NCBI GenBank assembly: GCA_024689465.1
Contig: JAILDL010000034.1
Location: forward strand, 1-64,000
Reading direction: 5' to 3'
DNA from: Lachnospiraceae bacterium
Lineage (GTDB): Bacteria > Bacillota > Clostridia > Lachnospirales > Lachnospiraceae
DNA: 64,000 bases
The notes under the pieces were generated by a model that saw nothing but the letters and a program-made list of their open reading frames with translations, was not told the DNA's origin and searched no databases. Position numbers and translations under genes: made by a program. Shown here piece after piece: positions 1-64,000 of this stretch. The stretch's first letter is position 1, and every line of letters begins with the position of its first letter.

Positions 1-640
1 TTTCCCTCTTCTTATATTCCCTGGGCGGTCTCATCTCCATCTTGTATGAGGACATCATAATGTCGAAGAATTCTCTCCATATCGAATCCCCTTTTCCACC
101 CATAGACTCAATCACTGCATCAAGTGTTTTCCCGGAAGGACAAAAATAGTATTTCATAAACGGAACGACCATCTTGCCCAGCATAGGCAGAATAGGGCCA
201 TGCGCTATTCCTGACGGAACCAGAAGCAAGGCACTTCTTACATTCTCCGGATACATCCCGGCAAATGAAAGAAACATAGCGGAACTGTAGGAAGATACAA
301 CAAAGGATATCCGATCTTCTTTGTAATGATCCAGTACTTCCTTGATCCACAGTCCGTACTCATCCTTCTTGCTGTTTATATTTCTGTATGGATCACTTTT
401 CCCCGGCATACCGATCACATCCGGTGCAATGATACAGTATCCTTGAAGCAACGGAAGAAACAATTTCAGATTCAACGTTGTGATTCCGTTTCCGCCATGT
501 ATTGTACATATCCTTGGCTTTTCAGGATCACCAACGAGAAGGCAATGGGTTTTGCCAAATGATGTATCAAAATAATCTTCCGAATATGGTACATCAAGAG
601 ATGCAAGGGTCTTATCGTAGAACTCATGCATCTTCTTCAT
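1..640 (-). CDS. Alpha/beta hydrolase, C-terminus cut by window edge
   Basis: The minus frame is open from an ATG at 640 to the window edge, giving about 213 residues. An oxyanion-type HGGNG stretch lies near residue 49. It is followed by APDVIGMPGKSD and by a nucleophile elbow reading S-Y-S-S-A at about residues 115-119, instead of the usual G-x-S-x-G. The downstream run of Leu and Pro residues after the elbow fits an alpha/beta hydrolase fold. The catalytic His should lie outside the window. The start follows the TfoX-like gene by 13 bases, so the two are probably co-transcribed. The substrate cannot be told. The region is AT-richer than most of the window. Confidence 0.75.
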   Translation of the reverse strand, partial: MKKMHEFYDKTLASLDVPYSEDYFDTSFGKTHCLLVGDPEKPRICTIHGGNGITTLNLKLFLPLLQGYCIIAPDVIGMPGKSDPYRNINSKKDEYGLWIKEVLDHYKEDRISFVVSSYSSAMFLSFAGMYPENVRSALLLVPSGIAHGPILPMLGKMVVPFMKYYFCPSGKTLDAVIESMGGKGDSIWREFFDIMMSSYKMEMRPPREYKKRE

Positions 641-653
641 GCCGTCTTCATTT

Positions 654-974
654 TTATAAACGAACTTTCTTCTTTGGTGCCGGCAAGTCCTCATACATCG
701 CCTCTACGAGTTTTCTCAGAAACTCTCTGTTATCAACATCATCCACAAGGATCATTTCTTTTGCTCCTTCATATGGAAGTTCCATATCCGCATCAGGCAT
801 CATAGATTTGGCAGACTTTGTTGGTTTCACCAGAAAGCGGTCATCATAGATACCGCCAAATACCTTGCCTCGATAATACAGGACATATTCACCCATCATC
901 GCACGATGTGTTATATCCTCTAATCCCGACAGTTGCTCCAATATAAAATTCAGATACTCTTTACTCGACGCCAT
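654..974 (-). CDS. TfoX N-terminal domain protein
   Basis: A 106-residue protein that matches the stand-alone TfoX-N fold. It has an N-terminal helix, then a MMGEY-VLYYRGKVFGG segment typical of the family, and a C-terminal helix before a basic tail (PKKKVRL). No TfoX C-terminal helical domain is present. In Firmicutes these short proteins are common and uncharacterised, and competence regulation should not be assumed. An AAGGGG Shine-Dalgarno site precedes the ATG. It is the first gene of a pair with the downstream alpha/beta hydrolase. Confidence 0.8.
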   Translation of the reverse strand: MASSKEYLNFILEQLSGLEDITHRAMMGEYVLYYRGKVFGGIYDDRFLVKPTKSAKSMMPDADMELPYEGAKEMILVDDVDNREFLRKLVEAMYEDLPAPKKKVRL

Positions 975-1030
975 CTGTTAACCCCTTTTTCTGATTCGAA
1001 CCATAAATGATTCATTCTCCTTTAGCAACT

Positions 1031-2113
1031 TTAAAAATCCACAACCACCTGGGACCCTTTTTGCGTCAGCACCTCCTGCAGCGTGCTTTTTACAATATCC
1101 GCATTCATAAACGAGCCATTTGCTGTCTGTGTGTCCAGAATTTCCCGGTAGCGATCATAAGACGCTTTCACTTCATCCTTCGAGGATGTGCTGCTCAGCG
1201 TGTGCTCAAAATAGATCCAGGAGAATGCCCGATCCAGCTCTTCATAATTTTCAGCCGCGTACTCATTTAGCCTGTAATCCCGTGTGGCACCTTCCAGCAA
1301 GTGGATGATCGTGTCGCCATCGACACCGGAACCGTTGGCATTTTCCTGATTCAGAACCTCTCGATAATCATAGATGCATTTATTGATATACGTTTCAAAA
1401 GAATAGTCTGTCGCTTCCATCAAAACCCTGCAATAGTTGTTGCAGACTCTGTAGGGCAGTTCGATGGGATCTTCGCCGATCAGCGTATCCGCAAAAAGAG
1501 AGTCCAGTCCCTCTTCCACGGTAAAACCATAGGTTTCGACGCAGAAATCCCGGATCGCGGTATAGCCTTTATAGTCAAAGTACAGGTTACTCAGCATATG
1601 ACTGATCTCATGGGGAAGCAAAAAGTCCAAGGGCACGCTATTGTCTTCTTCGTTCAGGTAGATCATATGCTGATCCGGCATGAAGACGCCCTTTCCGCCC
1701 CCTGCGATGGCCACCATTTCCGCATTGGAAACATAGGCTACCTTTACGGTAGATAGATTCATATAAAACGGACGCAGATCAATGTTGTATCCGGCCGTTT
1801 CCAGCCGGTCCACATAGGACTCCAGATATCCCCTCACGGTATCATCCAGGTTTTCGTTTTGACGGATCGCTTCCCGCAGTTGATCATAGGATGGATTTTC
1901 CCGGTACTTGTCCGGCAGAAAATACGTCAGATGCTCCGCATCCTGTATTCGAATGGTCTTTAATGCTTCATCAACAGAATATCCCTCTTCCCAGATGAAT
2001 TCATTTGGGTCAAAGGGATTTCCGGGCATTTTGATCCCGCTTGAGCCGCCGCATCCCCCCAGCAGCAACGCAGAAAGCATTATAAGCGCGGTGAGGATCG
2101 CGCCTCTTTTCAC
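1031..2113 (-). CDS. HExxH zinc-metallopeptidase-like lipoprotein
   Basis: From a GTG at 2113 the protein begins MKRGAILTALIMLS and reaches a lipobox (LLGGC), so it is an exported lipoprotein of about 360 residues. A zinc-binding HEISH motif lies near residue 175, followed about 30 residues later by EEGLDSLF, which could give the third Glu ligand of a gluzincin. The frame stays open upstream to an ATG at 2176, but that extension is encoded by the inverted repeat of the neighbouring transposase unit and would put about 20 polar residues before the signal peptide. An AAGGGA site 5 bases before the GTG supports the shorter start. Exact peptidase family is not recognised. Confidence 0.7.
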   Translation of the reverse strand: MKRGAILTALIMLSALLLGGCGGSSGIKMPGNPFDPNEFIWEEGYSVDEALKTIRIQDAEHLTYFLPDKYRENPSYDQLREAIRQNENLDDTVRGYLESYVDRLETAGYNIDLRPFYMNLSTVKVAYVSNAEMVAIAGGGKGVFMPDQHMIYLNEEDNSVPLDFLLPHEISHMLSNLYFDYKGYTAIRDFCVETYGFTVEEGLDSLFADTLIGEDPIELPYRVCNNYCRVLMEATDYSFETYINKCIYDYREVLNQENANGSGVDGDTIIHLLEGATRDYRLNEYAAENYEELDRAFSWIYFEHTLSSTSSKDEVKASYDRYREILDTQTANGSFMNADIVKSTLQEVLTQKGSQVVVDF

Positions 2114-2120
2114 ATGATCC

Positions 2121-2149
2121 CTTGGGGACGGGGTTAGTGGTTCATTTTT
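2121..2149 (+). repeat. Left inverted repeat of RAYT unit
   Basis: Begins CTTGGGGACGGGGTTAG and ends TCATTTTT. Its reverse complement recurs at the far side of the transposase gene with three mismatches. On the minus strand its outer edge supplies CCCCAAGG, which forms part of the likely ribosome-binding site of the HExxH lipoprotein gene starting at 2113. Confidence 0.8.
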
Positions 2150-2232
2150 ACAAATCATCTTGCATTTTCCTTCCACAAAGAATAAACTACAGTGTACAAT
2201 CTTATATCACATCTCAACATTCAGGAGAATAT

Positions 2233-3003
2233 ATGCCTAGAAAACCACGTATTTTCAGTCCTACTGGCATATATCATATCATTCTTCGTTCTATTAATCA
2301 GCATATCATCTTCGAAGAGGATAACGATTATCAAAAAATACTTTACATCCTATCTGACTGCAAAAGAACATTTGATATTGATATTTATGCCTATTGTCTA
2401 ATGGACAATCACATTCATCTGCTACTCCATTCCTCAGAAGAGCATTTAGCCTCTTTCTTTCAAAGTCTGGGAACCCGTTTCGTTCGTTGGTACAACACCA
2501 AATATTCACGTTCCGGGCACTTATTTCAAGATCGATATTACAGTATCCCCGTGATCAAAGAACAGCAATACCTGGCCACACTTACTTATATCCACAACAA
2601 TCCTGTAAAATCCGCACTCTGTCGATATCCCTCCGAATACCGATGGAACAGTTTCAACGCGTTTTATGGACAAAAAAATCCTCTGGTCGACACATCATTT
2701 TCTTATAACGTGGCCGGCTCAAAGGATCTTTTACTGCAGTATTTTTCCAGCGCTTCTGCACCTTTCGATGACGCTCAGGTCATCCCTGCCCTGGAAAAAA
2801 GCAGGCAGTTTATGCCCGATAACGATGCGCTGGACGTTTTCAAAGAAGTCACCGAACTATCCTCGACCTCTGATGTGGTTCGTCTCCCCAAGCGCCTTCG
2901 CAACAGGTACATTAGCATTCTTCACGCGAAAGGACTGACACAAAAGCAAATCGCCCGCCTGATGGATGTATCGATCTCCACCGTAAAGCGGAATTCAAAA
3001 TGA
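2233..3003 (+). CDS. REP-associated tyrosine transposase (Y1_Tnp family)
   Basis: The start at 2233 follows a CAGGAG site and gives the family-typical N-terminus MPRKPRIFSPTGIYHI, 256 residues. The HUH metal motif is H60-I61-H62 in CLMDNHIHLLLHS. The likely catalytic Tyr is Y119 in TYIHNNPVK. The C-terminus (QKQIARLMDVSISTVKR) is a helix-turn-helix, as in the long REP-associated subgroup that lacks an IS200-style partner gene. The family nicks single-stranded DNA at hairpin ends. The gene is intact. The frame is open upstream to 2122, but that region overlaps the left repeat. Confidence 0.9.
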   Translation: MPRKPRIFSPTGIYHIILRSINQHIIFEEDNDYQKILYILSDCKRTFDIDIYAYCLMDNHIHLLLHSSEEHLASFFQSLGTRFVRWYNTKYSRSGHLFQDRYYSIPVIKEQQYLATLTYIHNNPVKSALCRYPSEYRWNSFNAFYGQKNPLVDTSFSYNVAGSKDLLLQYFSSASAPFDDAQVIPALEKSRQFMPDNDALDVFKEVTELSSTSDVVRLPKRLRNRYISILHAKGLTQKQIARLMDVSISTVKRNSK

Positions 3004-3024
3004 CCCCCTAACCCCGTCCCCAAG
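2996..3024 (-). repeat. Right inverted repeat of RAYT unit
   Basis: Mirror copy of the 2121-2149 repeat. It begins inside the last transposase codons, includes the TGA stop, and runs into the 3' end of the convergent EAL gene. Read on the minus strand it supplies the last four sense codons (about W-G-R-G) and the TAG stop of that gene. Confidence 0.8.
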
Positions 3025-4936
3025 AGACTATGCGCTGAGCCAGTTCCCGGGCGGGCACGGGCTTTGCGTAATGATAACCCTGCAGAAAATCGCATTCGAT
3101 CTTGCGCATGGCTTCTACCATCTCTGCGTTTTCCACGCCTTCCGCGGTTACCGAGAAGCCCATATGCTTAAAGGCCTGGATCATGTTGGGCAGAATATCA
3201 TCCGGCTCCTTACAATAATCCCGCACGATGCTCATATCCAGCTTGATATTGATAAAAGGACAGCGTTTTAACCGGGCCAGGTTGGAATACCCGGTTCCGT
3301 AGTCATCCAGCACAAACTGGAATCCCTTTTCACAAAGGCTTGTGATCTGTCTTTGCAAGAACCGCTCATCGATCATGACTTCTTCCGTGATCTCCAGATG
3401 GATCTGTGCGGGGTTGACGCCATATTTCTGTACAATAGCAGAGAAACGCTCTGCCAGATCGGTCCGCAAAAACTGCACCGGAGACAGGTTTACATTGATC
3501 CAGGATAAGCCCAGTTTCTCCAGTCCTTCCTCCTGAATGAACCGGCAGGCCCGTTCAAAGACCAGTTCGCCCAGTTCGTTGATACGGCCGGTGTTTTCCG
3601 CCACCGGAATAAAATCGCCGGGCATGATGATCTTTCCCTCTGCATCCCGGATACGGGACAGGGCTTCTGCACCGATCATCTTCTCCGTCTTTCCTTCTAC
3701 AATGGGCTGAAGGTAAAGCTCAAACCCGTCTTCTTCAATGGCTTTCTCGATACACTGGCGGATCGCTTTCTCCTTTTCCGCCTGATGGAGATTCTTTTCA
3801 TCCACCACAAAGGGTTCGCTGGTATCGGTTTTCCCCACCATCTCCAGGGTCCGCATCATGGTACTCATCATGATCTCCGGCGAATGCACATCCCGCAATT
3901 CTTCAAAGGTGGCAAAGGCAACCGACAGGTAGAGCTCCGCATTCTGGGATTTCCAGGGTCTGCTGAAGCGCTCTTCGATCTGCAGCCGTTTGTCCTCCAG
4001 AACCGGCCGCAGCTCCGGATGGATCATGATCACATATCGGCCGTTTCGGCAATAGAAGATAAGTTCTCTGGGAAACAGCTGTTTCAGATAACGGGAGATC
4101 AGAGCCAGACCCTCCTCCATTTGCGCCGAGCCGTAAATGTCCCGAATGTCATCGTAATTACGGATCACCATGCCCACTGCAAAGTGACGGAGGCTGTCGA
4201 TATTTTCCTCCAGGTGCTGGCTCAGCCCCATCCGATTAAAGACATTTCCTCTGGAATCCAGATAAAACTCCGGATTTTCAAAGGCCAAAAAGACGATCAG
4301 AATCGCCATCAACACAATGGTATCCATGATCAGGTACTGCGGCCAGGACAGACGTACCACCAGCGCCACCGCTATGAGCAGATTATAGAGCAGGATGCCG
4401 TACTTTTCCCTTTTTCTGCGAAGGCTCTTTCGAAACAGAAACAGTGTCACCAGGGCCACCAGAATATAGAAGAACCCGATCACATACAGCAGATCATAGA
4501 GCAGCCCTTCATGATATCCGCTTCGGTCCACGTAATAGATCACATAAGGGAAGCGCTGTGACCCTGCCACTGCGGACAAAAATGCCATGAAGAGGCCAAA
4601 ATACAGAGGCAGTGCAATAAGGTTTCTCGTAAGCACACGATCGTTGGGCGCCCCCTTTAATACACTGGCCGCAAACAGGTACATTACATAAGCCCTGACA
4701 AAATAGGCTTCAAAATAAAGCATATTTAAAACGTTCACAAGGAAAACCGGATAGGCGACGTATTGATTGTCCGCAATCGTTGCCGACATATCCAGAATAA
4801 TGGTCACAACCTCAGAAAAGACCATCAAAAGAAACGCTCGATTCTTCCGGATCGGAATCCTCGGTCGTCCATAGTAGAATAATGAGACGATACAAAGTAT
4901 GATCAGGCTCGGTACTTCAAAACTGTAGCTCCACAT
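3008..4936 (-). CDS. Membrane-bound EAL-domain c-di-GMP phosphodiesterase
   Basis: About 642 residues. The first ~220 hold six to seven hydrophobic segments. A GGDEF-like region follows in which the active loop reads RNGRYV, so it cannot be a cyclase. The C-terminal EAL domain keeps EAL in GAEALSR, NVNLSP, EITEE, DDYGTGYSN, IKLD, EGVEN and QGYHYAKPV, so c-di-GMP hydrolysis is likely. The ATG at 4936 is preferred because GGGGGGAG lies 6 bases upstream; an in-frame ATG at 4963 has no such site. The last few residues and the stop lie in the RAYT right repeat, which suggests the original C-terminus was replaced. Confidence 0.85.
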   Translation of the reverse strand: MWSYSFEVPSLIILCIVSLFYYGRPRIPIRKNRAFLLMVFSEVVTIILDMSATIADNQYVAYPVFLVNVLNMLYFEAYFVRAYVMYLFAASVLKGAPNDRVLTRNLIALPLYFGLFMAFLSAVAGSQRFPYVIYYVDRSGYHEGLLYDLLYVIGFFYILVALVTLFLFRKSLRRKREKYGILLYNLLIAVALVVRLSWPQYLIMDTIVLMAILIVFLAFENPEFYLDSRGNVFNRMGLSQHLEENIDSLRHFAVGMVIRNYDDIRDIYGSAQMEEGLALISRYLKQLFPRELIFYCRNGRYVIMIHPELRPVLEDKRLQIEERFSRPWKSQNAELYLSVAFATFEELRDVHSPEIMMSTMMRTLEMVGKTDTSEPFVVDEKNLHQAEKEKAIRQCIEKAIEEDGFELYLQPIVEGKTEKMIGAEALSRIRDAEGKIIMPGDFIPVAENTGRINELGELVFERACRFIQEEGLEKLGLSWINVNLSPVQFLRTDLAERFSAIVQKYGVNPAQIHLEITEEVMIDERFLQRQITSLCEKGFQFVLDDYGTGYSNLARLKRCPFINIKLDMSIVRDYCKEPDDILPNMIQAFKHMGFSVTAEGVENAEMVEAMRKIECDFLQGYHYAKPVPARELAQRIVSWGRG

Positions 4937-4997
4937 GGCTTGCTCCCCCCAGGTTGGCCACATTGCTCAGGCACGTTTTCAGTATCGGTGTATCTCT

Positions 4998-5026
4998 ATC
5001 ATATCTCTTATTGCCAGATTCCGCAA
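4998..5026 (-). promoter_or_regulatory. Candidate sigma-70-type promoter for EAL gene
   Basis: On the minus strand TTGCGG and TATGAT are separated by 17 bases, about 60 bases upstream of the EAL start. The -10 is strong and the -35 partial. Confidence 0.45.
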
Positions 5027-5028
5027 AT

Positions 5029-5934
5029 TTAAAAAAGGTCCAGCATGCTGTCCAGATAAACGGCTTCCCGCACCTTCAGCTGATACTCCGGCTTTGTCAG
5101 GTAATACAGTAAAAGCTCCAGGATCAGCGCGCTCCCCAGAGATCGTCCCTCGATCTTATACTGGGTGTATCCTTCCGGAACATAAACGCTTTGGATCTCC
5201 TGTAGCCCGATAAACGCAGGGCTCTCCATGGCATCGGAAAAGCGGTATCCTCCCGAAGCTTGCGGGGACGTGCAGATATGGTCTTCGCAGGCTTCTCCCA
5301 GACTCTTTCGGCTCACATTTTCATAGCAGATCTTTCGCTCCGGGCAGCCAAGATCGCAGCACTCATTGCAGAGAAATTCCACCTTTTCCCTGTATGCCTT
5401 CGGCAGCTTCTTCCATTTTTCAAAGGCGTTGTTTAAGCGAAAGTCCGGTACCACATAGCGAAATTCCTCCCGGCTCAGCTCTTTTTCCAGATCTTCAAAA
5501 TCCGTCAGCACCTTGGTGGTGGAGGAAACAAGATAAAAGTCCGGATATTGTTTCCGCAGATAGGAAAGGAGAAGTTCGGAGGTCAGGATCACACCGCTTG
5601 GCACCTGTCCGTTGTGCTCAAAAAGCCGGCACAGAGCATTGCAGGCAGGATCCGCCAGATGTTCCTCCCGTAGCAGGCTGTTGCTGAAGGTTAACCGGGC
5701 ACTGATCCCATAATCTGCCATCAGATCTGCAACCTCCTTGGGATCTGCATCCCCGAAGCCAACACGGCCCCCTCCCCACAGGCAGTCTGCGGGCGCTCCG
5801 TAGATGGATGCGATCTCGCACCAGTCATAGAAATACTCCGGGTGTTCCCGGTACAGGGGCAGGAATATCTTATACAGTTTATAAAACTCAAAGAGGCCCG
5901 GCAGATGAAAGCAGGCTCTTGTCTTTGTTCCCAT
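5029..5934 (-). CDS. Unrecognised Cys-rich protein coupled to the SGNH esterase
   Basis: The ATG at 5934 lies 1 base after the stop of the esterase gene, so translation is probably coupled. The ~301-residue soluble protein has no signal peptide. It begins with a GLFEFYKLY segment and has alternating beta/alpha character that suggests a TIM-barrel-like fold. A cysteine cluster, CNECCDLGCPERKICYENV, lies near residue 195-215 and could bind a metal or Fe-S cluster. The end is rich in aromatic and Leu residues. I do not recognise a family; a distant relation to U32-type barrel proteins is only a guess. An open extension upstream to 6033 overlaps the esterase and is less likely. Confidence 0.6.
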   Translation of the reverse strand: MGTKTRACFHLPGLFEFYKLYKIFLPLYREHPEYFYDWCEIASIYGAPADCLWGGGRVGFGDADPKEVADLMADYGISARLTFSNSLLREEHLADPACNALCRLFEHNGQVPSGVILTSELLLSYLRKQYPDFYLVSSTTKVLTDFEDLEKELSREEFRYVVPDFRLNNAFEKWKKLPKAYREKVEFLCNECCDLGCPERKICYENVSRKSLGEACEDHICTSPQASGGYRFSDAMESPAFIGLQEIQSVYVPEGYTQYKIEGRSLGSALILELLLYYLTKPEYQLKVREAVYLDSMLDLF

Positions 5935-5935
5935 T

Positions 5936-7054
5936 TCAGATGCCCTTTCCATCCGGCAGGGACCGGATAAATGCCACAAGTTCCCGGGCTGCGATGGCAT
6001 GGGATGCGGCCGAAGGATGATAGTCCGCCGCATATCCGTTCTTTAAGGGATCCTGTGGTGTCAGGCGGCATGCATAGACTTCCTTAAAGCCGCTTTTTTC
6101 CTTAAACATCTCCACGGCAGCTTCTTCCGCTGCAAACAGGGCATCACCCATCAGACCGAAGGCTGCGATGATCCGTGCCTGGGGCCGAATGTGGTGAACC
6201 TGCTCTAAAAAGCGCAGATAGGCTTCCCGGAATGCCTCCGTTTTCGCTGTATCCCCCTGCACATAGCTGTCATCGTTGGTTCCCAAATTTATGACGACAA
6301 TGTCAGGTTTTCGTTCTCCGGAGAAATCCCAGGCACTATCTTCCATCTTCTGCCCCCGGAAGGTGTTGTAGGAATAGGCGAAGATCTCATAATAGGGCTG
6401 GATCAGTTCCCCTAACTTGGGCACGGAAGGGTCCGGTGTGTAGCCGGAGATCAATCCATGGCCGCTGTAGGATACGCAGCTGAAATCTGCTCCCAGTGCC
6501 TTTGCCGTTAAATACGCGAAGGCTTTGGCCGCATTTTCCGTCGTCGTAGAGAAAGGATGGAGCTCACTTAAGGTATCGATCCCGTAGCCGCAGGTAATGG
6601 AATCCCCGATAAATTCCATATAGGTCTCTGCTTCCGCTGCAGGCTTCGGTCCATCCTCTGCCAGGATGCGGATCTCTCCCAGACCTACGGCAGACATACG
6701 GGGTTCGGACAGTTTCAGGATCCGCACGGTATGGGGTGCTTCTTCCTGAGCGGGGTCTTCTCCATATACCACAAAGGTCTCCTTCTCCTTTTTGATCACC
6801 GTATCCAAAAAGCAGATCTCATCCACATAGACGGACACTCTGGCCTGATCCCTCCAGGGCTGGGGCTCATTTTCTTCCACCCGGGTGGTGGAGTCTCCGT
6901 AAAAGGTTACGGTCAGTTTCGTCCCGGTATAGGTAAATTCCACGCCGGATGCCGACAGACTCAGAAGTCTGCAATCCTCCAGCATCCGGGTCCTTCCCAG
7001 TACTTTCACATATTCTTCTGTAGGTAAAAAACGAAATTCTCTCAGCTTTGTCAT
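5936..7054 (-). CDS. SGNH/GDSL carbohydrate esterase, CE2-like
   Basis: 372 residues with two parts. Residues 1-135 form a beta-rich N-terminal domain. An SGNH hydrolase domain follows with IGDSITCGYG (nucleophile Ser near 150), a Gly block, NLGTND and the DYHPSAASH His/Asp block. This order is that of CE2 acetyl esterases, which deacetylate plant polysaccharides or oligosaccharides. There is no signal peptide, so it probably acts on imported acetylated sugars. It follows the ABC importer genes after a terminator and is tightly linked to the Cys-rich gene downstream. Confidence 0.85.
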   Translation of the reverse strand: MTKLREFRFLPTEEYVKVLGRTRMLEDCRLLSLSASGVEFTYTGTKLTVTFYGDSTTRVEENEPQPWRDQARVSVYVDEICFLDTVIKKEKETFVVYGEDPAQEEAPHTVRILKLSEPRMSAVGLGEIRILAEDGPKPAAEAETYMEFIGDSITCGYGIDTLSELHPFSTTTENAAKAFAYLTAKALGADFSCVSYSGHGLISGYTPDPSVPKLGELIQPYYEIFAYSYNTFRGQKMEDSAWDFSGERKPDIVVINLGTNDDSYVQGDTAKTEAFREAYLRFLEQVHHIRPQARIIAAFGLMGDALFAAEEAAVEMFKEKSGFKEVYACRLTPQDPLKNGYAADYHPSAASHAIAARELVAFIRSLPDGKGI

Positions 7055-7061
7055 AGCCTTT

Positions 7062-7067
7062 ATTATA
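7062..7067 (-). promoter_or_regulatory. TATAAT hexamer just upstream of esterase start
   Basis: A perfect minus-strand TATAAT lies only 7 bases before the esterase ATG. No clear -35 is seen, because that position falls in the terminator. If used it would give a nearly leaderless transcript. Confidence 0.25.
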
Positions 7068-7080
7068 CCTCATCTTAAGC

Positions 7081-7116
7081 CGCAAAAACGCGGCGCCTTT
7101 TTGTTTGGGCGCCGCG
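7081..7116 (-). terminator. Rho-independent terminator after sugar ABC operon
   Basis: A perfect 9-bp GC stem (7108-7116 with 7089-7097) is followed on the minus strand by TTTTTGCG. It lies between the last permease gene and the esterase gene. Confidence 0.85.
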
Positions 7117-7156
7117 CTAAATTCCGGTTGGTTTGATCCGCTCTGCGAATTGGGCC

Positions 7157-8185
7157 TTATTTTTTCTTCCTGGATCTTCTGCCCAGAACCACGCTCTGCA
7201 GCAGGATGAAGAAGCATAACATACCACCGGTGGTGATGCTCTGCCACCAGGGATCGTTAAATCCGCTGGAAACAACGATCTTCTTAATGGTAGTAAGGGT
7301 CAGGGTACCAAAGAGGGTACCGATGACATTGCCCACACCGCCGGTCAGCAGTGTTCCACCGATGATGGAGGATGCAATGGCATTCATTTCCATGCCGGCT
7401 GCATTGGTGGCATTTCCCGCTCCGGTATGCATCATGAACACATAACCGGAAAGGCCGCTTAAGAGGCCGCTTAACACATAGCTCATGAACCGGGTGCGTT
7501 TTACGTTGATGCCCAGCATCAGGGCACTTTGCTGGTTTCCGCCGATGGCATAGAAGTTTCGGCCCATGCGGTTATACTTTAACATCACAAAGATCAGGAT
7601 GATGCAGATAAACGCCACAACGACGCCCAGCTCGATCCGGGCCGGCACCAGGTTGCCGTTTTTTGCAACATATCCCAGCCAGGGGATCTCGATCTTGGTA
7701 TCTCTGAGGAGCGTGAAGCCTTCATGCTCCGCCTTCTGGGGATTGACGGACAAAATGGTGGTCATACCTCTGGCAAAGAACATCCCTGCCAGGGTAACGA
7801 TAAAGGGCTGGATCTCCAGATAGCTGATGAGGAAGCCCTGGCCCACACCAAAGCAAAGACCGATGGCCACTGCGATCAGCATGGATACGAACAGGTTTCC
7901 CCCGCCGTTTAAGTACAGAACACAGCTCATGACCACCAGAGAGGTCACTGCTCCGACGCTGATATCGATACCACCTCCGATCATGACGATGGTCAGACCG
8001 CAGGAAACGATGATCAGACTGGCATTGTCGTTTAACATATCAAAGATCTGCTGGGTATGAAGAAATCCTCCCTGTAAAAAGATCATGGCCAGCAGATACA
8101 TCACCAGAAAGATGCCGATGGTAATGGTCATTAACAGTTGTGTATCGGTTAAAGGCTCTTTGCGTTTCATTAGATTCTTTCCCAT
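7157..8185 (-). CDS. Sugar ABC transporter permease, YjfF-like
   Basis: 342 residues with about nine hydrophobic segments and the conserved GGGIDISVGA motif of the RbsC/YtfT/YjfF permease family near residue 80. It is the last gene of the importer and pairs with the permease immediately upstream as a heterodimer. The ATG at 8185 is chosen because GGAG sits 5 bases ahead. A GTG two codons earlier overlaps the previous stop and has poorer spacing. In the E. coli ytf system the cargo is galactofuranose. The substrate here is unproven and may be another pentose or hexose. Confidence 0.88.
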   Translation of the reverse strand: MGKNLMKRKEPLTDTQLLMTITIGIFLVMYLLAMIFLQGGFLHTQQIFDMLNDNASLIIVSCGLTIVMIGGGIDISVGAVTSLVVMSCVLYLNGGGNLFVSMLIAVAIGLCFGVGQGFLISYLEIQPFIVTLAGMFFARGMTTILSVNPQKAEHEGFTLLRDTKIEIPWLGYVAKNGNLVPARIELGVVVAFICIILIFVMLKYNRMGRNFYAIGGNQQSALMLGINVKRTRFMSYVLSGLLSGLSGYVFMMHTGAGNATNAAGMEMNAIASSIIGGTLLTGGVGNVIGTLFGTLTLTTIKKIVVSSGFNDPWWQSITTGGMLCFFILLQSVVLGRRSRKKK

Positions 8186-8187
8186 GA

Positions 8188-9264
8188 TCACTCCGCTCCT
8201 TTCACTGATACTGTTTTCTTATTGCTCATCAGTTTCTCCACCAGCTTGCCGAAGCGCTGCTTCACTACAGGCGATCCGATGACTACCAGCAGAATGATGA
8301 CAATGGCCTTATAGGCCTTTACATCCGTGGAAGAAACCTTCATGGCATACAGGGTGATGGTCAGCATCTGAATGACATAGGCACCGATGATACTGCCACT
8401 GATCTTAAACTTTCCGCCGCCCAGATTGTTGCCGCCGATGGCAACTGCCAGGATGGTATCCATTTCCACATCCAGAAGAAGGGTCTCATGGTTGATCAGC
8501 CCCAGACGGCTGACACCGATGGTACCGGCAACGGATACGCATACGCCCAGAATGATAAAGGACAAAAGCTTGATAAAGGTGGAATTGATACCGTTTAAGC
8601 GTGCCGCACTTCCGTTTACACCAACGGACTGCGTAAACAGCTCCAGGGATGTAAAGTGGAACAGCAGTTTAAACAGGATGGCCATCAGGGCAACGATGAG
8701 CACCGGTGTCGGAATGGGGATACCGGGGATAAAGCTTCCGATGGCATTGATGATGGGGCTGCTCACCGTAGGGGTGGCACCGCCGTTGATCCAGTAGGCA
8801 ATGGAGCGGCCGCAGGTATAAAGGATCAGGGTCGCGATCATAGGCTGGATCTTAAAGACTGCTACCAGCACGCCGTTGAAGGCGCCAAAGATCATGGCTA
8901 CGATGCAGGCACTGCAAAATGCCAGGATCACGGTACCGCCGTTTATGGCAGAGGCAGATTTAAGCACCTTTACCAGGACGCTGCCCGCAATGGCAGCTGC
9001 TGCGCCTACGGAAATATCCTGTCCGCCGCAGGCTGCGGTGACCAGGGTCATGCCCATGGCCAGTACCGCCAGCTCGCTGGCGCCGTTGATGATACTGATC
9101 AGGTTTCCGGTCAGTACGATATTGCCGTCGTTGTTATGCATGACGGCGATCCCGAAAAAGCCGGGATCACGGATCAGATTAAAGATGACCAGAAGTACAA
9201 TGGCTATCACAGGGATGGTCAGCTGTCCCAGACCGCCGGCAAAGAGTTTTTTATTCGTTTTCAT
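8188..9264 (-). CDS. Sugar ABC transporter permease, YtfT-like
   Basis: 358 residues with multiple membrane segments and the family motif CGGQDISVGAA near residue 80. The start at 9264 (MKTNKKLFAGG) overlaps the end of the ATPase gene by 14 bases and has GGAG about 10 bases upstream, so it is translationally coupled. With the second permease it should form the membrane channel of a CUT2-type importer. The C-terminal end (about 30 residues) is polar and cytoplasmic. Confidence 0.88.
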   Translation of the reverse strand: MKTNKKLFAGGLGQLTIPVIAIVLLVIFNLIRDPGFFGIAVMHNNDGNIVLTGNLISIINGASELAVLAMGMTLVTAACGGQDISVGAAAAIAGSVLVKVLKSASAINGGTVILAFCSACIVAMIFGAFNGVLVAVFKIQPMIATLILYTCGRSIAYWINGGATPTVSSPIINAIGSFIPGIPIPTPVLIVALMAILFKLLFHFTSLELFTQSVGVNGSAARLNGINSTFIKLLSFIILGVCVSVAGTIGVSRLGLINHETLLLDVEMDTILAVAIGGNNLGGGKFKISGSIIGAYVIQMLTITLYAMKVSSTDVKAYKAIVIILLVVIGSPVVKQRFGKLVEKLMSNKKTVSVKGAE

Positions 9265-10765
9265 TCTGCTTCTCTCCTCCCGCAATGGTCTTCATAACCT
9301 TGGCCTGTGTCAGATCCTGGCCCTTGAGTTCTCCCACGATATGACGGTCGCGCATAACGATCAGGCGGCTGCAGGTACGCAGCATCTCTTCTACTTCCGA
9401 GGAGATAAAGGTCACACTGACACCGTCTTCCGCCAGCTTCAGCACCAGTTTCTGAATTTCCAGTTTGGTTCCCACATCGATTCCACGGGTAGGCTCATCC
9501 AGGATCAGATAATCGGGATGGGTCAGCAGCCATCTGGCTAAGATGACCTTCTGCTGATTACCGCCGCTTAAGGAACCAACAGGGGTTTCCCGGCTGGCTG
9601 TCTTGATATTTAAAACCTTGATATATTCATCTGCAAAGGCTTCGGATTCACTGCGGCTGATGGGCTTAAACATACCGTTCATCACCTGCAGTGCCAGAAT
9701 GATATTCTCCCGTACGGACAGATCCGCGATGATACCGTCCCGCTTGCGGTCTTCTGCCAGATAGCCGATACCGTGCTTCATGGCATCGATGGGATGGGTG
9801 ATCTTCACCTCTTCTCCCTTGATCTTAACCTTACCGCCGGTCACCTTATCCGCACCGAAGATCGCCCGGACGCTTTCGCTTCGTCCGGAACCTAAGAGGC
9901 CTGTAAAGCCGTTGACTTCCCCTTTCCGGATGGTGAAGTCAAAGGGCATGGCATCGGAGCTGGACAGATCCCTGGCTTCGTAGAATACTTCGCCCTGTAC
10001 ACTTTTTTTCTCATCCACTTCGCTAAGGGCACTGAGTTCATCCAGTTCCTTACCGATCATCTTGGCCACCAGTTCTACCTGGGGCAGCTCACTGGTCAGA
10101 TATTCTCCCACCAGTTCGCCGTTACGCAGAACCGTGATCCGGTCGCTGACTTCATATACCTGCTCCAGGAAATGGGTGACGAATATGATGCCAACGCCTT
10201 TGCTCTTTAAATCCTTCATCAGACTGAAGAGCATGTTTACTTCCTTATCATCCAGTGAGGAAGTCGGCTCATCCAGGATCAGTACCTTACAGTTCATATC
10301 CACTGCACGGGCAATGGCTACCATCTGCTGTACCGCCAGAGAGCAGCTTCCCAGCTGCTGGGTACTTCTGGCAGGGATCCCAAGCTGTCCCAGGATCTCA
10401 TCTGCCCGTTCTTCCCGCTCCTTGTGTTTGATCCAGGGAGAATTTTCCCGGCCTATGAACATGTTCTCGCCAACGGTCAGGTTGGGGCAAAGCGTGATCT
10501 CCTGATACACCGTACTGATGCCGTGATTCTGGGCATCCTGCGGTGAGCGGATCGTAGCCTGCTCTCCCTCTACCAGGATCTCACCGCCGTCCATCTGATA
10601 TACGCCGGTGAGGATCTTGATCAGTGTACTCTTTCCTGCGCCGTTTTCTCCCATGAGAGCGTGGATCTCCCCCCCACGCAACGTAAAATCCACGTTGTTT
10701 AATGCCAGCACTCCGGGGAATCGTTTGTCTATATGTCGCATCTGCAGTAAAGTGGCTTCCTGCAT
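9251..10765 (-). CDS. Sugar ABC transporter ATPase, YtfR/RbsA-like
   Basis: 504 residues with two fused ABC cassettes, as in CUT2 importers. The first has Walker A GENGAGKST near residue 40 and ILDEPTSSLD. The second has LSGGNQQKV and ILDEPTRGID; its Walker A equivalent reads GLLGSGRSE, the usual degenerate form in this family. A strong AGGAGG lies 8 bases before the ATG. A stem-loop separates it from the binding-protein gene upstream, which would lower its expression relative to the binding protein. Confidence 0.93.
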   Translation of the reverse strand: MQEATLLQMRHIDKRFPGVLALNNVDFTLRGGEIHALMGENGAGKSTLIKILTGVYQMDGGEILVEGEQATIRSPQDAQNHGISTVYQEITLCPNLTVGENMFIGRENSPWIKHKEREERADEILGQLGIPARSTQQLGSCSLAVQQMVAIARAVDMNCKVLILDEPTSSLDDKEVNMLFSLMKDLKSKGVGIIFVTHFLEQVYEVSDRITVLRNGELVGEYLTSELPQVELVAKMIGKELDELSALSEVDEKKSVQGEVFYEARDLSSSDAMPFDFTIRKGEVNGFTGLLGSGRSESVRAIFGADKVTGGKVKIKGEEVKITHPIDAMKHGIGYLAEDRKRDGIIADLSVRENIILALQVMNGMFKPISRSESEAFADEYIKVLNIKTASRETPVGSLSGGNQQKVILARWLLTHPDYLILDEPTRGIDVGTKLEIQKLVLKLAEDGVSVTFISSEVEEMLRTCSRLIVMRDRHIVGELKGQDLTQAKVMKTIAGGEKQNENE

Positions 10766-10775
10766 GTTGATTACC

Positions 10776-10824
10776 TCCTAAAAAGAGCGCAGCAAAGCTG
10801 CCTATACAGCTAAGCTGCGCCCTC
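10776..10824 (-). terminator. Intra-operon stem-loop (attenuating terminator)
   Basis: Two helices (GCGCAGC/GCTGCGC and AGCTG/CAGCT) with a symmetric AA/AA internal loop are followed on the minus strand by CTTTTT, which runs into the ATPase Shine-Dalgarno. It lies between the binding-protein and ATPase genes. Such hairpins reduce read-through and protect the upstream mRNA. Confidence 0.7.
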
Positions 10825-10837
10825 TGGTCAGTTTTGA

Positions 10838-11803
10838 TTATTCACCTAAACCGTAGGTATCGATGTCGCTCTGGGTCAGAGTCTTTGCATCAAATCCCTT
10901 TTCTTCGTTGATGATCTTCTTGGTGGAGCTGGTGGTGTTGCCCTTGATCAGGTCGCTGATGATCTTAGCCTGGAAAGGTGAGCACTGTCCATCGTAGTTC
11001 CAGTTGCCTGCCAGCAGTTCTCTTAAAGCCCACTTGTTGCAGTCAAAGCCCATAACGATAACCTTGCCGTCTACACCATGGGTGATACCTGCTTCATCCA
11101 GTGCTGCTACAGCACCCTTCGCCATACCATCGTTCTCAGCATAGATAACGTTGAAGTCTTCGCCGCTGTTGATCACGGATTCAACGATCTTCTTAGCTTC
11201 TGCCTCGTCCCAGGTAGCGGTCTGCTGAACAACCTTGTTCATGGTACCTGCTGCGAACTGAGCATCCAGTGCTCCGGTACGTCCGATCTGCGCGTCGGAA
11301 CCCATAGCACCCTGGATATGGATGACATTGTAAACATCCAGCTTCTGATCCAGTAACCAGTTAACAGCTGTCTCGCCTTCTTTTGCCATGTCGGAAACAA
11401 CGGCTGCTTCGTACAGGCTCTCATCTACATCGATCATACGGTCAAAGAGATAAACCTTGATACCTGCTTCTTTTGCTTTCTTTAAAACTTCGTCCCAGCC
11501 GGTTGTCTCAGCTGCAGAGATCAGCAGATAGTCAACGCCTTCTGTAATGAAGCCCTGAGCGGCCTGCAGCTGCTCATCGTTCTTTAAGGAGTAGGAAGTC
11601 TTCAGATCATATCCGTTCTCAGCGGAGAAAACAGACTCCATATCCTTTACGTTTGCTTCACGGTATCCGGACTCGGAAGGGGGATTGTTTACCACACCAA
11701 CCTTGATGGTCTTGCTTCCGCCGCCACCGGCTGCCCCACAAGCCGTTACCACGCATGACAATGCCAATACGCCTGCAATTACTAATGCTCTTAACTTTTT
11801 CAT
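10838..11803 (-). CDS. Sugar-binding lipoprotein of ABC importer, YtfQ-like
   Basis: 321 residues. A signal peptide with lipobox (CVVTACG) is followed by a GGGG spacer and a periplasmic-binding-protein type I fold: VGVVNNPPSESGYREAN near residue 37, DYLLISAAETTGWDEV, KVYLFDRMID and the IYAENDGMAKG hinge. The order matches YtfQ and related CUT2 binding proteins. It is the first importer gene and is followed by ATPase and two permeases. The sensory lipoprotein gene upstream (14676-15653) is a paralogue. Confidence 0.9.
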   Translation of the reverse strand: MKKLRALVIAGVLALSCVVTACGAAGGGGSKTIKVGVVNNPPSESGYREANVKDMESVFSAENGYDLKTSYSLKNDEQLQAAQGFITEGVDYLLISAAETTGWDEVLKKAKEAGIKVYLFDRMIDVDESLYEAAVVSDMAKEGETAVNWLLDQKLDVYNVIHIQGAMGSDAQIGRTGALDAQFAAGTMNKVVQQTATWDEAEAKKIVESVINSGEDFNVIYAENDGMAKGAVAALDEAGITHGVDGKVIVMGFDCNKWALRELLAGNWNYDGQCSPFQAKIISDLIKGNTTSSTKKIINEEKGFDAKTLTQSDIDTYGLGE

Positions 11804-11952
11804 TGTTTCGTAACCCTCCTTATGATTCCAGCTTGTCGCTGTCTAAAAGTAAGATAGCTTATTTGGAATATAAGGTAAATTAACGTTCATTTTGATTTAG
11901 TTCAAAATAATCTCGTCTTCGGGTCGATTTTTCAAAAAAGTTTATTATTTTT

Positions 11953-13209
11953 TTATTCCGGTTGATTTTGATACTGCACCCGATAGTCCGAGGGGGTCAG
12001 CCCGGTATTTTTCTTAAAGATATAACTGAAATAGTGGGCATCGTTATATCCTACTTCCCGGGCGATCTGCGAGCTGCGGATACCGGTGGAACGCAGCATT
12101 TCCTTGGCCTTATTCAGACGCAGGTACATTAAGTATTCGGTGAAGGTCTGGCCGTTTTGCTGGGAAAAGACAGTAGAGAACCGGCTGTTGCTCATACCCA
12201 CCGCTTTGGCCACATCCTGAAGCATCAGATTGGGATTGGTAAAGTTCTGGGCCATGTAGAGCCTGGCTTCCTGGATCACTGAGGAGGATTTTGCATCCCC
12301 CGCCACTTCGCCCATTTCTCTTACCCCCAGGATCATGGCGCAATCCTCATCTTTCTCTTCCAGGATATGGCGGATGTGTCTGGCCGCCTTAAAGCTTTTC
12401 AGGATCTTCTCCGGCTCCTGGACAATATCGCCGATGCCTACCCGGACCTTCTCACACCGGGACCGTTCCAGTTCCCGTACCAGGGATGTGGCAAAGGCAT
12501 AGGCTCTCTCCTCCGCATCCTCCGGAGTATTGCCAAGGACTAACAGTCTGGTACCTGCCCGGCTGGGAGATGCATGAACGATGCCTCCACTGCTGGACGC
12601 CAGGGCTGCGGCCGCTTCCACTCCTTCCGATTTCGGGACAAAGGCCGCATCCATCACCACGTAGCAGGGGGCCGGAACAGGACATCCCATACCGGAGAGC
12701 TGTTTTAACACATTGGCCGCATCCTCTTCTGCCGCTTCCTCGTTAAAAAGAGATCCGATGAGTTTTTCCTTGAGAAACTTCCCGTCATTGTTCATACGGG
12801 CCCGCAGGCTCACCGCATGTTCAAAGTTCTTTCGTTCATCCTTTAGCTGCGTGCTGACCTTGTCCAGTACATCCTTTAATTCTTCCGCATTGATGGGCTT
12901 TAGCAGGTATTCCCGCACGCCCAGCTGGATGCACTGTCTGGCATATTCAAACTCATCGTATCCGCTAAGAACGATGATGCCGATCCAGGGCATCTGGGCC
13001 CGGATGGTGCGGCACAGTTCAATGCCGTCCATAAAGGGCATCTTGATGTCGGTGATCACGATGTCCGGATTGGTGTCCCGGATCATGGGCAGGGCTACCT
13101 CCCCGTCGGGAGCTTCTCCCACCAGGGTATAAGGGGTATCGTCCCAGGGAAAGGATTCCCGGATCCCTTCTCTTACCACGATCTCATCGTCAACCAGAAA
13201 CACTTTCAT
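11953..13209 (-). CDS. AraC-type response regulator, YesN-like
   Basis: 418 residues. An N-terminal receiver has acidic residues in VDDE, phospho-acceptor Asp in ITDIKMPFMDG near residue 53 and Lys in LLKPI near 104. A ~150-residue linker follows. The C-terminal AraC pair of helix-turn-helix motifs ends with GYNDAHYFSYIFKKNTG. The ATG at 13209 sits 10 bases after GGAG, while the TTG two codons earlier sits too close. It overlaps the kinase gene by ~20 bases. It probably activates the importer genes that start 150 bases downstream. Confidence 0.9.
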   Translation of the reverse strand: MKVFLVDDEIVVREGIRESFPWDDTPYTLVGEAPDGEVALPMIRDTNPDIVITDIKMPFMDGIELCRTIRAQMPWIGIIVLSGYDEFEYARQCIQLGVREYLLKPINAEELKDVLDKVSTQLKDERKNFEHAVSLRARMNNDGKFLKEKLIGSLFNEEAAEEDAANVLKQLSGMGCPVPAPCYVVMDAAFVPKSEGVEAAAALASSSGGIVHASPSRAGTRLLVLGNTPEDAEERAYAFATSLVRELERSRCEKVRVGIGDIVQEPEKILKSFKAARHIRHILEEKDEDCAMILGVREMGEVAGDAKSSSVIQEARLYMAQNFTNPNLMLQDVAKAVGMSNSRFSTVFSQQNGQTFTEYLMYLRLNKAKEMLRSTGIRSSQIAREVGYNDAHYFSYIFKKNTGLTPSDYRVQYQNQPE

Positions 13210-14656
13210 TTTCAAAAATCTCCTTCCGGGTTCTTAAGGGAACCTTGAATCGGACCGTTGTTCCCTCCGGATCACTGCTGATCTCCAGACCGTCTGTCTG
13301 GTTATAATACAGGCGGATACGCAGGTTTACATTTACCAGACCGAATCCGCCGCCTCCTTCACTGACGGAGGGCCGGCCTTTTTTCATACGGGCATTTAAG
13401 TCCGAGAGCTGCTCCGGCGTCATGCCGCAACCGGTATCCTGCACCGTAAAATATAAAAAGCCGTCTCTTAAGGCGCCGCTCACCTTGATGGTCCCGCCGC
13501 CCCGCTTGATCTTGATCCCGTGGTACAGGGCATTTTCCACCAGCGGCTGCAGCAGCAGCTTTAAGATATAATACTCTCCGATCTCATCGGGAATATCGAT
13601 CTCGTAATTCATGATGTCCCGGTACCTGGTCTGCTGGATCTTAAGATACCCTTCGATGTGCTTCTTTTCCTGGCTGATGGGGATCCAGTCCGCACCGGAG
13701 GATAGGCTGATCCGGAAGAAATCGCTGAGGGCACTGGTCAGATGGATGACTTCATCCTTTTCCCCTGCTTCCGCCTTCCATACAATGGCATCCAGGGTGT
13801 TATACAAAAAGTGGGGATTGATCTGGGCCTGCAGGGTCCGCAGCTCTGCCTTTCGAAGTTTCCGTGCGTCCTCGTTGCTCTTTTCCATCATGGACTTTAA
13901 ACGGTCCGCCATAATGTTCACCTGGGTGGTCAGACGACGCAGCTCCGCCACATCGGTTTCCGCCAGACGGGCGTCCATGGTTCCTTCCGCCAGTTTGGCG
14001 GCCACCTGCTCCAGGTTCTCAATGGGCTGGCGAACGGACGAAGCCGTCCGTTTTACGGAACGGTTCCGATACCAGAGCGCCACCAGAACGATGATCACCT
14101 CCGCAATGGCAGTCGCCAGAATGACGAAGCGCAGGGACACGCTCATGCGGGCGGTGGATTCGATCTCCCGGGCAATATATTCATTCAGCATGCTGTCCAC
14201 CAGGGCAGCCACATCCCGGACTTCCTCCAGCTCGGCTTCACTTTGTACCACCGGCACCTGGGCATTGATGTTGTCCCGGATCCGGTCCACATAGTTTTCC
14301 AGTGTCTGCATGGTGCGGCTGGCCACGATGAGAGAGAGTCGGTTTTCCTGTCCCGTCCGCTCCGTGATGGTATCAATGGTTTCATTGACCTCATGGATGG
14401 ACCGATAGATACCGCTGCTCTCCAGGGTGATCTTTCCGCTGATGATGTTCCAGGCGGTGCCCGGGATCTCCTCGGACACTACGGTTTTCAGATTGGCGAT
14501 GGTTTCCATACGAACGATGGAACTGTGATATTGCTCTGCATAAAAGAGCATCAAGATCAGGCTGATGACGATGGGTACCACCAGCATCAGCACCAGTCTG
14601 TGACTGAGATCTTCGATCTGCCCCAGAATACTTTTCTCTTTTTTTACCTTCCCCAT
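13190..14656 (-). CDS. Sensor histidine kinase, YesM-like
   Basis: 488 residues from the ATG at 14656. There is a first TM near residues 18-38, an extracellular region of about 140 residues, a second TM near 170-195 and a HAMP domain. The phospho-acceptor region INPHFLYNTLDAI is typical of the HisKA_7TM/His_kinase type. The ATPase domain has the VENALYHGI N box, and DTGCGM and GFGLVNVN G boxes. The start overlaps the sensory binding-protein gene, so signal capture (lipoprotein), kinase and regulator are made as one unit. Confidence 0.92.
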   Translation of the reverse strand: MGKVKKEKSILGQIEDLSHRLVLMLVVPIVISLILMLFYAEQYHSSIVRMETIANLKTVVSEEIPGTAWNIISGKITLESSGIYRSIHEVNETIDTITERTGQENRLSLIVASRTMQTLENYVDRIRDNINAQVPVVQSEAELEEVRDVAALVDSMLNEYIAREIESTARMSVSLRFVILATAIAEVIIVLVALWYRNRSVKRTASSVRQPIENLEQVAAKLAEGTMDARLAETDVAELRRLTTQVNIMADRLKSMMEKSNEDARKLRKAELRTLQAQINPHFLYNTLDAIVWKAEAGEKDEVIHLTSALSDFFRISLSSGADWIPISQEKKHIEGYLKIQQTRYRDIMNYEIDIPDEIGEYYILKLLLQPLVENALYHGIKIKRGGGTIKVSGALRDGFLYFTVQDTGCGMTPEQLSDLNARMKKGRPSVSEGGGGFGLVNVNLRIRLYYNQTDGLEISSDPEGTTVRFKVPLRTRKEIFENESVSG

Positions 14657-14675
14657 ATCTCCTGCCCTCAGACCT

Positions 14676-15653
14676 TTAATAACCTCTGGGTCCAATGGTA
14701 GACGTGTCCATCTCATCGCTGAAGACCTGCTCCTCCGGATGGATCAGTGTTTCCACCTCTTCTCCCGCCTTCAGTTTCAAAGCGGTCTCCATCAGCGCCT
14801 TCCCCAGTTTTGGGGTACACTCTACGACACAGTTGATCTTACCTTCTTTTAAGACATCGATGGCTTCCTGTCCTCCATCGATGGAAATGATGATGATATC
14901 GCTTCCCGGCACCAGACCTGCTTTCTCGATCTCGGGAAGGGCCCCCAGCGTCATCTCATCATTATGGCTGAATGCCACGTCAATGGAATCTCCGTAGGTA
15001 TCCAGAAGCTGCCGCATGCATTCTGCGCCCCGGCTCTTTAGAAAGTCCCCGTCGATACTCTCTAAGACCGTCATCCTGGGATCACCTGCGATGGTATCGT
15101 AAAAGCCCGCCTGACGCTGCCGCATGGGCGTGGAATTCTCCGTACCGGTGATCTCCACAATGTTCACCTGCTCCAGCCCCAGGGCATCCGCCTTACGGAT
15201 CAGGTACTCTGCTGCCATGACGCCTTCCCTGTAAAAGTCCGCGCCGATAAGGCAGGTGGTGAGATCCTTTTTCTCCGTACGGATATCCCGGTCCACCAGG
15301 ATTACCGGGATCCCGGCGTCCTTTGCTTCCTGCAGGACATTGTCCCAGCCCTCCTCCACAATGGGAGAAAAAGCGATGACATCCACCTTATAGGCGATGA
15401 ACCGTCGTATGGCCGCGATCTGATTTTCCTGCTTCTGATTGGCATTTTCCATCATCAGGCTGACATCGTAAACGGCAGCCTGTTCTTCGATATCCCTTGT
15501 ATTCCCAATACGCCAGGCGCTCTCCGAGCCGATCTGGCTAACCCCCATAAGGAGCCTTGGCTGTTCCGGTTCCTGCTCCGGCAACGCACACCCCCATAGT
15601 GCACCTGCCAGCAGTAAGGTCAAAACCGCCTGCCCCAACCTTCTGATCTTCAT
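14676..15653 (-). CDS. Sugar-binding lipoprotein, probable signal sensor
   Basis: 325 residues with signal peptide and lipobox (GALWGCA) and a type I periplasmic-binding fold (MGVSQIGSESAWR, DVIAFSPIVEEGWDNV, VILVDRDI, FSHNDEMTLGA). It is a diverged paralogue of the importer's binding protein. It has no permease beside it and directly precedes the kinase gene. By analogy with three-component sugar systems in Clostridia it probably presents ligand to the kinase's outside domain. That role is an inference from order. Confidence 0.85.
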   Translation of the reverse strand: MKIRRLGQAVLTLLLAGALWGCALPEQEPEQPRLLMGVSQIGSESAWRIGNTRDIEEQAAVYDVSLMMENANQKQENQIAAIRRFIAYKVDVIAFSPIVEEGWDNVLQEAKDAGIPVILVDRDIRTEKKDLTTCLIGADFYREGVMAAEYLIRKADALGLEQVNIVEITGTENSTPMRQRQAGFYDTIAGDPRMTVLESIDGDFLKSRGAECMRQLLDTYGDSIDVAFSHNDEMTLGALPEIEKAGLVPGSDIIIISIDGGQEAIDVLKEGKINCVVECTPKLGKALMETALKLKAGEEVETLIHPEEQVFSDEMDTSTIGPRGY

Positions 15654-15663
15654 GCTTCTCCTC

Positions 15664-16146
15664 TCAGCCGGTCTTCTTGTTCGCTCCGTTAAAGCTATCC
15701 AAAGATGCCAGCTTTACAAAATCGGCATATAACCCTTCATCCCGCACATACACCACATATTCCCTGGTCCCGGTCAGGTGCAGCCGCAGCTTTTCCTCCG
15801 AGATCCGGTCCACCTGCAGTTCCCAGACCTGCTCGTGGCAATTGAATTTAAAGGTAACGGACTCTGTCGCCTGTGGATCATCCAGGGTAAAGTAGCCGCG
15901 GGTCTTTTCCACCAGGGAATAAAAAGCCCCCTGGTTTTCCTTGGATAAACGCACCAGCCCGTCCGGGCCCTCTGCCATGCAGACAGAGGATTCGCTGGAT
16001 AAAACAAAAATATCCACCTTAAATTCTCTGATCCGCACAGACTCCCGCAGTGCCAGCGCAATACCGATGACGGTGCAGATGCCCAGTACGATGACCAGGA
16101 TCACCCAGCTCCATCTGCGATTGCCCTTCCAGATTGTTGTCTCCAT
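15664..16146 (-). CDS. Small one-TM protein at head of sensor operon
   Basis: 160 residues from the ATG at 16146, which follows AGGAGG by 9 bases. A TTG two codons earlier is too close. One TM helix (residues ~14-34) is followed by an extracytoplasmic domain of about 120 residues, mostly beta-rich with many charged residues. No family is recognised. The stop precedes the sensory lipoprotein gene by 10 bases. It could be an accessory part of the sensor complex, but nothing in the sequence proves this. Confidence 0.65.
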   Translation of the reverse strand: METTIWKGNRRWSWVILVIVLGICTVIGIALALRESVRIREFKVDIFVLSSESSVCMAEGPDGLVRLSKENQGAFYSLVEKTRGYFTLDDPQATESVTFKFNCHEQVWELQVDRISEEKLRLHLTGTREYVVYVRDEGLYADFVKLASLDSFNGANKKTG

Positions 16147-16229
16147 GTTCAAAATCCTCCTGTTTCTTTGGTTTTACAGCACTTTTTCCCCCAAAAAAAC
16201 AGTATCCTGCACATGTATATCATTCATAC

Positions 16230-16955
16230 TCAGTAGGTAAAACGATTCCCCTCGAAATCAGTATAAAGAGGGATGTCCCCCTTGGCAACCGGATTATCCA
16301 GTACTGTATGGAGAATTCCCTCTGCAGACTCATCCGGTGATACTTTTCCCGTGGTATCTTCGTAGCCCCGCATAAAGGTGCGCACATGTCCCGGATGCAT
16401 CTGGATCACCGTACCGCCCCGCTTTTTAAACCAGTTGTGGACCAGCGCTCCCTGCATGTTGTTGGCCGCTTTGCTCATGCAATAGCCAAACCAGGCATCC
16501 CTCGTGCACTCCGAGATGCTGCCTGCTTCGGAGGAGATATTGACGATCAGCTTCTGCTCCCCCTTAAGGAGCAGGTCGATCAGGGCGCAGGTTACCCGCA
16601 GGGTTCCCAATGCGTTTACATTAAAGACCTGCTTGATCTCCTCAAAGTCCGGATGATCCGCTACCGTCCTTGTCATGTCTCCCAGGATCCCCGCATTGTT
16701 GATCAGAAGATCCAGCCGGGGAAATACCTGCTCTGCCCTTTCCCGGATGGTTTCCACTTCTTCGTCTTTTCCGATATCCGCTGTAACGATGGTGAGCTTT
16801 CCCGGATATTCTGCCATCAGGTCATCCACCGTATGCTCCTCCTTGCGGATGCGCACCGCCAGTACCTGATACCCTCTTATTAACAGTTCCTTTACCAGAG
16901 ATAACCCCACGCCGTGGTCACAGCCGGTCACTACTGCGTATTGGCTTTCTTCCAT
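16230..16955 (-). CDS. Short-chain dehydrogenase/reductase
   Basis: 241 residues with the Rossmann dinucleotide motif TGCDHGVGLSL near residue 11, NNAG near 86, catalytic Ser in NISSEAGS, and the YCMSK catalytic Tyr/Lys pair near 154-158. The family oxidises or reduces sugars and other alcohols with NAD(P). The gene follows ThuA and PHP genes in the same direction with short gaps, suggesting a role in sugar catabolism. The substrate is unknown. Confidence 0.9.
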   Translation of the reverse strand: MEESQYAVVTGCDHGVGLSLVKELLIRGYQVLAVRIRKEEHTVDDLMAEYPGKLTIVTADIGKDEEVETIRERAEQVFPRLDLLINNAGILGDMTRTVADHPDFEEIKQVFNVNALGTLRVTCALIDLLLKGEQKLIVNISSEAGSISECTRDAWFGYCMSKAANNMQGALVHNWFKKRGGTVIQMHPGHVRTFMRGYEDTTGKVSPDESAEGILHTVLDNPVAKGDIPLYTDFEGNRFTY

Positions 16956-16983
16956 CGCTCCGTTCCTTCCCTTTCCCGACGTG

Positions 16984-17676
16984 TTACTTCGTTTCCTGTC
17001 CTGTGCCGTAGGATAAGACGTTCAGCAGAAATCTCCGATAGTTCGGCTCCTCAAAGACCGAAACCAGATGTCCGGGCATGGAAACGATGACTTCCCCGCG
17101 TCCCACCTTACGAAGGTACGCTCCCACATGGTCCCCGCCGGTCTTTGAATGGGTGGTAAACAGAACCTGTACGTCCTTTGCCACGATCTCACAATTATAG
17201 TGCTCATCCCGGACGGTAAAGTCCGATACGCCTGAAAGAAGGGGATGCTCCGGCATCTCCATGTGTGCCTGCACGTCACATCTGGCGGGATGGGAGATAA
17301 AGTAGTTCCCCACCAGGTCGATGTAGACCTGATTGGGTGCTTCGATCTTCTCTTCCCTGCCGGTGGTCTTCATAAAGGCATTTCCGGAGTGCAGAAAAAG
17401 GACCTTTCGTCCCTTTTCCACGTAAGCGCGCAGATCCTCCGGCGAAAACTCTGTCACCCCATCCTCAAACCATGGATTTTCGTTGGCCGCGCTGATGTTG
17501 TTGCTCTTTGCGCAGATCACAAAGTCATACCGCTCCACCATCTCCGGATTTAAAACATCCTTGGCATCCTTTACAAAATCAAATGCATACCCCTCTTTGG
17601 CATAGGAGGCAAAGCCCCTTTCCAGCACTTCCGCCGGATGCCAGTAGTCATCACAGATCACCAATACCTGTTTCAT
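16984..17676 (-). CDS. ThuA-like domain protein
   Basis: 230 residues with a class I amidotransferase-like alpha/beta fold. Features include VLVICDDYWHPAEVL at the start, FLHSGNAF near residue 97 and HYNCEIVAKDVQVLFTTH in the C-terminal half. ThuA proteins from rhizobia act in trehalose and other disaccharide oxidation, and the family is widespread in gut bacteria beside sugar dehydrogenases. It is cytoplasmic, has no signal, and sits between the PHP and SDR genes. Confidence 0.82.
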   Translation of the reverse strand: MKQVLVICDDYWHPAEVLERGFASYAKEGYAFDFVKDAKDVLNPEMVERYDFVICAKSNNISAANENPWFEDGVTEFSPEDLRAYVEKGRKVLFLHSGNAFMKTTGREEKIEAPNQVYIDLVGNYFISHPARCDVQAHMEMPEHPLLSGVSDFTVRDEHYNCEIVAKDVQVLFTTHSKTGGDHVGAYLRKVGRGEVIVSMPGHLVSVFEEPNYRRFLLNVLSYGTGQETK

Positions 17677-17721
17677 GTTGTACCCCCTTATTATTCCTTT
17701 CCTGTTGCATCTTAGTCGATT

Positions 17722-17755
17722 TGTCCCGAATGATTCGTTCTGCCCTTTCGGGACA
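17722..17755. other. Inverted repeat between PHP and ThuA genes
   Basis: A perfect 9-bp inverted repeat (TGTCCCGAA / TTCGGGACA) with a 16-base spacer lies just after the PHP start-distal end. No T-run follows, so it is not a classic terminator. It may be an RNA processing hairpin or an operator. Confidence 0.35.
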
Positions 17756-17761
17756 GTATCT

Positions 17762-18520
17762 TCATGAACTTATTTTTCGTCCCTGCCGGTCGTACCAGTT
17801 CTTTCCGTCTGTCAGCACATAGTCTGCACCTCCCCGGATCCGGTCCATATAATCCTGCAGGTCCTTCAGCGGTGTGGGGAATGCTACCCCTCCTCCGAAG
17901 AGACTGGTCTCATGCTGGTCACTTCCCGCTGTTCCGGGAAGATGGTTCTCGTTGGCCAGTTTCACCGCTTTCGTGTTCCAGATGCTGTTATCCGCAGCAC
18001 CCTCCTTGTGGGGCAGATGGGCCGCATTGAACATCTCGATGCCGTCCACATACTGCTCAAAGGTCTCCACTTCGTCCACGTAGCTGGCTTCCCGGTAGGG
18101 ATGGGCCTGGATCACCATGCCCCCGCAGGAATGGATGAGTGAAAGCTGCTCCGGAATGGTGGCATCGTGCAGCTGAGGGTGGGCTTTCATCCAGGGAATG
18201 GTAAATCCGTAGATGAGGAAATCGTGGCCGCAGCCGTGGGTTGCCTCATACCCCAGATAAACGGGAAAGCCCAGCTTATCCCCCTCTTCCTTGGCATGAA
18301 AATAGCCCTGAAAGAACTGATCGATCCATTCCTCCCAGGGCAGACTTTTATCTACAGCCGTATTACCGCCCCAGTTGTGATCGGTGACGATCACCCCTGC
18401 ATAGCCGGCTTCATAATAGGCTCTGACCATATCCTTTGCACAGCATTTGCCGCACTTGCTGCCTTCTGCTGTGTGCATATGGGTTTCGTATAAATAAGGA
18501 TATCCCTCTATTGTTTTCAT
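17762..18520 (-). CDS. PHP-domain metal-dependent phosphoesterase
   Basis: 252 residues from the ATG at 18520 (AAGGGGGAA upstream). Metal ligands are visible in order: ETHMHT near residue 12, VTDHNWGG near 45, a glutamate/His region GYEATHGCGHD, QAHPYRE near 123 and the terminal GSDQHE near 198. This is the PHP trinuclear-centre pattern. The protein is a stand-alone phosphoesterase, not a polymerase domain. It heads the PHP-ThuA-SDR group. Confidence 0.87.
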   Translation of the reverse strand: MKTIEGYPYLYETHMHTAEGSKCGKCCAKDMVRAYYEAGYAGVIVTDHNWGGNTAVDKSLPWEEWIDQFFQGYFHAKEEGDKLGFPVYLGYEATHGCGHDFLIYGFTIPWMKAHPQLHDATIPEQLSLIHSCGGMVIQAHPYREASYVDEVETFEQYVDGIEMFNAAHLPHKEGAADNSIWNTKAVKLANENHLPGTAGSDQHETSLFGGGVAFPTPLKDLQDYMDRIRGGADYVLTDGKNWYDRQGRKISS

Positions 18521-18593
18521 ATGTTCCCCCTTCGTTTCCCCCATTCCCAATATAGAGGAAAACGGCGGGCTCTGCAATCTCCGTGCAGGGCTC

Positions 18594-19295
18594 TCAGGAA
18601 GGATTTTTCATGGCGGAAAAGGAAGCATTCACCAGGAGAGGATAATCCTCCCCCTCCACTTCCAGCAGATCCATGGTGCCCGTTACGACTACGTAAGCCC
18701 CGTCTTCCGGGAAATCATCGGGATAAACATAATCCGCCAGCGGCACAAACTCGATCCCCTGGGCACAACATGCTGTAGCATCCTGAATGATGCAGGCATA
18801 GTAATTGGTATCCAGCTCCTCGTCGTAAAAGATCGCCAATGTCCCGTCCATTTTGATCTTCTGGCCCTGAAAGGATGCGGGGTCACAGACCATGTTGAAA
18901 ACCTGGGCATACACCAGGGTAGCGGACATCACCGTAAGGTCCAGATCCACGGAAGGATCTGCCAAGCCCTGCTCTTCCTCCGGGAAAGGGGTTTCTTCCG
19001 GGATCGTGTTTCCGGTAGTCTCCCCTGCATTTTCTCCTGTGTTTTCACCTGCAGGCGCCTGTCCGGTCTGCAAGGCCGGATCGCTGTTTCCTTCCAGCTC
19101 TGCGCCCGCCTGCCGGACCAGTTCCATGGCAGCTGCATCGCCCTCTTCCACTTCCACAATGGTGATGCCGGAGGTTTCCTTCCCATCTGCCCCACTAGTC
19201 GCTCCGCAGCCTGTCAGCAGGCTTTCCGCTGCCAGCAGCACCGCCAGCAGGATAGCTCCTGCGGGATTTGTTTTCCTTCTGAAGCTTCGTCTCAT
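18594..19295 (-). CDS. Lipoprotein at the end of the zinc ABC operon
   Basis: 233 residues. The ATG at 19295 overlaps the permease stop as ATGA and follows GGGGAGTAGC, so it is coupled. A signal peptide with lipobox (SLLTGCG) is followed by ~90 Ser/Thr/Glu/Pro-rich residues and a compact C-terminal domain. That domain has a GQKIKMDGTL strand, ATACCAQGIEF and VVVTGTM. It resembles an OB-like fold with a vicinal Cys pair, as in some DUF1980-type proteins seen near zinc genes. Role is unproven; a zinc-handling accessory protein is a fair guess. Confidence 0.7.
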   Translation of the reverse strand: MRRSFRRKTNPAGAILLAVLLAAESLLTGCGATSGADGKETSGITIVEVEEGDAAAMELVRQAGAELEGNSDPALQTGQAPAGENTGENAGETTGNTIPEETPFPEEEQGLADPSVDLDLTVMSATLVYAQVFNMVCDPASFQGQKIKMDGTLAIFYDEELDTNYYACIIQDATACCAQGIEFVPLADYVYPDDFPEDGAYVVVTGTMDLLEVEGEDYPLLVNASFSAMKNPS

Positions 19296-20134
19296 GCTAC
19301 TCCCCTTCGGATCTGTCCTGCCAGGGCGCAGATCCCATAAAATAAAGCATCCACCGCTACGATGGTGGATCCCACCGGTGTTCCGGCCAGGATGGCGATG
19401 AGCAGGCCCAGCAGGGCACACAGCACCGATAAAACGGCGGCAAACACCGTCACGCTCTTAAAGCTTTTAAAGATCGCCATGGCAGAGAGCGCAGGAAAGA
19501 TCACCAGCGCCGAGATCAGCAAAGATCCCACCAGATTCATGGCCAGGACGATGATCACCGCAATGATCACCGCGATGAGCAGATTATAGTATTTTGCCGG
19601 CGTCCCGGTGGCCCGGGCAAAGGTTTCATCAAAGGTCACGGCAAAGATCTTTTCATAAAACAGGATAAAGATCACCACTACCACCAGGGAAAGAATGCCG
19701 CACAACCAGACTTCTCCCTTGGTCAGGGTCAGAATGGAGGTAGATCCAAAAAGGGTGCTGCACACATCTCCCGATAAATTAGAGGAGGTGGAAAACAGGT
19801 TCATCAGTAAGTAGCCGAATGCCAGGGCACCCACCGAGAGCATGGCGATGGCCGCATCCCCTTTTACCTTGGCATTCTGTCCGGTGCGAAGGAGCAGCAC
19901 GGCACACAGGATCGTCACCGGCATCACCAGGTACATGTTGTTTGTCATCTTTAAAACAGAGGCAATGGCCATGGCGCCGAAGGCCACGTGGGATAAACCG
20001 TCTCCGATATAGGAAAAACGCTTTAGTACCAGTGTTACGCCCAGCAGGGATGAACACAGTGCGATGAGCACGCCCACGATCAGGGCGTACTGTACAAAGG
20101 GATATTGCAGATAAAAAACCAGTTTCTCAAGCAT
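19292..20134 (-). CDS. znuB: Metal (zinc-type) ABC transporter permease, ZnuB/AdcB
   Basis: 280 residues with eight to nine hydrophobic segments and the family landmarks RFSYIGDGLSHVAFG near residue 40 and VVIIAVIIVLAMNLVG-like segments. It begins 8 bases before the stop of the ATPase gene. ABC-3 family permeases carry zinc or manganese; the His-rich binding protein upstream argues for zinc. The gene symbol is by family analogy (B. subtilis/streptococcal usage would be adcB). Confidence 0.9.
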   Translation of the reverse strand: MLEKLVFYLQYPFVQYALIVGVLIALCSSLLGVTLVLKRFSYIGDGLSHVAFGAMAIASVLKMTNNMYLVMPVTILCAVLLLRTGQNAKVKGDAAIAMLSVGALAFGYLLMNLFSTSSNLSGDVCSTLFGSTSILTLTKGEVWLCGILSLVVVVIFILFYEKIFAVTFDETFARATGTPAKYYNLLIAVIIAVIIVLAMNLVGSLLISALVIFPALSAMAIFKSFKSVTVFAAVLSVLCALLGLLIAILAGTPVGSTIVAVDALFYGICALAGQIRRGVA

Positions 20135-20843
20135 AGGCGTTTTCTCCTTTCCGGCGGTTTAAAAACATGGCTCCGGCGTTACTTTCCCGGTAGGCTTCTT
20201 TGGTCCCGTAAAAGATCTCTTCTCCGATATGCAGGATATGGGATGCGTACAAGCAGGCTGCTTCGATATCATGGGAGATCATGATCACGGTCACTCCCTC
20301 CTTATTCAGGGTTTGGATCAGCTTGTACATTTCCATCGTCACCTTGGGGTCAAGCCCTGCCACCGGTTCATCCAGCAGGATCACCTTTTCGGTGGCGCAC
20401 AGGGCCCGTGCCAGGAGCACCCTCTGCTGCTGCCCGCCGGAGAGTTCCCGGTAGCAAGCATTGGCCATTGGCAGGATATCCAGCTTCTCCATCCACTCCT
20501 TTGCCCGCTCTTTTTCTTTACGGTTATAGAAAGGGCGTATACCACAGCGTCCCTGGCATCCGGACAATACGATCTCCCGTACCGATGCAGGGAAATCCTT
20601 CTGTACCGGGGTCTGCTGGGGCAGATAGCCGATCTCATTGGCCTGCAGGTCATCCCCGTAGGACAGTTCTCCTCCCAGAGGTTTTATGAGCCCCAACAGG
20701 GTTTTCATCAAAGTCGTCTTTCCCGCACCGTTTTCTCCCACGATGCACAGATAATCCCCGGGGACGATCTGAAAATCCAGTTCCTGTCCGATCACCCGCT
20801 TCTCATATCCGACGGTCAGTTTCTTCGCTGTGATATACGCCAT
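20127..20843 (-). CDS. znuC: Metal ABC transporter ATPase, ZnuC/AdcC
   Basis: 238 residues with one ABC cassette: Walker A GENGAGKTT near residue 37, Q-loop PQQTPVQ, signature LSGGQQQRV near 139, ILLDEPVAGLD and switch His in MISHD. The C-terminal tail is short. It follows the binding-protein gene by 80 bases and overlaps the permease. It powers zinc uptake with ZnuB. Confidence 0.92.
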   Translation of the reverse strand: MAYITAKKLTVGYEKRVIGQELDFQIVPGDYLCIVGENGAGKTTLMKTLLGLIKPLGGELSYGDDLQANEIGYLPQQTPVQKDFPASVREIVLSGCQGRCGIRPFYNRKEKERAKEWMEKLDILPMANACYRELSGGQQQRVLLARALCATEKVILLDEPVAGLDPKVTMEMYKLIQTLNKEGVTVIMISHDIEAACLYASHILHIGEEIFYGTKEAYRESNAGAMFLNRRKGENAYA

Positions 20844-20923
20844 ATGTTTCTTTCCTTTCCAGACAGCTTTCCGCTGCCCTTTGTCACGATACCGGCAGGA
20901 TGCCTCACGCTCCTGCCGCCTGT

Positions 20924-22129
20924 TTATCGCAGTGCCTGCTTCAGCACTTCCAGATTGCCCTCCATCACGGATAAATAGGTGGTACCTGCAGCCACATCTT
21001 CGGATGTAGTGGCCTGCATGGAATCCATGGTCAGGATCGTCTGGTCCTTACTCTGTGTGTTTTCCACAATGGTCTCTGCGATCCGGTGGTTATCCCCTTC
21101 AATGGTCAAAACGCTTTTAAGCCCCAGTTCATCCACCTTTCCGGACAGGAAGGTGATGGTCTCAAAGCTGGCTTCCGTCTCCGCAGAGCACCCTACAAAT
21201 GCTGCATAATAGCTTAAGCCGTAATCATCCACCAGATAACGGAAGGGGAACCGGTCGCCGAACAGCAGGGTCTTCACATTTGCTCCCTCTACGGCCGCCT
21301 GGTATTCTCCATCCAATGCGTTTAACTTCGCGATGTATGCAGCGGCGCTCTCCTCATAGGAATCTGCGTTTTCAGCATCAATCTTCTCTAAGCCTTCTGC
21401 GATCACCTGTACCAGAGTTGCTGTATTTCTCAGAGACAGCCATACGTGTTCGTCGTACTCTACTTCTCCTTCTTCGTGATGATGTCCATGCTCTTCTTCC
21501 TCGTCATGGCCTTCTTCGTGATCGTGATCCTCTGCATCCTCGTCATGATGCTCTTCTTCGTCTTCATGGTCATGGTCCTCATCCTCATGATCGTGGTCTT
21601 CATCCTCATGATCGTGACTGTGCTCGTGTTCATCCTCCTGCATGCCTTCTACCACTTCCTCGGCCTTCACCTGATCTCCAAGGCTCTCCAACAGGTTGAT
21701 CACCACCATGTTGGGATTGACCGCTTCCTGCAGGGCATCCTCTACCCATTCGTCAGATTCGCCGCCTACATAGATAAAGAGATCACAGGTGGAGATCTTC
21801 ATGATATCCTCCGCCGTAGGCTGAAAGCTGTGCAGGTCCACACCGTTATCCAGCAACATGGTCACATCGGCCCCATCTGCCTTTTCTCCCAGAACCTCCA
21901 TGACCCAGTCATATTCGGGAAAGATTGTGGTTACGATCTGCAGGCTTTTTTCTGCTTCCGCTGTATCCGCTGCATTTACTGTATCTGCTGCACTTGCTGC
22001 TTCCCCTGCGCCTTCTGCCACTGCTTCATCGGTCAGGGTCGTAGGATCCGCCTGCGCACTGCTTCCACAAGCCGTTAAATTCGCGATCACCAGGATCGCT
22101 GCCGTACATAATGCCAATAATTTTTTCAT
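20924..22129 (-). CDS. znuA: Zinc-binding lipoprotein, ZnuA/AdcA-type
   Basis: 401 residues with lipobox (NLTACGS). It has the cluster A-I substrate-binding fold: a first His in VDLHSFQPT near residue 100, then a long His/Asp/Glu-rich loop near 175-225 built from repeated HDHEDED units, then HVWLSL with the second His. The loop is the zinc-capture insert of ZnuA proteins. AGGTG is 5 bases before the second of two adjacent ATGs, so 22129 is preferred to 22132. The repeat region is encoded by near-identical 21-base units. Confidence 0.92.
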   Translation of the reverse strand: MKKLLALCTAAILVIANLTACGSSAQADPTTLTDEAVAEGAGEAASAADTVNAADTAEAEKSLQIVTTIFPEYDWVMEVLGEKADGADVTMLLDNGVDLHSFQPTAEDIMKISTCDLFIYVGGESDEWVEDALQEAVNPNMVVINLLESLGDQVKAEEVVEGMQEDEHEHSHDHEDEDHDHEDEDHDHEDEEEHHDEDAEDHDHEEGHDEEEEHGHHHEEGEVEYDEHVWLSLRNTATLVQVIAEGLEKIDAENADSYEESAAAYIAKLNALDGEYQAAVEGANVKTLLFGDRFPFRYLVDDYGLSYYAAFVGCSAETEASFETITFLSGKVDELGLKSVLTIEGDNHRIAETIVENTQSKDQTILTMDSMQATTSEDVAAGTTYLSVMEGNLEVLKQALR

Positions 22130-22171
22130 CATTACACCTCATGTTCTGTTTTTTTCACGCGAAAATACAGT

Positions 22172-22187
22172 GCATCCATCCGGATGC
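22172..22187. promoter_or_regulatory. Inverted repeat upstream of znuA
   Basis: GCATCC and GGATGC are separated by 4 bases in the 110-base gap before znuA. No convincing promoter was found around it, so an operator role is only possible. Confidence 0.3.
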
Positions 22188-22242
22188 GCGTCAAAAAGAA
22201 ACCATGCCCCCATAACAGGGCACAGTTTCCCCACGAGGTGAT

Positions 22243-22554
22243 TCAATTGTTCAGTCGGACTTTAAAAGATACGGGCGTCTCATCCGGAAGAACCGGATGG
22301 ATAACCTGCGCCATAAAGAAAAAGAACGATAAGGGGAGCAGAACGGCGCAAAGAGATACAATGCCATCCCCCATCTGCTCCAGAGCCTGCTGGCAAACCT
22401 CCAGGCAGGCACAGATCGGGCAGTCTTCTCCGGAGCAATCGTGTCCGGTTTCTGCCGCAATAAAACAGGAGGCAGATGCTACCATGATCACCAGAAGCAG
22501 GGCCAATATGGCTGCCATATATGTATGAAGCTGTTCTGTTCTGCGCTCTCTCAC
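22243..22554 (-). CDS. Small Cys-rich two-TM membrane protein in zinc operon
   Basis: 103 residues from a GTG 7 bases after AGGAGG. A TM helix (about 12-33) is followed by a loop holding GHDCSGEDCPICACLEVC, with five Cys and one His, then a second TM (about 64-82). The loop could bind zinc or another thiophilic metal. It lies between the Fur-family regulator and znuA, all on one strand. No family is recognised with confidence; small DUF2946-like proteins have similar Cys spacing. Confidence 0.65.
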   Translation of the reverse strand: MRERRTEQLHTYMAAILALLLVIMVASASCFIAAETGHDCSGEDCPICACLEVCQQALEQMGDGIVSLCAVLLPLSFFFFMAQVIHPVLPDETPVSFKVRLNN

Positions 22555-22620
22555 AGATCTGCCTCCTTTCTCTCCAGTAGGATGGTTTTGGTTTGGATCG
22601 ATTTCATGGAAATAAACGGG

Positions 22621-23034
22621 TCACCTGCAATCCTCACAGACACCGTAAAATACCGTGCGTCTGGGGTCTAAGCGGAACTTATGCTCCTGATCCAGGTGCT
22701 CTGTCAGTTCCTCTACTTCTTCACAATGCAGATGGATCAGTTTCCCGCATTTCGTACATTTACAGTGAAAACAGGTTTCTCCGTTTACAGGATGTTCCTC
22801 TCCCAGGTATTCATAACAGGCGGGACATCCGGGCTCCACGTTGTACTTCACCAGGATCCCTTCCTCCACCAGACTGTCCAGCTGACGGTAAACGGTAGCC
22901 TGGGCAATGGATTCGCCTTTCTCTTTCAGATATTCGCAGACATCCCCGGCTGTGATATGCCGTCCCGGAACGGATGTAAAATACTCCAGCAGCCGCTCCC
23001 GCTGTCTGGTCTTGTACTTCGGTCGGATCGCCAT
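22621..23034 (-). CDS. Fur-family metalloregulator, likely Zur
   Basis: 137 residues from the ATG at 23034, with AGGGGG upstream. The N-terminal winged helix includes HITAGDVCEYLKEKGESIAQATVYRQL. The C-terminal dimerisation domain has the structural zinc motif CKCTKCG near residue 93 and CEDC at the end, plus the HLHCEEV sensor region. Adjacency to znuACB and the Cys-rich membrane protein argues for Zur. Fur or PerR cannot be excluded. It is probably autoregulated through two boxes in its own promoter. Confidence 0.85.
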   Translation of the reverse strand: MAIRPKYKTRQRERLLEYFTSVPGRHITAGDVCEYLKEKGESIAQATVYRQLDSLVEEGILVKYNVEPGCPACYEYLGEEHPVNGETCFHCKCTKCGKLIHLHCEEVEELTEHLDQEHKFRLDPRRTVFYGVCEDCR

Positions 23035-23057
23035 GTTTCCCCCTCTGAAACGCAAAA

Positions 23058-23072
23058 TGAGAACCGTTCTCA
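23058..23072. promoter_or_regulatory. Fur-type 7-1-7 box, promoter-proximal
   Basis: TGAGAACCGTTCTCA is a perfect 7-1-7 inverted repeat just downstream of the -10, over the expected start of transcription. A bound Fur-family dimer there would block initiation. Confidence 0.8.
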
Positions 23073-23101
23073 ATTTTATAAGCAAGGCTCTCCCTTGTCA
23101 A
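23073..23101 (-). promoter_or_regulatory. Promoter of the regulator/zinc operon
   Basis: On the minus strand TTGACA and TAAAAT are separated by exactly 17 bases. The two Fur-type boxes flank it on either side. Confidence 0.75.
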
Positions 23102-23107
23102 GTAATT

Positions 23108-23122
23108 TGAGAACGATTCTCA
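23108..23122. promoter_or_regulatory. Fur-type 7-1-7 box, upstream of -35
   Basis: TGAGAACGATTCTCA differs from a perfect 7-1-7 repeat at one pair. Its centre is 50 bases from the other box, about five helical turns, so bound dimers would lie on the same face of the DNA. Confidence 0.75.
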
Positions 23123-23175
23123 TATTTATTTCAGCTATCCTGTTTTCCTCTTTAGAAGGGCGTTTCTTTTGTTCC

Positions 23176-24354
23176 TCAGAACGCCTCTCCCACAAAGATC
23201 TTCTTTCGTACAAAGATCTTTTCCAGCAGTTCTTCCTTTCCTCTGACCACCGTATCTCCCCGAAGCAGCGCTTCCTCTAAAGAGATCACGCCGCAGCACA
23301 GCTGGGATAGGGCCTGAATGGAGACGGACAGATCCGGTTTTTCGCCCATCACCTTCTCTGCACAGCTCCCTGTCACCCGGTAGGTTCCGTTATTGTCGGG
23401 AATCTGATCATCCCCGGTAACCTCGATGACAAAGGATGCATCCCCGGGCTTTTCCATTATCTCCAAAAGTTTTGCGGCATTGACCGCCCGTACCATAAAG
23501 GCAAACCGTCTGCTACAGGACACATCGTAGGTGGCTCTGCTGCGGATGATCCGGTGCAGGTCGATGCCTTCCGGCAAAGGCAGACGCACGGTGCCGTAGT
23601 CGGATACGAATCTTTCCAGAAAGGCCAACACAGCCCGGAATCCTTCCGGACAGGTCCAGGCACATTCGTTCACATCCAGGATCGCCATGGGATCGTGTCG
23701 GATATCCGTAAAGATCACATAGGCCAGGTCCTTACCGTCTTTGGACAGCAGATAGGAAAACTTGCGGTCCTGATAGGGTTTGTCCACCTTCATGTGATCC
23801 AGCATCCGCTTTTCATCCCGGATGGCTGCAAAGTTGTATCCCTTTGTAAAGGTGTTGTAGATGGCCAGATAAGGCGCTACATCCTCTCCCATGTTCCATT
23901 TTTTCACGGTCCCGTCAAAGCTGTAGCCGGACAGTGCGGAAGGGGGCATCTCATAGGTATTTCCCATGACAACGGTTTCATATCCCTGTTTTCTGTAAAA
24001 GGAATGGCTGAAGGGGTATAAAGTGGAGATCACTTCTCCCTCCTCATAGGCTGCCTGCAGGAGCTCCTTAAAGATCCCCGCAATGCAACCGTCGCTGCGA
24101 TATTCCGGCAGGGTGGACACGGCTCCGATGCCTCCGGTCTTGACCTCCTGTCCGTCGATCACAAAAGTATACCGGTTGTTCAGAATCCGGGCCATGATGG
24201 TGCCGTCTTCTGTAAAGGCACCCCAGTCTTCGGTGGAATCCGCTTCCTGCTCTTCCCTCTTTGCTTCCACGTCATCGATGCGATTGTGGAAACAAAAGGC
24301 AGAGATCAGAAAGGCTTCAAATTTATCTTCTTTGGTCAAGCGTCTGATCTTCAT
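23176..24354 (-). CDS. Eis-like GNAT acetyltransferase
   Basis: 392 residues. The N-terminal GNAT domain has GGIGAVSTLPEYRSDGCIAG near residue 74, which is the acetyl-CoA loop (V-x-P-x-R-x-x-G-like), and HSFYRKQGYE. A second GNAT-like domain and a C-terminal SCP2-like domain (residues ~300-392) complete the Eis layout. Eis proteins acetylate amines such as aminoglycosides or peptides. The substrate here is unknown. The ATG is 2 bases after the stop of the DUF362 gene, so the two are coupled. Confidence 0.85.
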   Translation of the reverse strand: MKIRRLTKEDKFEAFLISAFCFHNRIDDVEAKREEQEADSTEDWGAFTEDGTIMARILNNRYTFVIDGQEVKTGGIGAVSTLPEYRSDGCIAGIFKELLQAAYEEGEVISTLYPFSHSFYRKQGYETVVMGNTYEMPPSALSGYSFDGTVKKWNMGEDVAPYLAIYNTFTKGYNFAAIRDEKRMLDHMKVDKPYQDRKFSYLLSKDGKDLAYVIFTDIRHDPMAILDVNECAWTCPEGFRAVLAFLERFVSDYGTVRLPLPEGIDLHRIIRSRATYDVSCSRRFAFMVRAVNAAKLLEIMEKPGDASFVIEVTGDDQIPDNNGTYRVTGSCAEKVMGEKPDLSVSIQALSQLCCGVISLEEALLRGDTVVRGKEELLEKIFVRKKIFVGEAF

Positions 24355-24356
24355 GA

Positions 24357-25397
24357 TTAAAACTGATTTCTCCCCTTAAATGTATTGTAAGGATCGGCGA
24401 CCCACTTGGGATCGATGCCTTCTACCGCCTTGGCCGCGGTGATTACCTGATCCTCGTGATCGATGTCCACCAGCTGATAGCGGTCGTGTCCCATGCCCAT
24501 TTCCTTCATGTAGGAGAGCTGGCGGAAACCGTGACGGCTCTCCACGCGGTCGATCATGGCCTTTCCACCGCCACCGGGCAGGTTATAGAGCAGGTCGATG
24601 CAGGCCTGATCCGCTGCCAAAATGTCGTAGGAAGCCACGATGCCGATATCCGGTGTAACCACCGGCTCTGCATCCGCACCTTCACAGTCACAGGAAACCG
24701 ACATGTTCCGCATCACATTGATGTAGGAAATGTGGCCGGCAAAATGGGTAATGGTGGCTTTGGTGGATTCGGTGATCCGTTCCATCAGCCGCTCCTTGTC
24801 CACATCCCACTGGTTCTGCTTTCCGGTATCGGAATGGATCTCTCCCTTGCCGATGCGTCCGTCCGCACAGCCGATGCCCAGGTTCTTGTTGGAACCACCG
24901 AAGCCGCCCATAGTGTGCCCCTTAAAGTGGGTCAGGGTCAGCATGGAATCGTAGCGCAGCATATGATCGCCTACGTGCATCTCGTCAAACCACTTGCCTC
25001 CGGGAACCGGAAGGGCCGCTACGCCGTCTTCGTCCATGATGTCCACGGGGCAGAAGGTCCAGCCGTTGGTTTCCAGGGTCTTTCGATGTTCCTCTGTGGT
25101 ATAACGGCTACCGATATAGTAGGTATTGGTTTCCACAATGGTGGCATCCGGCAGTCTGTCCTCATACAAGGCCCTCACCCAGGGTCTGGGAATGATGTTG
25201 GGACCTTCTGCCTCTCCGGTATGGAGCTTGATGGCGATCTTGCCGGTCAGGCCTTCCGATACCCGGTCGTAGATCTTCTTAAGGCCTTCCGGGGACAGAT
25301 CTCTGGTAAAATAAACCACCGCTTCTTCGCCCTCACGACTGTCATAGGGCACATACTTTTCACCGCCGGTACCCGGCTTTGCCATTTTAATGCTCAT
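24357..25397 (-). CDS. DUF362 family protein
   Basis: 346 residues. The N-terminal half has KIAIKLHTGEAEGPNIIPR and VETNTYYIGSRYTTEEH, and the middle has LTHFKGHTMGGFGGSNKNLGIG near residue 165, the typical DUF362 core. It lacks the 4Fe-4S ferredoxin insert (CxxCxxC) found in many family members. A Cys pair, SCDCEG, lies near 240. Function of the family is not established. It is cytoplasmic and precedes the Eis-like gene. Confidence 0.85.
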   Translation of the reverse strand: MSIKMAKPGTGGEKYVPYDSREGEEAVVYFTRDLSPEGLKKIYDRVSEGLTGKIAIKLHTGEAEGPNIIPRPWVRALYEDRLPDATIVETNTYYIGSRYTTEEHRKTLETNGWTFCPVDIMDEDGVAALPVPGGKWFDEMHVGDHMLRYDSMLTLTHFKGHTMGGFGGSNKNLGIGCADGRIGKGEIHSDTGKQNQWDVDKERLMERITESTKATITHFAGHISYINVMRNMSVSCDCEGADAEPVVTPDIGIVASYDILAADQACIDLLYNLPGGGGKAMIDRVESRHGFRQLSYMKEMGMGHDRYQLVDIDHEDQVITAAKAVEGIDPKWVADPYNTFKGRNQF

Positions 25398-25506
25398 GCC
25401 TTCCCTCTCTTTCTGATCTGTTTCATTCGATCTGTTTCACGTGTTACCAACGAGTTCCCAACTTGTTATCGATTTTTCTGTTTTTATGTACCTGCCATGG
25501 GGCATC

Positions 25507-26589
25507 CTAGGGTTTCTCTGCCACAGCCCGGATCTGCTCCAGCAGATCCATATAGTCACTGCAATAGGTTTCGTAAATGGGCAGGATCGCCTTCTGGAAC
25601 TTATCCAGCTCCTCCTCCGACAGGGTGATGATGGTGCAACCGTCATCCAGCACCTTCTTTCTGGCCTGCTCTTCCCATTTTGCCCAAAGTTCCCGCTCAT
25701 AAACAGCAGATTCCTGGGCACATTCCCGTATGATCCGCCGTTCATCCTCTGTCAGACGATCATAGGTGGACTGGCTGATCAGCTGCAGCTCCGGCACGCG
25801 GGTATGCTCATCCAGAATGTAATACGGGGCTACTTCGTTGTGTCCCCTGGATTCGTAGCTGGGGAAATTGTTTTCCGCACCGTCCACACGGCCTACCTGC
25901 AGCGCCGCATAGATCTCATCGTATTCCAGGGCCAGCGGGATCGCTCCCAGTCTGCGGATCATATCCTCCATGATCACGGAATCCTGTATACGGATCACCT
26001 TATCCTTCATATCTTCCAGAGAGTAGATCGGTTCCCGCATGTAAAAACTGCGGGCGCCGGAATCGTACCAGCTTAAGGCTACCATCCCGGTCCCTTCAAA
26101 GGAGTCCATGATGGTCTGTCCGATGTCTCCGTCCAGAACCTCCCACATATGCTGGGAGCTTTCATAGAGATAGGGCATGACCAGCACGCTGGTGGTGGCA
26201 TTATACTGGGTAAGGCCGGAGAGGGAAGCACGCATAAAGTCCACGCCTCCGTACATCAGCTCCTTGTACATATCCGTTTCATCCCCCAGCTCCGAATCGG
26301 TATACACCCGGATCTGAATGGCACCTCTGGTACGCTCGTGCACCGAATAGGCAAAGCGAAAGGCCGCCAGGGAGGTGGGAAAATCTGCGGATTGGTTCTC
26401 TGCATAGGTAAAGATATACTTCGGCTTTACCTGGGCAAAATCCGGACAGATGGTGGCGGAAGTATCCGCTTCCGCTACGGCATTATCCGTTCCCGCTATG
26501 GGCTGCTGTCCGCAGCCGGATAAAGTCAGCAGGCAGGCAGAAAGCAGGAACGCAGCCGCCCGTCTGTATATCCCGGGCAATCTATTCAT
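25507..26589 (-). CDS. TRAP transporter substrate-binding lipoprotein DctP (orphan)
   Basis: 360 residues with signal peptide and lipobox (LTLSGCG). The DctP fold is clear: FRFAYSVHERTRGAIQIRV near residue 75, GGVDFMRASLSGLTQY, the Arg-containing KVIRIQDS near 190 that binds the substrate carboxylate, and GRVDGAENNFPSYESRG. No permease gene touches it. The complete TRAP system lies 1.6 kb upstream and its own DctP is different. It may feed that permease with another substrate. Confidence 0.88.
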   Translation of the reverse strand: MNRLPGIYRRAAAFLLSACLLTLSGCGQQPIAGTDNAVAEADTSATICPDFAQVKPKYIFTYAENQSADFPTSLAAFRFAYSVHERTRGAIQIRVYTDSELGDETDMYKELMYGGVDFMRASLSGLTQYNATTSVLVMPYLYESSQHMWEVLDGDIGQTIMDSFEGTGMVALSWYDSGARSFYMREPIYSLEDMKDKVIRIQDSVIMEDMIRRLGAIPLALEYDEIYAALQVGRVDGAENNFPSYESRGHNEVAPYYILDEHTRVPELQLISQSTYDRLTEDERRIIRECAQESAVYERELWAKWEEQARKKVLDDGCTIITLSEEELDKFQKAILPIYETYCSDYMDLLEQIRAVAEKP

Positions 26590-27058
26590 GGTCTTTTTTT
26601 CCTTTCAGAAATTCGTACAGTTTCCTCTTATCCTGCTTTGTGATCCGGTCCGGCAGGATATACCCGTGGGCTTCGTCGGGGATCAGAAACAGGTAGGTGG
26701 GACGCTTTAAGGTATTGCGATACTTCGTCCAGGGAATGAACTGGTTGTGCCCCTTTACGGAGATCATCATCCCATCCTCATCCAGTACCAGACGGGTATC
26801 CACATCGCCGATCAGTTCCACCTGCTTAAAGGAACGGATCAGCAGCGCGATGGGCTGGATCACCAGAAAGATGGAGAGTCCGAAGAGCATCACACTTCTG
26901 CCGAAGGGGCCGGACGTCTGCCATCTGCTGATCATCAGGGCGATGATGGAAATGATGAACACCACATTGATAAAGCCCGTCCATTGCAGGTAAATATGAA
27001 AGAAAAAGTACTCCCAATAGTCTTTTACGGTATTTCGGTAGGTATATTCAAAGCGCAT
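26582..27058 (-). CDS. YcxB-like membrane protein
   Basis: 158 residues with two TM helices near 30-48 and 57-76, flanked by a short N-terminal FEYTYRNTVKDYWEYFF segment and a C-terminal domain with HNQFIPWTKYRN and FLIPD. This layout fits the YcxB-like family, whose function is unknown. It overlaps the orphan DctP start by 8 bases, so the two are made together. Confidence 0.75.
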   Translation of the reverse strand: MRFEYTYRNTVKDYWEYFFFHIYLQWTGFINVVFIISIIALMISRWQTSGPFGRSVMLFGLSIFLVIQPIALLIRSFKQVELIGDVDTRLVLDEDGMMISVKGHNQFIPWTKYRNTLKRPTYLFLIPDEAHGYILPDRITKQDKRKLYEFLKGKKDHE

Positions 27059-27106
27059 AACAAGTCTCCCTGTTTATTGTACACAAAAAAAGCTTTTCGT
27101 GCGAGA

Positions 27107-27134
27107 AAGAGCCCGGCGAAAATGCCGGGCTCTT
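27107..27134 (-). terminator. Hairpin after dctM
   Basis: An 11-bp stem (AAGAGCCCGGC / GCCGGGCTCTT) with a 6-base loop lies after the dctM stop. On the minus strand the stem is followed only by a short pyrimidine run (TTTCTC), so termination may be partial. Confidence 0.6.
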
Positions 27135-27167
27135 CAAGTTGTTTTTCTTGCCGTTCTTTTTGGATTT

Positions 27168-28463
27168 TTAGTATCCCAGTGCACGGGGGATCAGCAACGC
27201 GATCTCCGGTACAAAGGTGATCAGCAGCAGCGCTACGATCATCATGAGATAGAACGGGATCTGTGCCTTGACCACTTTTTCCATAGGCATCTCCGCAATG
27301 GCAGAGCCGATGAACAGTACCGCACCTACAGGAGGGGTGAGCAGGCCGATACCACAGTTTAATACCAGCATGATACCGTACTGGATGGGATCGATACCGA
27401 TGGACGTTGCGATGGGCAACAGGATCGGGGTAGAGATCAGGATGATGGGTGCCATATCCATGATCATACCCAGAACAAGCAGGATCAGATTCAGGAGCAG
27501 TGCGATCACATAAGGATTTCTGGATACTCCTGTGATGGCTTTTGCTGCCAGCTCCGGTACATGCAGCATGGTCAGACAATAGCCGAATACATTGGATGTT
27601 GCGATCAGGATCAATACGATGGACAGTGTGTCCACGCACTTGGTCAGCTCGCCCCATACATCCTTCCACTTCAGTCCTCGGTAGATGTAGATGCTGACCA
27701 GCAGAGAGTAGATAACGGCGATCGCTGCAGACTCTGTGGCGGTGAACACACCGGCAACTACGCCGACGACTACAATGAGGATCGCGGACAGTGCCCAGAT
27801 GGAGGTTGCCAGCTCATGCAGCAGATGCTTTAAACTGAACTTATCTCCCTTGGGATAATGACGCTTCTTGGAGATGATATAAGAACCAACCATCAGGGAG
27901 AAGGCCAGAACCGCACCGGGAAGGTAACCTGCCAGGAACAGCGCACCAACGGAAATACCGCCGGCTGTGGTGGCGTAAATGACCATGTTGTGAGAAGGCG
28001 GAACCAGCATACCTTCTACGGAGGAAGAAATGGTTACGGCTGTGGAGAAATCCTTGTCGTAGCCACGATCCACCATCATGGGGATCTCCAGAGATCCCAG
28101 GGATGCGGTATCAGCCGCTGCAGAACCGGAAATACCGCCGAAGAAATAGGATGCCACGATGTTTACCATGGCCAGTCCGCCGGTCATCCAGCCTACGCAG
28201 GCATCCGCCAGATTTAAGAGTTTTTCCGATATACCACCGGATCCCATGAGGACACCCATGGTGATAAAGAACGGAACCGCCATCAGCGAGAAGGAACTGA
28301 TTCCCTTCACCATCTGCTGGCACAAGGTTGCCAGGGGAAGTCCCTGATAAGCGAGACAAAGTATGGAAGAAATCGCTACTGCATAAGCAATCGGGAAACG
28401 AAGGAAAACCATGACCAGGAAGCTGATGAGCAGCAAGGCAATGGCTGCTGTATTGTATGTCAT
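27168..28463 (-). CDS. dctM: TRAP transporter large permease DctM
   Basis: 431 residues with about 12 hydrophobic segments. Landmarks include FPIAYAVAIS near the start, a VPFFITMGVLMGSGGISEKL motif near residue 63, and GGISGSAAADTASLGS near 112, which are the DctM transport-loop sequences. The ATG overlaps the small permease stop as ATGA. It exchanges a dicarboxylate-like acid with sodium or protons. The substrate cannot be read from the sequence. Confidence 0.93.
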   Translation of the reverse strand: MTYNTAAIALLLISFLVMVFLRFPIAYAVAISSILCLAYQGLPLATLCQQMVKGISSFSLMAVPFFITMGVLMGSGGISEKLLNLADACVGWMTGGLAMVNIVASYFFGGISGSAAADTASLGSLEIPMMVDRGYDKDFSTAVTISSSVEGMLVPPSHNMVIYATTAGGISVGALFLAGYLPGAVLAFSLMVGSYIISKKRHYPKGDKFSLKHLLHELATSIWALSAILIVVVGVVAGVFTATESAAIAVIYSLLVSIYIYRGLKWKDVWGELTKCVDTLSIVLILIATSNVFGYCLTMLHVPELAAKAITGVSRNPYVIALLLNLILLVLGMIMDMAPIILISTPILLPIATSIGIDPIQYGIMLVLNCGIGLLTPPVGAVLFIGSAIAEMPMEKVVKAQIPFYLMMIVALLLITFVPEIALLIPRALGY

Positions 28464-28987
28464 ATCTGGTCCCCCTTTCCCCCAAAATACTGTTCAATGT
28501 TCACGATGATACGTTCAATTTCAAAGAAGATCATGGCAATTCCCGCAAGCGGAATGGGGAAATAATACCAGAATTTGGATAAGAAGGGCATACTGATGTA
28601 AGTGCCCTTGGATCCGATGTTGATCGCATAGCTCCAGCCGACGGACAACATGATGATCGCCAGTACCAGGACGGCGATGTCCGCAAACAGATCCAGTGTG
28701 ATGATCAGTTTCTTCGGCAGATAGCGGTCAAAGGACGTCATGCGGATGTGCGCATTGCGTTTAATGGCCAGAGAAGCAGATAAAACTGCCATATACGCCA
28801 TCAGCGTAAGGATCAGTTCCTCGCCCCAGTTGGGTGCGGGAATGACCGTGATGTAACGGGCCAGAACGATCCATCCCGTTATGAGAATGTCGGCAACCAG
28901 CAGGATCTTGCAGATGTTCAGAAACACTGCATAGACGAACTGGTAAACCGGCTCCACCTTGCGGAGCTTCAGAAAAATTGTAGGCAT
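28460..28987 (-). CDS. dctQ: TRAP transporter small permease DctQ
   Basis: 175 residues from the ATG at 28987, which has GGGGG upstream. Earlier in-frame starts at 29014 and 29059 lie close to or in the terminator after dctP. Four TM helices are seen, with LARYITVIPAPNWGEEL near residue 42 and AIKRNAHIRM near 73, as in DctQ. It stabilises DctM. Confidence 0.88.
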   Translation of the reverse strand: MPTIFLKLRKVEPVYQFVYAVFLNICKILLVADILITGWIVLARYITVIPAPNWGEELILTLMAYMAVLSASLAIKRNAHIRMTSFDRYLPKKLIITLDLFADIAVLVLAIIMLSVGWSYAINIGSKGTYISMPFLSKFWYYFPIPLAGIAMIFFEIERIIVNIEQYFGGKGDQI

Positions 28988-29021
28988 GTAATAACCCCCG
29001 TTTAAATTGTACATTCCACCT

Positions 29022-29054
29022 GAAAAAAGAGCCTCGGCCTGTTGCCGAGGCTCT
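29022..29054 (-). terminator. Intra-operon terminator between dctP and dctQ
   Basis: A perfect 11-bp stem (AGAGCCTCGGC / GCCGAGGCTCT) is followed on the minus strand by TTTTTTC. It separates the binding-protein gene from the permease genes and should give more binding protein than permease. Confidence 0.85.
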
Positions 29055-29067
29055 CTCAAAGGCCTGA

Positions 29068-30231
29068 TTATTTTGCCATATCCAGGATCTGCTGATACAG
29101 ATCAACCAGATCACCGGTTACATACTGATCAACGATAGGAGAGCAAGCTGCCTGCCACTCGGACTTGTCAGTAACTTCAATGACGTTACGTCCGTCAGCC
29201 TTCAGCTGTTCCAGAACTTCGTTTTCCTTCTGCTCGGAAACTTCACGGCAGTAGTTGGAAGCGATCGCACCTGCTTCGGTGATAACATCCTGCTGTGCAG
29301 GAGTCAGCTTCTGCCAGGAAGCGTCAGTGATGATGGTCATCATAGCGCCCAGTGTGTGGCCGTCCAGTGTCAGGTTAGGACCAACTTCGTCGAAGGAGTT
29401 GCCCTTGTAGTTTACTGTAGGCTGCTCAGCACCGTCGATGGTACCGTTCTGCAGGGACTGATAAATTTCAGCCATGGAAACGGGAGAAGGTGTAGCACCT
29501 AAGTTCTCAACCATAGCGGTCATAACAGGGTCGTTGGAAACACGGATCTTCATACCTGCCATATCAGCGGGAGAAGTAACGGGCTTATCAGCAGCGGTGA
29601 AGAAATGACGGAAACCTTCTTCGCCGTAGTACAGGCCACGTACACCAAGGCCGATCTCCATGGACTGGTTCAGGAATTCCTTAGCCAGATCGGAGTTAGC
29701 GAATGCCCAGTAGTGATCTCTGTCCTTAAATGTGTAAGGCAGGGAAAGTAAGGTAGCCTTGTTGCATCCGTAAGAGTTCAGAGCGAATGCGGAGATACGG
29801 CTAATGTCAACGGTACCGGTTCCACCTAACATACCATCCAGGATATCAGCTTCTACACCGAGAACACCGCCACCCTGCAGGTCGATGGTGATAGAACCAC
29901 CGGAAATAGCTTCAACAGCTTCCTTGAACTTTAAGTCCATGGCACCGCAAGTGGTACCTTCCAGAGGATTAACTTCTGCCATTGTTAATGTGATGGCAGG
30001 ATCAGCAGCTGCAGTCTCATTGACTGTGTACTCACCGTTTGTTTCAGCTTCTGCTGCTTCCTCGGTAGCTGCTTCGGTTTCGGCAGCGGGAGCTTCCTCA
30101 GCTGCTGCCTGTGTCTCAACTGCAGCAGGAGCACTCTCTGCTGCGGGTTCTGCTGCGCTTAATCCACAACCGGTCAGCATGGAAACGACCATAGCGGATG
30201 CAAGAACAACACTTAATAACTTCTTCTTCAT
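29068..30231 (-). CDS. dctP: TRAP transporter substrate-binding lipoprotein DctP
   Basis: 387 residues from the ATG at 30231. A signal peptide with lipobox (MLTGCG) is followed by an Ala/Glu-rich linker of about 50 residues and the DctP fold: TTCGAMDLKFKEAVEAISGG near residue 90, MKIRVSNDPVM near 220 and GTIDGAEQPTVNYKGNSF. The Arg of KIRVSN is the family's carboxylate-binding residue. It starts the operon and is likely controlled by the two-component pair just upstream. Confidence 0.92.
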   Translation of the reverse strand: MKKKLLSVVLASAMVVSMLTGCGLSAAEPAAESAPAAVETQAAAEEAPAAETEAATEEAAEAETNGEYTVNETAAADPAITLTMAEVNPLEGTTCGAMDLKFKEAVEAISGGSITIDLQGGGVLGVEADILDGMLGGTGTVDISRISAFALNSYGCNKATLLSLPYTFKDRDHYWAFANSDLAKEFLNQSMEIGLGVRGLYYGEEGFRHFFTAADKPVTSPADMAGMKIRVSNDPVMTAMVENLGATPSPVSMAEIYQSLQNGTIDGAEQPTVNYKGNSFDEVGPNLTLDGHTLGAMMTIITDASWQKLTPAQQDVITEAGAIASNYCREVSEQKENEVLEQLKADGRNVIEVTDKSEWQAACSPIVDQYVTGDLVDLYQQILDMAK

Positions 30232-30290
30232 AATTACCACCCTTCTTAATAATGTTCTGCCCATAAGCAGAAATATCTTGTTACGGTTTC

Positions 30291-30296
30291 ATTATA
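30291..30296 (-). promoter_or_regulatory. -10 hexamer of TRAP operon promoter
   Basis: A perfect minus-strand TATAAT lies 60 bases before dctP. The -35 position is weak (TTTGAA-like, short spacing), as expected of a promoter that needs an activator. Confidence 0.5.
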
Positions 30297-30326
30297 GGGT
30301 GGGCGCAAAGCTTCAAAAATGGGAAT

Positions 30327-30356
30327 TTTCAAACATCTCTAGTAATATTTGAACAT
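30327..30356 (-). promoter_or_regulatory. Candidate AraC-type regulator direct repeat
   Basis: On the minus strand ATGTTCAAAT and ATGTTTGAAA begin 20 bases apart, two helical turns, and lie just upstream of the weak -35. This is the geometry used by dimeric AraC-type regulators. The regulator gene ends a few bases away. Confidence 0.45.
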
Positions 30357-30363
30357 ATTCGGA

Positions 30364-31134
30364 TTATAGGCGGGAAGCCCGATATTCACTGGGACTCATG
30401 CCCATGATCCGCCGGAAGACTTTGGTAAAATAATTGGAATCCGCATAGCCTACCGTCCGGCCTACATCCTTTACATTGACTGCCTCATCCTCCAGAAGCC
30501 TCTGGGCCTCCCGAATGCGGTAATGGGTCAGGAAGCTGACAAAGCTTTCTCCGAAATGCTGTTTAAAGAGCTTGCAGAAATACACCTCCGAATAGCCGAA
30601 ATGTTCCGCCATGATGCCGATGGAAAGGTCCTCTGCGTAGTGCAGTTCGATATAATTTCGCACCGCATCGGCACGGGAACTGTGGAGGGCGTCCTCCTCC
30701 TGGATCTGTTCCGGAACCCCCGGCGCTTCCTCTGCCTTATACGATACGTATTCTTCCCGTTCTCTGGCGATCCGGATGGCTTCCTCCACCGACAGGATCA
30801 GCTCCTGGTCGTCACAGGGTTTCAGCAGATATTCCAGGGCATGGACGGATACAGCCTTTCTGGCATAGTCAAATTCCTGAAAGGCCGTGAGGAAGATGAT
30901 GCTGCAGGGCTTGTTCCACCTGCGGATCTCTTCTGCCGCTTCCAGACCGGATACCCCCGGCATCTCGATGTCCAGGATCAGCAGATCCGGCATCTCCTCT
31001 CTGGCCAGGGCAATGACCTCCCGGCCGTTGGACGCCTGACGGATGGTGCAGCGATCCTGAAAGTTCTGACGCAGCTTCCGGTCCAGGACCGTCCGCTCTA
31101 TGATCTCGTCGTCTGCGATTATGATCTTATACAT
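30364..31134 (-). CDS. AraC-type response regulator for TRAP operon
   Basis: 256 residues. The receiver has ADDE at the start, phospho-acceptor Asp in LILDIEMPGVSG near residue 54 and Lys in LLKPC near 103. The C-terminal AraC domain ends with GYADSNYFTKVFRRIMGMSP. It is much shorter than the 418-residue regulator of the sugar system, with almost no linker. It starts 12 bases after the kinase gene. Its likely target is the downstream dctP promoter. Confidence 0.9.
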   Translation of the reverse strand: MYKIIIADDEIIERTVLDRKLRQNFQDRCTIRQASNGREVIALAREEMPDLLILDIEMPGVSGLEAAEEIRRWNKPCSIIFLTAFQEFDYARKAVSVHALEYLLKPCDDQELILSVEEAIRIAREREEYVSYKAEEAPGVPEQIQEEDALHSSRADAVRNYIELHYAEDLSIGIMAEHFGYSEVYFCKLFKQHFGESFVSFLTHYRIREAQRLLEDEAVNVKDVGRTVGYADSNYFTKVFRRIMGMSPSEYRASRL

Positions 31135-31146
31135 ATCCTTACACTC

Positions 31147-32610
31147 CTACTCCGTTTCCGGCAAAGAAATGGTGATCTTTGTCCCGGTTCCGGGCCAGCT
31201 CTCCACCTTCATGGTGCCTCCGGGTACCAGGCTGGTCACCCGATGATATACATTCCGCATGCCGATGCCGGTGTGATCCGCATGGGGTGCGTGTTTTTCT
31301 CCCAGTTCCATTTTCTCCAGCGTTTTGGAGGGAATCCCCACGCCGTTGTCTTCCAGCACGATCTCGATATTCCCCAACTTACGGGAAACCTTCAGCCACA
31401 AAGCGCCTCCGTTTTCCTTGCCGGAAAGTCCGTGGACCACCGCGTTTTCGGCAAGGGGTTGCAGCATGAAGGCGGGGACGGAAACGGTGCCCGTATCCAC
31501 GTCCTCTGCGATCTCCGGATAAAACTTGATCCGCTCGCCGAAACGCATATGCTGCAGATACATATAATCCCGGATGACGCTGATCTCCTGGGAAAGGGAT
31601 ACAAACTGCGCCGTGGTATGCAGGTTATACCGGAAGATGTGGGCCAGAGAGCCGGTCATCTTTTTGGTGATGTCCGCTCCTTCCAGCTCCGCCATACCGG
31701 AGATCATGTTCAGGGTATTAAACAGAAAATGGGGATTGATCTGGCTTTGCAAAAGGTCCAGACGGGCCGTTTCCAGCTGTTTTTCCATCTCCACGCGCTC
31801 GATCTCGTCCCGATGGACATGCTCGGTCAGCTCCCGGTTCTCCAACATGGCCTGTTTCATATGGTTGAAGGCATGGACCAGTTCCCCGATCTCGTCCTGA
31901 TTGTCCACCTGTACGTCACCGCCGCTGAAATCTCCGGCTGAAAGAAGCCGTACATTTTCTGCGATCCGCCGCAGAGGCCCGGTAACGGTGGAAGAAAGGA
32001 TCCGGGAAAACAAAACAGTCACCACAATGGCTGCGATACTGAAGAAGATCAGCAGAAAAGGCAGACGACTGAGCATGGGAAGCTTCTGCTGATAGGTGAC
32101 AGAGCCTTCCTCCACCGTGATCTGCAGCAGTTCCTGCATGTATTTTTCCAGATAGCCCTGCATATCGATAAGCTTATAGAGTCGCTCGGAACGGGAAGCT
32201 CCCCTGTCCGCATCCAGCACCAGTTCCCGCTGGTCGGAATAAACCCCGTAGGCACTGATGATCCGCCAGGTCCTGGTGTAGCGCTCTGCGCCGATCTCCT
32301 CATAGGCAAAGGGCAGACGGTCAATGGCCTGCAGCATGTGATCGCAGGCCTTCTCATAGGTGGAGAGGTTTTCCTCGGAGCGGTTCCGCAGAAGACGGTT
32401 TAAGGCATCCTCTTCTCCGCGGAAGGCGGAATAGACGTTCTCACAGCAGATCATATCGTTTAAGACTCTGCCCATGCTCTGCAGGGTATCGTTGACCACA
32501 TAGATGTTAAAAATACCCACGAAAGCCGTTATTAAGATCAGCACAATGGCGTAGGATCTTGTTTTTCTCTGGATCGGCAGCTTCAGCCACCGGCTTTTGA
32601 TCTGGTTCAT
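31147..32610 (-). CDS. Sensor histidine kinase for TRAP operon, YesM-like
   Basis: 487 residues. A TM near 18-38, an extracellular region of about 150 residues, a second TM near 185-205 and HAMP are followed by INPHFLFNTLNMI (phospho-acceptor) and the ATPase boxes AENAVVHGL, DNGVGI and GIGMRNV. No binding-protein gene lies beside it, unlike the sugar-system kinase. The ribosome-binding site before the ATG is poor. Confidence 0.9.
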   Translation of the reverse strand: MNQIKSRWLKLPIQRKTRSYAIVLILITAFVGIFNIYVVNDTLQSMGRVLNDMICCENVYSAFRGEEDALNRLLRNRSEENLSTYEKACDHMLQAIDRLPFAYEEIGAERYTRTWRIISAYGVYSDQRELVLDADRGASRSERLYKLIDMQGYLEKYMQELLQITVEEGSVTYQQKLPMLSRLPFLLIFFSIAAIVVTVLFSRILSSTVTGPLRRIAENVRLLSAGDFSGGDVQVDNQDEIGELVHAFNHMKQAMLENRELTEHVHRDEIERVEMEKQLETARLDLLQSQINPHFLFNTLNMISGMAELEGADITKKMTGSLAHIFRYNLHTTAQFVSLSQEISVIRDYMYLQHMRFGERIKFYPEIAEDVDTGTVSVPAFMLQPLAENAVVHGLSGKENGGALWLKVSRKLGNIEIVLEDNGVGIPSKTLEKMELGEKHAPHADHTGIGMRNVYHRVTSLVPGGTMKVESWPGTGTKITISLPETE

Positions 32611-32642
32611 ATTCTACTATTTTCCGATGAGACCTTCCCCGT

Positions 32643-32648
32643 TATAAT
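32643..32648 (+). promoter_or_regulatory. TATAAT of the cupin gene promoter
   Basis: A perfect -10 hexamer lies about 40 bases before the cupin start in the divergent region. The -35 is weak. Confidence 0.4.
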
Positions 32649-32688
32649 GAAGTCATCCGATACAGGATTACCATAGAAAGGAGCTACT

Positions 32689-33027
32689 ATGAAAGACGAT
32701 CGTTGGGTCTTCTATGACAGCATCACCCCGCAGGATCAGGGTAACGGTGTGATCCGCCGTGTCCTGGCTTATGACAAGGATGTGATGACCGTGGAGAACA
32801 CTTTTGAAAAGGGTGCCATCGGTGCATTACATTCCCATCCTCACACCCAGATCACCTACGTGATCAGCGGTGCCTTCGAATTTAACATCGATGGGGAAAA
32901 GAAAGTGGTACGCGCCGGAGATACTCTTTTAAAAACAAACGGAGTACAGCACGGCTGTGTATGCCTGGAAGCAGGAAAGCTTCTGGATATCTTCACCCCT
33001 TACCGGGAGGATTTCGTCGAGGATTAA
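32689..33027 (+). CDS. Cupin-domain protein
   Basis: 112 residues, a single cupin barrel. Motif 1 is GALHSHPHTQITYVISG near residue 46 with two His metal ligands. Motif 2 is VQHGCVCLE near 87. AAAGGAG lies before the ATG. It is transcribed alone, divergent from the kinase gene, and ends with a strong terminator. Small cupins of this kind often bind Zn, Fe or Mn and may act on sugars or as sensors. Function is unknown. Confidence 0.85.
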   Translation: MKDDRWVFYDSITPQDQGNGVIRRVLAYDKDVMTVENTFEKGAIGALHSHPHTQITYVISGAFEFNIDGEKKVVRAGDTLLKTNGVQHGCVCLEAGKLLDIFTPYREDFVED

Positions 33028-33032
33028 GAGAA

Positions 33033-33060
33033 AGAGACGCTCATGCAGCGTCTCTTTTTT
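33033..33060 (+). terminator. Terminator after cupin gene
   Basis: A perfect 9-bp stem (AGAGACGCT / AGCGTCTCT) is followed by a run of T. It overlaps the stop of the convergent MFS gene. Confidence 0.9.
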
Positions 33061-34249
33061 TCTGTTTTCCCGTATAACGGACCAGGAACAGCAGCAGGAA
33101 GAAATCGACGATCACCACCACGGCAACCGAACTCATGCCCATGTAGATGCCTGCATTCTCCGCAATGTGTCCGATGACGGAGGGCATCACGATGGAACCC
33201 AGGCTGGCCATGGTCAGCACAAAACTCCAGGCCAGGGAATACTTCCGGATCAGGTCTCCCGTAAAGGAAACCACCGTGGGATAGATCCCCGCCATGGAAA
33301 AACCAAAGCCCATAATGCATACAATGATCAGGGCTGTATTTCTTGCAAATAACAGCGCAATAAAGAACAGCACGATGCCCGCTCCCATAAAGGGAAGGAG
33401 CTTTCTCTTGTCCATCCGGGTGGACAGATGGGCGGTAAGGAGTCTTCCGGCCAGGATCATGATCCATAAAACACTGGCCGTGATCTGACTTAAGTTTTCT
33501 CCGATAAAACCGGTGTCCTTAAAGTAGGTCACCATCCATCCGATAACGCCCTGTTCCGCACACAGATAGAAGAATAAGGACAGGACTACCAGATAGAAGA
33601 TCCCCTCCTTTAAAAATCCGAAGCCGGAATCCTTCACCAGTTTTTCCTCTTTGCCGCTTTCCTCTGCCACGGGACGGATCTTGTCCGGGTCCGGGATCAG
33701 GGCATAAAGGAGGAAGCTCAGGATACCTGCGATCAGCATAAAGACAATGGCCCAGATATAGCGGCTGTCGTCTCCTCTTGTGATCAGAAGGAGCAGGATC
33801 GGGAACGTAAACGCACCTACGGAAAACATGGCATGGAGGCCGTTTAAGGCCGCTGCCTGTCCGGGAGCCAGATCGTTCACCACTGCATTACAGAAGTTAC
33901 TGGTGGCTCCTCTTGCAAAGCCGGTGAGGAAAAAGGCTGCTGCCAGCACCGGTCTGCTGCTTCCCACCAAAAGAAGCAGGAAGGATATGGCAAAAAAGCA
34001 GTTAAACAGAAGTACTCCCTTCTTTCTGCCAAAGGCGACTGCCGCAGGGCCCGCCAGAAAGCTGGAGATCAGATTTCCGATGGAATGAAGGGAAACTATA
34101 AGGCCCGCAAATACGTAGTCCAGCCCTCTTGCTTCCCGGATAAAGGGAAGAAGAGACCCGATGGACAGGGCCAGCATACCGTTTAATACAAATACGCCGT
34201 AGCAGGTCTGCAGCTGGCGTTTTGCTGTTACTGAAAATGACTGATTCAT
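33041..34249 (-). CDS. MFS transporter
   Basis: 402 residues from the ATG at 34249, which has AGGTG 6 bases ahead. A GTG three codons earlier is itself part of that site. About 12 hydrophobic helices are seen, split by a central cytoplasmic loop of charged residues (near 195-215). LAGPAAVAFGRKKG near residue 65 is the MFS A-type motif. No signature for substrate. It stands alone between the cupin and barstar genes. Confidence 0.85.
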   Translation of the reverse strand: MNQSFSVTAKRQLQTCYGVFVLNGMLALSIGSLLPFIREARGLDYVFAGLIVSLHSIGNLISSFLAGPAAVAFGRKKGVLLFNCFFAISFLLLLVGSSRPVLAAAFFLTGFARGATSNFCNAVVNDLAPGQAAALNGLHAMFSVGAFTFPILLLLITRGDDSRYIWAIVFMLIAGILSFLLYALIPDPDKIRPVAEESGKEEKLVKDSGFGFLKEGIFYLVVLSLFFYLCAEQGVIGWMVTYFKDTGFIGENLSQITASVLWIMILAGRLLTAHLSTRMDKRKLLPFMGAGIVLFFIALLFARNTALIIVCIMGFGFSMAGIYPTVVSFTGDLIRKYSLAWSFVLTMASLGSIVMPSVIGHIAENAGIYMGMSSVAVVVIVDFFLLLFLVRYTGKQKKRDAA

Positions 34250-34340
34250 AGACTTCACCTGATTTTACCTTTCTTTTTGTTAGTCTAGTCCAATTCCCGG
34301 TTGCTTGAAAAGGGAAAATCCGATGCTTTAGGGGGAATTT

Positions 34341-34622
34341 TCAATCCTCAAAATCAATGGAAAGCCCCGGGGTATGCTCCATGGCTTTCCCGCACATCTT
34401 CCGAAGGTTCTTCATATATTTTTCCATGCACACCTGTGCTTCCGTGTAATTTCGGAAGATCAGATGCCAGTTTTTTCCCATCTCCGTCAGTACGTCGTAG
34501 AGGGCATCCAGATTTTCCCCGTAATAATCCGGGAGGGGCAGGATCTCCTCTAAGAGTCCCTGGAAGTCATCGGCGCTGTATACGCCGTTCATGTCAATGA
34601 TATAGGTTGTCTTCTCACTCAT
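34341..34622 (-). CDS. Barstar-family ribonuclease inhibitor
   Basis: 93 residues that match barstar along its length. The diagnostic LPDYYGENLDALYDVLTEM (near 30-48) holds the Tyr, Asn and Asp residues by which barstar plugs the barnase active site. It is cytoplasmic and follows the barnase-like gene by 84 bases in the same direction, the standard inhibitor arrangement. Confidence 0.92.
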   Translation of the reverse strand: MSEKTTYIIDMNGVYSADDFQGLLEEILPLPDYYGENLDALYDVLTEMGKNWHLIFRNYTEAQVCMEKYMKNLRKMCGKAMEHTPGLSIDFED

Positions 34623-34706
34623 TTTCGCAATTTCTCCTGTGTTTGCGCTTATCTCCTGTATTTCTCATATCGGGACCTTGTCATCGTATTCCTTTCGGCT
34701 TCGGAT

Positions 34707-35342
34707 CTACTCTACGGGGCCGTCCGCATCATATAACTGGGTAAAGCTCTCGTAATGATCTTCTGTATAATAGATGTTTCCCGCATCGTCATAGACCAGA
34801 CGCTTTGCCCCGCGACTCTTTTTGCCCATGGTATCGATGTCGCATTCTGTGTAGTTTCCCTCTTCCGGAAGGATACCTTCATAATTTCCGAACCGGTCTC
34901 CGCCGATCATCTTTCCGGGAGCGTATGCTTCCAGAGAGCCCCCTTCCCAGCCAAGGGCCTTGGCTTCCTTCTTGGAAATGTAATTGTCCGGCAGTTCCCC
35001 ATAGACGTGGATATACAGGGCAACCTCCTCCTTGGAAGTGTAGATGCCGTCCTTGGCCAGATCCTTGTTATCGTCTCCGGTACTTTCTGTTTCCGCCGCT
35101 ACTACTGTTTCTCCGGATCCTTCTGTTTCAACCGCTGTTTCCGGTTCCGCAAATGCTTCTTCCGATGCCGAAACGGCTTCCGGTATATTCTCTGCTTCTT
35201 CAGAACTATATGTGATTTCCTGCAGATCCTCTGTCTCTCCGGATCCACCGTCTGCCCCCTCCGTGCGCAGGATAAAAAACAGCAGCAACGCTACAATGAG
35301 CAGCAATGCATAAGCTGTCATCTTATTCGGTTTGCGTTTCAT
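34707..35342 (-). CDS. Membrane-anchored barnase-family ribonuclease
   Basis: 211 residues. An N-terminal hydrophobic helix (about 8-25) is followed by a ~65-residue Glu/Ser/Thr-rich linker, then a barnase domain from about residue 96. The domain keeps LPDNYISKKEAKALGW, APGKMIGGD and a DHYESFTQLY end. Aligned by eye with Bacillus barnase, Glu155 matches E73, Arg177 matches R83, Arg181 matches R87, His196 matches H102 and Lys124 matches K27, so it should be active. The anchor and acidic linker are unlike the simply secreted enzyme. Good SD (GGAGGGG). Confidence 0.9.
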   Translation of the reverse strand: MKRKPNKMTAYALLLIVALLLFFILRTEGADGGSGETEDLQEITYSSEEAENIPEAVSASEEAFAEPETAVETEGSGETVVAAETESTGDDNKDLAKDGIYTSKEEVALYIHVYGELPDNYISKKEAKALGWEGGSLEAYAPGKMIGGDRFGNYEGILPEEGNYTECDIDTMGKKSRGAKRLVYDDAGNIYYTEDHYESFTQLYDADGPVE

Positions 35343-35608
35343 AAAATCCCCTCCGACACACCGGCTTTTTTCCGGCGTGGCATCTTCGCGACATTGTCCT
35401 TATATCGTCTAGTGTCATCATATCGTTTTTTTCCGAATTATCCAACCTTCTCCCGCCTCTTTTGCAGGCCGTTTTGCCGGCTGCCCCTTTCGGACACATT
35501 TTTCTCAAGGTTCCAACACACTCTGGACACAATTGGCCCATATACTGGGAACCATACAAGGAAGCACCGGTGCCCCCGATGCTTCCCACCCTGAAAGGAG
35601 CGTACTTT

Positions 35609-37138
35609 ATGAAAAACAAAACCTTAAAAAAGATCTTATCCACGGCTGCTGTTGCTGTGCTTTGTGTATCACTGACCGCCTGTTCTTCCGATGCTGCTAC
35701 GGTTACGGACGAAACGACCGCCGCAGAAACGATCATGAACGAAGAAGCAGCAGACAAACCCGAGGGTGAAGCTCCCGGCGAAAAGCCGGACGGGGATGCA
35801 CCGGACGGAGAAGGCCGTGAAAAAGGAGGCCACGGAAAAGGAGGTCCCGGCGAGGACGGCTCCGGAAAAGGTGCTCCCGGCGAAGGTGGCCCCGGCGGAT
35901 TTGGCGGTGGCAATAGCAGTGCGGATATTGACTATAAAGGTGCTACCGAGATCACAAGTGCCGACACCCGGGATGGTGAAACCTACAGCAGTACCACCGC
36001 GGACGAGAGTGCCCTGTATATCAGTACCTCCGATGCAGTCACCATCTCAAATGCCACGGTAACCAAAACCGGGGATTCCGATGGTGGCGACAACTGCAAC
36101 TTCTACGGTTTAAATGCCGCAGTCCTGGTAAAGGACGGCTCTACCACCACCATCAGCGGTGCAACCATTACCTCCGATGCGGACGGCGCTAACGGCGTCT
36201 TCTCCTATGGCGGTAACGGTGCAAGGAACGGCGGAGAAGGAGACGGCACAACGGTGATCATCTCCGATTCTGTCATCACCACAACCGGTGACGGCTCCGG
36301 CGGTATCATGACCACAGGAGGCGGCATCACCAAAGCCTCCAACCTGACGGTCACCACCAGCGGCCGGTCTTCCGCAGCCATCCGTACGGACCGGGGCGGC
36401 GGAACCGTTACGGTAGACAGCGGCAGCTATACCACCAACGGCCTTGGCTCTCCTGCCATCTATTCCACCGCAGACATCACCGTTTCCAATGCGACACTGA
36501 CTTCCAACTTATCCGAAGGCGTCTGCATTGAAGGTATGAATTCCATTACTTTGGAAAACTGCAACATGACCGCCAACAATACCCAGTGTAACGGTAACGC
36601 AACCTTCTACGATACCATCATGATCTACCAGTCCATGTCCGGTGATGCCGACAGCGGAACCTCCACCTTCTCCATGACCGGCGGATCTCTGACCAGCAAA
36701 AACGGCCATGTATTCCATGTGACCAACACCAATGCGGTGATCAACCTGCGTCAGGTAAAGATCACCAACGAAGACGCCGACAAGATCCTGCTCTCCGTTT
36801 GTGACGACGGCTGGGAGGGTGCTTCCAACATTGCCACCGTAAATGCCGACAGTCAGACGCTTTCCGGCACCATCCTGGTAGGGGATAACTCCGCCTTGAC
36901 CTTAAATCTTACAAACGGATCCTCCTTTACCGGCTGCATCAGCGGTGCTATCACCAATGCCAAGGGAGATACAGTTTCCTCTGAAGTTGGTGAGGTAGCC
37001 GTTACTCTGGATTCCTCCAGCACCTGGACGCTGACATCTGACACATATGTCACAAGTTTTGACGGCGATGCATCCTGCATCATCGCAAACGGCTATACCT
37101 TATATGTAAACGGTACCGCTCTTTCCGGTACCCGATAA
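35609..37138 (+). CDS. Lipoprotein with Gly-rich linker and beta-helix
   Basis: 509 residues. Signal peptide and lipobox (SLTACSS) are followed by an acidic region and a low-complexity stretch rich in Gly, Pro, Lys and Glu (about 50-110, units like GEKPDGDAPDGEG). From about residue 115 to the end there are repeated Thr/Ser/Asn/Gly strands that fit a right-handed parallel beta-helix. Such folds occur in polysaccharide lyases and adhesins. No catalytic residues are identifiable, so adhesion is as likely as enzymatic activity. The ATG at 35609 is chosen for AAAGGAG; the frame stays open upstream to 35462. Confidence 0.75.
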   Translation: MKNKTLKKILSTAAVAVLCVSLTACSSDAATVTDETTAAETIMNEEAADKPEGEAPGEKPDGDAPDGEGREKGGHGKGGPGEDGSGKGAPGEGGPGGFGGGNSSADIDYKGATEITSADTRDGETYSSTTADESALYISTSDAVTISNATVTKTGDSDGGDNCNFYGLNAAVLVKDGSTTTISGATITSDADGANGVFSYGGNGARNGGEGDGTTVIISDSVITTTGDGSGGIMTTGGGITKASNLTVTTSGRSSAAIRTDRGGGTVTVDSGSYTTNGLGSPAIYSTADITVSNATLTSNLSEGVCIEGMNSITLENCNMTANNTQCNGNATFYDTIMIYQSMSGDADSGTSTFSMTGGSLTSKNGHVFHVTNTNAVINLRQVKITNEDADKILLSVCDDGWEGASNIATVNADSQTLSGTILVGDNSALTLNLTNGSSFTGCISGAITNAKGDTVSSEVGEVAVTLDSSSTWTLTSDTYVTSFDGDASCIIANGYTLYVNGTALSGTR

Positions 37139-37178
37139 ATCCATCGGTAGTTTCTTTTTTCATATTACTCTCCCTTAT

Positions 37179-37214
37179 GCCACCCGTGTCCGCAAGGCAC
37201 GGGTGGCCTTTTTG
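37179..37214 (+). terminator. Terminator after beta-helix lipoprotein
   Basis: A perfect 10-bp stem (GCCACCCGTG / CACGGGTGGC) with a 9-base loop is followed by CTTTTTG. Confidence 0.88.
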
Positions 37215-37243
37215 CGCTTCTATACTTTTTTGTCTTTTTCCCG

Positions 37244-37249
37244 TATAAT
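37244..37249 (+). promoter_or_regulatory. TATAAT before first DUF3048 gene
   Basis: A perfect -10 hexamer lies about 28 bases before the start. The -35 is not clear. Confidence 0.4.
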
Positions 37250-37276
37250 GTAAAATGTGTCACGGGAGGTTATCCA

Positions 37277-38470
37277 TTGAAACGAAATGACCTTTATAAA
37301 CGCGTGGGCTGCCTGGGATTATCCCTTGCTCTTGCCCTTACTTTAAGTGCCTGCGGAAACAGCGCACCTTCAGAGGAAGTGCCTGCTTCCCAGCAGACTG
37401 CAGATTCTGCTTCCACGGATCTGGTGTGGGAAACCATCCCCGCCGATGAGATCCCTTCGGAAACCGAAGAAACGGTGATCGAAGAGACCGAACCGGAAGA
37501 AAACCACGACGGGCAATACCGAAGCGAGCTGACTAACGAATGGCTGGATGAATCCATTCAGAACCAGCGTCCCATCGCTGTCATGGTGGACAATGAGTTA
37601 TATGCTCTGGATCATTACGGACTGAATCAGGCGGATATCATCTATGAGATGATGAACAGTACCGCCAACGGACGGATCACCCGCCTTATGTGTCTGGTAA
37701 AGGACTACGCAAAGCTGACCCAGTTTGGTTCGGTGCGAAGCGTCCGCCCCACCAACTTCATGATCGCCGCGGAATACAATGCCATCCTCTGCCATGACGG
37801 AGGCCCGTTCTACATCAACGATTATGTGGGCAAGTACTATACCAACAATTTAAACGGCGGTTTTGCCCGGTTCAGCAACGGAAAGGCCGTAGAGTTTACG
37901 GAATACATCACCTACGATACCTACACCAATCCCACCACCGGCAAGACCTATGACGGCTTAAAGCAGCGTTTGGAAAACTCCCGCTACAGTATCGACTACA
38001 ATGACAACTATGAAGGACCGCATTTTACCTTCTCCGATGAGAAGCTGGATCTGTCCTCTTATGATAATGTAAAGGATGCCACCTATGTGGATCTGCCTTT
38101 TCCTCATAACAGTTCCGAATTAAACTACGATGCGGATACGGATACCTACGGGTATTATGAATACGGGGATGCACACATCGATCCCCTGGATGACAGCAAC
38201 ATCCTGCGCTTTACCAATCTGATCGTTTATTCCTGTGATTTTCATCAGTACGATGAAAACGGCTATATGGTCTACAACGTGGTATCCAGTGGCGAAGGTT
38301 ACTATATCACAGGCGGAAAGGCCATCCCCATCACCTGGAGTAAATCCGGAGAAGCAGCTCAGACTGTATTCAAGGTAAAAGCCACCGGCGAAGAGATCGT
38401 TATGAATACCGGCAAGACCTACATTGCCATTGTTCCCTCCGATAAGTGGAGCGAGCTGGGTATTCAATGA
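37277..38470 (+). CDS. DUF3048 lipoprotein (YerB-like), first copy
   Basis: 397 residues. The start is a TTG, 7 bases after GGGAGG; no other start gives the signal peptide and lipobox (LTLSACGN). An acidic linker precedes the DUF3048 domain, with RPIAVMVDN near 99, GLNQADIIYEMMN and ITRLMCLVKDY, SVRSVRPTNF and HDGGPFYIND. YerB family function is unknown. A close paralogue follows 27 bases after the stop; the C-terminal ends are both GKTYIAIVPSD. Confidence 0.85.
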   Translation: MKRNDLYKRVGCLGLSLALALTLSACGNSAPSEEVPASQQTADSASTDLVWETIPADEIPSETEETVIEETEPEENHDGQYRSELTNEWLDESIQNQRPIAVMVDNELYALDHYGLNQADIIYEMMNSTANGRITRLMCLVKDYAKLTQFGSVRSVRPTNFMIAAEYNAILCHDGGPFYINDYVGKYYTNNLNGGFARFSNGKAVEFTEYITYDTYTNPTTGKTYDGLKQRLENSRYSIDYNDNYEGPHFTFSDEKLDLSSYDNVKDATYVDLPFPHNSSELNYDADTDTYGYYEYGDAHIDPLDDSNILRFTNLIVYSCDFHQYDENGYMVYNVVSSGEGYYITGGKAIPITWSKSGEAAQTVFKVKATGEEIVMNTGKTYIAIVPSDKWSELGIQ

Positions 38471-38497
38471 TATATACGAAAGAGAGGAATATTTTTT

Positions 38498-39595
38498 ATG
38501 CGTAAAAGAGGGTTATTGGCACTGCTTCTGGCTGCAGCTATGTTCTGCGCTACCGGCACCAGTGCACTTGCTGCTTCGGAAACAGCCACACCGGAGCAAC
38601 CTGCCGAAACCGTGGCAGATCCCCACGAAGGGATGTACCGCAACGAGCTGACCGGCGAATGGATCAGTTCCGCTCTGGCGACTCAGCGTCCCGTGGCCAT
38701 CATGGTAGACAACGAAAAAACAGCTTTGACTCACTATGGACTAAACCAGTCCGACATCGTTTATGAGATCATGAACAGCACCAAGAACGGCCGTATCACC
38801 CGTCTCATGTGTCTGGTAAAGGACTATGCCAAGATCACACAGTTCGGTTCCATCCGAAGCGTACGTCCTTCCAACTTCATGCTGGCAGCGGAATACAATG
38901 CCATCCTGATCCACGACGGCGGACCTTTTTACATCAACGATTACATCGCACAGCCCTGGAGTGATAACTTAAGTGCCGGCTTTGCCCGCTTTAACAACGG
39001 CAAGCGTACCGAGTTTACCGAATATGTAACCTACGGTTCCTATACCAACTCTGCCAAGGGCAGAACCTATGCAGGTCTTAAGACCCGCCTGGCTAACTCC
39101 GGTATCACCAAGACCTACAATGAGTACTATCAGGGTCCCAACTTTATTTTCTCTGAAGCACCCATTACCCTGGATGCCGAGGCAAATGTGATCGCTGCAA
39201 ATGCTGTCAGCCTTCCTTTCCCTCACAACGCTTCCAAGCTCAATTACAATGCCGCAACCGGCACCTATGACTACTCCGAGTACGGAAAGGCTCATATCGA
39301 TGCCCTGGACGGCAAACAGACCACCTTTAAGAACGTGATCATCCAGAACTGCTCCTTCACCCAGTACGATCCCAACGGATACATGGTTTACAACCTGGTA
39401 ACCGGTGAGAACAGCTCCAACGGCTACTACCTGACCGGCGGAAAGGCCATCCCCATTACCTGGAGCAAGGCCGCATCCAATGCAAAGACCGTATACCGCA
39501 ATGCAAACACCGGCGAAGAGCTGGTAATGAACACCGGAAAGACCTACATCGCCATCGTTCCTTCCGATGTGTGGGGTGAACTCTCCATTCAATAA
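38498..39595 (+). CDS. DUF3048 secreted protein, second copy
   Basis: 365 residues. The signal peptide ends in ATGTSALAAS without a Cys, so it should be cleaved and released, unlike the lipidated copy before it. The DUF3048 domain has RPVAIMVDN near 66, GLNQSDIVYEIMN, ITRLMCLVKDY and RSVRPSNFML. Identity with the first copy is high over the whole domain, so this is a tandem duplication. Confidence 0.87.
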   Translation: MRKRGLLALLLAAAMFCATGTSALAASETATPEQPAETVADPHEGMYRNELTGEWISSALATQRPVAIMVDNEKTALTHYGLNQSDIVYEIMNSTKNGRITRLMCLVKDYAKITQFGSIRSVRPSNFMLAAEYNAILIHDGGPFYINDYIAQPWSDNLSAGFARFNNGKRTEFTEYVTYGSYTNSAKGRTYAGLKTRLANSGITKTYNEYYQGPNFIFSEAPITLDAEANVIAANAVSLPFPHNASKLNYNAATGTYDYSEYGKAHIDALDGKQTTFKNVIIQNCSFTQYDPNGYMVYNLVTGENSSNGYYLTGGKAIPITWSKAASNAKTVYRNANTGEELVMNTGKTYIAIVPSDVWGELSIQ

Positions 39596-39620
39596 TAGGG
39601 GATTTGAATGTACAAAAATA

Positions 39621-39651
39621 AGCCTCCCGGATCAATATGATCCGAGAGGCT
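39621..39651. terminator. Bidirectional terminator between DUF3048 and pflA
   Basis: A stem around AGCCTC and GAGGCT with an inner GGATCA/TGATCC arm. T-rich stretches follow in both directions, serving the convergent genes. Confidence 0.8.
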
Positions 39652-39670
39652 TTCTGTATTTTACAGTATC

Positions 39671-40399
39671 TCATCCCTGCTTCGTCAGGATCTCCAGGGC
39701 ATGCTCCACACTTTCCGGTGTGGGGGCCGGTGTATCCTTCAGGGTGTAGGGGATTCCCAACTGTTCCCATTTGAAAACGCCCAGGGAATGATAGGGTAAT
39801 ACTTCCACCTTCTGTACATTGGACAGGGTATCCAGAAAGCTTCTGAGCTTCTGTAAATACCCGTCATCTTCGGTGATCCCCGGGACCAGCACATGGCGGA
39901 TCCAGACGGGCTTTCCGATCTGTGACAGATAGGTGGCACAATCCAGGATGTTGCGGTTGGTATGACCGGTCAGCTTTTGATGCTCGGCATCATCGATGTG
40001 CTTGATATCCAGCAACACCAGATCCGTGAGCTCCATAAGCTGCTCAAACTTTCCGAAGAAAGGCTGCTCCCTTGTAAAGGGCTGGGCGGAAGTATCCAGA
40101 CAGGTGTTGATCCCCCGTCTCTTTGCTTCTGCAAACAGCTCTAAGAGAAAATCGATCTGCAGCAGCGCTTCTCCGCCGCTGACGGTAATACCGCCTTCTT
40201 CTCCCCAATAGCTGCGGTAACGCTCCGCCTTGTCAAGCAGTTCCTCCGCAGTACGCAGATCCGTTGTTTCCGGATCCCAGGTATCCACGTTGTGGCAATA
40301 GCGGCAGCGCATGTTACAGCCTTTTAAGAAGATTAAATAGCGGATCCCCGGCCCGTCTACCGAGCCGAAGGATTCCACAGAATGAATTCGACCTTTCAT
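39671..40399 (-). CDS. pflA: Pyruvate formate-lyase activating enzyme
   Basis: 242 residues. Radical SAM Cys28, Cys32 and Cys35 are in GCNMRCRYCHN. GGITVSGGEAL near residue 75 is the SAM-binding GGE-type motif. The protein installs the glycyl radical on PflB. Its ATG overlaps the pflB stop by one base (TAATG), so it is coupled. No extra ferredoxin domain is present, as expected of PflA rather than of other glycyl-radical activases. Confidence 0.95.
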   Translation of the reverse strand: MKGRIHSVESFGSVDGPGIRYLIFLKGCNMRCRYCHNVDTWDPETTDLRTAEELLDKAERYRSYWGEEGGITVSGGEALLQIDFLLELFAEAKRRGINTCLDTSAQPFTREQPFFGKFEQLMELTDLVLLDIKHIDDAEHQKLTGHTNRNILDCATYLSQIGKPVWIRHVLVPGITEDDGYLQKLRSFLDTLSNVQKVEVLPYHSLGVFKWEQLGIPYTLKDTPAPTPESVEHALEILTKQG

Positions 40400-42666
40400 T
40401 ACAGTCCTTTGTGGCAGGTTCTTGCAATAACGTCTAACTGCTGTTCTCTGGTCAGGTTGATGAACTTAACCGCATAGCCGGATACACGGATGGTGAAGTT
40501 CGCATATTCAGGCTTCTCAGGATGCTCCATGGCATCTAACAGCTTCTCGGTACCAAATACGTTCACATTCAGGTGGTGTGCACCGCGATCGAAGTAACCA
40601 TCCAGTGCATGCACCAGCGTGATCTTACGCTCTTCGTCGTTGTGTCCCAGTGCATCAGGGCTCATGGTCTGGGTATTGGAAATACCGTCCAGAGCATACT
40701 CATAAGGCACCTTTGCAACAGAGTTCAAGGATGCCAGCAGACCGTTCTGCTCTGCACCGTAGGACGGTGAAGCACCGGGAGCAAAAGGTGTATAAGCCTT
40801 TCTTCCGTCCGGAGTTGCACCGGTTGCCTTTCCGTATACCACGTTGGAGGTAATGGTCAGGATGGAAGTGGTCGGCTCGGAATTACGATAGGTATTGTAC
40901 TTCTTGATCTTCTTCAGGAAGGTCTTCAGCAGCCATACACCGATCTCGTCTGCACGATCGTCATCGTTACCGTACTTGGGGAAGTCTCCTTCGGTCTCAA
41001 ATCCGGTTGCAAGACCGAACTCGTCACGCAGTACCTTTACCTTTGCGTACTTGATGGCGGACAGAGAGTCGATCACGTGAGAGAAGCCTGCAATACCGGT
41101 TGCGAAGGTACGTCTTACATCGGTATCGATGAGAGCCATCTCAGCTGCTTCGTAGTAGTACTTATCATGCATGTAGTGGATCAGGTTCAGGATGTTGACA
41201 TACAGTCCTGCCAGCCAATCCAGCATCAGGTCATATTTATGGATGACTTCGTCATAGTCCAGATAATCGGAGGTAATGGGAGCCAGTTCCGGACCGCACT
41301 GCATGGGATTGCCCTGCTTGTCCTTGTGCTTCTCATCCTTACCGCCGTTGATGGCATATAACAGAGCCTTCGCCAGGTTTGCACGAGCGCCGAAGAACTG
41401 GATCTCCTTACCGGTCTGCGTCGCGGATACACAACAGCAGATGCTGTAGTCATCACCCCAGATGGGCTTCATGACATCATCGTTCTCATACTGGATGGAA
41501 GAAGTGGTCACGGAGATCTTAGCCGCATATTCCTTAAACTTCTTGGGAAGCTTGGAGGAATATAATACGGTCAGGTTGGGCTCGGGAGAAGGTCCCATGT
41601 TTTCCAGGGTATGCAGGAAACGGTAATCGTTCTTGGTTACCATGCTGCGACCGTCCATACCGATACCGCCTACTTCCAGGGTTGCCCATACGGGATCGCC
41701 GGAGAATAAGTTGTTGTAGGATTCGATCCGGGCGAACTTCACCATACGGAACTTCATGGTCATGTGATCGATGAGCTCCTGCGCCTGTACTTCGGTGAGG
41801 GTTCCTTCCTTTAAGTCACGCTCGATATAGATATCCAGGAAAGTGGAGATACGGCCAACGCTCATGGCTGCACCGTTCTGGGTCTTAACCGCTGCCAGGT
41901 AACCGAAGTATAACCACTGTACGGCTTCCTTTGCGTTCTTTGCAGGCTGGGAGATATCAAAGCCGTATACGGCAGCCATATCCTTCATACCGCGCAGGGC
42001 ACGCATCTGCTCTGCGATCTCTTCTCTCTGGCGGATGATCTCTTCGGTCATCTCACCGTGTCCGCAGTTGTTAAAGTCTTCCTTCTTCTTGGCAATGAGG
42101 AAGTCGATACCGTACAGCGCTACTCTACGGTAGTCGCCTACAATACGGCCACGTCCGTAGGTATCCGGCAAACCGGTTACGATATGGGTGTGACGAGCCA
42201 CCTTCATCTCATCGGTATAAGCATCAAATACTGCCTGGTTGTGTGTCTTGTGATATTCGGTAAAGATCTTCTGGAACTTCTCATTGGTGGTGTAACCGTA
42301 CTGGCCGGCAGCTTCGGTTGCCATCTTGATACCGCCGTAGGGCATGAATGCTCTCTTTAAGGGCTTATCTGTCTGCAGGCCCACAATCTGTTCCAGATCC
42401 TTCATGCTCTCATCGATATATCCAGGGCCGTAAGCAGTCAGGGAAGATACGATCTCGGTTTCGCACTCTAATACGCCGCCCTTTTCTCTCTCCTGCTTCT
42501 GCAGCTCCTGCAGTTTTCCCCAGAGCTTGTCGGTCGCTTCGGTCGGTCCTGCCAGGAAGCTCTCGTCTCCTTCATAGGGGGTGTAATTGTTCTGAATGAA
42601 ATCACGCACGTTGATGTCGTCATTCCAATGTCCGGCTTTAAAGCCTCTCCACTCATTTCTCTCCAT
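40399..42666 (-). CDS. pflB: Formate C-acetyltransferase (pyruvate formate-lyase)
   Basis: 755 residues, normal for PflB. The catalytic Cys pair lies in ICCCVSATQ (Cys410-412, matching E. coli Cys418/419). The glycyl radical site is Gly730 in RVSGYAVKF. It cleaves pyruvate with CoA to acetyl-CoA and formate in anaerobic fermentation. The N-terminal WRGFK segment and the AGGAG start fit. It is the first gene of the operon and has a good promoter. Confidence 0.97.
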
Positions 42667-42741
42667 GTGGGTCTCCTTTTCTATTTATACATATTAAATG
42701 GTTTATGTGAAAAAATTAACTAAGTAATCTTACCGAAAGCT

Positions 42742-42770
42742 AGTTTAACTTGACCCTTTCTTTGTGTCAA
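42742..42770 (-). promoter_or_regulatory. pflB promoter
   Basis: TTGACA and TAAACT on the minus strand are separated by exactly 17 bases, about 75 bases before the pflB start. Confidence 0.7.
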
Positions 42771-42888
42771 CGAAGTAACCCCCCTTTTCTTTCATGTTCC
42801 TCATTAAGTACAAAACCCCCTTTCCGTCCTCATAATATTGCACATAGAAAGTTTTTTATCCCGATTTTTTATATGCAAAATTACTCTC

Positions 42889-42917
42889 TTGCAATATACC
42901 CCCTAGGGGTATATAAT
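42889..42917 (+). promoter_or_regulatory. csoR-copA promoter
   Basis: TTGCAA and TATAAT are separated by 17 bases. The spacer is filled by the copper operator, so repressor and RNA polymerase would compete. Confidence 0.8.
42895..42913. promoter_or_regulatory. CsoR operator
   Basis: TATACCCCCTAGGGGTATA is a perfect inverted repeat (8-3-8) like known CsoR-type sites. It occupies the promoter spacer. Confidence 0.85.
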
Positions 42918-42925
42918 CCCTTTTA

Positions 42926-42943
42926 CCGGAAGTACTCTTCCGG
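42926..42943 (+). other. 5' leader hairpin of csoR mRNA
   Basis: A 7-bp stem (CCGGAAG / CTTCCGG) with a 4-base loop lies at the expected start of the transcript. It may stabilise the mRNA. Confidence 0.4.
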
Positions 42944-42989
42944 AATAAATATGCATTGAACCCATTTCATCTATAGAAAGGCACGTATC

Positions 42990-43307
42990 ATGAATGAAAC
43001 CAAAAACAGTTGCTGCGCCTGTTCTGCAGGTAAGACCAAAGTCCGCTCCGAGGAGGAATACAAAGACCTGATAAAGCGCTTAAACCGCATCGAGGGCCAG
43101 ATCCGCGGGATCAAGGGTATGGTGGAAAACAGCGCCTATTGCCCGGATATTCTGACCCAGGTCAGTGCTGCCACCAGCGCCTTAAACAGTTTTTCCCGTG
43201 TGCTTCTTTCCAGCCACATCCGCACCTGCGTGGTCAATGATGTGAAGGAAGGCCATGAGGAAACCGTGGACGAACTGCTGGATACCCTGCAGAAAATGAT
43301 GAAATAA
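42990..43307 (+). CDS. csoR: CsoR-family copper-sensing repressor
   Basis: 105 residues. An extra N-terminal CCAC cluster is followed by a three-helix bundle: RLNRIEGQIRGIKGMV near residue 29, the copper ligand Cys in AYCPDIL near 50, and SHIRTCV near 75-79 with His and Cys. This Cys-His-Cys set is the Cu(I) site of CsoR. It precedes copA by 15 bases and the operator lies upstream. Copper binding should release it from DNA. Confidence 0.93.
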   Translation: MNETKNSCCACSAGKTKVRSEEEYKDLIKRLNRIEGQIRGIKGMVENSAYCPDILTQVSAATSALNSFSRVLLSSHIRTCVVNDVKEGHEETVDELLDTLQKMMK

Positions 43308-43322
43308 GAAAGGATCCGACAT

Positions 43323-45941
43323 ATGGAACAATACACTGTTACCGGCATGACCTGTGCAGCCTGCCAGGCCCGGGTGGAAAAGGCGGTTTCTTCTCTCCCC
43401 GGCGTGACCTCCTGCTCCGTCAGCCTTCTTACCAATTCCATGGGGGTGGAGGGTGATGTCCCTCCTTCTCAGGTCATCGCCGCCGTTGAAAACGCCGGCT
43501 ATGGCGCTGCGCCCCGAACTGCTTCTTCCGGGGCGGATGCTTCCCGAAAGAATCCATCCTTCGACCGGATCGCAGCAGAGGAGGACGCCCTGAAGGACAG
43601 GGTCACACCGCTGTTAAAAAAGCGTCTTTTGACCTCCCTTGGTTTTCTCCTGGTCCTGTTATATTTTTCCATGGGGCACATGCTGTTTGGCTGGCCGCTT
43701 CCTCCCTTCTTTGAGGGAAACCATGTGGCCATGGGCCTGCTGCAGCTTCTGCTGACGGGGATCATCCTGGTGATCAACCAGCAGTTCTTTATCAGTGGTT
43801 TTAAAAGTCTGCTGCACCGCTCTCCCAATATGGATACCCTGGTCTCCCTGGGTGCATCCGCTGCGTTTCTCTACAGCACCGTCGCTCTCTTCCTTATGAC
43901 AGGAGCCCAGGTCCGGGGAGATTCCCAGGCGGTCATGGGCTTTATGGATGAATTCTATTTTGAATCTTCCGCCATGATCCTGACACTGATCACGGTGGGA
44001 AAGATGCTGGAAGCCCGCTCCAAGGGAAAAACCACCGATGCCTTAAAGAGCCTGATGAAGCTTTCTCCCAAAACCGCCACCCTTCTGGTGGATGGAAAGG
44101 AAACCACCGTTCCCATTGAAGAAGTGCAGGCAGGGGATCTCTTCGTGGTCTATCCCGGAGAAAACATTCCGGTGGACGGCATCGTTACGGAAGGAACCAG
44201 TGCGGTTAACGAAGCGGCTCTGACCGGGGAAAGCCTTCCCGTGGATAAAGGGGCGGGGGATAAGGTTTCCGCCGCTACTGTCAATCAGTCCGGCTTTCTC
44301 ACCTGCAGGGCTACCAGGGTAGGAGAAGACACCACCCTGTCCCAGATCATCCGCCTGGTCTCCGATGCGGCTGCCACCAAGGCCCCCATCGCCAAGATCG
44401 CCGATCGGGTTTCCGGGGTCTTTGTGCCGGTGGTCATCGGCATCGCCCTGGTGACCTTCCTGATCTGGCTGCTTACCGGTGCGGACTTTGGCTTTGCCCT
44501 TGCCAGAGGCATCGCCGTTTTGGTGATCAGCTGTCCCTGCGCACTGGGTCTGGCAACTCCCGTAGCCATCATGGTAGGAAACGGTCTGGGTGCCAAAAAC
44601 GGGATCCTGTTCAAAACCGCCGCTTCTCTGGAAGAAGCCGGCAGAGCACAGATCCTTGTTCTGGATAAAACCGGTACCATTACGGCCGGGGCTCCCGCAG
44701 TGACCGATCTGCTGCCGGCGCCGGGCGTAGCTACGGAAGCGCTGCTTGCAACTGCGTTATCCGTTGAGCAGCGTAGCGAACATCCTCTGGCCAAAGCCGT
44801 TACTTCCTATTGCGAAGGAAAACAGCTCCGGTCCCGGGTTCTCACCGATTTCCGGGCGCTTCCCGGAAACGGACTGATGGGCTCTTTTGAGAATGCCACC
44901 ATCTATGGCGGAAATGCCGCCTTTATCTCCGAACAGGTTTCCCTTCCGGAAGAAGTAAAAGCGGAAGCTGCTGCTCTGGCTATGCAGGGTAAGACGCCTC
45001 TCTTCTTTGCGATTCATGCAAAAGATGAAACGCCCCGGTATCTGGGCTGCATCGCCGTAGCGGACGTCCTTCGGCAGGACAGTCCCGAGGCCATTCGTCA
45101 GTTAAAACATCTGGGCCTGCATGTGGTCATGCTCACCGGTGATAACAGGCAGACCGCAGACGCCATCGGCGCTTTGGCCGGTGTGGACGAAGTGGTCGCC
45201 GGCGTTCTGCCGGAAGGCAAGGAAGCGGTGATCCGCTCCCTGCAGGAAAAAGGAAAGGTCATCATGGTGGGAGACGGCATCAACGATGCACCGGCTCTTA
45301 CCCGTGCCGATGTGGGCATTGCCATCGGAGCAGGTACCGACGTGGCTCTGGATGCTGCCGATGTGGTGGTGGTAAAGAGCCGTCTGCGTGATGTGGCCGG
45401 AGCCGTCCGTTTATCCCGGGCAACCTTACGGAACATACATGAGAATCTGTTCTGGGCCTTCTTTTATAATGTCATCGGCATCCCGCTGGCGGCCGGTGCT
45501 TTTATCCCGGCTTTCGGCCTTACGCTGAGTCCCATCTACGGCGCTCTGGCCATGAGCTTATCCAGCTTCTTCGTGGTTTCCAACGCCCTTAGGCTGAACC
45601 TGTTTAAGCTGCAGGATCCCGCAAGGGACAAACCACTGAAACATGCCATCCGTTTACAGGATGGCAAAACCCTGATACAGGACACACTGCAAACAAAATC
45701 TATGGAGGAATCAAACATGTCTGAAAAGAACACCAAAACCATTGTCATCGAAGGAATGATGTGCGGCCACTGCGAAGCAAACGTCAAGAAAGCACTGGAA
45801 GCACTGCCCCAGATCGCCGAAGCCACCGTCAGCCACGAAAGCGGCACCGCTGTGGTCACCCTTGCAGGGGACACGCTGGACGAAGCTCTGGTAAAAAAGA
45901 CCATCGAGGACAAGGACTACAAATTTGTAGAGATCAAGTGA
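43323..45941 (+). CDS. copA: Copper P-type ATPase fused in frame to CopZ-like domain
   Basis: 872 residues. Order: N-terminal HMA domain with GMTCAAC (Cys11, Cys14); six or more TM helices; actuator TGES; CPC in the channel (Cys404-Pro-Cys406); phosphorylation DKTGTIT (Asp448); GDGINDAP hinge; final TMs. A second HMA domain, residues 799-872, is at the C-terminus with GMMCGHC. Most CopA end about residue 790-800. The C-terminal HMA begins with its own RBS and ATG, so a separate chaperone may also be made. The pump exports Cu(I). Confidence 0.93.
45704..45719 (+). promoter_or_regulatory. Internal RBS and start for CopZ-like peptide
   Basis: GGAGG lies 8 bases before an in-frame ATG at 45717, inside copA. 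This is the spacing of a normal start and better than that of many genes here. Confidence 0.75.
45717..45941 (+). CDS. copZ: CopZ-like copper chaperone (internal start within copA)
   Basis: A 74-residue heavy-metal-associated domain begins [19 protein letters not shown], with Cu(I)-binding Cys residues spaced CxxC. It is the length of a normal CopZ. It is in the same frame as copA, so the same codons also encode the C-terminus of the full pump. Either the two are a natural fusion made by loss of a stop codon, or both forms are made. The free form would carry Cu(I) to the pump or to CsoR. Confidence 0.55.
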
Positions 45942-45961
45942 TCGTCATAGGCCACGGATCG

Positions 45962-45994
45962 TTTTCTCAAAAGAAAAATTTTCTCAAAAGAAAA
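45962..45994. repeat. Tandem direct repeat of 16 bp
   Basis: TTTTCTCAAAAGAAAA occurs twice with a 17-base period, right before the terminator stem. It is AT-rich and probably non-coding. Confidence 0.7.
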
Positions 45995-46022
45995 GGCTTC
46001 CTGTTCATACAGGAAGCCTTTT
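45991..46022. terminator. Bidirectional terminator after copA
   Basis: A perfect 13-bp stem (AAAAGGCTTCCTG / CAGGAAGCCTTTT) with a 6-base loop. T-runs are built into both sides, so it can end copA and the convergent small membrane protein gene. Confidence 0.85.
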
Positions 46023-46025
46023 ATA

Positions 46026-46424
46026 CTATCGGAACCGTCCGAAGAACTCTGCCATGGGTGTAACAACATCATGGAGACTCTGGATGGATGTATTTAAGGT
46101 ATCGATATCAATGGAGTTGATCCGCTCCATGGCCCCGGTCAGATCCGAGCTGGCATTGGCAAGATCCGTGCTGGCGCCGGCAATGAGATCATCCAGGCTT
46201 TGAAGGGTATCCCCGATCTTCGCCTCCCGCAGCTCATTGGAAACCACTTCCAGGTTCTCGCTGGTGACGATGAGGGTATCATAGAGGTTATTAAACTTCG
46301 GCATAAGCGTCATGGCCACAACGGCTATGATCAGGAAAGTACACAAGGCGGAGCAGGCCGTCACGATCATGCACAGTTGCTGCCGCTTCATCATCTTTAA
46401 TTGTTTCTCCTGAAAATCATCCAT
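46026..46424 (-). CDS. Small one-TM protein with coiled-coil tail
   Basis: 132 residues from the ATG at 46424, with AAGGGG upstream. A TM helix (near 20-40) is followed by a helical region rich in Asn, Leu, Ser and Asp with heptad character (SENLEVVSNELREAKIGDTL, SLDDLIAGAST). No family is clear; DUF948-like proteins have a similar plan. It stands alone. Confidence 0.65.
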   Translation of the reverse strand: MDDFQEKQLKMMKRQQLCMIVTACSALCTFLIIAVVAMTLMPKFNNLYDTLIVTSENLEVVSNELREAKIGDTLQSLDDLIAGASTDLANASSDLTGAMERINSIDIDTLNTSIQSLHDVVTPMAEFFGRFR

Positions 46425-46566
46425 TTTTATCCCCTTCCCGGTGTTTTTCTTTCCGAAGTTCACCTACCGTTTCATTCTAGCATTCTCCCTTCCATCCTGC
46501 AAATGTGCGCATTTATGCTGGATTTTCCGTCAGATAGATTGCGCGAAATATTTTTGCACAAAACTG

Positions 46567-46604
46567 TTGACAGGAATTTTAGATTGTGCTAAATTTAATT
46601 TAGC
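46567..46604 (+). promoter_or_regulatory. Promoter and operator of the peroxidase/thioredoxin operon
   Basis: TTGACA at 46567-46572 is followed after 17 bases by TAAATT. The -10 lies inside GCTAAATTTAATTTAGC, a perfect 8-1-8 inverted repeat at 46588-46604. A repressor of the PerR or OhrR type is plausible, but no regulator gene is adjacent. Confidence 0.65.
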
Positions 46605-46699
46605 TCAAGAGAGCAACCGAACTTAAAACAGAACACCAAAACCAAACGCACAAAGCAAACAATACTGTATGGCAGCTTTTGCTGCAGAAGGAGAACGAC

Positions 46700-47242
46700 A
46701 TGGGATTTTATGATTACGCTGTAAAGAACACAGATGGTGAAGATGTATCCATGAAGACATTCGAGGGCAAGGTGGTCCTGGTTGTGAATACCGCAACCGG
46801 TTGCGGGTTCACTCCTCAGTACAAGGATCTGGAAGATATGTATGAGCAGTTCCACGAGCAGGGACTTGAGATCCTGGATATCCCCTGCAATCAGTTCGCA
46901 GGACAGACTCCCGGAACCGACGAAGAGATCCACGAGTTCTGTACTCTGAAATACAAGACACAGTTCGAACAGATGAAGAAGTCCGAAGTAAACGGAGAAG
47001 GCGCACTTCCTCTGTACACCTACTTAAAGAGCCAGAAGGGCTTTGAAGGATTCGGCAAGAGCCCCGCAGCTCTGGCCATGAGCGTTATGCTTAAGAAGAT
47101 CGACAAGGATTATAAGAACAACCCCGACATCAAGTGGAACTTCACAAAGTTCGTGGTAGACCGTCAGGGGAATGTCGTAGCACGTTTCGAGCCCACCGCT
47201 GATATGAAAAAAGTTGCAGAGTGCGTTCAGTCTCTTCTGTAA
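46700..47242 (+). CDS. gpx: Glutathione peroxidase family, Cys type
   Basis: 180 residues from the ATG at 46700 (AAGGAG ahead). The peroxidatic Cys35 in TATGCGFTPQ replaces selenocysteine. CNQFAGQ near 64-70 and the WNFTKFVVD segment supply the Gln, Trp and Asn partners. Cys-type members in bacteria normally use thioredoxin as reductant, and thioredoxin and its reductase follow in the operon. It removes hydroperoxides. Confidence 0.93.
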   Translation: MGFYDYAVKNTDGEDVSMKTFEGKVVLVVNTATGCGFTPQYKDLEDMYEQFHEQGLEILDIPCNQFAGQTPGTDEEIHEFCTLKYKTQFEQMKKSEVNGEGALPLYTYLKSQKGFEGFGKSPAALAMSVMLKKIDKDYKNNPDIKWNFTKFVVDRQGNVVARFEPTADMKKVAECVQSLL

Positions 47243-47290
47243 TTATCTCCCGGGGAGCTATACAATAGAAATGCAAGGAGGTTTTAACCT

Positions 47291-48169
47291 ATGGAACGTT
47301 ATGATATCGCGATCATCGGTACCGGTCCTGCAGGACTTTCTGCAGCCATCACGGCAACCATTCGAAATAAAAAGATCATCCTGTTCGGTAGCAGGGATCT
47401 GAGCAACAAGCTGGCAAAGGCTCATACCATTAAGAACTATCTGGGTCTTCCCGAAATCTCCGGAGCCGATCTGGGCAAGGCCTTTACCGATCATTTAAAG
47501 GCCATGAACATCGAGATCACAGAGGAAAGAGTCAATGCCATTTATTCCATGGGCGATTACTATACCCTGCAGATGGCAACGGAAGATAATAAGATGTATG
47601 AAGCCTCTTCCGTTATCCTGGCAACCGGTGTAGTTGCCGGAAAGCCTTTCCCCGGCGAAGAAGAACTGCTGGGCCAGGGCGTCAGCTATTGTGCGACCTG
47701 TGACGCCATGCTCTATCGCGGCAAGAGCACTCTTGTGATCGGCTACAGCCCCAAGGAGGAAGCCGAAGCAGAGTTCCTTTCCGAAGTGGTGGATCAGGTA
47801 TATTACATCCCCATGTATGCAGACGAACTGCATCTGCCCAAAAAGGTTCAGGTGATCCGGGAGAAGCCTCTGGAGATCCTGGCAGATGGTATGAAGAAAG
47901 TAGTCAAAACCGACCAGAACTCTTATACTGTAGATGGTGTATTCATTCTCCGGGATGCCGTATCTCCCGGACAGCTGGTACCCGGTCTGGAGACCGAAGG
48001 AAGCCATGTTAAGGTAGACCGCAGCATGAGCGCTTCTCTTCCCGGCTGTTTTGCCTGCGGAGACATCGTAGGCGCACCCTATCAGTATATCAAGGCTGCC
48101 GGGGAAGGAAACATCGCCGCTTTATCCGCTGTTTCCTATCTGGATCAGCTGAAACGTCAACAGGCTTAA
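47291..48169 (+). CDS. Thioredoxin reductase-like flavoprotein lacking NADPH motifs
   Basis: 292 residues. The FAD GxGxxG at IGTGPAGLSAAI and the C-terminal FAD motif FACGDIVG are present. The redox pair is Cys134-Ala-Thr-Cys137 in YCATCDAM. The NADPH part is unusual: the GGGDSA motif is replaced by VIGYSPKEEAEAE, and the HRR motif is absent (YYIPMYADEL). These losses match ferredoxin-dependent flavin thioredoxin reductases described in Clostridium. GGAGG precedes the ATG. It likely reduces the thioredoxin encoded next. Confidence 0.85.
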   Translation: MERYDIAIIGTGPAGLSAAITATIRNKKIILFGSRDLSNKLAKAHTIKNYLGLPEISGADLGKAFTDHLKAMNIEITEERVNAIYSMGDYYTLQMATEDNKMYEASSVILATGVVAGKPFPGEEELLGQGVSYCATCDAMLYRGKSTLVIGYSPKEEAEAEFLSEVVDQVYYIPMYADELHLPKKVQVIREKPLEILADGMKKVVKTDQNSYTVDGVFILRDAVSPGQLVPGLETEGSHVKVDRSMSASLPGCFACGDIVGAPYQYIKAAGEGNIAALSAVSYLDQLKRQQA

Positions 48170-48196
48170 ACAGCCTCTCAAAGAAAGGATATCATT

Positions 48197-48511
48197 ATGG
48201 TAAATATCGTAGAAAATAACAACACAGAAGCAATGAACGCAAGCGAGTACGCACTGGTAGATTTCAATGCTACCTGGTGCGGTCCCTGCAAGATGTTAGG
48301 ACCGGTTGTGGAAGAACTGTCCGGTGAGTATGCCGGAAAGGTGGATTTCTACAGCGTAGATGTAGACGATAACCCCAAGCTTGCAGAGATGTACAACGTT
48401 ATGAATATCCCCACCCTGGTGGTGTTAAAAAAGGGTGAGAAGGTTGCCCAGACCGTAGGCTTCCAGCCCAAGCCGGTTCTGGCAAAATGGATCGAAGGTG
48501 CTATGGCATGA
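48197..48511 (+). CDS. trxA: Thioredoxin
   Basis: 104 residues with FNATWCGPCKMLGPV near residue 28-42 (WCGPC active site) and the cis-Pro in MNIPTLVVL near 73. It is a single-domain cytoplasmic thioredoxin that should donate electrons to the peroxidase. It lies 27 bases after the reductase gene and overlaps the flavodoxin start as ATGA. Confidence 0.95.
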   Translation: MVNIVENNNTEAMNASEYALVDFNATWCGPCKMLGPVVEELSGEYAGKVDFYSVDVDDNPKLAEMYNVMNIPTLVVLKKGEKVAQTVGFQPKPVLAKWIEGAMA

Positions 48512-48924
48512 AAGTAGCTGTCCGTTATTATACACAGACCGGTAATACCCGGAAGTTATGCGACGCCATCGCTTCCGCTCTGGGTGTGGAAGCAAAGAGC
48601 GTAGAAGCTCCCTTAGAGGAAACCGTTGACCTGCTGTTTCTCGGAAGCAGCGTTTATGCCGCAGGTGTAGATCCTGCCATCAAGAAATTCATAAACGACC
48701 TGGATCCTTCCAAGGTAGGCAGCGTTGTAAACATCTCTACCGCAGCGCTTCTGCCTTCCACCTACAATCAGGTAAAGAAGCTCCTGACCGCAAGGAACAT
48801 TCCTGTATGCCCGGAAGAGTTCCACTGCCGTGGTCAGTTCCATGCCCTGCATAAGGGTAAGCCCGATGCAGCAGATCTTGCTGCTGCCGTATCCTTCGCA
48901 AAGAAAATGACCGGAGCCCAGTAA
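48508..48924 (+). CDS. Flavodoxin-like protein
   Basis: 138 residues from the ATG at 48508, which overlaps the thioredoxin stop as ATGA. YTQTGNTRKL near residue 8-17 is the phosphate-binding loop for FMN, and LFLGSSVYAAG near 46-56 is the second loop. The C-terminal part is shorter than in classical flavodoxins. Coupling to thioredoxin and to a reductase that lacks NADPH motifs suggests it carries electrons to that reductase, which is an inference. Confidence 0.85.
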   Translation: MKVAVRYYTQTGNTRKLCDAIASALGVEAKSVEAPLEETVDLLFLGSSVYAAGVDPAIKKFINDLDPSKVGSVVNISTAALLPSTYNQVKKLLTARNIPVCPEEFHCRGQFHALHKGKPDAADLAAAVSFAKKMTGAQ

Positions 48925-48947
48925 TCTGGGGCTCCGGCCTTTTTTTG
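48911..48947 (+). terminator. Terminator after redox operon
   Basis: An 11-bp stem with one bulge (CCGGAGCCCAG / CTGGGGCTCCGG) is followed by CCTTTTTTTG. It begins inside the last codons of the flavodoxin gene. Confidence 0.88.
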
Positions 48948-48962
48948 TTTCAGGGTATCTCT

Positions 48963-50591
48963 TTAGTCCGCTTCTCCTGCATCCGCAGTTCCGATGTGTT
49001 CTCCCTGTTTGGCCTTACGATAATATTGCAGCTGCGTAGAGAACCATTCTTTCTCTTCATCGGGAATATCGTGCTCGATGATGCCATACTTTGTCATCAC
49101 GTAATAATTTTCCTCATTCTCCAGGGTATCAAAGGCGTTGGGCTCCGGATCGAATAAGCTGGTTCCCAGGAAATAATTGGGCGCCGTGATATCCAGATAG
49201 TCCAGCAGAGTCGGTGCCATGTCCAGGCTGTTCCTGCCAAAGACATTCACCTTCTCCGGCTTCATTCCCTTGTAGTAAAACAGCAGCGGCATCTCATCCA
49301 CGATGGAAGCCTTTCTTACATAGTCGGGAAAAGCCTTGTCAAAGTAATAATCCTGATAGGTACAGTGGTCCCCGGTAAATACCAGCAGGGTATCGTCTGC
49401 CAGGGGACTGTTTTCAAACTTCTCCAGAAAAACGCCCAGCTGATAATCCACGTCATAGAACTTGTTCAGTTCCGAATCGCTGCCATCACCGAACTTCTCA
49501 TCTACAGAATCCAGCGTGGCGTGGGTTCCGAAGGTATAGATGGCGGTAAAGAAGGGCTTCTGTTCCTTTTCCTGTTCCAGACAGGTCTCATACAAAAGCT
49601 CGTAGGCTTCCTTATCCGAAAGATAATCCACCTGTCCGTTTTGGATATCCTCTTTTTTTCCCAATAGCCGGTCAAAGTCCATCCAGCTTAAGTAGTCGGT
49701 AAAGTCCGCATTGTTCGGCTCGGTATTGATAAATGCCGTGGCATATCCCTGCTCCTTTAAAATCTGCTGCAGGGAAATGAGGCCGTTGTCTTCCATATCC
49801 AGATGCTGGTAGCCGGAATACAGCTGGCCGATCAGTCCACGGTAGGTGGCAAAGGTATGATTAAAATAGTTGTTAAAATACAGGGATTTTTCTTCCAGCG
49901 CCAGCAGATTCGGCATGATCTGCCGGGGATCCTCCGGTATGTTCTGGGATACTCCTTCTGTAAAGATCAGGATGATATTGGGCTTTTCCGAAAGGGCCGC
50001 AGGTTTGGACACCCCGTCATAGATCCCCTCCTTGTAAAACATGGGTTTTGCTTCCTCGGTGGATACGGATGCTTCCTTTCGCATCTCCCGCTCGTCCCGG
50101 ATCAGCTCCAGATAGGCGGAATAAGGGGTGTAGCCTGCTCCGGTCAGCGCAAAGGTCAAAAACAAAAACGCTGCCAGCACCAGAGACAGGATCCGTCCCT
50201 CCCATGCCTTGTTTATTTCTACCCGTTTTACCGGCAAAAAGGTGATCACCAGCACCAGAAGGGATGCACCGATGTAGATCCCTGCTTTTCCCTGAAGATC
50301 TTCAATGGAAGCCAGATTGCTCAACATGACCGTACTGACGTAGGTGGTACCAAAGAGGAGAACCGCCTGCTGGATGTTAAAAAACAGGAGCAACAGTCCG
50401 TTGATCACATTGCCAAGCAGCGGCTTTACCAGCAGCATGTTGGAAAGCAGCGCGATCACCAAAAGCTCCAGAACCGATCCCAAAAGATACTTCTTTACAT
50501 GCATGGCATTCCATACCAGCAGCATCAGTACCAGAGAGATCCCGTATTTGATCACCATAGGGGCGTATTGTTTGATCCATTCTTTTTTCAT
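48963..50591 (-). CDS. LTA synthase-like membrane sulfatase
   Basis: 542 residues. Five TM helices within the first ~160 residues are followed by an extracellular alkaline-phosphatase/sulfatase fold domain. Visible parts are NIILIFTEGVSQ near 210, NHTFATYRG with the likely catalytic Thr, TFGTHATLD and LVFTGDHC near 405, and the C-terminal GRNSLDMAPTLLDYL. These match the LtaS/phosphoglycerol transferase family, which adds glycerol phosphate or other phospho-groups to wall or lipid polymers. Substrate is uncertain. Confidence 0.85.
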   Translation of the reverse strand: MKKEWIKQYAPMVIKYGISLVLMLLVWNAMHVKKYLLGSVLELLVIALLSNMLLVKPLLGNVINGLLLLFFNIQQAVLLFGTTYVSTVMLSNLASIEDLQGKAGIYIGASLLVLVITFLPVKRVEINKAWEGRILSLVLAAFLFLTFALTGAGYTPYSAYLELIRDEREMRKEASVSTEEAKPMFYKEGIYDGVSKPAALSEKPNIILIFTEGVSQNIPEDPRQIMPNLLALEEKSLYFNNYFNHTFATYRGLIGQLYSGYQHLDMEDNGLISLQQILKEQGYATAFINTEPNNADFTDYLSWMDFDRLLGKKEDIQNGQVDYLSDKEAYELLYETCLEQEKEQKPFFTAIYTFGTHATLDSVDEKFGDGSDSELNKFYDVDYQLGVFLEKFENSPLADDTLLVFTGDHCTYQDYYFDKAFPDYVRKASIVDEMPLLFYYKGMKPEKVNVFGRNSLDMAPTLLDYLDITAPNYFLGTSLFDPEPNAFDTLENEENYYVMTKYGIIEHDIPDEEKEWFSTQLQYYRKAKQGEHIGTADAGEAD

Positions 50592-50755
50592 ACAAAGATT
50601 CCTTTATTGTTCAAAGTCTCTTTAACCCTACACCGCTCCCCATCCCCTCGTCAAGAAAAGCATAGGGGGTGGCGGGATCCCCCCGCCTGCTCTATAATTG
50701 GAACAGGATGATCTTCTTTCATCCTTGTTTGACTGACGTATCAAAGGAGTTCCCT

Positions 50756-52519
50756 ATGCAGCATCCCTTCGAAGAAACCCGGACATTTGGAAACAGCGGC
50801 CTTCATGCCGATTCTCTGTGCGATCTTTTTTCTGCCGGTGGCAAAAGCACCAATGAAAAAGCGCTATCCTGCGGCAACTGGAACCTGCGCAGCACAGATC
50901 CCGCCGATCAGCCTCCAAAAAAGGTGACGGATGCAGGGATCTATGTCACCGATCCCAGAGATGTTCTGATCTGGAAAGGCACCGTTCCCCGGGAAGGGAT
51001 TTACCGGATCACCGTTACGGTTACCGCTGAGGACGCCATCGATGATATGGTCCTCTTTGCCGGTCGCCGTAATAAGGTTGCCCGTAATATCCAGATCCCT
51101 GCGGGAGCTACCTGGGAAAAGACCTTTTACAGCAGGGTCGCTCCCTATATCCCTGCCATGGATTCCAAAGTCCTTTCAGACCTTTCCGTCACGGTGAGCG
51201 TCACCGGAAAAAACGCGGGGCTCTCGGAGATCCGCGTAGAGGAAGTCACAGAAGATCTGCCCGCCACCGTGTGGATCGGCGGGGATTCCACCCTGACGGA
51301 CCAGAATGCCGGCGTCCCCTATTATCCTTACGGGAGCTGCACCGGCTGGGCCCAGGTGCTGCAGCAGTACCTGCCGGACAATCCGGTGTACAATCTGGCC
51401 CACTCCGGCCTGACCAGTACGTGCTTTCGGGACGACGGACATTATGCCATCGCCATGGAGCGCATCCGTCCCGGGGATATCTTTTTGTTCCAGTTTGGCC
51501 ATAACGATCAGAAACGGCGAAATCTCTCAGCCTTTGGCGGATACAGCGCAAACCTGCGTCGCTATGTGCGGGAAGTCAGAGAAAAAGGAGCCTATCCGGT
51601 CCTGATCTCCCCCATCAGCCGTATCCCCATTAAAGACGGGGAACGCTTTGCATCCCTTCTGTCCGCCCACGCACTGGCTGTGCAGGAAGTAGCCTTCGAG
51701 CTGTCGGTTCCCTTTATCGATCTCCACGCAGAAACCTTCCGGTTCCTCTGCGGAGGCTATGACCACGCTGCCGATTATTTCATGCCCGGGGACATTACCC
51801 ATACCAACGAATACGGCGCAGAGACCATTGCTTCCATGCTGGTCAAGGACGTGCTGATCCATCCAGAGAATCCTCTCCATGCCATTGCCGACTGCAGCAG
51901 ACTGCCCGGCTTTATGCCCTGGCAGGATACCCATGAGATCCCTGCGGGAAAGGGGCCTGCACCGGCTCCCCTCCCTCTGCCCTATGTGGACATCCAGGGT
52001 ATCCCCCAGGTGGATGCCCTGAAAAAGGCCATGGACTACGGCCTTTTAGATCCCTGTGTCCTGTATCTGCATCCTGCTTCCACGCTGCCCAGAGCGCAGC
52101 TTCTCATGGTCTATCTGCGGGCGCTGCGGCTAAACGCCATCCGTCCTTATGAAGGAGCCTTTTCGGATATTGCCCGCTATGAATGGGATGCCGGCTATGT
52201 GGAAACCTGTATCCGGGAAAAGCTCATTGATCCTGCTACGGTTTCCGGCACACGGTTTCGTCCCGATGATCCGTTAACAAGCGCAGAATTTGCTTCCTTT
52301 GCCATCCGCGGCATCACGCCCCTTCCCGAGCGGGATGGGCTGGACTTTGCCACCTGTTTTTCCATGGCAACAAAAAAGGCCCTGCTCCCTGTAGGGGCAG
52401 AGCCGGATGCTCTGATCTGCCGGGCCGATGTTTACGCCGGCCTGGTCCGTCTCATGGATCTGTTACAAAATCAGGACAAAGCCCTTCCCGCGGATGCAGA
52501 GATCCATCCGGTGGGCTGA
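50756..52519 (+). CDS. SGNH esterase with SLH-like repeats and no signal peptide
   Basis: 587 residues from the ATG at 50756 (AAAGGAG ahead). Residues 1-160 are beta-rich. The SGNH domain has WIGGDSTL (Ser near 178), FGHND near 250, and the HTNEYGAE His/Asp block near 350, close to rhamnogalacturonan acetylesterases. Residues ~405-560 carry S-layer-homology-like repeats (AFSDIARYEWDAGYV, FRPDDPLTSAEFASF). Yet the N-terminus is MQHPFEETRTFG with no signal peptide or TM. It ends 1 base from a convergent gene. Confidence 0.8.
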   Translation: MQHPFEETRTFGNSGLHADSLCDLFSAGGKSTNEKALSCGNWNLRSTDPADQPPKKVTDAGIYVTDPRDVLIWKGTVPREGIYRITVTVTAEDAIDDMVLFAGRRNKVARNIQIPAGATWEKTFYSRVAPYIPAMDSKVLSDLSVTVSVTGKNAGLSEIRVEEVTEDLPATVWIGGDSTLTDQNAGVPYYPYGSCTGWAQVLQQYLPDNPVYNLAHSGLTSTCFRDDGHYAIAMERIRPGDIFLFQFGHNDQKRRNLSAFGGYSANLRRYVREVREKGAYPVLISPISRIPIKDGERFASLLSAHALAVQEVAFELSVPFIDLHAETFRFLCGGYDHAADYFMPGDITHTNEYGAETIASMLVKDVLIHPENPLHAIADCSRLPGFMPWQDTHEIPAGKGPAPAPLPLPYVDIQGIPQVDALKKAMDYGLLDPCVLYLHPASTLPRAQLLMVYLRALRLNAIRPYEGAFSDIARYEWDAGYVETCIREKLIDPATVSGTRFRPDDPLTSAEFASFAIRGITPLPERDGLDFATCFSMATKKALLPVGAEPDALICRADVYAGLVRLMDLLQNQDKALPADAEIHPVG

Positions 52520-52520
52520 T

Positions 52521-54200
52521 CTAAACCGCTTCAAAATGCTTCTTCCACTCCATAAACCGGTGGATATCTACCGGTTTGGAGAAGTAGTAGCCCTGGAAGG
52601 AGGTACAGTAAAATTTTTCCCGGACATAGTGCAGGGTTTCCAGGTCTTCCACACCTTCCACGCATACCCGCACCGACAGTTCCCGGGCGCAGTCCGTAAT
52701 GCCCTTTAACAGCATCTGCAGGGATTTTTCCTGCTGTATGTTAATGAGGAAGGTCCGGTCGATCTTGATCTGATCCACCGGCATGTCAAACAGCAGGTTC
52801 ATGGCAGAGTACCCGGTTGCAAAGTCATCCAGGGAAACCTGCATGTGCTGCTCCTTGATGAACTTCATCTCCTGCTTTAAGAAATCCGGATCCAGCAGCT
52901 TGCAGCGCTCCGTCAGCTCCAGCCGGACATTTTGCGGTTTTACCCCGCACTCTTCCAGGATCCGCATCAGGTCCTCGTTAAAGTCTTCCCGCTGCAGCTG
53001 GGTATAGGCGATGTTGATGTTCACCACAAAATTGGGGTTTTCTTCGATCAGCGGCTTTGCATCGGTCAGGGCCTGGCGGATGATCCAGTTCCCCAGATCG
53101 TAAAACAGGGGATCCTTTTCCAGCCATTCTATAAATTCACTGGGCGGCACATTTCCGGCCCGTTCTCCCTTCCAGCGCAGCAGCGCCTCCATGGCACAGA
53201 GCTTTCCGGTATCGGCAGCAATTATAGGCTGATAATACAGGTAAAAGCCCTTGTACTCTTCCACCACGCTCTCCCGGATCTCATCCAACGTATCCAGAAA
53301 GCGCTTGTTCTGATTGATCAGCTCGTTATTAAAGATACACAGTTCCTTGCGATATTCCGCCTTGGCTTTGCTTAAGGCAAACAGGGCACAGACATATACG
53401 GTATTTACATCCACGGAAGGATCGTTGGCATAGATCAGGCCGCCGCAGATATCCAGAGAGATCTTACGGCCTTCCATGATCAGGTCGTTCTTTAAATAAT
53501 TCCGCATGGCGCGGAACATCTGCTGGATCCTGCCCACGCCGTTTTCTCTGGCATCCAGGCAGAAAATGAACTTGGTGCCCTCGGTACGGTATACGTCGCC
53601 CTCTCCGCGGATGCTCATGGCATACTCCGCTACCCGGTGCAATACCTTGTTGCCGATGACATAGCCATAGGTGTTATTGATGGTGTAAAAGTTGCGGATT
53701 CCCACCGTCATCAGAAAATAGGGATGGCCTGCTTCCTTCTCATGCTTCATCTGGTTCAGAAGGCCCTTACGGGTACGCAGACCGGTGGTGGGGTCAATGA
53801 TATCATTCTGTTCGTGATTTAAGATCGAGCCGGTAAAGAAATCCGGTTCTTCCTGTTCATTGCGGATCATACGGCCAACGGTGGAGCAGGTGACATAATC
53901 TCCGTCTGCCGTGCGGATCCGATAGGCCACATCAAACTGATCCGTAGCACCCAGAAACATGGCCCGGGTACTTCGCTCAAAAAGCGGCAGGTCCTCCGGA
54001 TGGATCCGTTCCTTATAGGCCTCCAGTGCTTCCTCCGTTTTCATGGTCTGAGAAGGCAGTCCTAAAAAGTCCACTGCATCCTTAGACCAGTAGACTTCAT
54101 CGGATTCATAATCCGCCCAGTAGGAATACCGGCCGATGCCGGCATTGGACAGGATATCGAATACTTCATCGAAATAACGGCTTTTTTTCTCTTTGTCCAT
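52521..54200 (-). CDS. PAS-GGDEF-EAL protein, likely c-di-GMP phosphodiesterase
   Basis: 559 residues from the ATG at 54200 (AGAGGA ahead). An N-terminal PAS domain (SNAGIGRYSYW, YKERIHPEDL, DGDYVTC) is followed by a GGDEF domain in which the site reads RTEGTKF and cannot be active. The EAL domain keeps MEALLRW, NINIAYTQL, ELTERC, DDFATGYSAM, IKIDRTF, EGVED and FQGYYFSKPV. Hydrolysis of c-di-GMP is likely. It is soluble and diverges from the hybrid kinase gene. Confidence 0.87.
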   Translation of the reverse strand: MDKEKKSRYFDEVFDILSNAGIGRYSYWADYESDEVYWSKDAVDFLGLPSQTMKTEEALEAYKERIHPEDLPLFERSTRAMFLGATDQFDVAYRIRTADGDYVTCSTVGRMIRNEQEEPDFFTGSILNHEQNDIIDPTTGLRTRKGLLNQMKHEKEAGHPYFLMTVGIRNFYTINNTYGYVIGNKVLHRVAEYAMSIRGEGDVYRTEGTKFIFCLDARENGVGRIQQMFRAMRNYLKNDLIMEGRKISLDICGGLIYANDPSVDVNTVYVCALFALSKAKAEYRKELCIFNNELINQNKRFLDTLDEIRESVVEEYKGFYLYYQPIIAADTGKLCAMEALLRWKGERAGNVPPSEFIEWLEKDPLFYDLGNWIIRQALTDAKPLIEENPNFVVNINIAYTQLQREDFNEDLMRILEECGVKPQNVRLELTERCKLLDPDFLKQEMKFIKEQHMQVSLDDFATGYSAMNLLFDMPVDQIKIDRTFLINIQQEKSLQMLLKGITDCARELSVRVCVEGVEDLETLHYVREKFYCTSFQGYYFSKPVDIHRFMEWKKHFEAV

Positions 54201-54281
54201 GATTTCCTCTGTGAAACAGGTCAAACGCTCACTATCATTATACTTTTTTTGGAGTGTAAAAGAAAGCGGATCTGCCTTTCA

Positions 54282-54310
54282 TTGCAAAGATATGGCGCTT
54301 TTAGTACAAT
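54282..54310 (+). promoter_or_regulatory. Promoter of hybrid kinase gene
   Basis: TTGCAA and TACAAT are separated by exactly 17 bases, 45 bases before the start. Confidence 0.65.
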
Positions 54311-54354
54311 GAAGAGGGTTTAGCGTCGATTATTGTCTATGAGAGGGGGCAACG

Positions 54355-56013
54355 ATGGCAGTATACGAAGATCGAATCATCGAAGCTGTTTTTTCCAACT
54401 ATCTGCTGATCTATGAGGTCGACCTGGAAGAAGATTACATCCGGGTGATCTATGAGACCCCCGAACAGGGTACCTTCGGTATGCTGCGGGAGACGGTCTA
54501 TTCTGATTTTATCCGCAAATATATCCACGAACGATGTGATACCGAATATATCAAGATCTGTGAAAAAGGCGCATCCATCAAAAACCTGCAAAAGGAACTG
54601 GCAAAGAAGGACGTTCTGGCCATAAACTATACCGTCAACTACGGCAAGTGGCGGAGTGTGGAATACCGTATCTCCGAGAAAAAAGAGGATGTCCCCACCA
54701 AAGCCTTGCTGTGCTTTCGCCGCATGGACGACGACCGGGCGGAAACCTTCCGTCTGCATAAGGAGCAGGAGAAAAACAAGGCGCTGCTGGAATACGCCCT
54801 ACAGGAATCCAAGCAGGCCAACATCGCCAAAAATGCCTTTCTGGCAAATTTATCCCATGACATCCGGAAACCCCTGACCAGCATCGACGGCTATGCTTCT
54901 CTGGCCGTATCCAGCTTGGATCACAGGGATACCGCGAAAAATTATATTGATAAGATCCGTCAGGCCAACCAGCAGATGCAGCACCTGATCAGCAACGTGC
55001 TGGACATCACCCGTATCGAAAGCGGCCGCCTGGAGCTGGCGGAAAGCTCTGTCAATCTCCTGTCCATCGTGGACGAGCTACGCACCATCGTAACGCCCCT
55101 GGCAGAAGAAAAGCAGCAGGAACTGTCTCTGATCACGGACATTCAGGATCATGTGATCATCTGCGACCGTTCCAAAGTGGTTCAGATCCTGACCAACCTT
55201 TTGACCAACGCCATTACCTATACACCGGAGCATGGCTCTGTTTCCCTGCTGATCAAGCAGGATGTCCCTGCACCCGACGGATACGGTTCCTACGAATTCA
55301 TCGTGGAGGACAACGGCATCGGTATCTCCAAGTCCTTCCAGAGGCGGATGTATGAGCCCTTCGAACGGGAACGTTCCATCCATGAGGAGACTGTAAGCGG
55401 CACCGGACTGGGCCTTACCATCGTAAAGCAGCTGGTCACCATGATGGGCGGTGCCCTGGGCTGTACCAGCCAGAAGGACAAGGGCTCCCGCTTCGTAGTC
55501 GAGGTGGAATTCAAACTGGCTTTCCAGGATGTATTCTCATTCCCTTCTTCCGCAGAGCCTTCCATTCTGAAAAAGCCCGAAAAGCCTGCCAGACGTAAGG
55601 ATGCTGTTTCTCCTGTGATGCAGCCCATCTTTGCCGGTAAGCGTTTCCTGGTAGTGGAAGACGTGGAGACCAACCAGATGATCCTGGATGAGATCCTGGG
55701 ACAGCTGGGCGCTGTTACGGAAAATGCAAACGACGGCAAGGAAGCCTATGACATGGTCAAGAGCAGTGCGGATTTCTATTACAATGCCATCCTTATGGAT
55801 ATCCATATGCCGGTGATGGACGGCTATAAATCCACCCAGAAGATCCGAAAGCTGGAGAACAGTATGTTAGCCAGCATTCCCATTATCGGCATCAGTGCCA
55901 ACGCCTATAACGAAGATCGGCGCAAGGCACAGGATGTGGGCATGGATGCCTATCTGGCAAAGCCCATCAATACCAATGAGCTGATCCGTATCCTGAAGGA
56001 AGCCATGCTCTGA
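54355..56013 (+). CDS. Hybrid histidine kinase with receiver domain
   Basis: 552 residues. No TM helix, so it is cytoplasmic. A short N-terminal region (1-150) is followed by the HisKA box LSHDIRKPL (His168), the ATPase boxes (TNLLTNAITYTPEH, VEDNGIGI, GTGLGLTIVKQL) and a C-terminal receiver with VVEDVETNQM and ILMDIHMPVMDG (Asp482). The receiver may pass phosphate onwards. No Hpt protein was seen nearby. The N-terminal sensor is not a clear PAS domain. Confidence 0.9.
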   Translation: MAVYEDRIIEAVFSNYLLIYEVDLEEDYIRVIYETPEQGTFGMLRETVYSDFIRKYIHERCDTEYIKICEKGASIKNLQKELAKKDVLAINYTVNYGKWRSVEYRISEKKEDVPTKALLCFRRMDDDRAETFRLHKEQEKNKALLEYALQESKQANIAKNAFLANLSHDIRKPLTSIDGYASLAVSSLDHRDTAKNYIDKIRQANQQMQHLISNVLDITRIESGRLELAESSVNLLSIVDELRTIVTPLAEEKQQELSLITDIQDHVIICDRSKVVQILTNLLTNAITYTPEHGSVSLLIKQDVPAPDGYGSYEFIVEDNGIGISKSFQRRMYEPFERERSIHEETVSGTGLGLTIVKQLVTMMGGALGCTSQKDKGSRFVVEVEFKLAFQDVFSFPSSAEPSILKKPEKPARRKDAVSPVMQPIFAGKRFLVVEDVETNQMILDEILGQLGAVTENANDGKEAYDMVKSSADFYYNAILMDIHMPVMDGYKSTQKIRKLENSMLASIPIIGISANAYNEDRRKAQDVGMDAYLAKPINTNELIRILKEAML

Positions 56014-56027
56014 CCCTTTCTTTGCAT

Positions 56028-56058
56028 AAAAAAACCGGGAAGTCTAATGACTTCCCGG
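56028..56058 (-). terminator. Terminator after capA
   Basis: A perfect 10-bp stem (CCGGGAAGTC / GACTTCCCGG) with a 4-base loop is followed on the minus strand by seven T. It overlaps the last codons of the CapA-like gene. Confidence 0.9.
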
Positions 56059-57126
56059 ATACACGATCCCTTTGGAATTAATATAGATATGCCCGGAGAT
56101 CTCCTCCAGGTGGTCATAGATCCGCCTTTGTTCCTCTTCCTCCTTTGCGAGGGTGGTGACAAAGTCTTTCTGCACCCCCGGATAGATCTGCAGACGCTGG
56201 TACCTGCTGTGGTTATAGCCGTAGAAACGAAGGCTGACCATCATGGTGTCCAGCGTTTTTTCGTTGAACCAGTAATTACCCAGAGAATACACAATGGGTT
56301 TTCCCCTGTAATATTCCATGCCCTGCAGGCAATGGGAATGGGCTCCGATCACCGCATCGGCACCTGCATCGATACAGGCATGTCCGGTACGGATCTGCGC
56401 CTCTTCCAGTGTGGTGGAATACTCCGTCCCCCAATGCACCAGCGCAATAACTACATCCGCCTTCTGCCTTGCTTCCCGGATCTTTTCCAGAAACAGGGTA
56501 TCATCGTAGCACCTTAAGATCCCCGGCTCCGTATCGGTGGCCTGGGGCGTCATCTTTATCTTCTCTGCCCGGGATGCGTGAACGAACGCCACTATCTGTC
56601 CGTCTGCTTCCAGATAGACCGGCGCAGATGCTTCTTCCAGGTTTCTACCCGCTCCTCCGCAGGGTATCCCCGCTTCCTTCAGGGTATCCAGGGTATCCAG
56701 AAGGGCCTCTTTTCCGTAGTCATAGACATGATTATTGGCCAGCCCCACTATGTCCACTCCCATTTCCTTAAGGAGCCGTACATTTTCCGGATCTGCCCGG
56801 AAAGTATAGGCCTTGCCTGCAAGGGGCGTTCCCCGATCACTGTAGGTGAATTCATTGTTGATCCACATCAGATCCACGTCCCGCATCAATCGCAGATACG
56901 CGGGATCGATCACTGCTTCCAGGTCATCTCCCATTCGGTGGAAATAGGCCATGTTGCACCAGGAATCGTCAAAGTTGATATCCCCCGCAAATCCCAGGGT
57001 GAAGTCATATTCCACCAGCTCCGGTTTGGGAGCCGCCTTCCCCTGCAAACAAAAAGAGCTCCAAAGGCAGAGTAGGAGTGCCATAAACCATGACACCTTC
57101 CTGTTTACTGCCTTCAGAGTTCTCAT
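56044..57126 (-). CDS. CapA-family metallophosphatase-like protein
   Basis: 360 residues from the ATG at 57126, chosen because the frame upstream enters the SulP gene. A signal-anchor (MALLLCLWSSFCL) is followed by the CapA fold with FAGDINFDD near 45, WINNEFTYSDRG, GLANNHVYDYG near 135 and IGAHSHCLQG near 275. These contain the metal ligands of the calcineurin-like superfamily. CapA proteins take part in poly-gamma-glutamate export in Bacillus, but no capB or capC is near, so the role here is open. Confidence 0.85.
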   Translation of the reverse strand: MRTLKAVNRKVSWFMALLLCLWSSFCLQGKAAPKPELVEYDFTLGFAGDINFDDSWCNMAYFHRMGDDLEAVIDPAYLRLMRDVDLMWINNEFTYSDRGTPLAGKAYTFRADPENVRLLKEMGVDIVGLANNHVYDYGKEALLDTLDTLKEAGIPCGGAGRNLEEASAPVYLEADGQIVAFVHASRAEKIKMTPQATDTEPGILRCYDDTLFLEKIREARQKADVVIALVHWGTEYSTTLEEAQIRTGHACIDAGADAVIGAHSHCLQGMEYYRGKPIVYSLGNYWFNEKTLDTMMVSLRFYGYNHSRYQRLQIYPGVQKDFVTTLAKEEEEQRRIYDHLEEISGHIYINSKGIVYPGSH

Positions 57127-57145
57127 ACTGTACCTCACTTCAGGA

Positions 57146-58807
57146 TCATTCCTGCAAATCTCCTGCCAGAGCTTCTGCGCGCTCCAGTGCCGCATCAATG
57201 TGGGCACAGAAATTCTCTTCGCCGATCTTCTCGACAAAGCCGGCCTTTTCCATGGTCCGTCTGGGCTGTTCGTTTACATGGGAGAAGATCAGAGTAACGC
57301 CTGCTTTTTCACAGCGCTCATGTAATCCTTCCAGAGCCCGCATGGCGGTGGCATCCAGCGCGGGAACGCCACGCATACGAATGATCAGACATTTGGTAAA
57401 ATCCTTCAGGGTTACTTCCGCCATCTTATCGGCCACACCAAAGAACATGGGGCCGGAAATCTCATAAACCCGTACATGCTTGGGGATCTGCCGAAGCTCC
57501 GTGGCATCGGGATCCGTATCCGGATCGTAATAGGTCCAGCCATGTACGTCGGTTTCTTCACTCATCCGCTTCATAAACAGAAGACCTGCCAGGAGCATGC
57601 CTACCTCAATGGCAACCACCAGATCAAAGACAATGGTCAGAACAAAGGTGATCACCAGCACCAGGATGTCACTCTTGGGTGCGGTCTTGCACAGATGCAG
57701 GAACGCCTTCCACTGGCACATGTTATAGGCTACCACAAACAGGATCGCCGCAATGGTGGGCATGGGGATCAGGGCCGCATAGGGCATCAGGATCACCAGG
57801 ACCAGAACCAGGACCAGGGAATGTACGATACCGGCAACGGGGGTCCGACCGCCGTTCTTGATGTTGGCTGCGGTACGTGCAATGGCGCCGGTCGCGGGAA
57901 TACCGCCGAACAGGGCGGAACCGATGTTACCGATACCCTGTGCGATCAGCTCCATATTGGAACGATGATGGCTGGCGATCATACCGTCTGCCACCACGCA
58001 GGAAAGCAGGGATTCGATAGCAGCCAGGATGGCAATGGTAAAGGCATCGCTGGTCACGTTCCGCAGTGCGGAAAAACTTAATTCCGGCATGGTAAAGGAA
58101 GGAAGCTTATTGCTGATGGTATACAGGTCACCGATGGTATTGACCTGCATGTTCAGGAATTTCACCATCACGATCCCGACGATGACGGCGATAAGGGATC
58201 CGGGGATCTTGGCGCTGATCTTGGGCCAGATCACCAGAATCGCCAGCGAGATGAGCCCGACGATCAGTGCCTGCACATTCAAAGTGTTTAAGTACTTTCC
58301 GAATGCGCCCACCTTCTCCATGGTCTCAATGGTCACCGTTCCCGCAGGATAAGTCAGCCCGAAAAAGTCCTTCAGCTGTCCGATGAGAATGGTCACCGCG
58401 ATACCTGCCGTGAATCCGGTTGTAATGGTATAGGGAATAAATTTGATCAAAGAGCCCAGTCGTAAAAATCCCATGATGATCAGGATCAGACCGGCCATAA
58501 CGGTGGCAAGGGCAAGGCCGCTCATACCGTTCTTTGCAACAATGCCTGCAACAATCGTGGCAAATGCAGCGGTGGGTCCTGCGATCTGTACCCGGCTGCC
58601 GCCGAAGAAGGCAATCAAAAAGCCTGCCACAATGGCTGTGTACAGGCCCTGTTCCGGTCCCACACCGGATGCAAGGGCAAGAGCAATGGACAAAGGAAGT
58701 GCGATGATCGCCACAATGATACCGGAGATCACGTCCTTTACAAATTGCTCCCTGGTGTAGGATTTCATATTGGAAAACAACATGGGTTTCAGCTTATCTG
58801 GATGCAT
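57146..58807 (-). CDS. SulP-family anion transporter with STAS domain
   Basis: 553 residues. About 12 hydrophobic helices are followed by a C-terminal STAS domain (residues ~430-553, with LIIRMRGVPALDATAMRALE near 485). The GPTAAFATIV stretch near 75 is the SulP anion-binding region. The family carries sulfate, bicarbonate or other anions; the substrate cannot be told. CapA lies 19 bases downstream and O-acetylhomoserine sulfhydrylase lies 4 kb away, but linkage to sulfur supply is speculative. Confidence 0.9.
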   Translation of the reverse strand: MHPDKLKPMLFSNMKSYTREQFVKDVISGIIVAIIALPLSIALALASGVGPEQGLYTAIVAGFLIAFFGGSRVQIAGPTAAFATIVAGIVAKNGMSGLALATVMAGLILIIMGFLRLGSLIKFIPYTITTGFTAGIAVTILIGQLKDFFGLTYPAGTVTIETMEKVGAFGKYLNTLNVQALIVGLISLAILVIWPKISAKIPGSLIAVIVGIVMVKFLNMQVNTIGDLYTISNKLPSFTMPELSFSALRNVTSDAFTIAILAAIESLLSCVVADGMIASHHRSNMELIAQGIGNIGSALFGGIPATGAIARTAANIKNGGRTPVAGIVHSLVLVLVLVILMPYAALIPMPTIAAILFVVAYNMCQWKAFLHLCKTAPKSDILVLVITFVLTIVFDLVVAIEVGMLLAGLLFMKRMSEETDVHGWTYYDPDTDPDATELRQIPKHVRVYEISGPMFFGVADKMAEVTLKDFTKCLIIRMRGVPALDATAMRALEGLHERCEKAGVTLIFSHVNEQPRRTMEKAGFVEKIGEENFCAHIDAALERAEALAGDLQE

Positions 58808-58897
58808 ATTTACCGTCCTTTTTTGAAATCATGAAAACGCAACAGTAAACATTTTATGCCCGCCCTCTGTCATTTTCAAGTGGCAAAAAGCATAACT

Positions 58898-60499
58898 CTA
58901 CAGGCTTCCCCCGTAGATTTCCTTTAATTTTGCCTTGTTTTTATACATTTCCTGATCCGCTCTCTTGCGGGTCCGGCCAAAGTCTTCGTCGTAGGGTCTG
59001 TACGCGGAATAGCCCAGGGCCATGTGGATCTGCACCGTTGTGCTGTTCCGGTTGTACTCTGCTTCCTTTTCCCGGAGTTGTGCCACATACTCTTCCACAT
59101 CCACCTGAGAGGATTGGATGATGGTCACACAGAACTCATCTCCGCCGATCCGGTAACACTCCCCGATCCCGCCAAAAACTTCCTTTATGATCTGTGCGGC
59201 ATCCTTGATATACACATCTCCCGCATTATGCCCGAAATTGTCGTTGCACTGCTTTAGGTCATTGAGATCCAGGAGTACATACATGATGTCCTCATAGTCC
59301 TGTATGGACTTTTCCCAGCCTTCATAGGCCGCCCGGTTCCGGAATCCGGTCATGATATCGGTGACTGCCAGCTTCTTGTAGAAGTTCATGCGCTCGTTTT
59401 CCTGCAGCTGCTTGTAAACATCCTTGCAGCTGATGACGATCATATACAGCACATAGACCAGCAGAACGGTCCGTCCCGCAAAGTCGGTCTGCATACGACC
59501 TGCCATAAAGCTGATCAGATTGTTTCCAAGGGTCAGGATAAAGGCCAGAATGGCAAAGATACACAGGGCCGCCGCCTGGTCCAGGCCATGCTGATAGGTA
59601 TGGATGATGGTGCCGATGAGTACGTACAGAACACTGAGGATCAGGGCTGCCAGCCCGAAATTGTTGGTCATGCGGAAATCCATGATCCCCGTCATGTGCA
59701 GGAATAAGCGCACCACCAGGACCACTACGGAATAGGCATAGATCCCCTTTTCGAACAGCATGGGTTTCAGATTCAGAAAACGACGATGGAATAATACAAA
59801 CGGTACCGGGATCAGACCGATACTCAGATAGCTGACCAGAGAGGCTGCGCCGCGGTTTGTGATGAGTGCAGACATGAGCTTGGTCTCATTGATGAGCCAG
59901 GTTCCCATTAGCGTCACAAACATACCGAAATAGCACAGCGTAGTAAACCGCTTGTTTCCGCGGCCTAAAACCAGATACAAAAAGATACAGAAAACGCCGG
60001 AGAGAAGACAGCAAAAGCAGACCACTACGACCAGCAAAGAGGTGGTCAGTACATTTCGCATATCCTCCAGACCGTAAGAAAGCCGGAAGGAAATATTGTC
60101 CGCGATCATGGTACTGTAGATCGGCGTACACTCCACACGGATCACCCGGTCATTGTCGGCCAGGCGGACATAGTTTACCTGTGTTCCCGGTGTCTTACCA
60201 AAGATGGAGGGATCCACATCCACTTCATAGATCAGTCGGTCATCTGCATAGACCTTGACCTGCTGATGGGAGCTTAAGAATTCCAGCGTTCTTCCCTTTT
60301 CTCCCATAGGCACATGAAGCCGGTAGATCACCTCACCGGAATCCAGAATGGTTCTGGAGGTCGGTTCGATCTCCTGCGGTCTGTCAAAATAATACTCCAC
60401 AACCCGGGTGGAAGGGACCATGAACGATCCGATCACGTACAGAAAAGAGAGGATCGCAACCCCCAGATAGATTCCCCAATAAAATTTCGAATTTCGCAT
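58898..60499 (-). CDS. Membrane diguanylate cyclase with 7TM sensor
   Basis: 533 residues from the ATG at 60499 (AGGGGAG ahead). An N-terminal TM and an extracellular beta domain of ~125 residues are followed by seven TM helices (7TMR-DISM-like). The GGDEF domain is intact (YRIGGDEFCVTI) and is preceded by FRNRAAYEGWEK and DLNDLKQCNDNFGH. No RxxD inhibitory site is seen at the expected place. It is the only protein of the window that should make c-di-GMP. Confidence 0.9.
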   Translation of the reverse strand: MRNSKFYWGIYLGVAILSFLYVIGSFMVPSTRVVEYYFDRPQEIEPTSRTILDSGEVIYRLHVPMGEKGRTLEFLSSHQQVKVYADDRLIYEVDVDPSIFGKTPGTQVNYVRLADNDRVIRVECTPIYSTMIADNISFRLSYGLEDMRNVLTTSLLVVVVCFCCLLSGVFCIFLYLVLGRGNKRFTTLCYFGMFVTLMGTWLINETKLMSALITNRGAASLVSYLSIGLIPVPFVLFHRRFLNLKPMLFEKGIYAYSVVVLVVRLFLHMTGIMDFRMTNNFGLAALILSVLYVLIGTIIHTYQHGLDQAAALCIFAILAFILTLGNNLISFMAGRMQTDFAGRTVLLVYVLYMIVISCKDVYKQLQENERMNFYKKLAVTDIMTGFRNRAAYEGWEKSIQDYEDIMYVLLDLNDLKQCNDNFGHNAGDVYIKDAAQIIKEVFGGIGECYRIGGDEFCVTIIQSSQVDVEEYVAQLREKEAEYNRNSTTVQIHMALGYSAYRPYDEDFGRTRKRADQEMYKNKAKLKEIYGGSL

Positions 60500-60565
60500 G
60501 CTCAGACTCCCCTGTAACAAACCAAACACTGCGACGACTCTTTAAGTGATACTCATTGTACCATA

Positions 60566-62656
60566 CTATTCATCAATCCTATATAGGTAAAAATCATCAA
60601 AGGCTCCCCAGGCCTTTCCCGGCACTTTTACCACAATGCCTACTGTCACGTCGCATTCTCCCGCAACCGAAATATCCGTGATCTCCGGATTCTCCCAAAC
60701 CTGCCATTTGGTCACAAAGGTATCCTGACGCCAGATCTGGTCTCCCTGCCGCAGATAGATGTAAAACTCCGGACTCTCTCCGGCGTCCCCGCCTTCCAGA
60801 TAGCCGCCCAGACGATAGGTACCTTCTTCCAGGTGTACCACCTGGGTCACTTCAAAGTCCTGCTCCTGCTCCGCCCAGAATTTCAGACAGCCGTTTCCGC
60901 TGCGCACGTTGTTCAGATCGTTTTCTATGGCTACCGGATCATTGCCGCTGTTTACCGTGATCGTCCAGGATGCTGTCGACGTATCCTCGAATCCAGGATC
61001 TGCCAGGTAGTTTTTGGTATTTAAAATGGCCTGACAGGAAATATCCAGCATCTGCCCTGCCGCTTCATAGGTACCGTTAATGGTATAGGTACCGGCGCCG
61101 CCTTCTGCTGCAGCAAGCAGATCCTCTTCCTTCCAGGTGACCGGTACATCCTCTGCGGTACCATTGTTAAATTCCACGCTCACCGTTTCCGGCAGCGCCG
61201 GGATCTCTCCCGCCGGTCCCAAAAAGTCTTCCACGACTGCTCGGGTGACTGCAAGGGGTGCATTCGCACCTCTCCTTAGATATTCAAAGGTGCGCAGGGA
61301 TTCCAGGGGATGCCCCTCAAAATCAAAGAGTGCCTGGTTATCGACGGCAGAACCGCCATAGTACATGGCCGCATCCGCATCGTAATCTCCGGAAAAGGAA
61401 CTGGCCCAGCCGGAGCCATAGGTTTCCCAGATCTTCTGATTTTCCTTATAAACGCTTTCTTCTCCGTTCCATACCTGTACCGGGATCCAGGCAGGCTCCC
61501 AGTAAAAGATCCCGATGCCCGCTCCGGTGTCCAGAACGGCACGGGTGACTTTGGAGATCACATCGGCCTGTCCCTGCTGGGATACTGCATAGTCCCAGTC
61601 GGAGCCCACGGTCTCCTTACTCTCGGTATTTCCGGAGCCGTCCCCGTCCTCCCAGGTATACATATAGGAGGTCTCGGCCACCATCACCTTTTTATCGTAA
61701 GTATCCGCTACTTCCTTTAAAACCCCGGTCAGGTTCTCCAGCGAGCCGTGCCAGTAGGGATAATAGGAAGACGCAAACACGTCGTAGTCGATATGCTTGG
61801 ATGCCAGCTGATAGGCAAAGTTCTTATACTTGCCGGCCCGTTCGGGATTGGCGAAATGGACCGCAATGAGGATATCCTGTCCCTTATCTTCTGCCACCTG
61901 CCGGACCGCCTTGCTGCCGGCATCAAAGAGCCTCAGCATTTTCGGCCAGCTGCTTTCTCCGGCCATTCCGCCGGTGGTCTCATTTCCCAGCTGGACCATG
62001 CCCACGTTTACCCCGTCATCCAGCAGAGCCTTTAAGCTCTCCGTGGTGTAATCGGAAAGGGCCTGCGCCTTGGTATCAATGTCCATGCCTGCCCAGGCTT
62101 TCGGTGCATACTGCTTGCTTGGATCTGCCCAGAAATCGGAATAGTGGAAATCGATCAGAACCTGCATGCCTGCATCGGAAGCCAGTTTCCCCATTTCCGT
62201 CACGTTTTGCAGGTCACAGTTTCCTCCGCCGTAGGCATTTTTCGCTTCATCATAGGGATCCACCCACAAACGCAGACGGATGTAATTGATCCCGCAGCGA
62301 TGGAGAAATACAAAAAAGTCCTGAGGAGAAAGGGCGTTGCCCTCATAGTCGTAGAAGGTAACGCCGCTGTTGATCTCTGAAAGATAGGAAGATACATCCA
62401 CACCGGTTATAAAATCTTCCGGCATATCCGCTATCTTTTCCACATAGATGGTGGACTCTGCCGGCTCGGCAGGCCATGTAAACTCCCGAGTCTCCGATCC
62501 GTCTTGCACTACCGTGCTCTGTGCCTCAGGATCCGCGGCGCTGCTGCTTTGTGCCTCCGTATCCGCAGCGGTGCTGCTCTGAGCAGCGCTACCGCATCCT
62601 GTCAGAAGTGACAGCGTAAGAAATGCTGCCAGAATGGATGAACTTCCTTTTCGCAT
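60566..62656 (-). CDS. GH53 endo-beta-1,4-galactanase lipoprotein
   Basis: 696 residues. Lipobox (LLTGCGS), then a Ser/Ala/Gln/Glu linker with repeats, then the GH53 barrel: GVDVSSYLSEINSG near 85, the RLRLWVDPYDE region, acid/base Glu in LGNETTGG near 225 and nucleophile Glu in VAETSY near 325. A bacterial Ig-like domain (~490-545) and a C-terminal galactan-type CBM, similar to CBM61, follow. It cleaves beta-1,4-galactan on the cell surface. The start has GAAAGGAAA ahead. Confidence 0.93.
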   Translation of the reverse strand: MRKGSSSILAAFLTLSLLTGCGSAAQSSTAADTEAQSSSAADPEAQSTVVQDGSETREFTWPAEPAESTIYVEKIADMPEDFITGVDVSSYLSEINSGVTFYDYEGNALSPQDFFVFLHRCGINYIRLRLWVDPYDEAKNAYGGGNCDLQNVTEMGKLASDAGMQVLIDFHYSDFWADPSKQYAPKAWAGMDIDTKAQALSDYTTESLKALLDDGVNVGMVQLGNETTGGMAGESSWPKMLRLFDAGSKAVRQVAEDKGQDILIAVHFANPERAGKYKNFAYQLASKHIDYDVFASSYYPYWHGSLENLTGVLKEVADTYDKKVMVAETSYMYTWEDGDGSGNTESKETVGSDWDYAVSQQGQADVISKVTRAVLDTGAGIGIFYWEPAWIPVQVWNGEESVYKENQKIWETYGSGWASSFSGDYDADAAMYYGGSAVDNQALFDFEGHPLESLRTFEYLRRGANAPLAVTRAVVEDFLGPAGEIPALPETVSVEFNNGTAEDVPVTWKEEDLLAAAEGGAGTYTINGTYEAAGQMLDISCQAILNTKNYLADPGFEDTSTASWTITVNSGNDPVAIENDLNNVRSGNGCLKFWAEQEQDFEVTQVVHLEEGTYRLGGYLEGGDAGESPEFYIYLRQGDQIWRQDTFVTKWQVWENPEITDISVAGECDVTVGIVVKVPGKAWGAFDDFYLYRIDE

Positions 62657-62696
62657 GGTATTTGTTTCCTTTCTAATGCCGGTTGCCGGGCTATGC

Positions 62697-63980
62697 TCAG
62701 ATGGCTTCCAGCGCCTGCTCCAGATCCGCGATCAGATCCTTCTTATCCTCCAGACCGCAGGAAATACGGATCATTCCTGCCGGGATGCCGGCTGCTGCAA
62801 GCTGCTCCTCGGTCATCTGTCTGTGGGTCGAAGTAGCAGGGTTCAGACAGCAGGTCCGTGCATCTGCCACGTGGGTTTCGATGGCTGCCAGCTTTAAACG
62901 CTTCATAAAGGCTTCGGCTCCTGCTCTGCCGCCCTTTACTTCGAAGGAAACGACACCGCATCCGCCCTTGGGCAGATACTTCTGTGCCAGTGCATGATAC
63001 GGATCGGAAGAAAGCCCCGGATAGTTTACCTTGACCACCTTCTCATGCTGCTCCAGGAATTCTGCTACAGCCTGGCCGTTTTCCACATGCTTGGGCATTC
63101 TCACGTGAAGGGATTCCAGCCCCAGATTCAGGATAAAGGCATTCTGGGGAGACTGGATGCAGCCGAAGTCACGCATCAGCTGTGCCGTACACTTGGTGAT
63201 GAAAGCGCCTTCCTTGCCGAACTTCTCCGCATAGGTGATGCCGTGATAGGAATCATCGGGCGTGCACAGTCCGGGGAATAAGTCTGCATGGGCCATCCAG
63301 TCGAATTTTCCGGAATCTACAATGGCGCCGCCCACTGCTGCACCGTGACCATCCATGTATTTGGTGGTGGAATGGGTCACGATGTCTGCGCCCCATTCTA
63401 TGGGTCTGCAGTTTACCGGAGTCGGGAAGGTATTGTCCACGATCAGCGGTACGCCATGAGCATGGGCTGCTTTGGCAAACTTTTCAATGTCCAGCACCGT
63501 CAGGGCAGGGTTTGCAATGGTCTCGCCGAATACCGCACGGGTATTGTCCTTAAATGCCCCATTTAATTCTTCCTCGGTGCAATCCGGGGAAACAAAGGTT
63601 ACTTCAATGCCCATTTTGGCCATGGTCACGGCGATCAGGTTGAAGGTTCCGCCGTAGATGGAGGAGGAGGCCACGATGTGGCTTCCGCATTCACAGATAT
63701 TGAATAAGGCAAAGAAATTAGCCGCCTGTCCGGAAGAAGTGAGCATGGCTGCCGTTCCTCCCTCCAGTGCTGCGATCTTGGCTGCCACCATGTCATTGGT
63801 GGGATTCTGCAGTCTGGTATAGAAATAGCCGCTGGCTTCCAGATCAAAGAGCTTTCCCATGTCTTCACTGGTGTCGTACTTAAATGTGGTGGACTGGATA
63901 ATGGGGATCTGTCTGGGTTCTCCGTTTTTCGGGGTGTATCCTGCCTGGACACACCGGGTGTCAATGCTGTAGTCTTTCAT
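62697..63980 (-). CDS. metY: O-acetylhomoserine sulfhydrylase (MetY-type)
   Basis: 427 residues, normal for the Cys/Met metabolism PLP family. YFYTRLQNPTNDM near 52-64, GQAANFFALF near 84 and SSSIYGGTFN lead to the PLP-binding Lys207 in HSTTKYMDGHG. The ~425-residue length and long C-terminal part fit O-acetylhomoserine sulfhydrylases rather than cystathionine gamma-synthase. It makes homocysteine from O-acetylhomoserine and sulfide. GGAGG lies before the ATG. The start is inside the window. Confidence 0.92.
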   Translation of the reverse strand: MKDYSIDTRCVQAGYTPKNGEPRQIPIIQSTTFKYDTSEDMGKLFDLEASGYFYTRLQNPTNDMVAAKIAALEGGTAAMLTSSGQAANFFALFNICECGSHIVASSSIYGGTFNLIAVTMAKMGIEVTFVSPDCTEEELNGAFKDNTRAVFGETIANPALTVLDIEKFAKAAHAHGVPLIVDNTFPTPVNCRPIEWGADIVTHSTTKYMDGHGAAVGGAIVDSGKFDWMAHADLFPGLCTPDDSYHGITYAEKFGKEGAFITKCTAQLMRDFGCIQSPQNAFILNLGLESLHVRMPKHVENGQAVAEFLEQHEKVVKVNYPGLSSDPYHALAQKYLPKGGCGVVSFEVKGGRAGAEAFMKRLKLAAIETHVADARTCCLNPATSTHRQMTEEQLAAAGIPAGMIRISCGLEDKKDLIADLEQALEAI

Positions 63981-64000
63981 TTCTTTGCCTCCGATGGGTT

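Follow-up and report, generated by a model that had tools for sequence, protein, structure and literature searches.

A Putative OhrR-Linked Operon for a Thiol Peroxidase, an FFTR-Type Thioredoxin Reductase, Thioredoxin and a Flavodoxin-like Protein in a Lachnospiraceae Bacterium

Organization of the locus

The DNA analysed here (the window) is a 64,000-nucleotide stretch of a Lachnospiraceae genome. It contains an operon that consists, in order, of a promoter, genes for a glutathione-peroxidase-family protein (GPx), a ferredoxin-dependent flavin thioredoxin reductase (FFTR), a thioredoxin (Trx) and a flavodoxin-like protein, and a terminator, with all four genes on the + strand. The predicted sigma-70-type promoter (46567–46595, + strand), TTGACA-17-TAAATT with a TG before the −10 element, agrees with the consensus at 10 of 12 positions and was the best of seven matches in the region. 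The gene for the Cys-type thiol peroxidase of the GPx family runs from an ATG at 46700 to 47242 (+ strand), and is followed by the CATC-containing FFTR, the open reading frame of which is exactly 47291–48169 (+ strand, 292 amino acids). The Trx gene (48197–48511, + strand) encodes a WCGPC motif and a product that scored above the TIGR01068 cut-off, and its stop codon is overlapped (ATGA) by the start of the gene for the short-chain flavodoxin-like protein (48508–48924, + strand). The candidate intrinsic terminator (48911–48946, + strand) has the stem CCGGAGCCCAG / CTGGGGCTCCGG followed by T7; the sequence forms a strong stem-loop, and its 3′ part was flagged by a motif scan. The other genome of the genus has the same four-gene order, with 90% identity for the FFTR and 81% for the flavodoxin, and so the arrangement with a flavodoxin-like last gene, to which a preliminary description of this DNA had drawn attention, is present in both genomes.

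The GPx matched PF00255 (E = 2e-38), with yeast HYR1 (3cmi) as the top match. Its motif NTATGCGFTPQY and EFC match those of Gpx3/HYR1, and the cysteines of the segments TGCGFTPQY and EFCTLKY fall at the HYR1 cysteine positions, so that the peroxidatic Cys and the second Cys are both kept. The window GPx is of the yeast Gpx3/HYR1 type and is likely to be thioredoxin-dependent, and because both redox cysteines are kept it should draw on thioredoxin and not on glutathione. The earlier proposal of a Cys-type peroxidase linked with Trx and the reductase is well supported.

Tandem GPx paralogues, with about 48–56% and 43–48% identity to the window GPx, precede the FFTR gene at relatives' loci L078, L092, L093, L094, L095, L103, L107 and L111. 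GPx also adjoins FFTR in contigs labelled as Treponema (L083, L098 and L133), which suggests either that the GPx-FFTR module has spread beyond the Firmicutes or that metagenome-assembled genomes (MAGs) were mis-binned; L133 is cultured T. socranskii.

A csoR-copA copper operon is located at 42990–45941 of the window, and in the other member of the genus (L059) it likewise precedes gpx. The CopA reading frame has heavy-metal-associated domains at both ends, and the C-terminal domain is possibly a fused CopZ. Between copA and the gpx operon, a convergent gene (46026–46463, − strand) that is conserved in the genus encodes a small, probably membrane-anchored protein.

Identity of the thioredoxin reductase

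The loss of motifs was evaluated by alignment to the canonical thioredoxin reductase (TrxR) of the same genome (L001), an NADPH-type enzyme that contains GGGDVA and HRRDTLR. The FAD motif is GTGPAGL in the window reductase and GAGPAGL in L001, and the active site is CATCDA with the CxxC intact. The pyridine-nucleotide loop reads VIGYSPKEEAE, in contrast to VSGGGDVAVED in L001, and the HRR segment is IPMYA, shorter by four residues, in contrast to IHRRDTLRA. Relative to L001, the GxGxxA and HRRxxxR NAD(P)H motifs are absent, as the preliminary description had read from the letters, along with the intact FAD motif and CATC. A similar loss was seen in the other 53 FFTR relatives of a 54-sequence set, throughout which C134, A135, T136, C137 and D138 are invariant.

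In a phmmer search of the PDB, the top three matches of the window reductase were the C. acetobutylicum FFTRs 6gnc, 6gna and 6gnd, with E values from 2e-105 (6gnc) to 3e-89, whereas the next thioredoxin reductase had an E value of 6e-36, a gap that excludes a chance match. The structure 6gnc is that of CaFFTR2 (PMC8469568), and the window reductase is about 56% identical to it over the full length. The AlphaFold2 model (pLDDT 89.7) superposed on 6gnc with a Z score of 37.6 and an rmsd of 2.9 Å over 287 residues, whereas superposition on most NADPH-type TrxRs gave an rmsd of about 10–15 Å because the domains are rotated differently. The predicted conformation is open, as in the FFTR crystals. 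Every sequence and structural feature examined fits the FFTR class, and the membership of the window reductase in this class, which had been proposed from its motifs, is well supported by both the sequence and the model; the absence of an NADPH site is likewise upheld by sequence and predicted fold.

A reductase with a site rebuilt in such a way that it still accepts NAD(P)H, or else a different low-molecular-weight donor, might be imagined from the TrxR fold retained in the model and from the divergent NAD(P)H loops used by some oxidoreductases. However, the loss of the NADPH motifs across the 54-sequence set, the fit of the model to the open FFTR form and the description of FFTRs as unable to use NADPH (PMC12796991) make this very improbable. 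We infer that the window FFTR is reduced by ferredoxin and not by NADPH.

The window FFTR resembles the C. acetobutylicum FFTRs (6gnc, 6gna, and 6gnd with Trx) in its CATC, its missing NADPH motifs and its open domain arrangement, but differs in that it is encoded in an operon with GPx, a flavodoxin and an OhrR-type box, and in that its electron donor is putative. The TrxB1 protein of C. difficile is without the same NADPH motifs and has been termed an FFTR, and the TrxA1-TrxB1 operon, in which the FFTR similarly adjoins Trx, has a role in stress defence and is induced by O2 (PMC10880999). However, that operon has two genes, unlike the four of the window operon, and is controlled by sigma-B and sigma-G, and the text of that paper has no mention of a glutathione peroxidase or a flavodoxin for TrxA1-TrxB1 (PMC10880999), both of which are present in the window operon. 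The FFTRs as an enzyme class and the pairing of FFTR with Trx are already published knowledge.

The putative OhrR operator and FFTR loci in relatives

A 25-bp near-perfect palindrome, TTGTGCTAAATTTAATTTAGCTCAA (46584–46608), overlaps the −10 element of the promoter and contains the core AATTNAATT, and is a putative OhrR-type operator. When up to three mismatches were allowed, there was one such site per genome in both genomes of the genus, each upstream of gpx, and a control pattern gave no match in these two genomes. The same core is found in the B. subtilis OhrR box consensus, TACAATTNAATTGTA (PMC6034001), from which the window box differs in its flanking half-sites, TTGTGCTA/TAGCTCAA. As in the B. 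subtilis system, a palindrome with this core lies over the promoter and an OhrR orthologue is present in the genome. The target differs, in that OhrR classically controls the peroxidase Ohr/OhrA, whereas here it would be GPx-FFTR-Trx-flavodoxin. PerR commonly regulates peroxide responses in clostridia; as a candidate for control of the window operon it was provisionally set aside on sequence grounds, the palindrome having the OhrR core instead.

There is no ohrR gene within the window operon. The single clear OhrR of this genome is encoded on another contig (C38:9259–9729), which is part of a draft MAG that is 82% complete and 3.6% contaminated. This gene's own promoter, TTGACA-17-TAAAAT, carries the box TTGCATAAAATTTAATTGAAGCAAA at the matching place, and the sensor-Cys stretch of its product is LKNQLCFPLYA. 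In profile searches, the best PDB match of the regulators encoded at the FFTR loci of relatives was B. subtilis OhrR (1z91/1z9c, E = 9e-54), and the sensor-region residues Q14, C16 and F17 are invariant among these regulators.

At loci outside the genus, OhrR-like boxes with a score of at least 14 were found upstream of 21 of 40 gpx genes, 9 of 13 flavodoxin (fld) genes and 8 of 43 leading fftr genes, compared to a background of 14 of 414 other genes. The score was devised after the window site was known, and the genus of the window was left out of the counts; the p-values are optimistic because the loci are phylogenetically related and the score is post hoc. The window operon looks to belong to an OhrR regulon and to respond to organic peroxides, with the box as the putative site of OhrR binding. 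The preliminary description was right about the FFTR, the loss of the NADPH site and the link to GPx, but overlooked both the OhrR-type operator and the presence of ohrR in this operon in most relatives.

Genes within 2.5 kb of 80 FFTR loci were counted with tblastn, which gave ohrR at 56, trx at 54, gpx at 52 and fld at 9. The usual module among relatives is GPx-FFTR-Trx-OhrR, with ohrR mostly kept in the operon. A CxxCxxCxxxC scan for ferredoxin genes beside FFTR gave only two cases among the neighbours, both within larger proteins.

In the part of the literature covered, no paper was found that links clostridial OhrR, GPx and TrxR with one another, or a flavodoxin with a clostridial FFTR. 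The novelty of an OhrR-controlled GPx-FFTR-Trx module and of an OhrR-linked flavodoxin family is a lead that falls short of proof. The core of three genes may well have been described already, as C. acetobutylicum appears to have a trxA-trxB-GPx-type operon under PerR, although no paper on it was found in the literature covered.

The flavodoxin and a proposed electron pathway

The flavodoxin-like protein was predicted to have a flavodoxin fold (pLDDT 93.5), and the model matched the short-chain flavodoxin of C. beijerinckii (3nll, 2fox) with a Z score of about 16 over 125 residues. The fold is the same, but the identity is only about 21%, and the window protein falls in a separate clostridial family. 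This family is nearest to the Flavodoxin_3/BilS/EFR1 models, far under the NCBIfam cut-offs, and membership in BilS (24 bits relative to a cut-off of 155) or EFR1 (23 relative to 75) was rejected. The protein has a phosphate-loop-like segment, TQTGNTRKL, and an invariant Y50, and is a putative FMN-binding, low-potential electron carrier.

Among 149 other genomes of the family, all 14 with close fld relatives also contained gpx (p = 1.4e-6), whereas 2 of the 14 contained FFTR (1.6 expected, p = 0.66). Close relatives of fld lie beside GPx and/or OhrR without FFTR at L028, L029, L031, L033 and L034, and further cases are L035, L038, L040, L041 and L048. Other fld relatives have no adjacent GPx yet have an OhrR-like box just upstream (L042, L044, L045, L054 and L056). 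Because fld tracks GPx and OhrR boxes, also where FFTR is absent, the suggestion in the preliminary description that the flavodoxin may be an electron source of the FFTR is not supported by its distribution. The family is best read not as a dedicated FFTR component but as an optional part of the OhrR/GPx response that recurs across genomes and may still serve the FFTR in those holding both.

The chances are about even that the flavodoxin is a general substitute for ferredoxin under peroxide stress, one that is coregulated with GPx and serves PFOR, NfnAB or other partners without a special link to FFTR. This possibility bears on the flavodoxin alone and can hold together with the remainder of the explanation favoured below. 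It accords with the co-occurrence of fld with GPx and not FFTR and with four of the boxes upstream of fld genes lacking an adjacent GPx (L042, L044, L045 and L054), whereas the substitution of flavodoxin for ferredoxin is classically a response to iron limitation or superoxide and not one linked to OhrR, and the partner is putative.

It is unlikely that the flavodoxin is a dedicated donor that replaces ferredoxin for the FFTR in an all-flavin pathway. Such a role would fit the translational coupling of fld, the last gene of the operon in this genus, and its presence in FFTR operons at four different positions across other lineages: following Trx at L060, L061 and L119, preceding gpx at L078 and L111, preceding fftr at L086 and L091, and following fftr at L117. 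The fld tree requires three changes for the FFTR-linked label, with modest supports, which also speaks for this role. However, the low frequency of fld at FFTR loci, its chance-level co-occurrence with FFTR as opposed to its constant association with gpx, and its close relatives in OhrR-GPx operons without FFTR all count against it, and the genome co-occurrence led us to reject a dedicated partnership as the default.

The explanation that we favour, and consider probable, is that the locus is an OhrR-repressed, organic-hydroperoxide-inducible operon that encodes a complete thiol-peroxidase chain, with the flavodoxin as a co-induced carrier. The observations on which it is based are the gene identities, motif losses, folds, operator sequence, gene order and co-occurrence. 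OhrR, encoded on the other contig, would hold the box at 46584–46608 until its Cys is oxidised by organic peroxide, upon which the operon would be released and its products made. Electrons would pass from reduced ferredoxin to the FAD and then the CATC of the FFTR, to the WCGPC of thioredoxin and to the Cys-type GPx, with an organic hydroperoxide or H2O2 as the final acceptor; within this scheme we infer the electron donor, the direction of flow, the binding of OhrR and the partner of the flavodoxin. A PFOR-type gene, the product of which could possibly reduce ferredoxin, is present in the same genome. The flavodoxin would be a co-induced low-potential carrier, most likely replacing the iron-sulfur ferredoxin once peroxide damages it, and may serve the window FFTR, yet would be part of the general OhrR/GPx response.

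The genome also contains the canonical NADPH-type TrxR and NfnAB-like genes, and so independence from NADPH does not extend to the whole cell; the NADPH-free peroxide defence proposed earlier applies to the FFTR branch only. A chain that is entirely flavin-based and iron-free, in which the OhrR-induced flavodoxin takes the place of oxidant-sensitive ferredoxin as FFTR donor, seems doubtful. If true, it would allow thioredoxin and GPx to stay reduced in an anaerobe despite the destruction of iron-sulfur clusters.

On the favoured explanation, the clostridial FFTRs would gain a physiological setting, in which an OhrR-governed response to organic peroxide is coupled to a thiol peroxidase. In addition, a small flavodoxin family is named as a likely member of the OhrR regulon, which makes the in vivo donor of the FFTR, ferredoxin or flavodoxin, directly testable.
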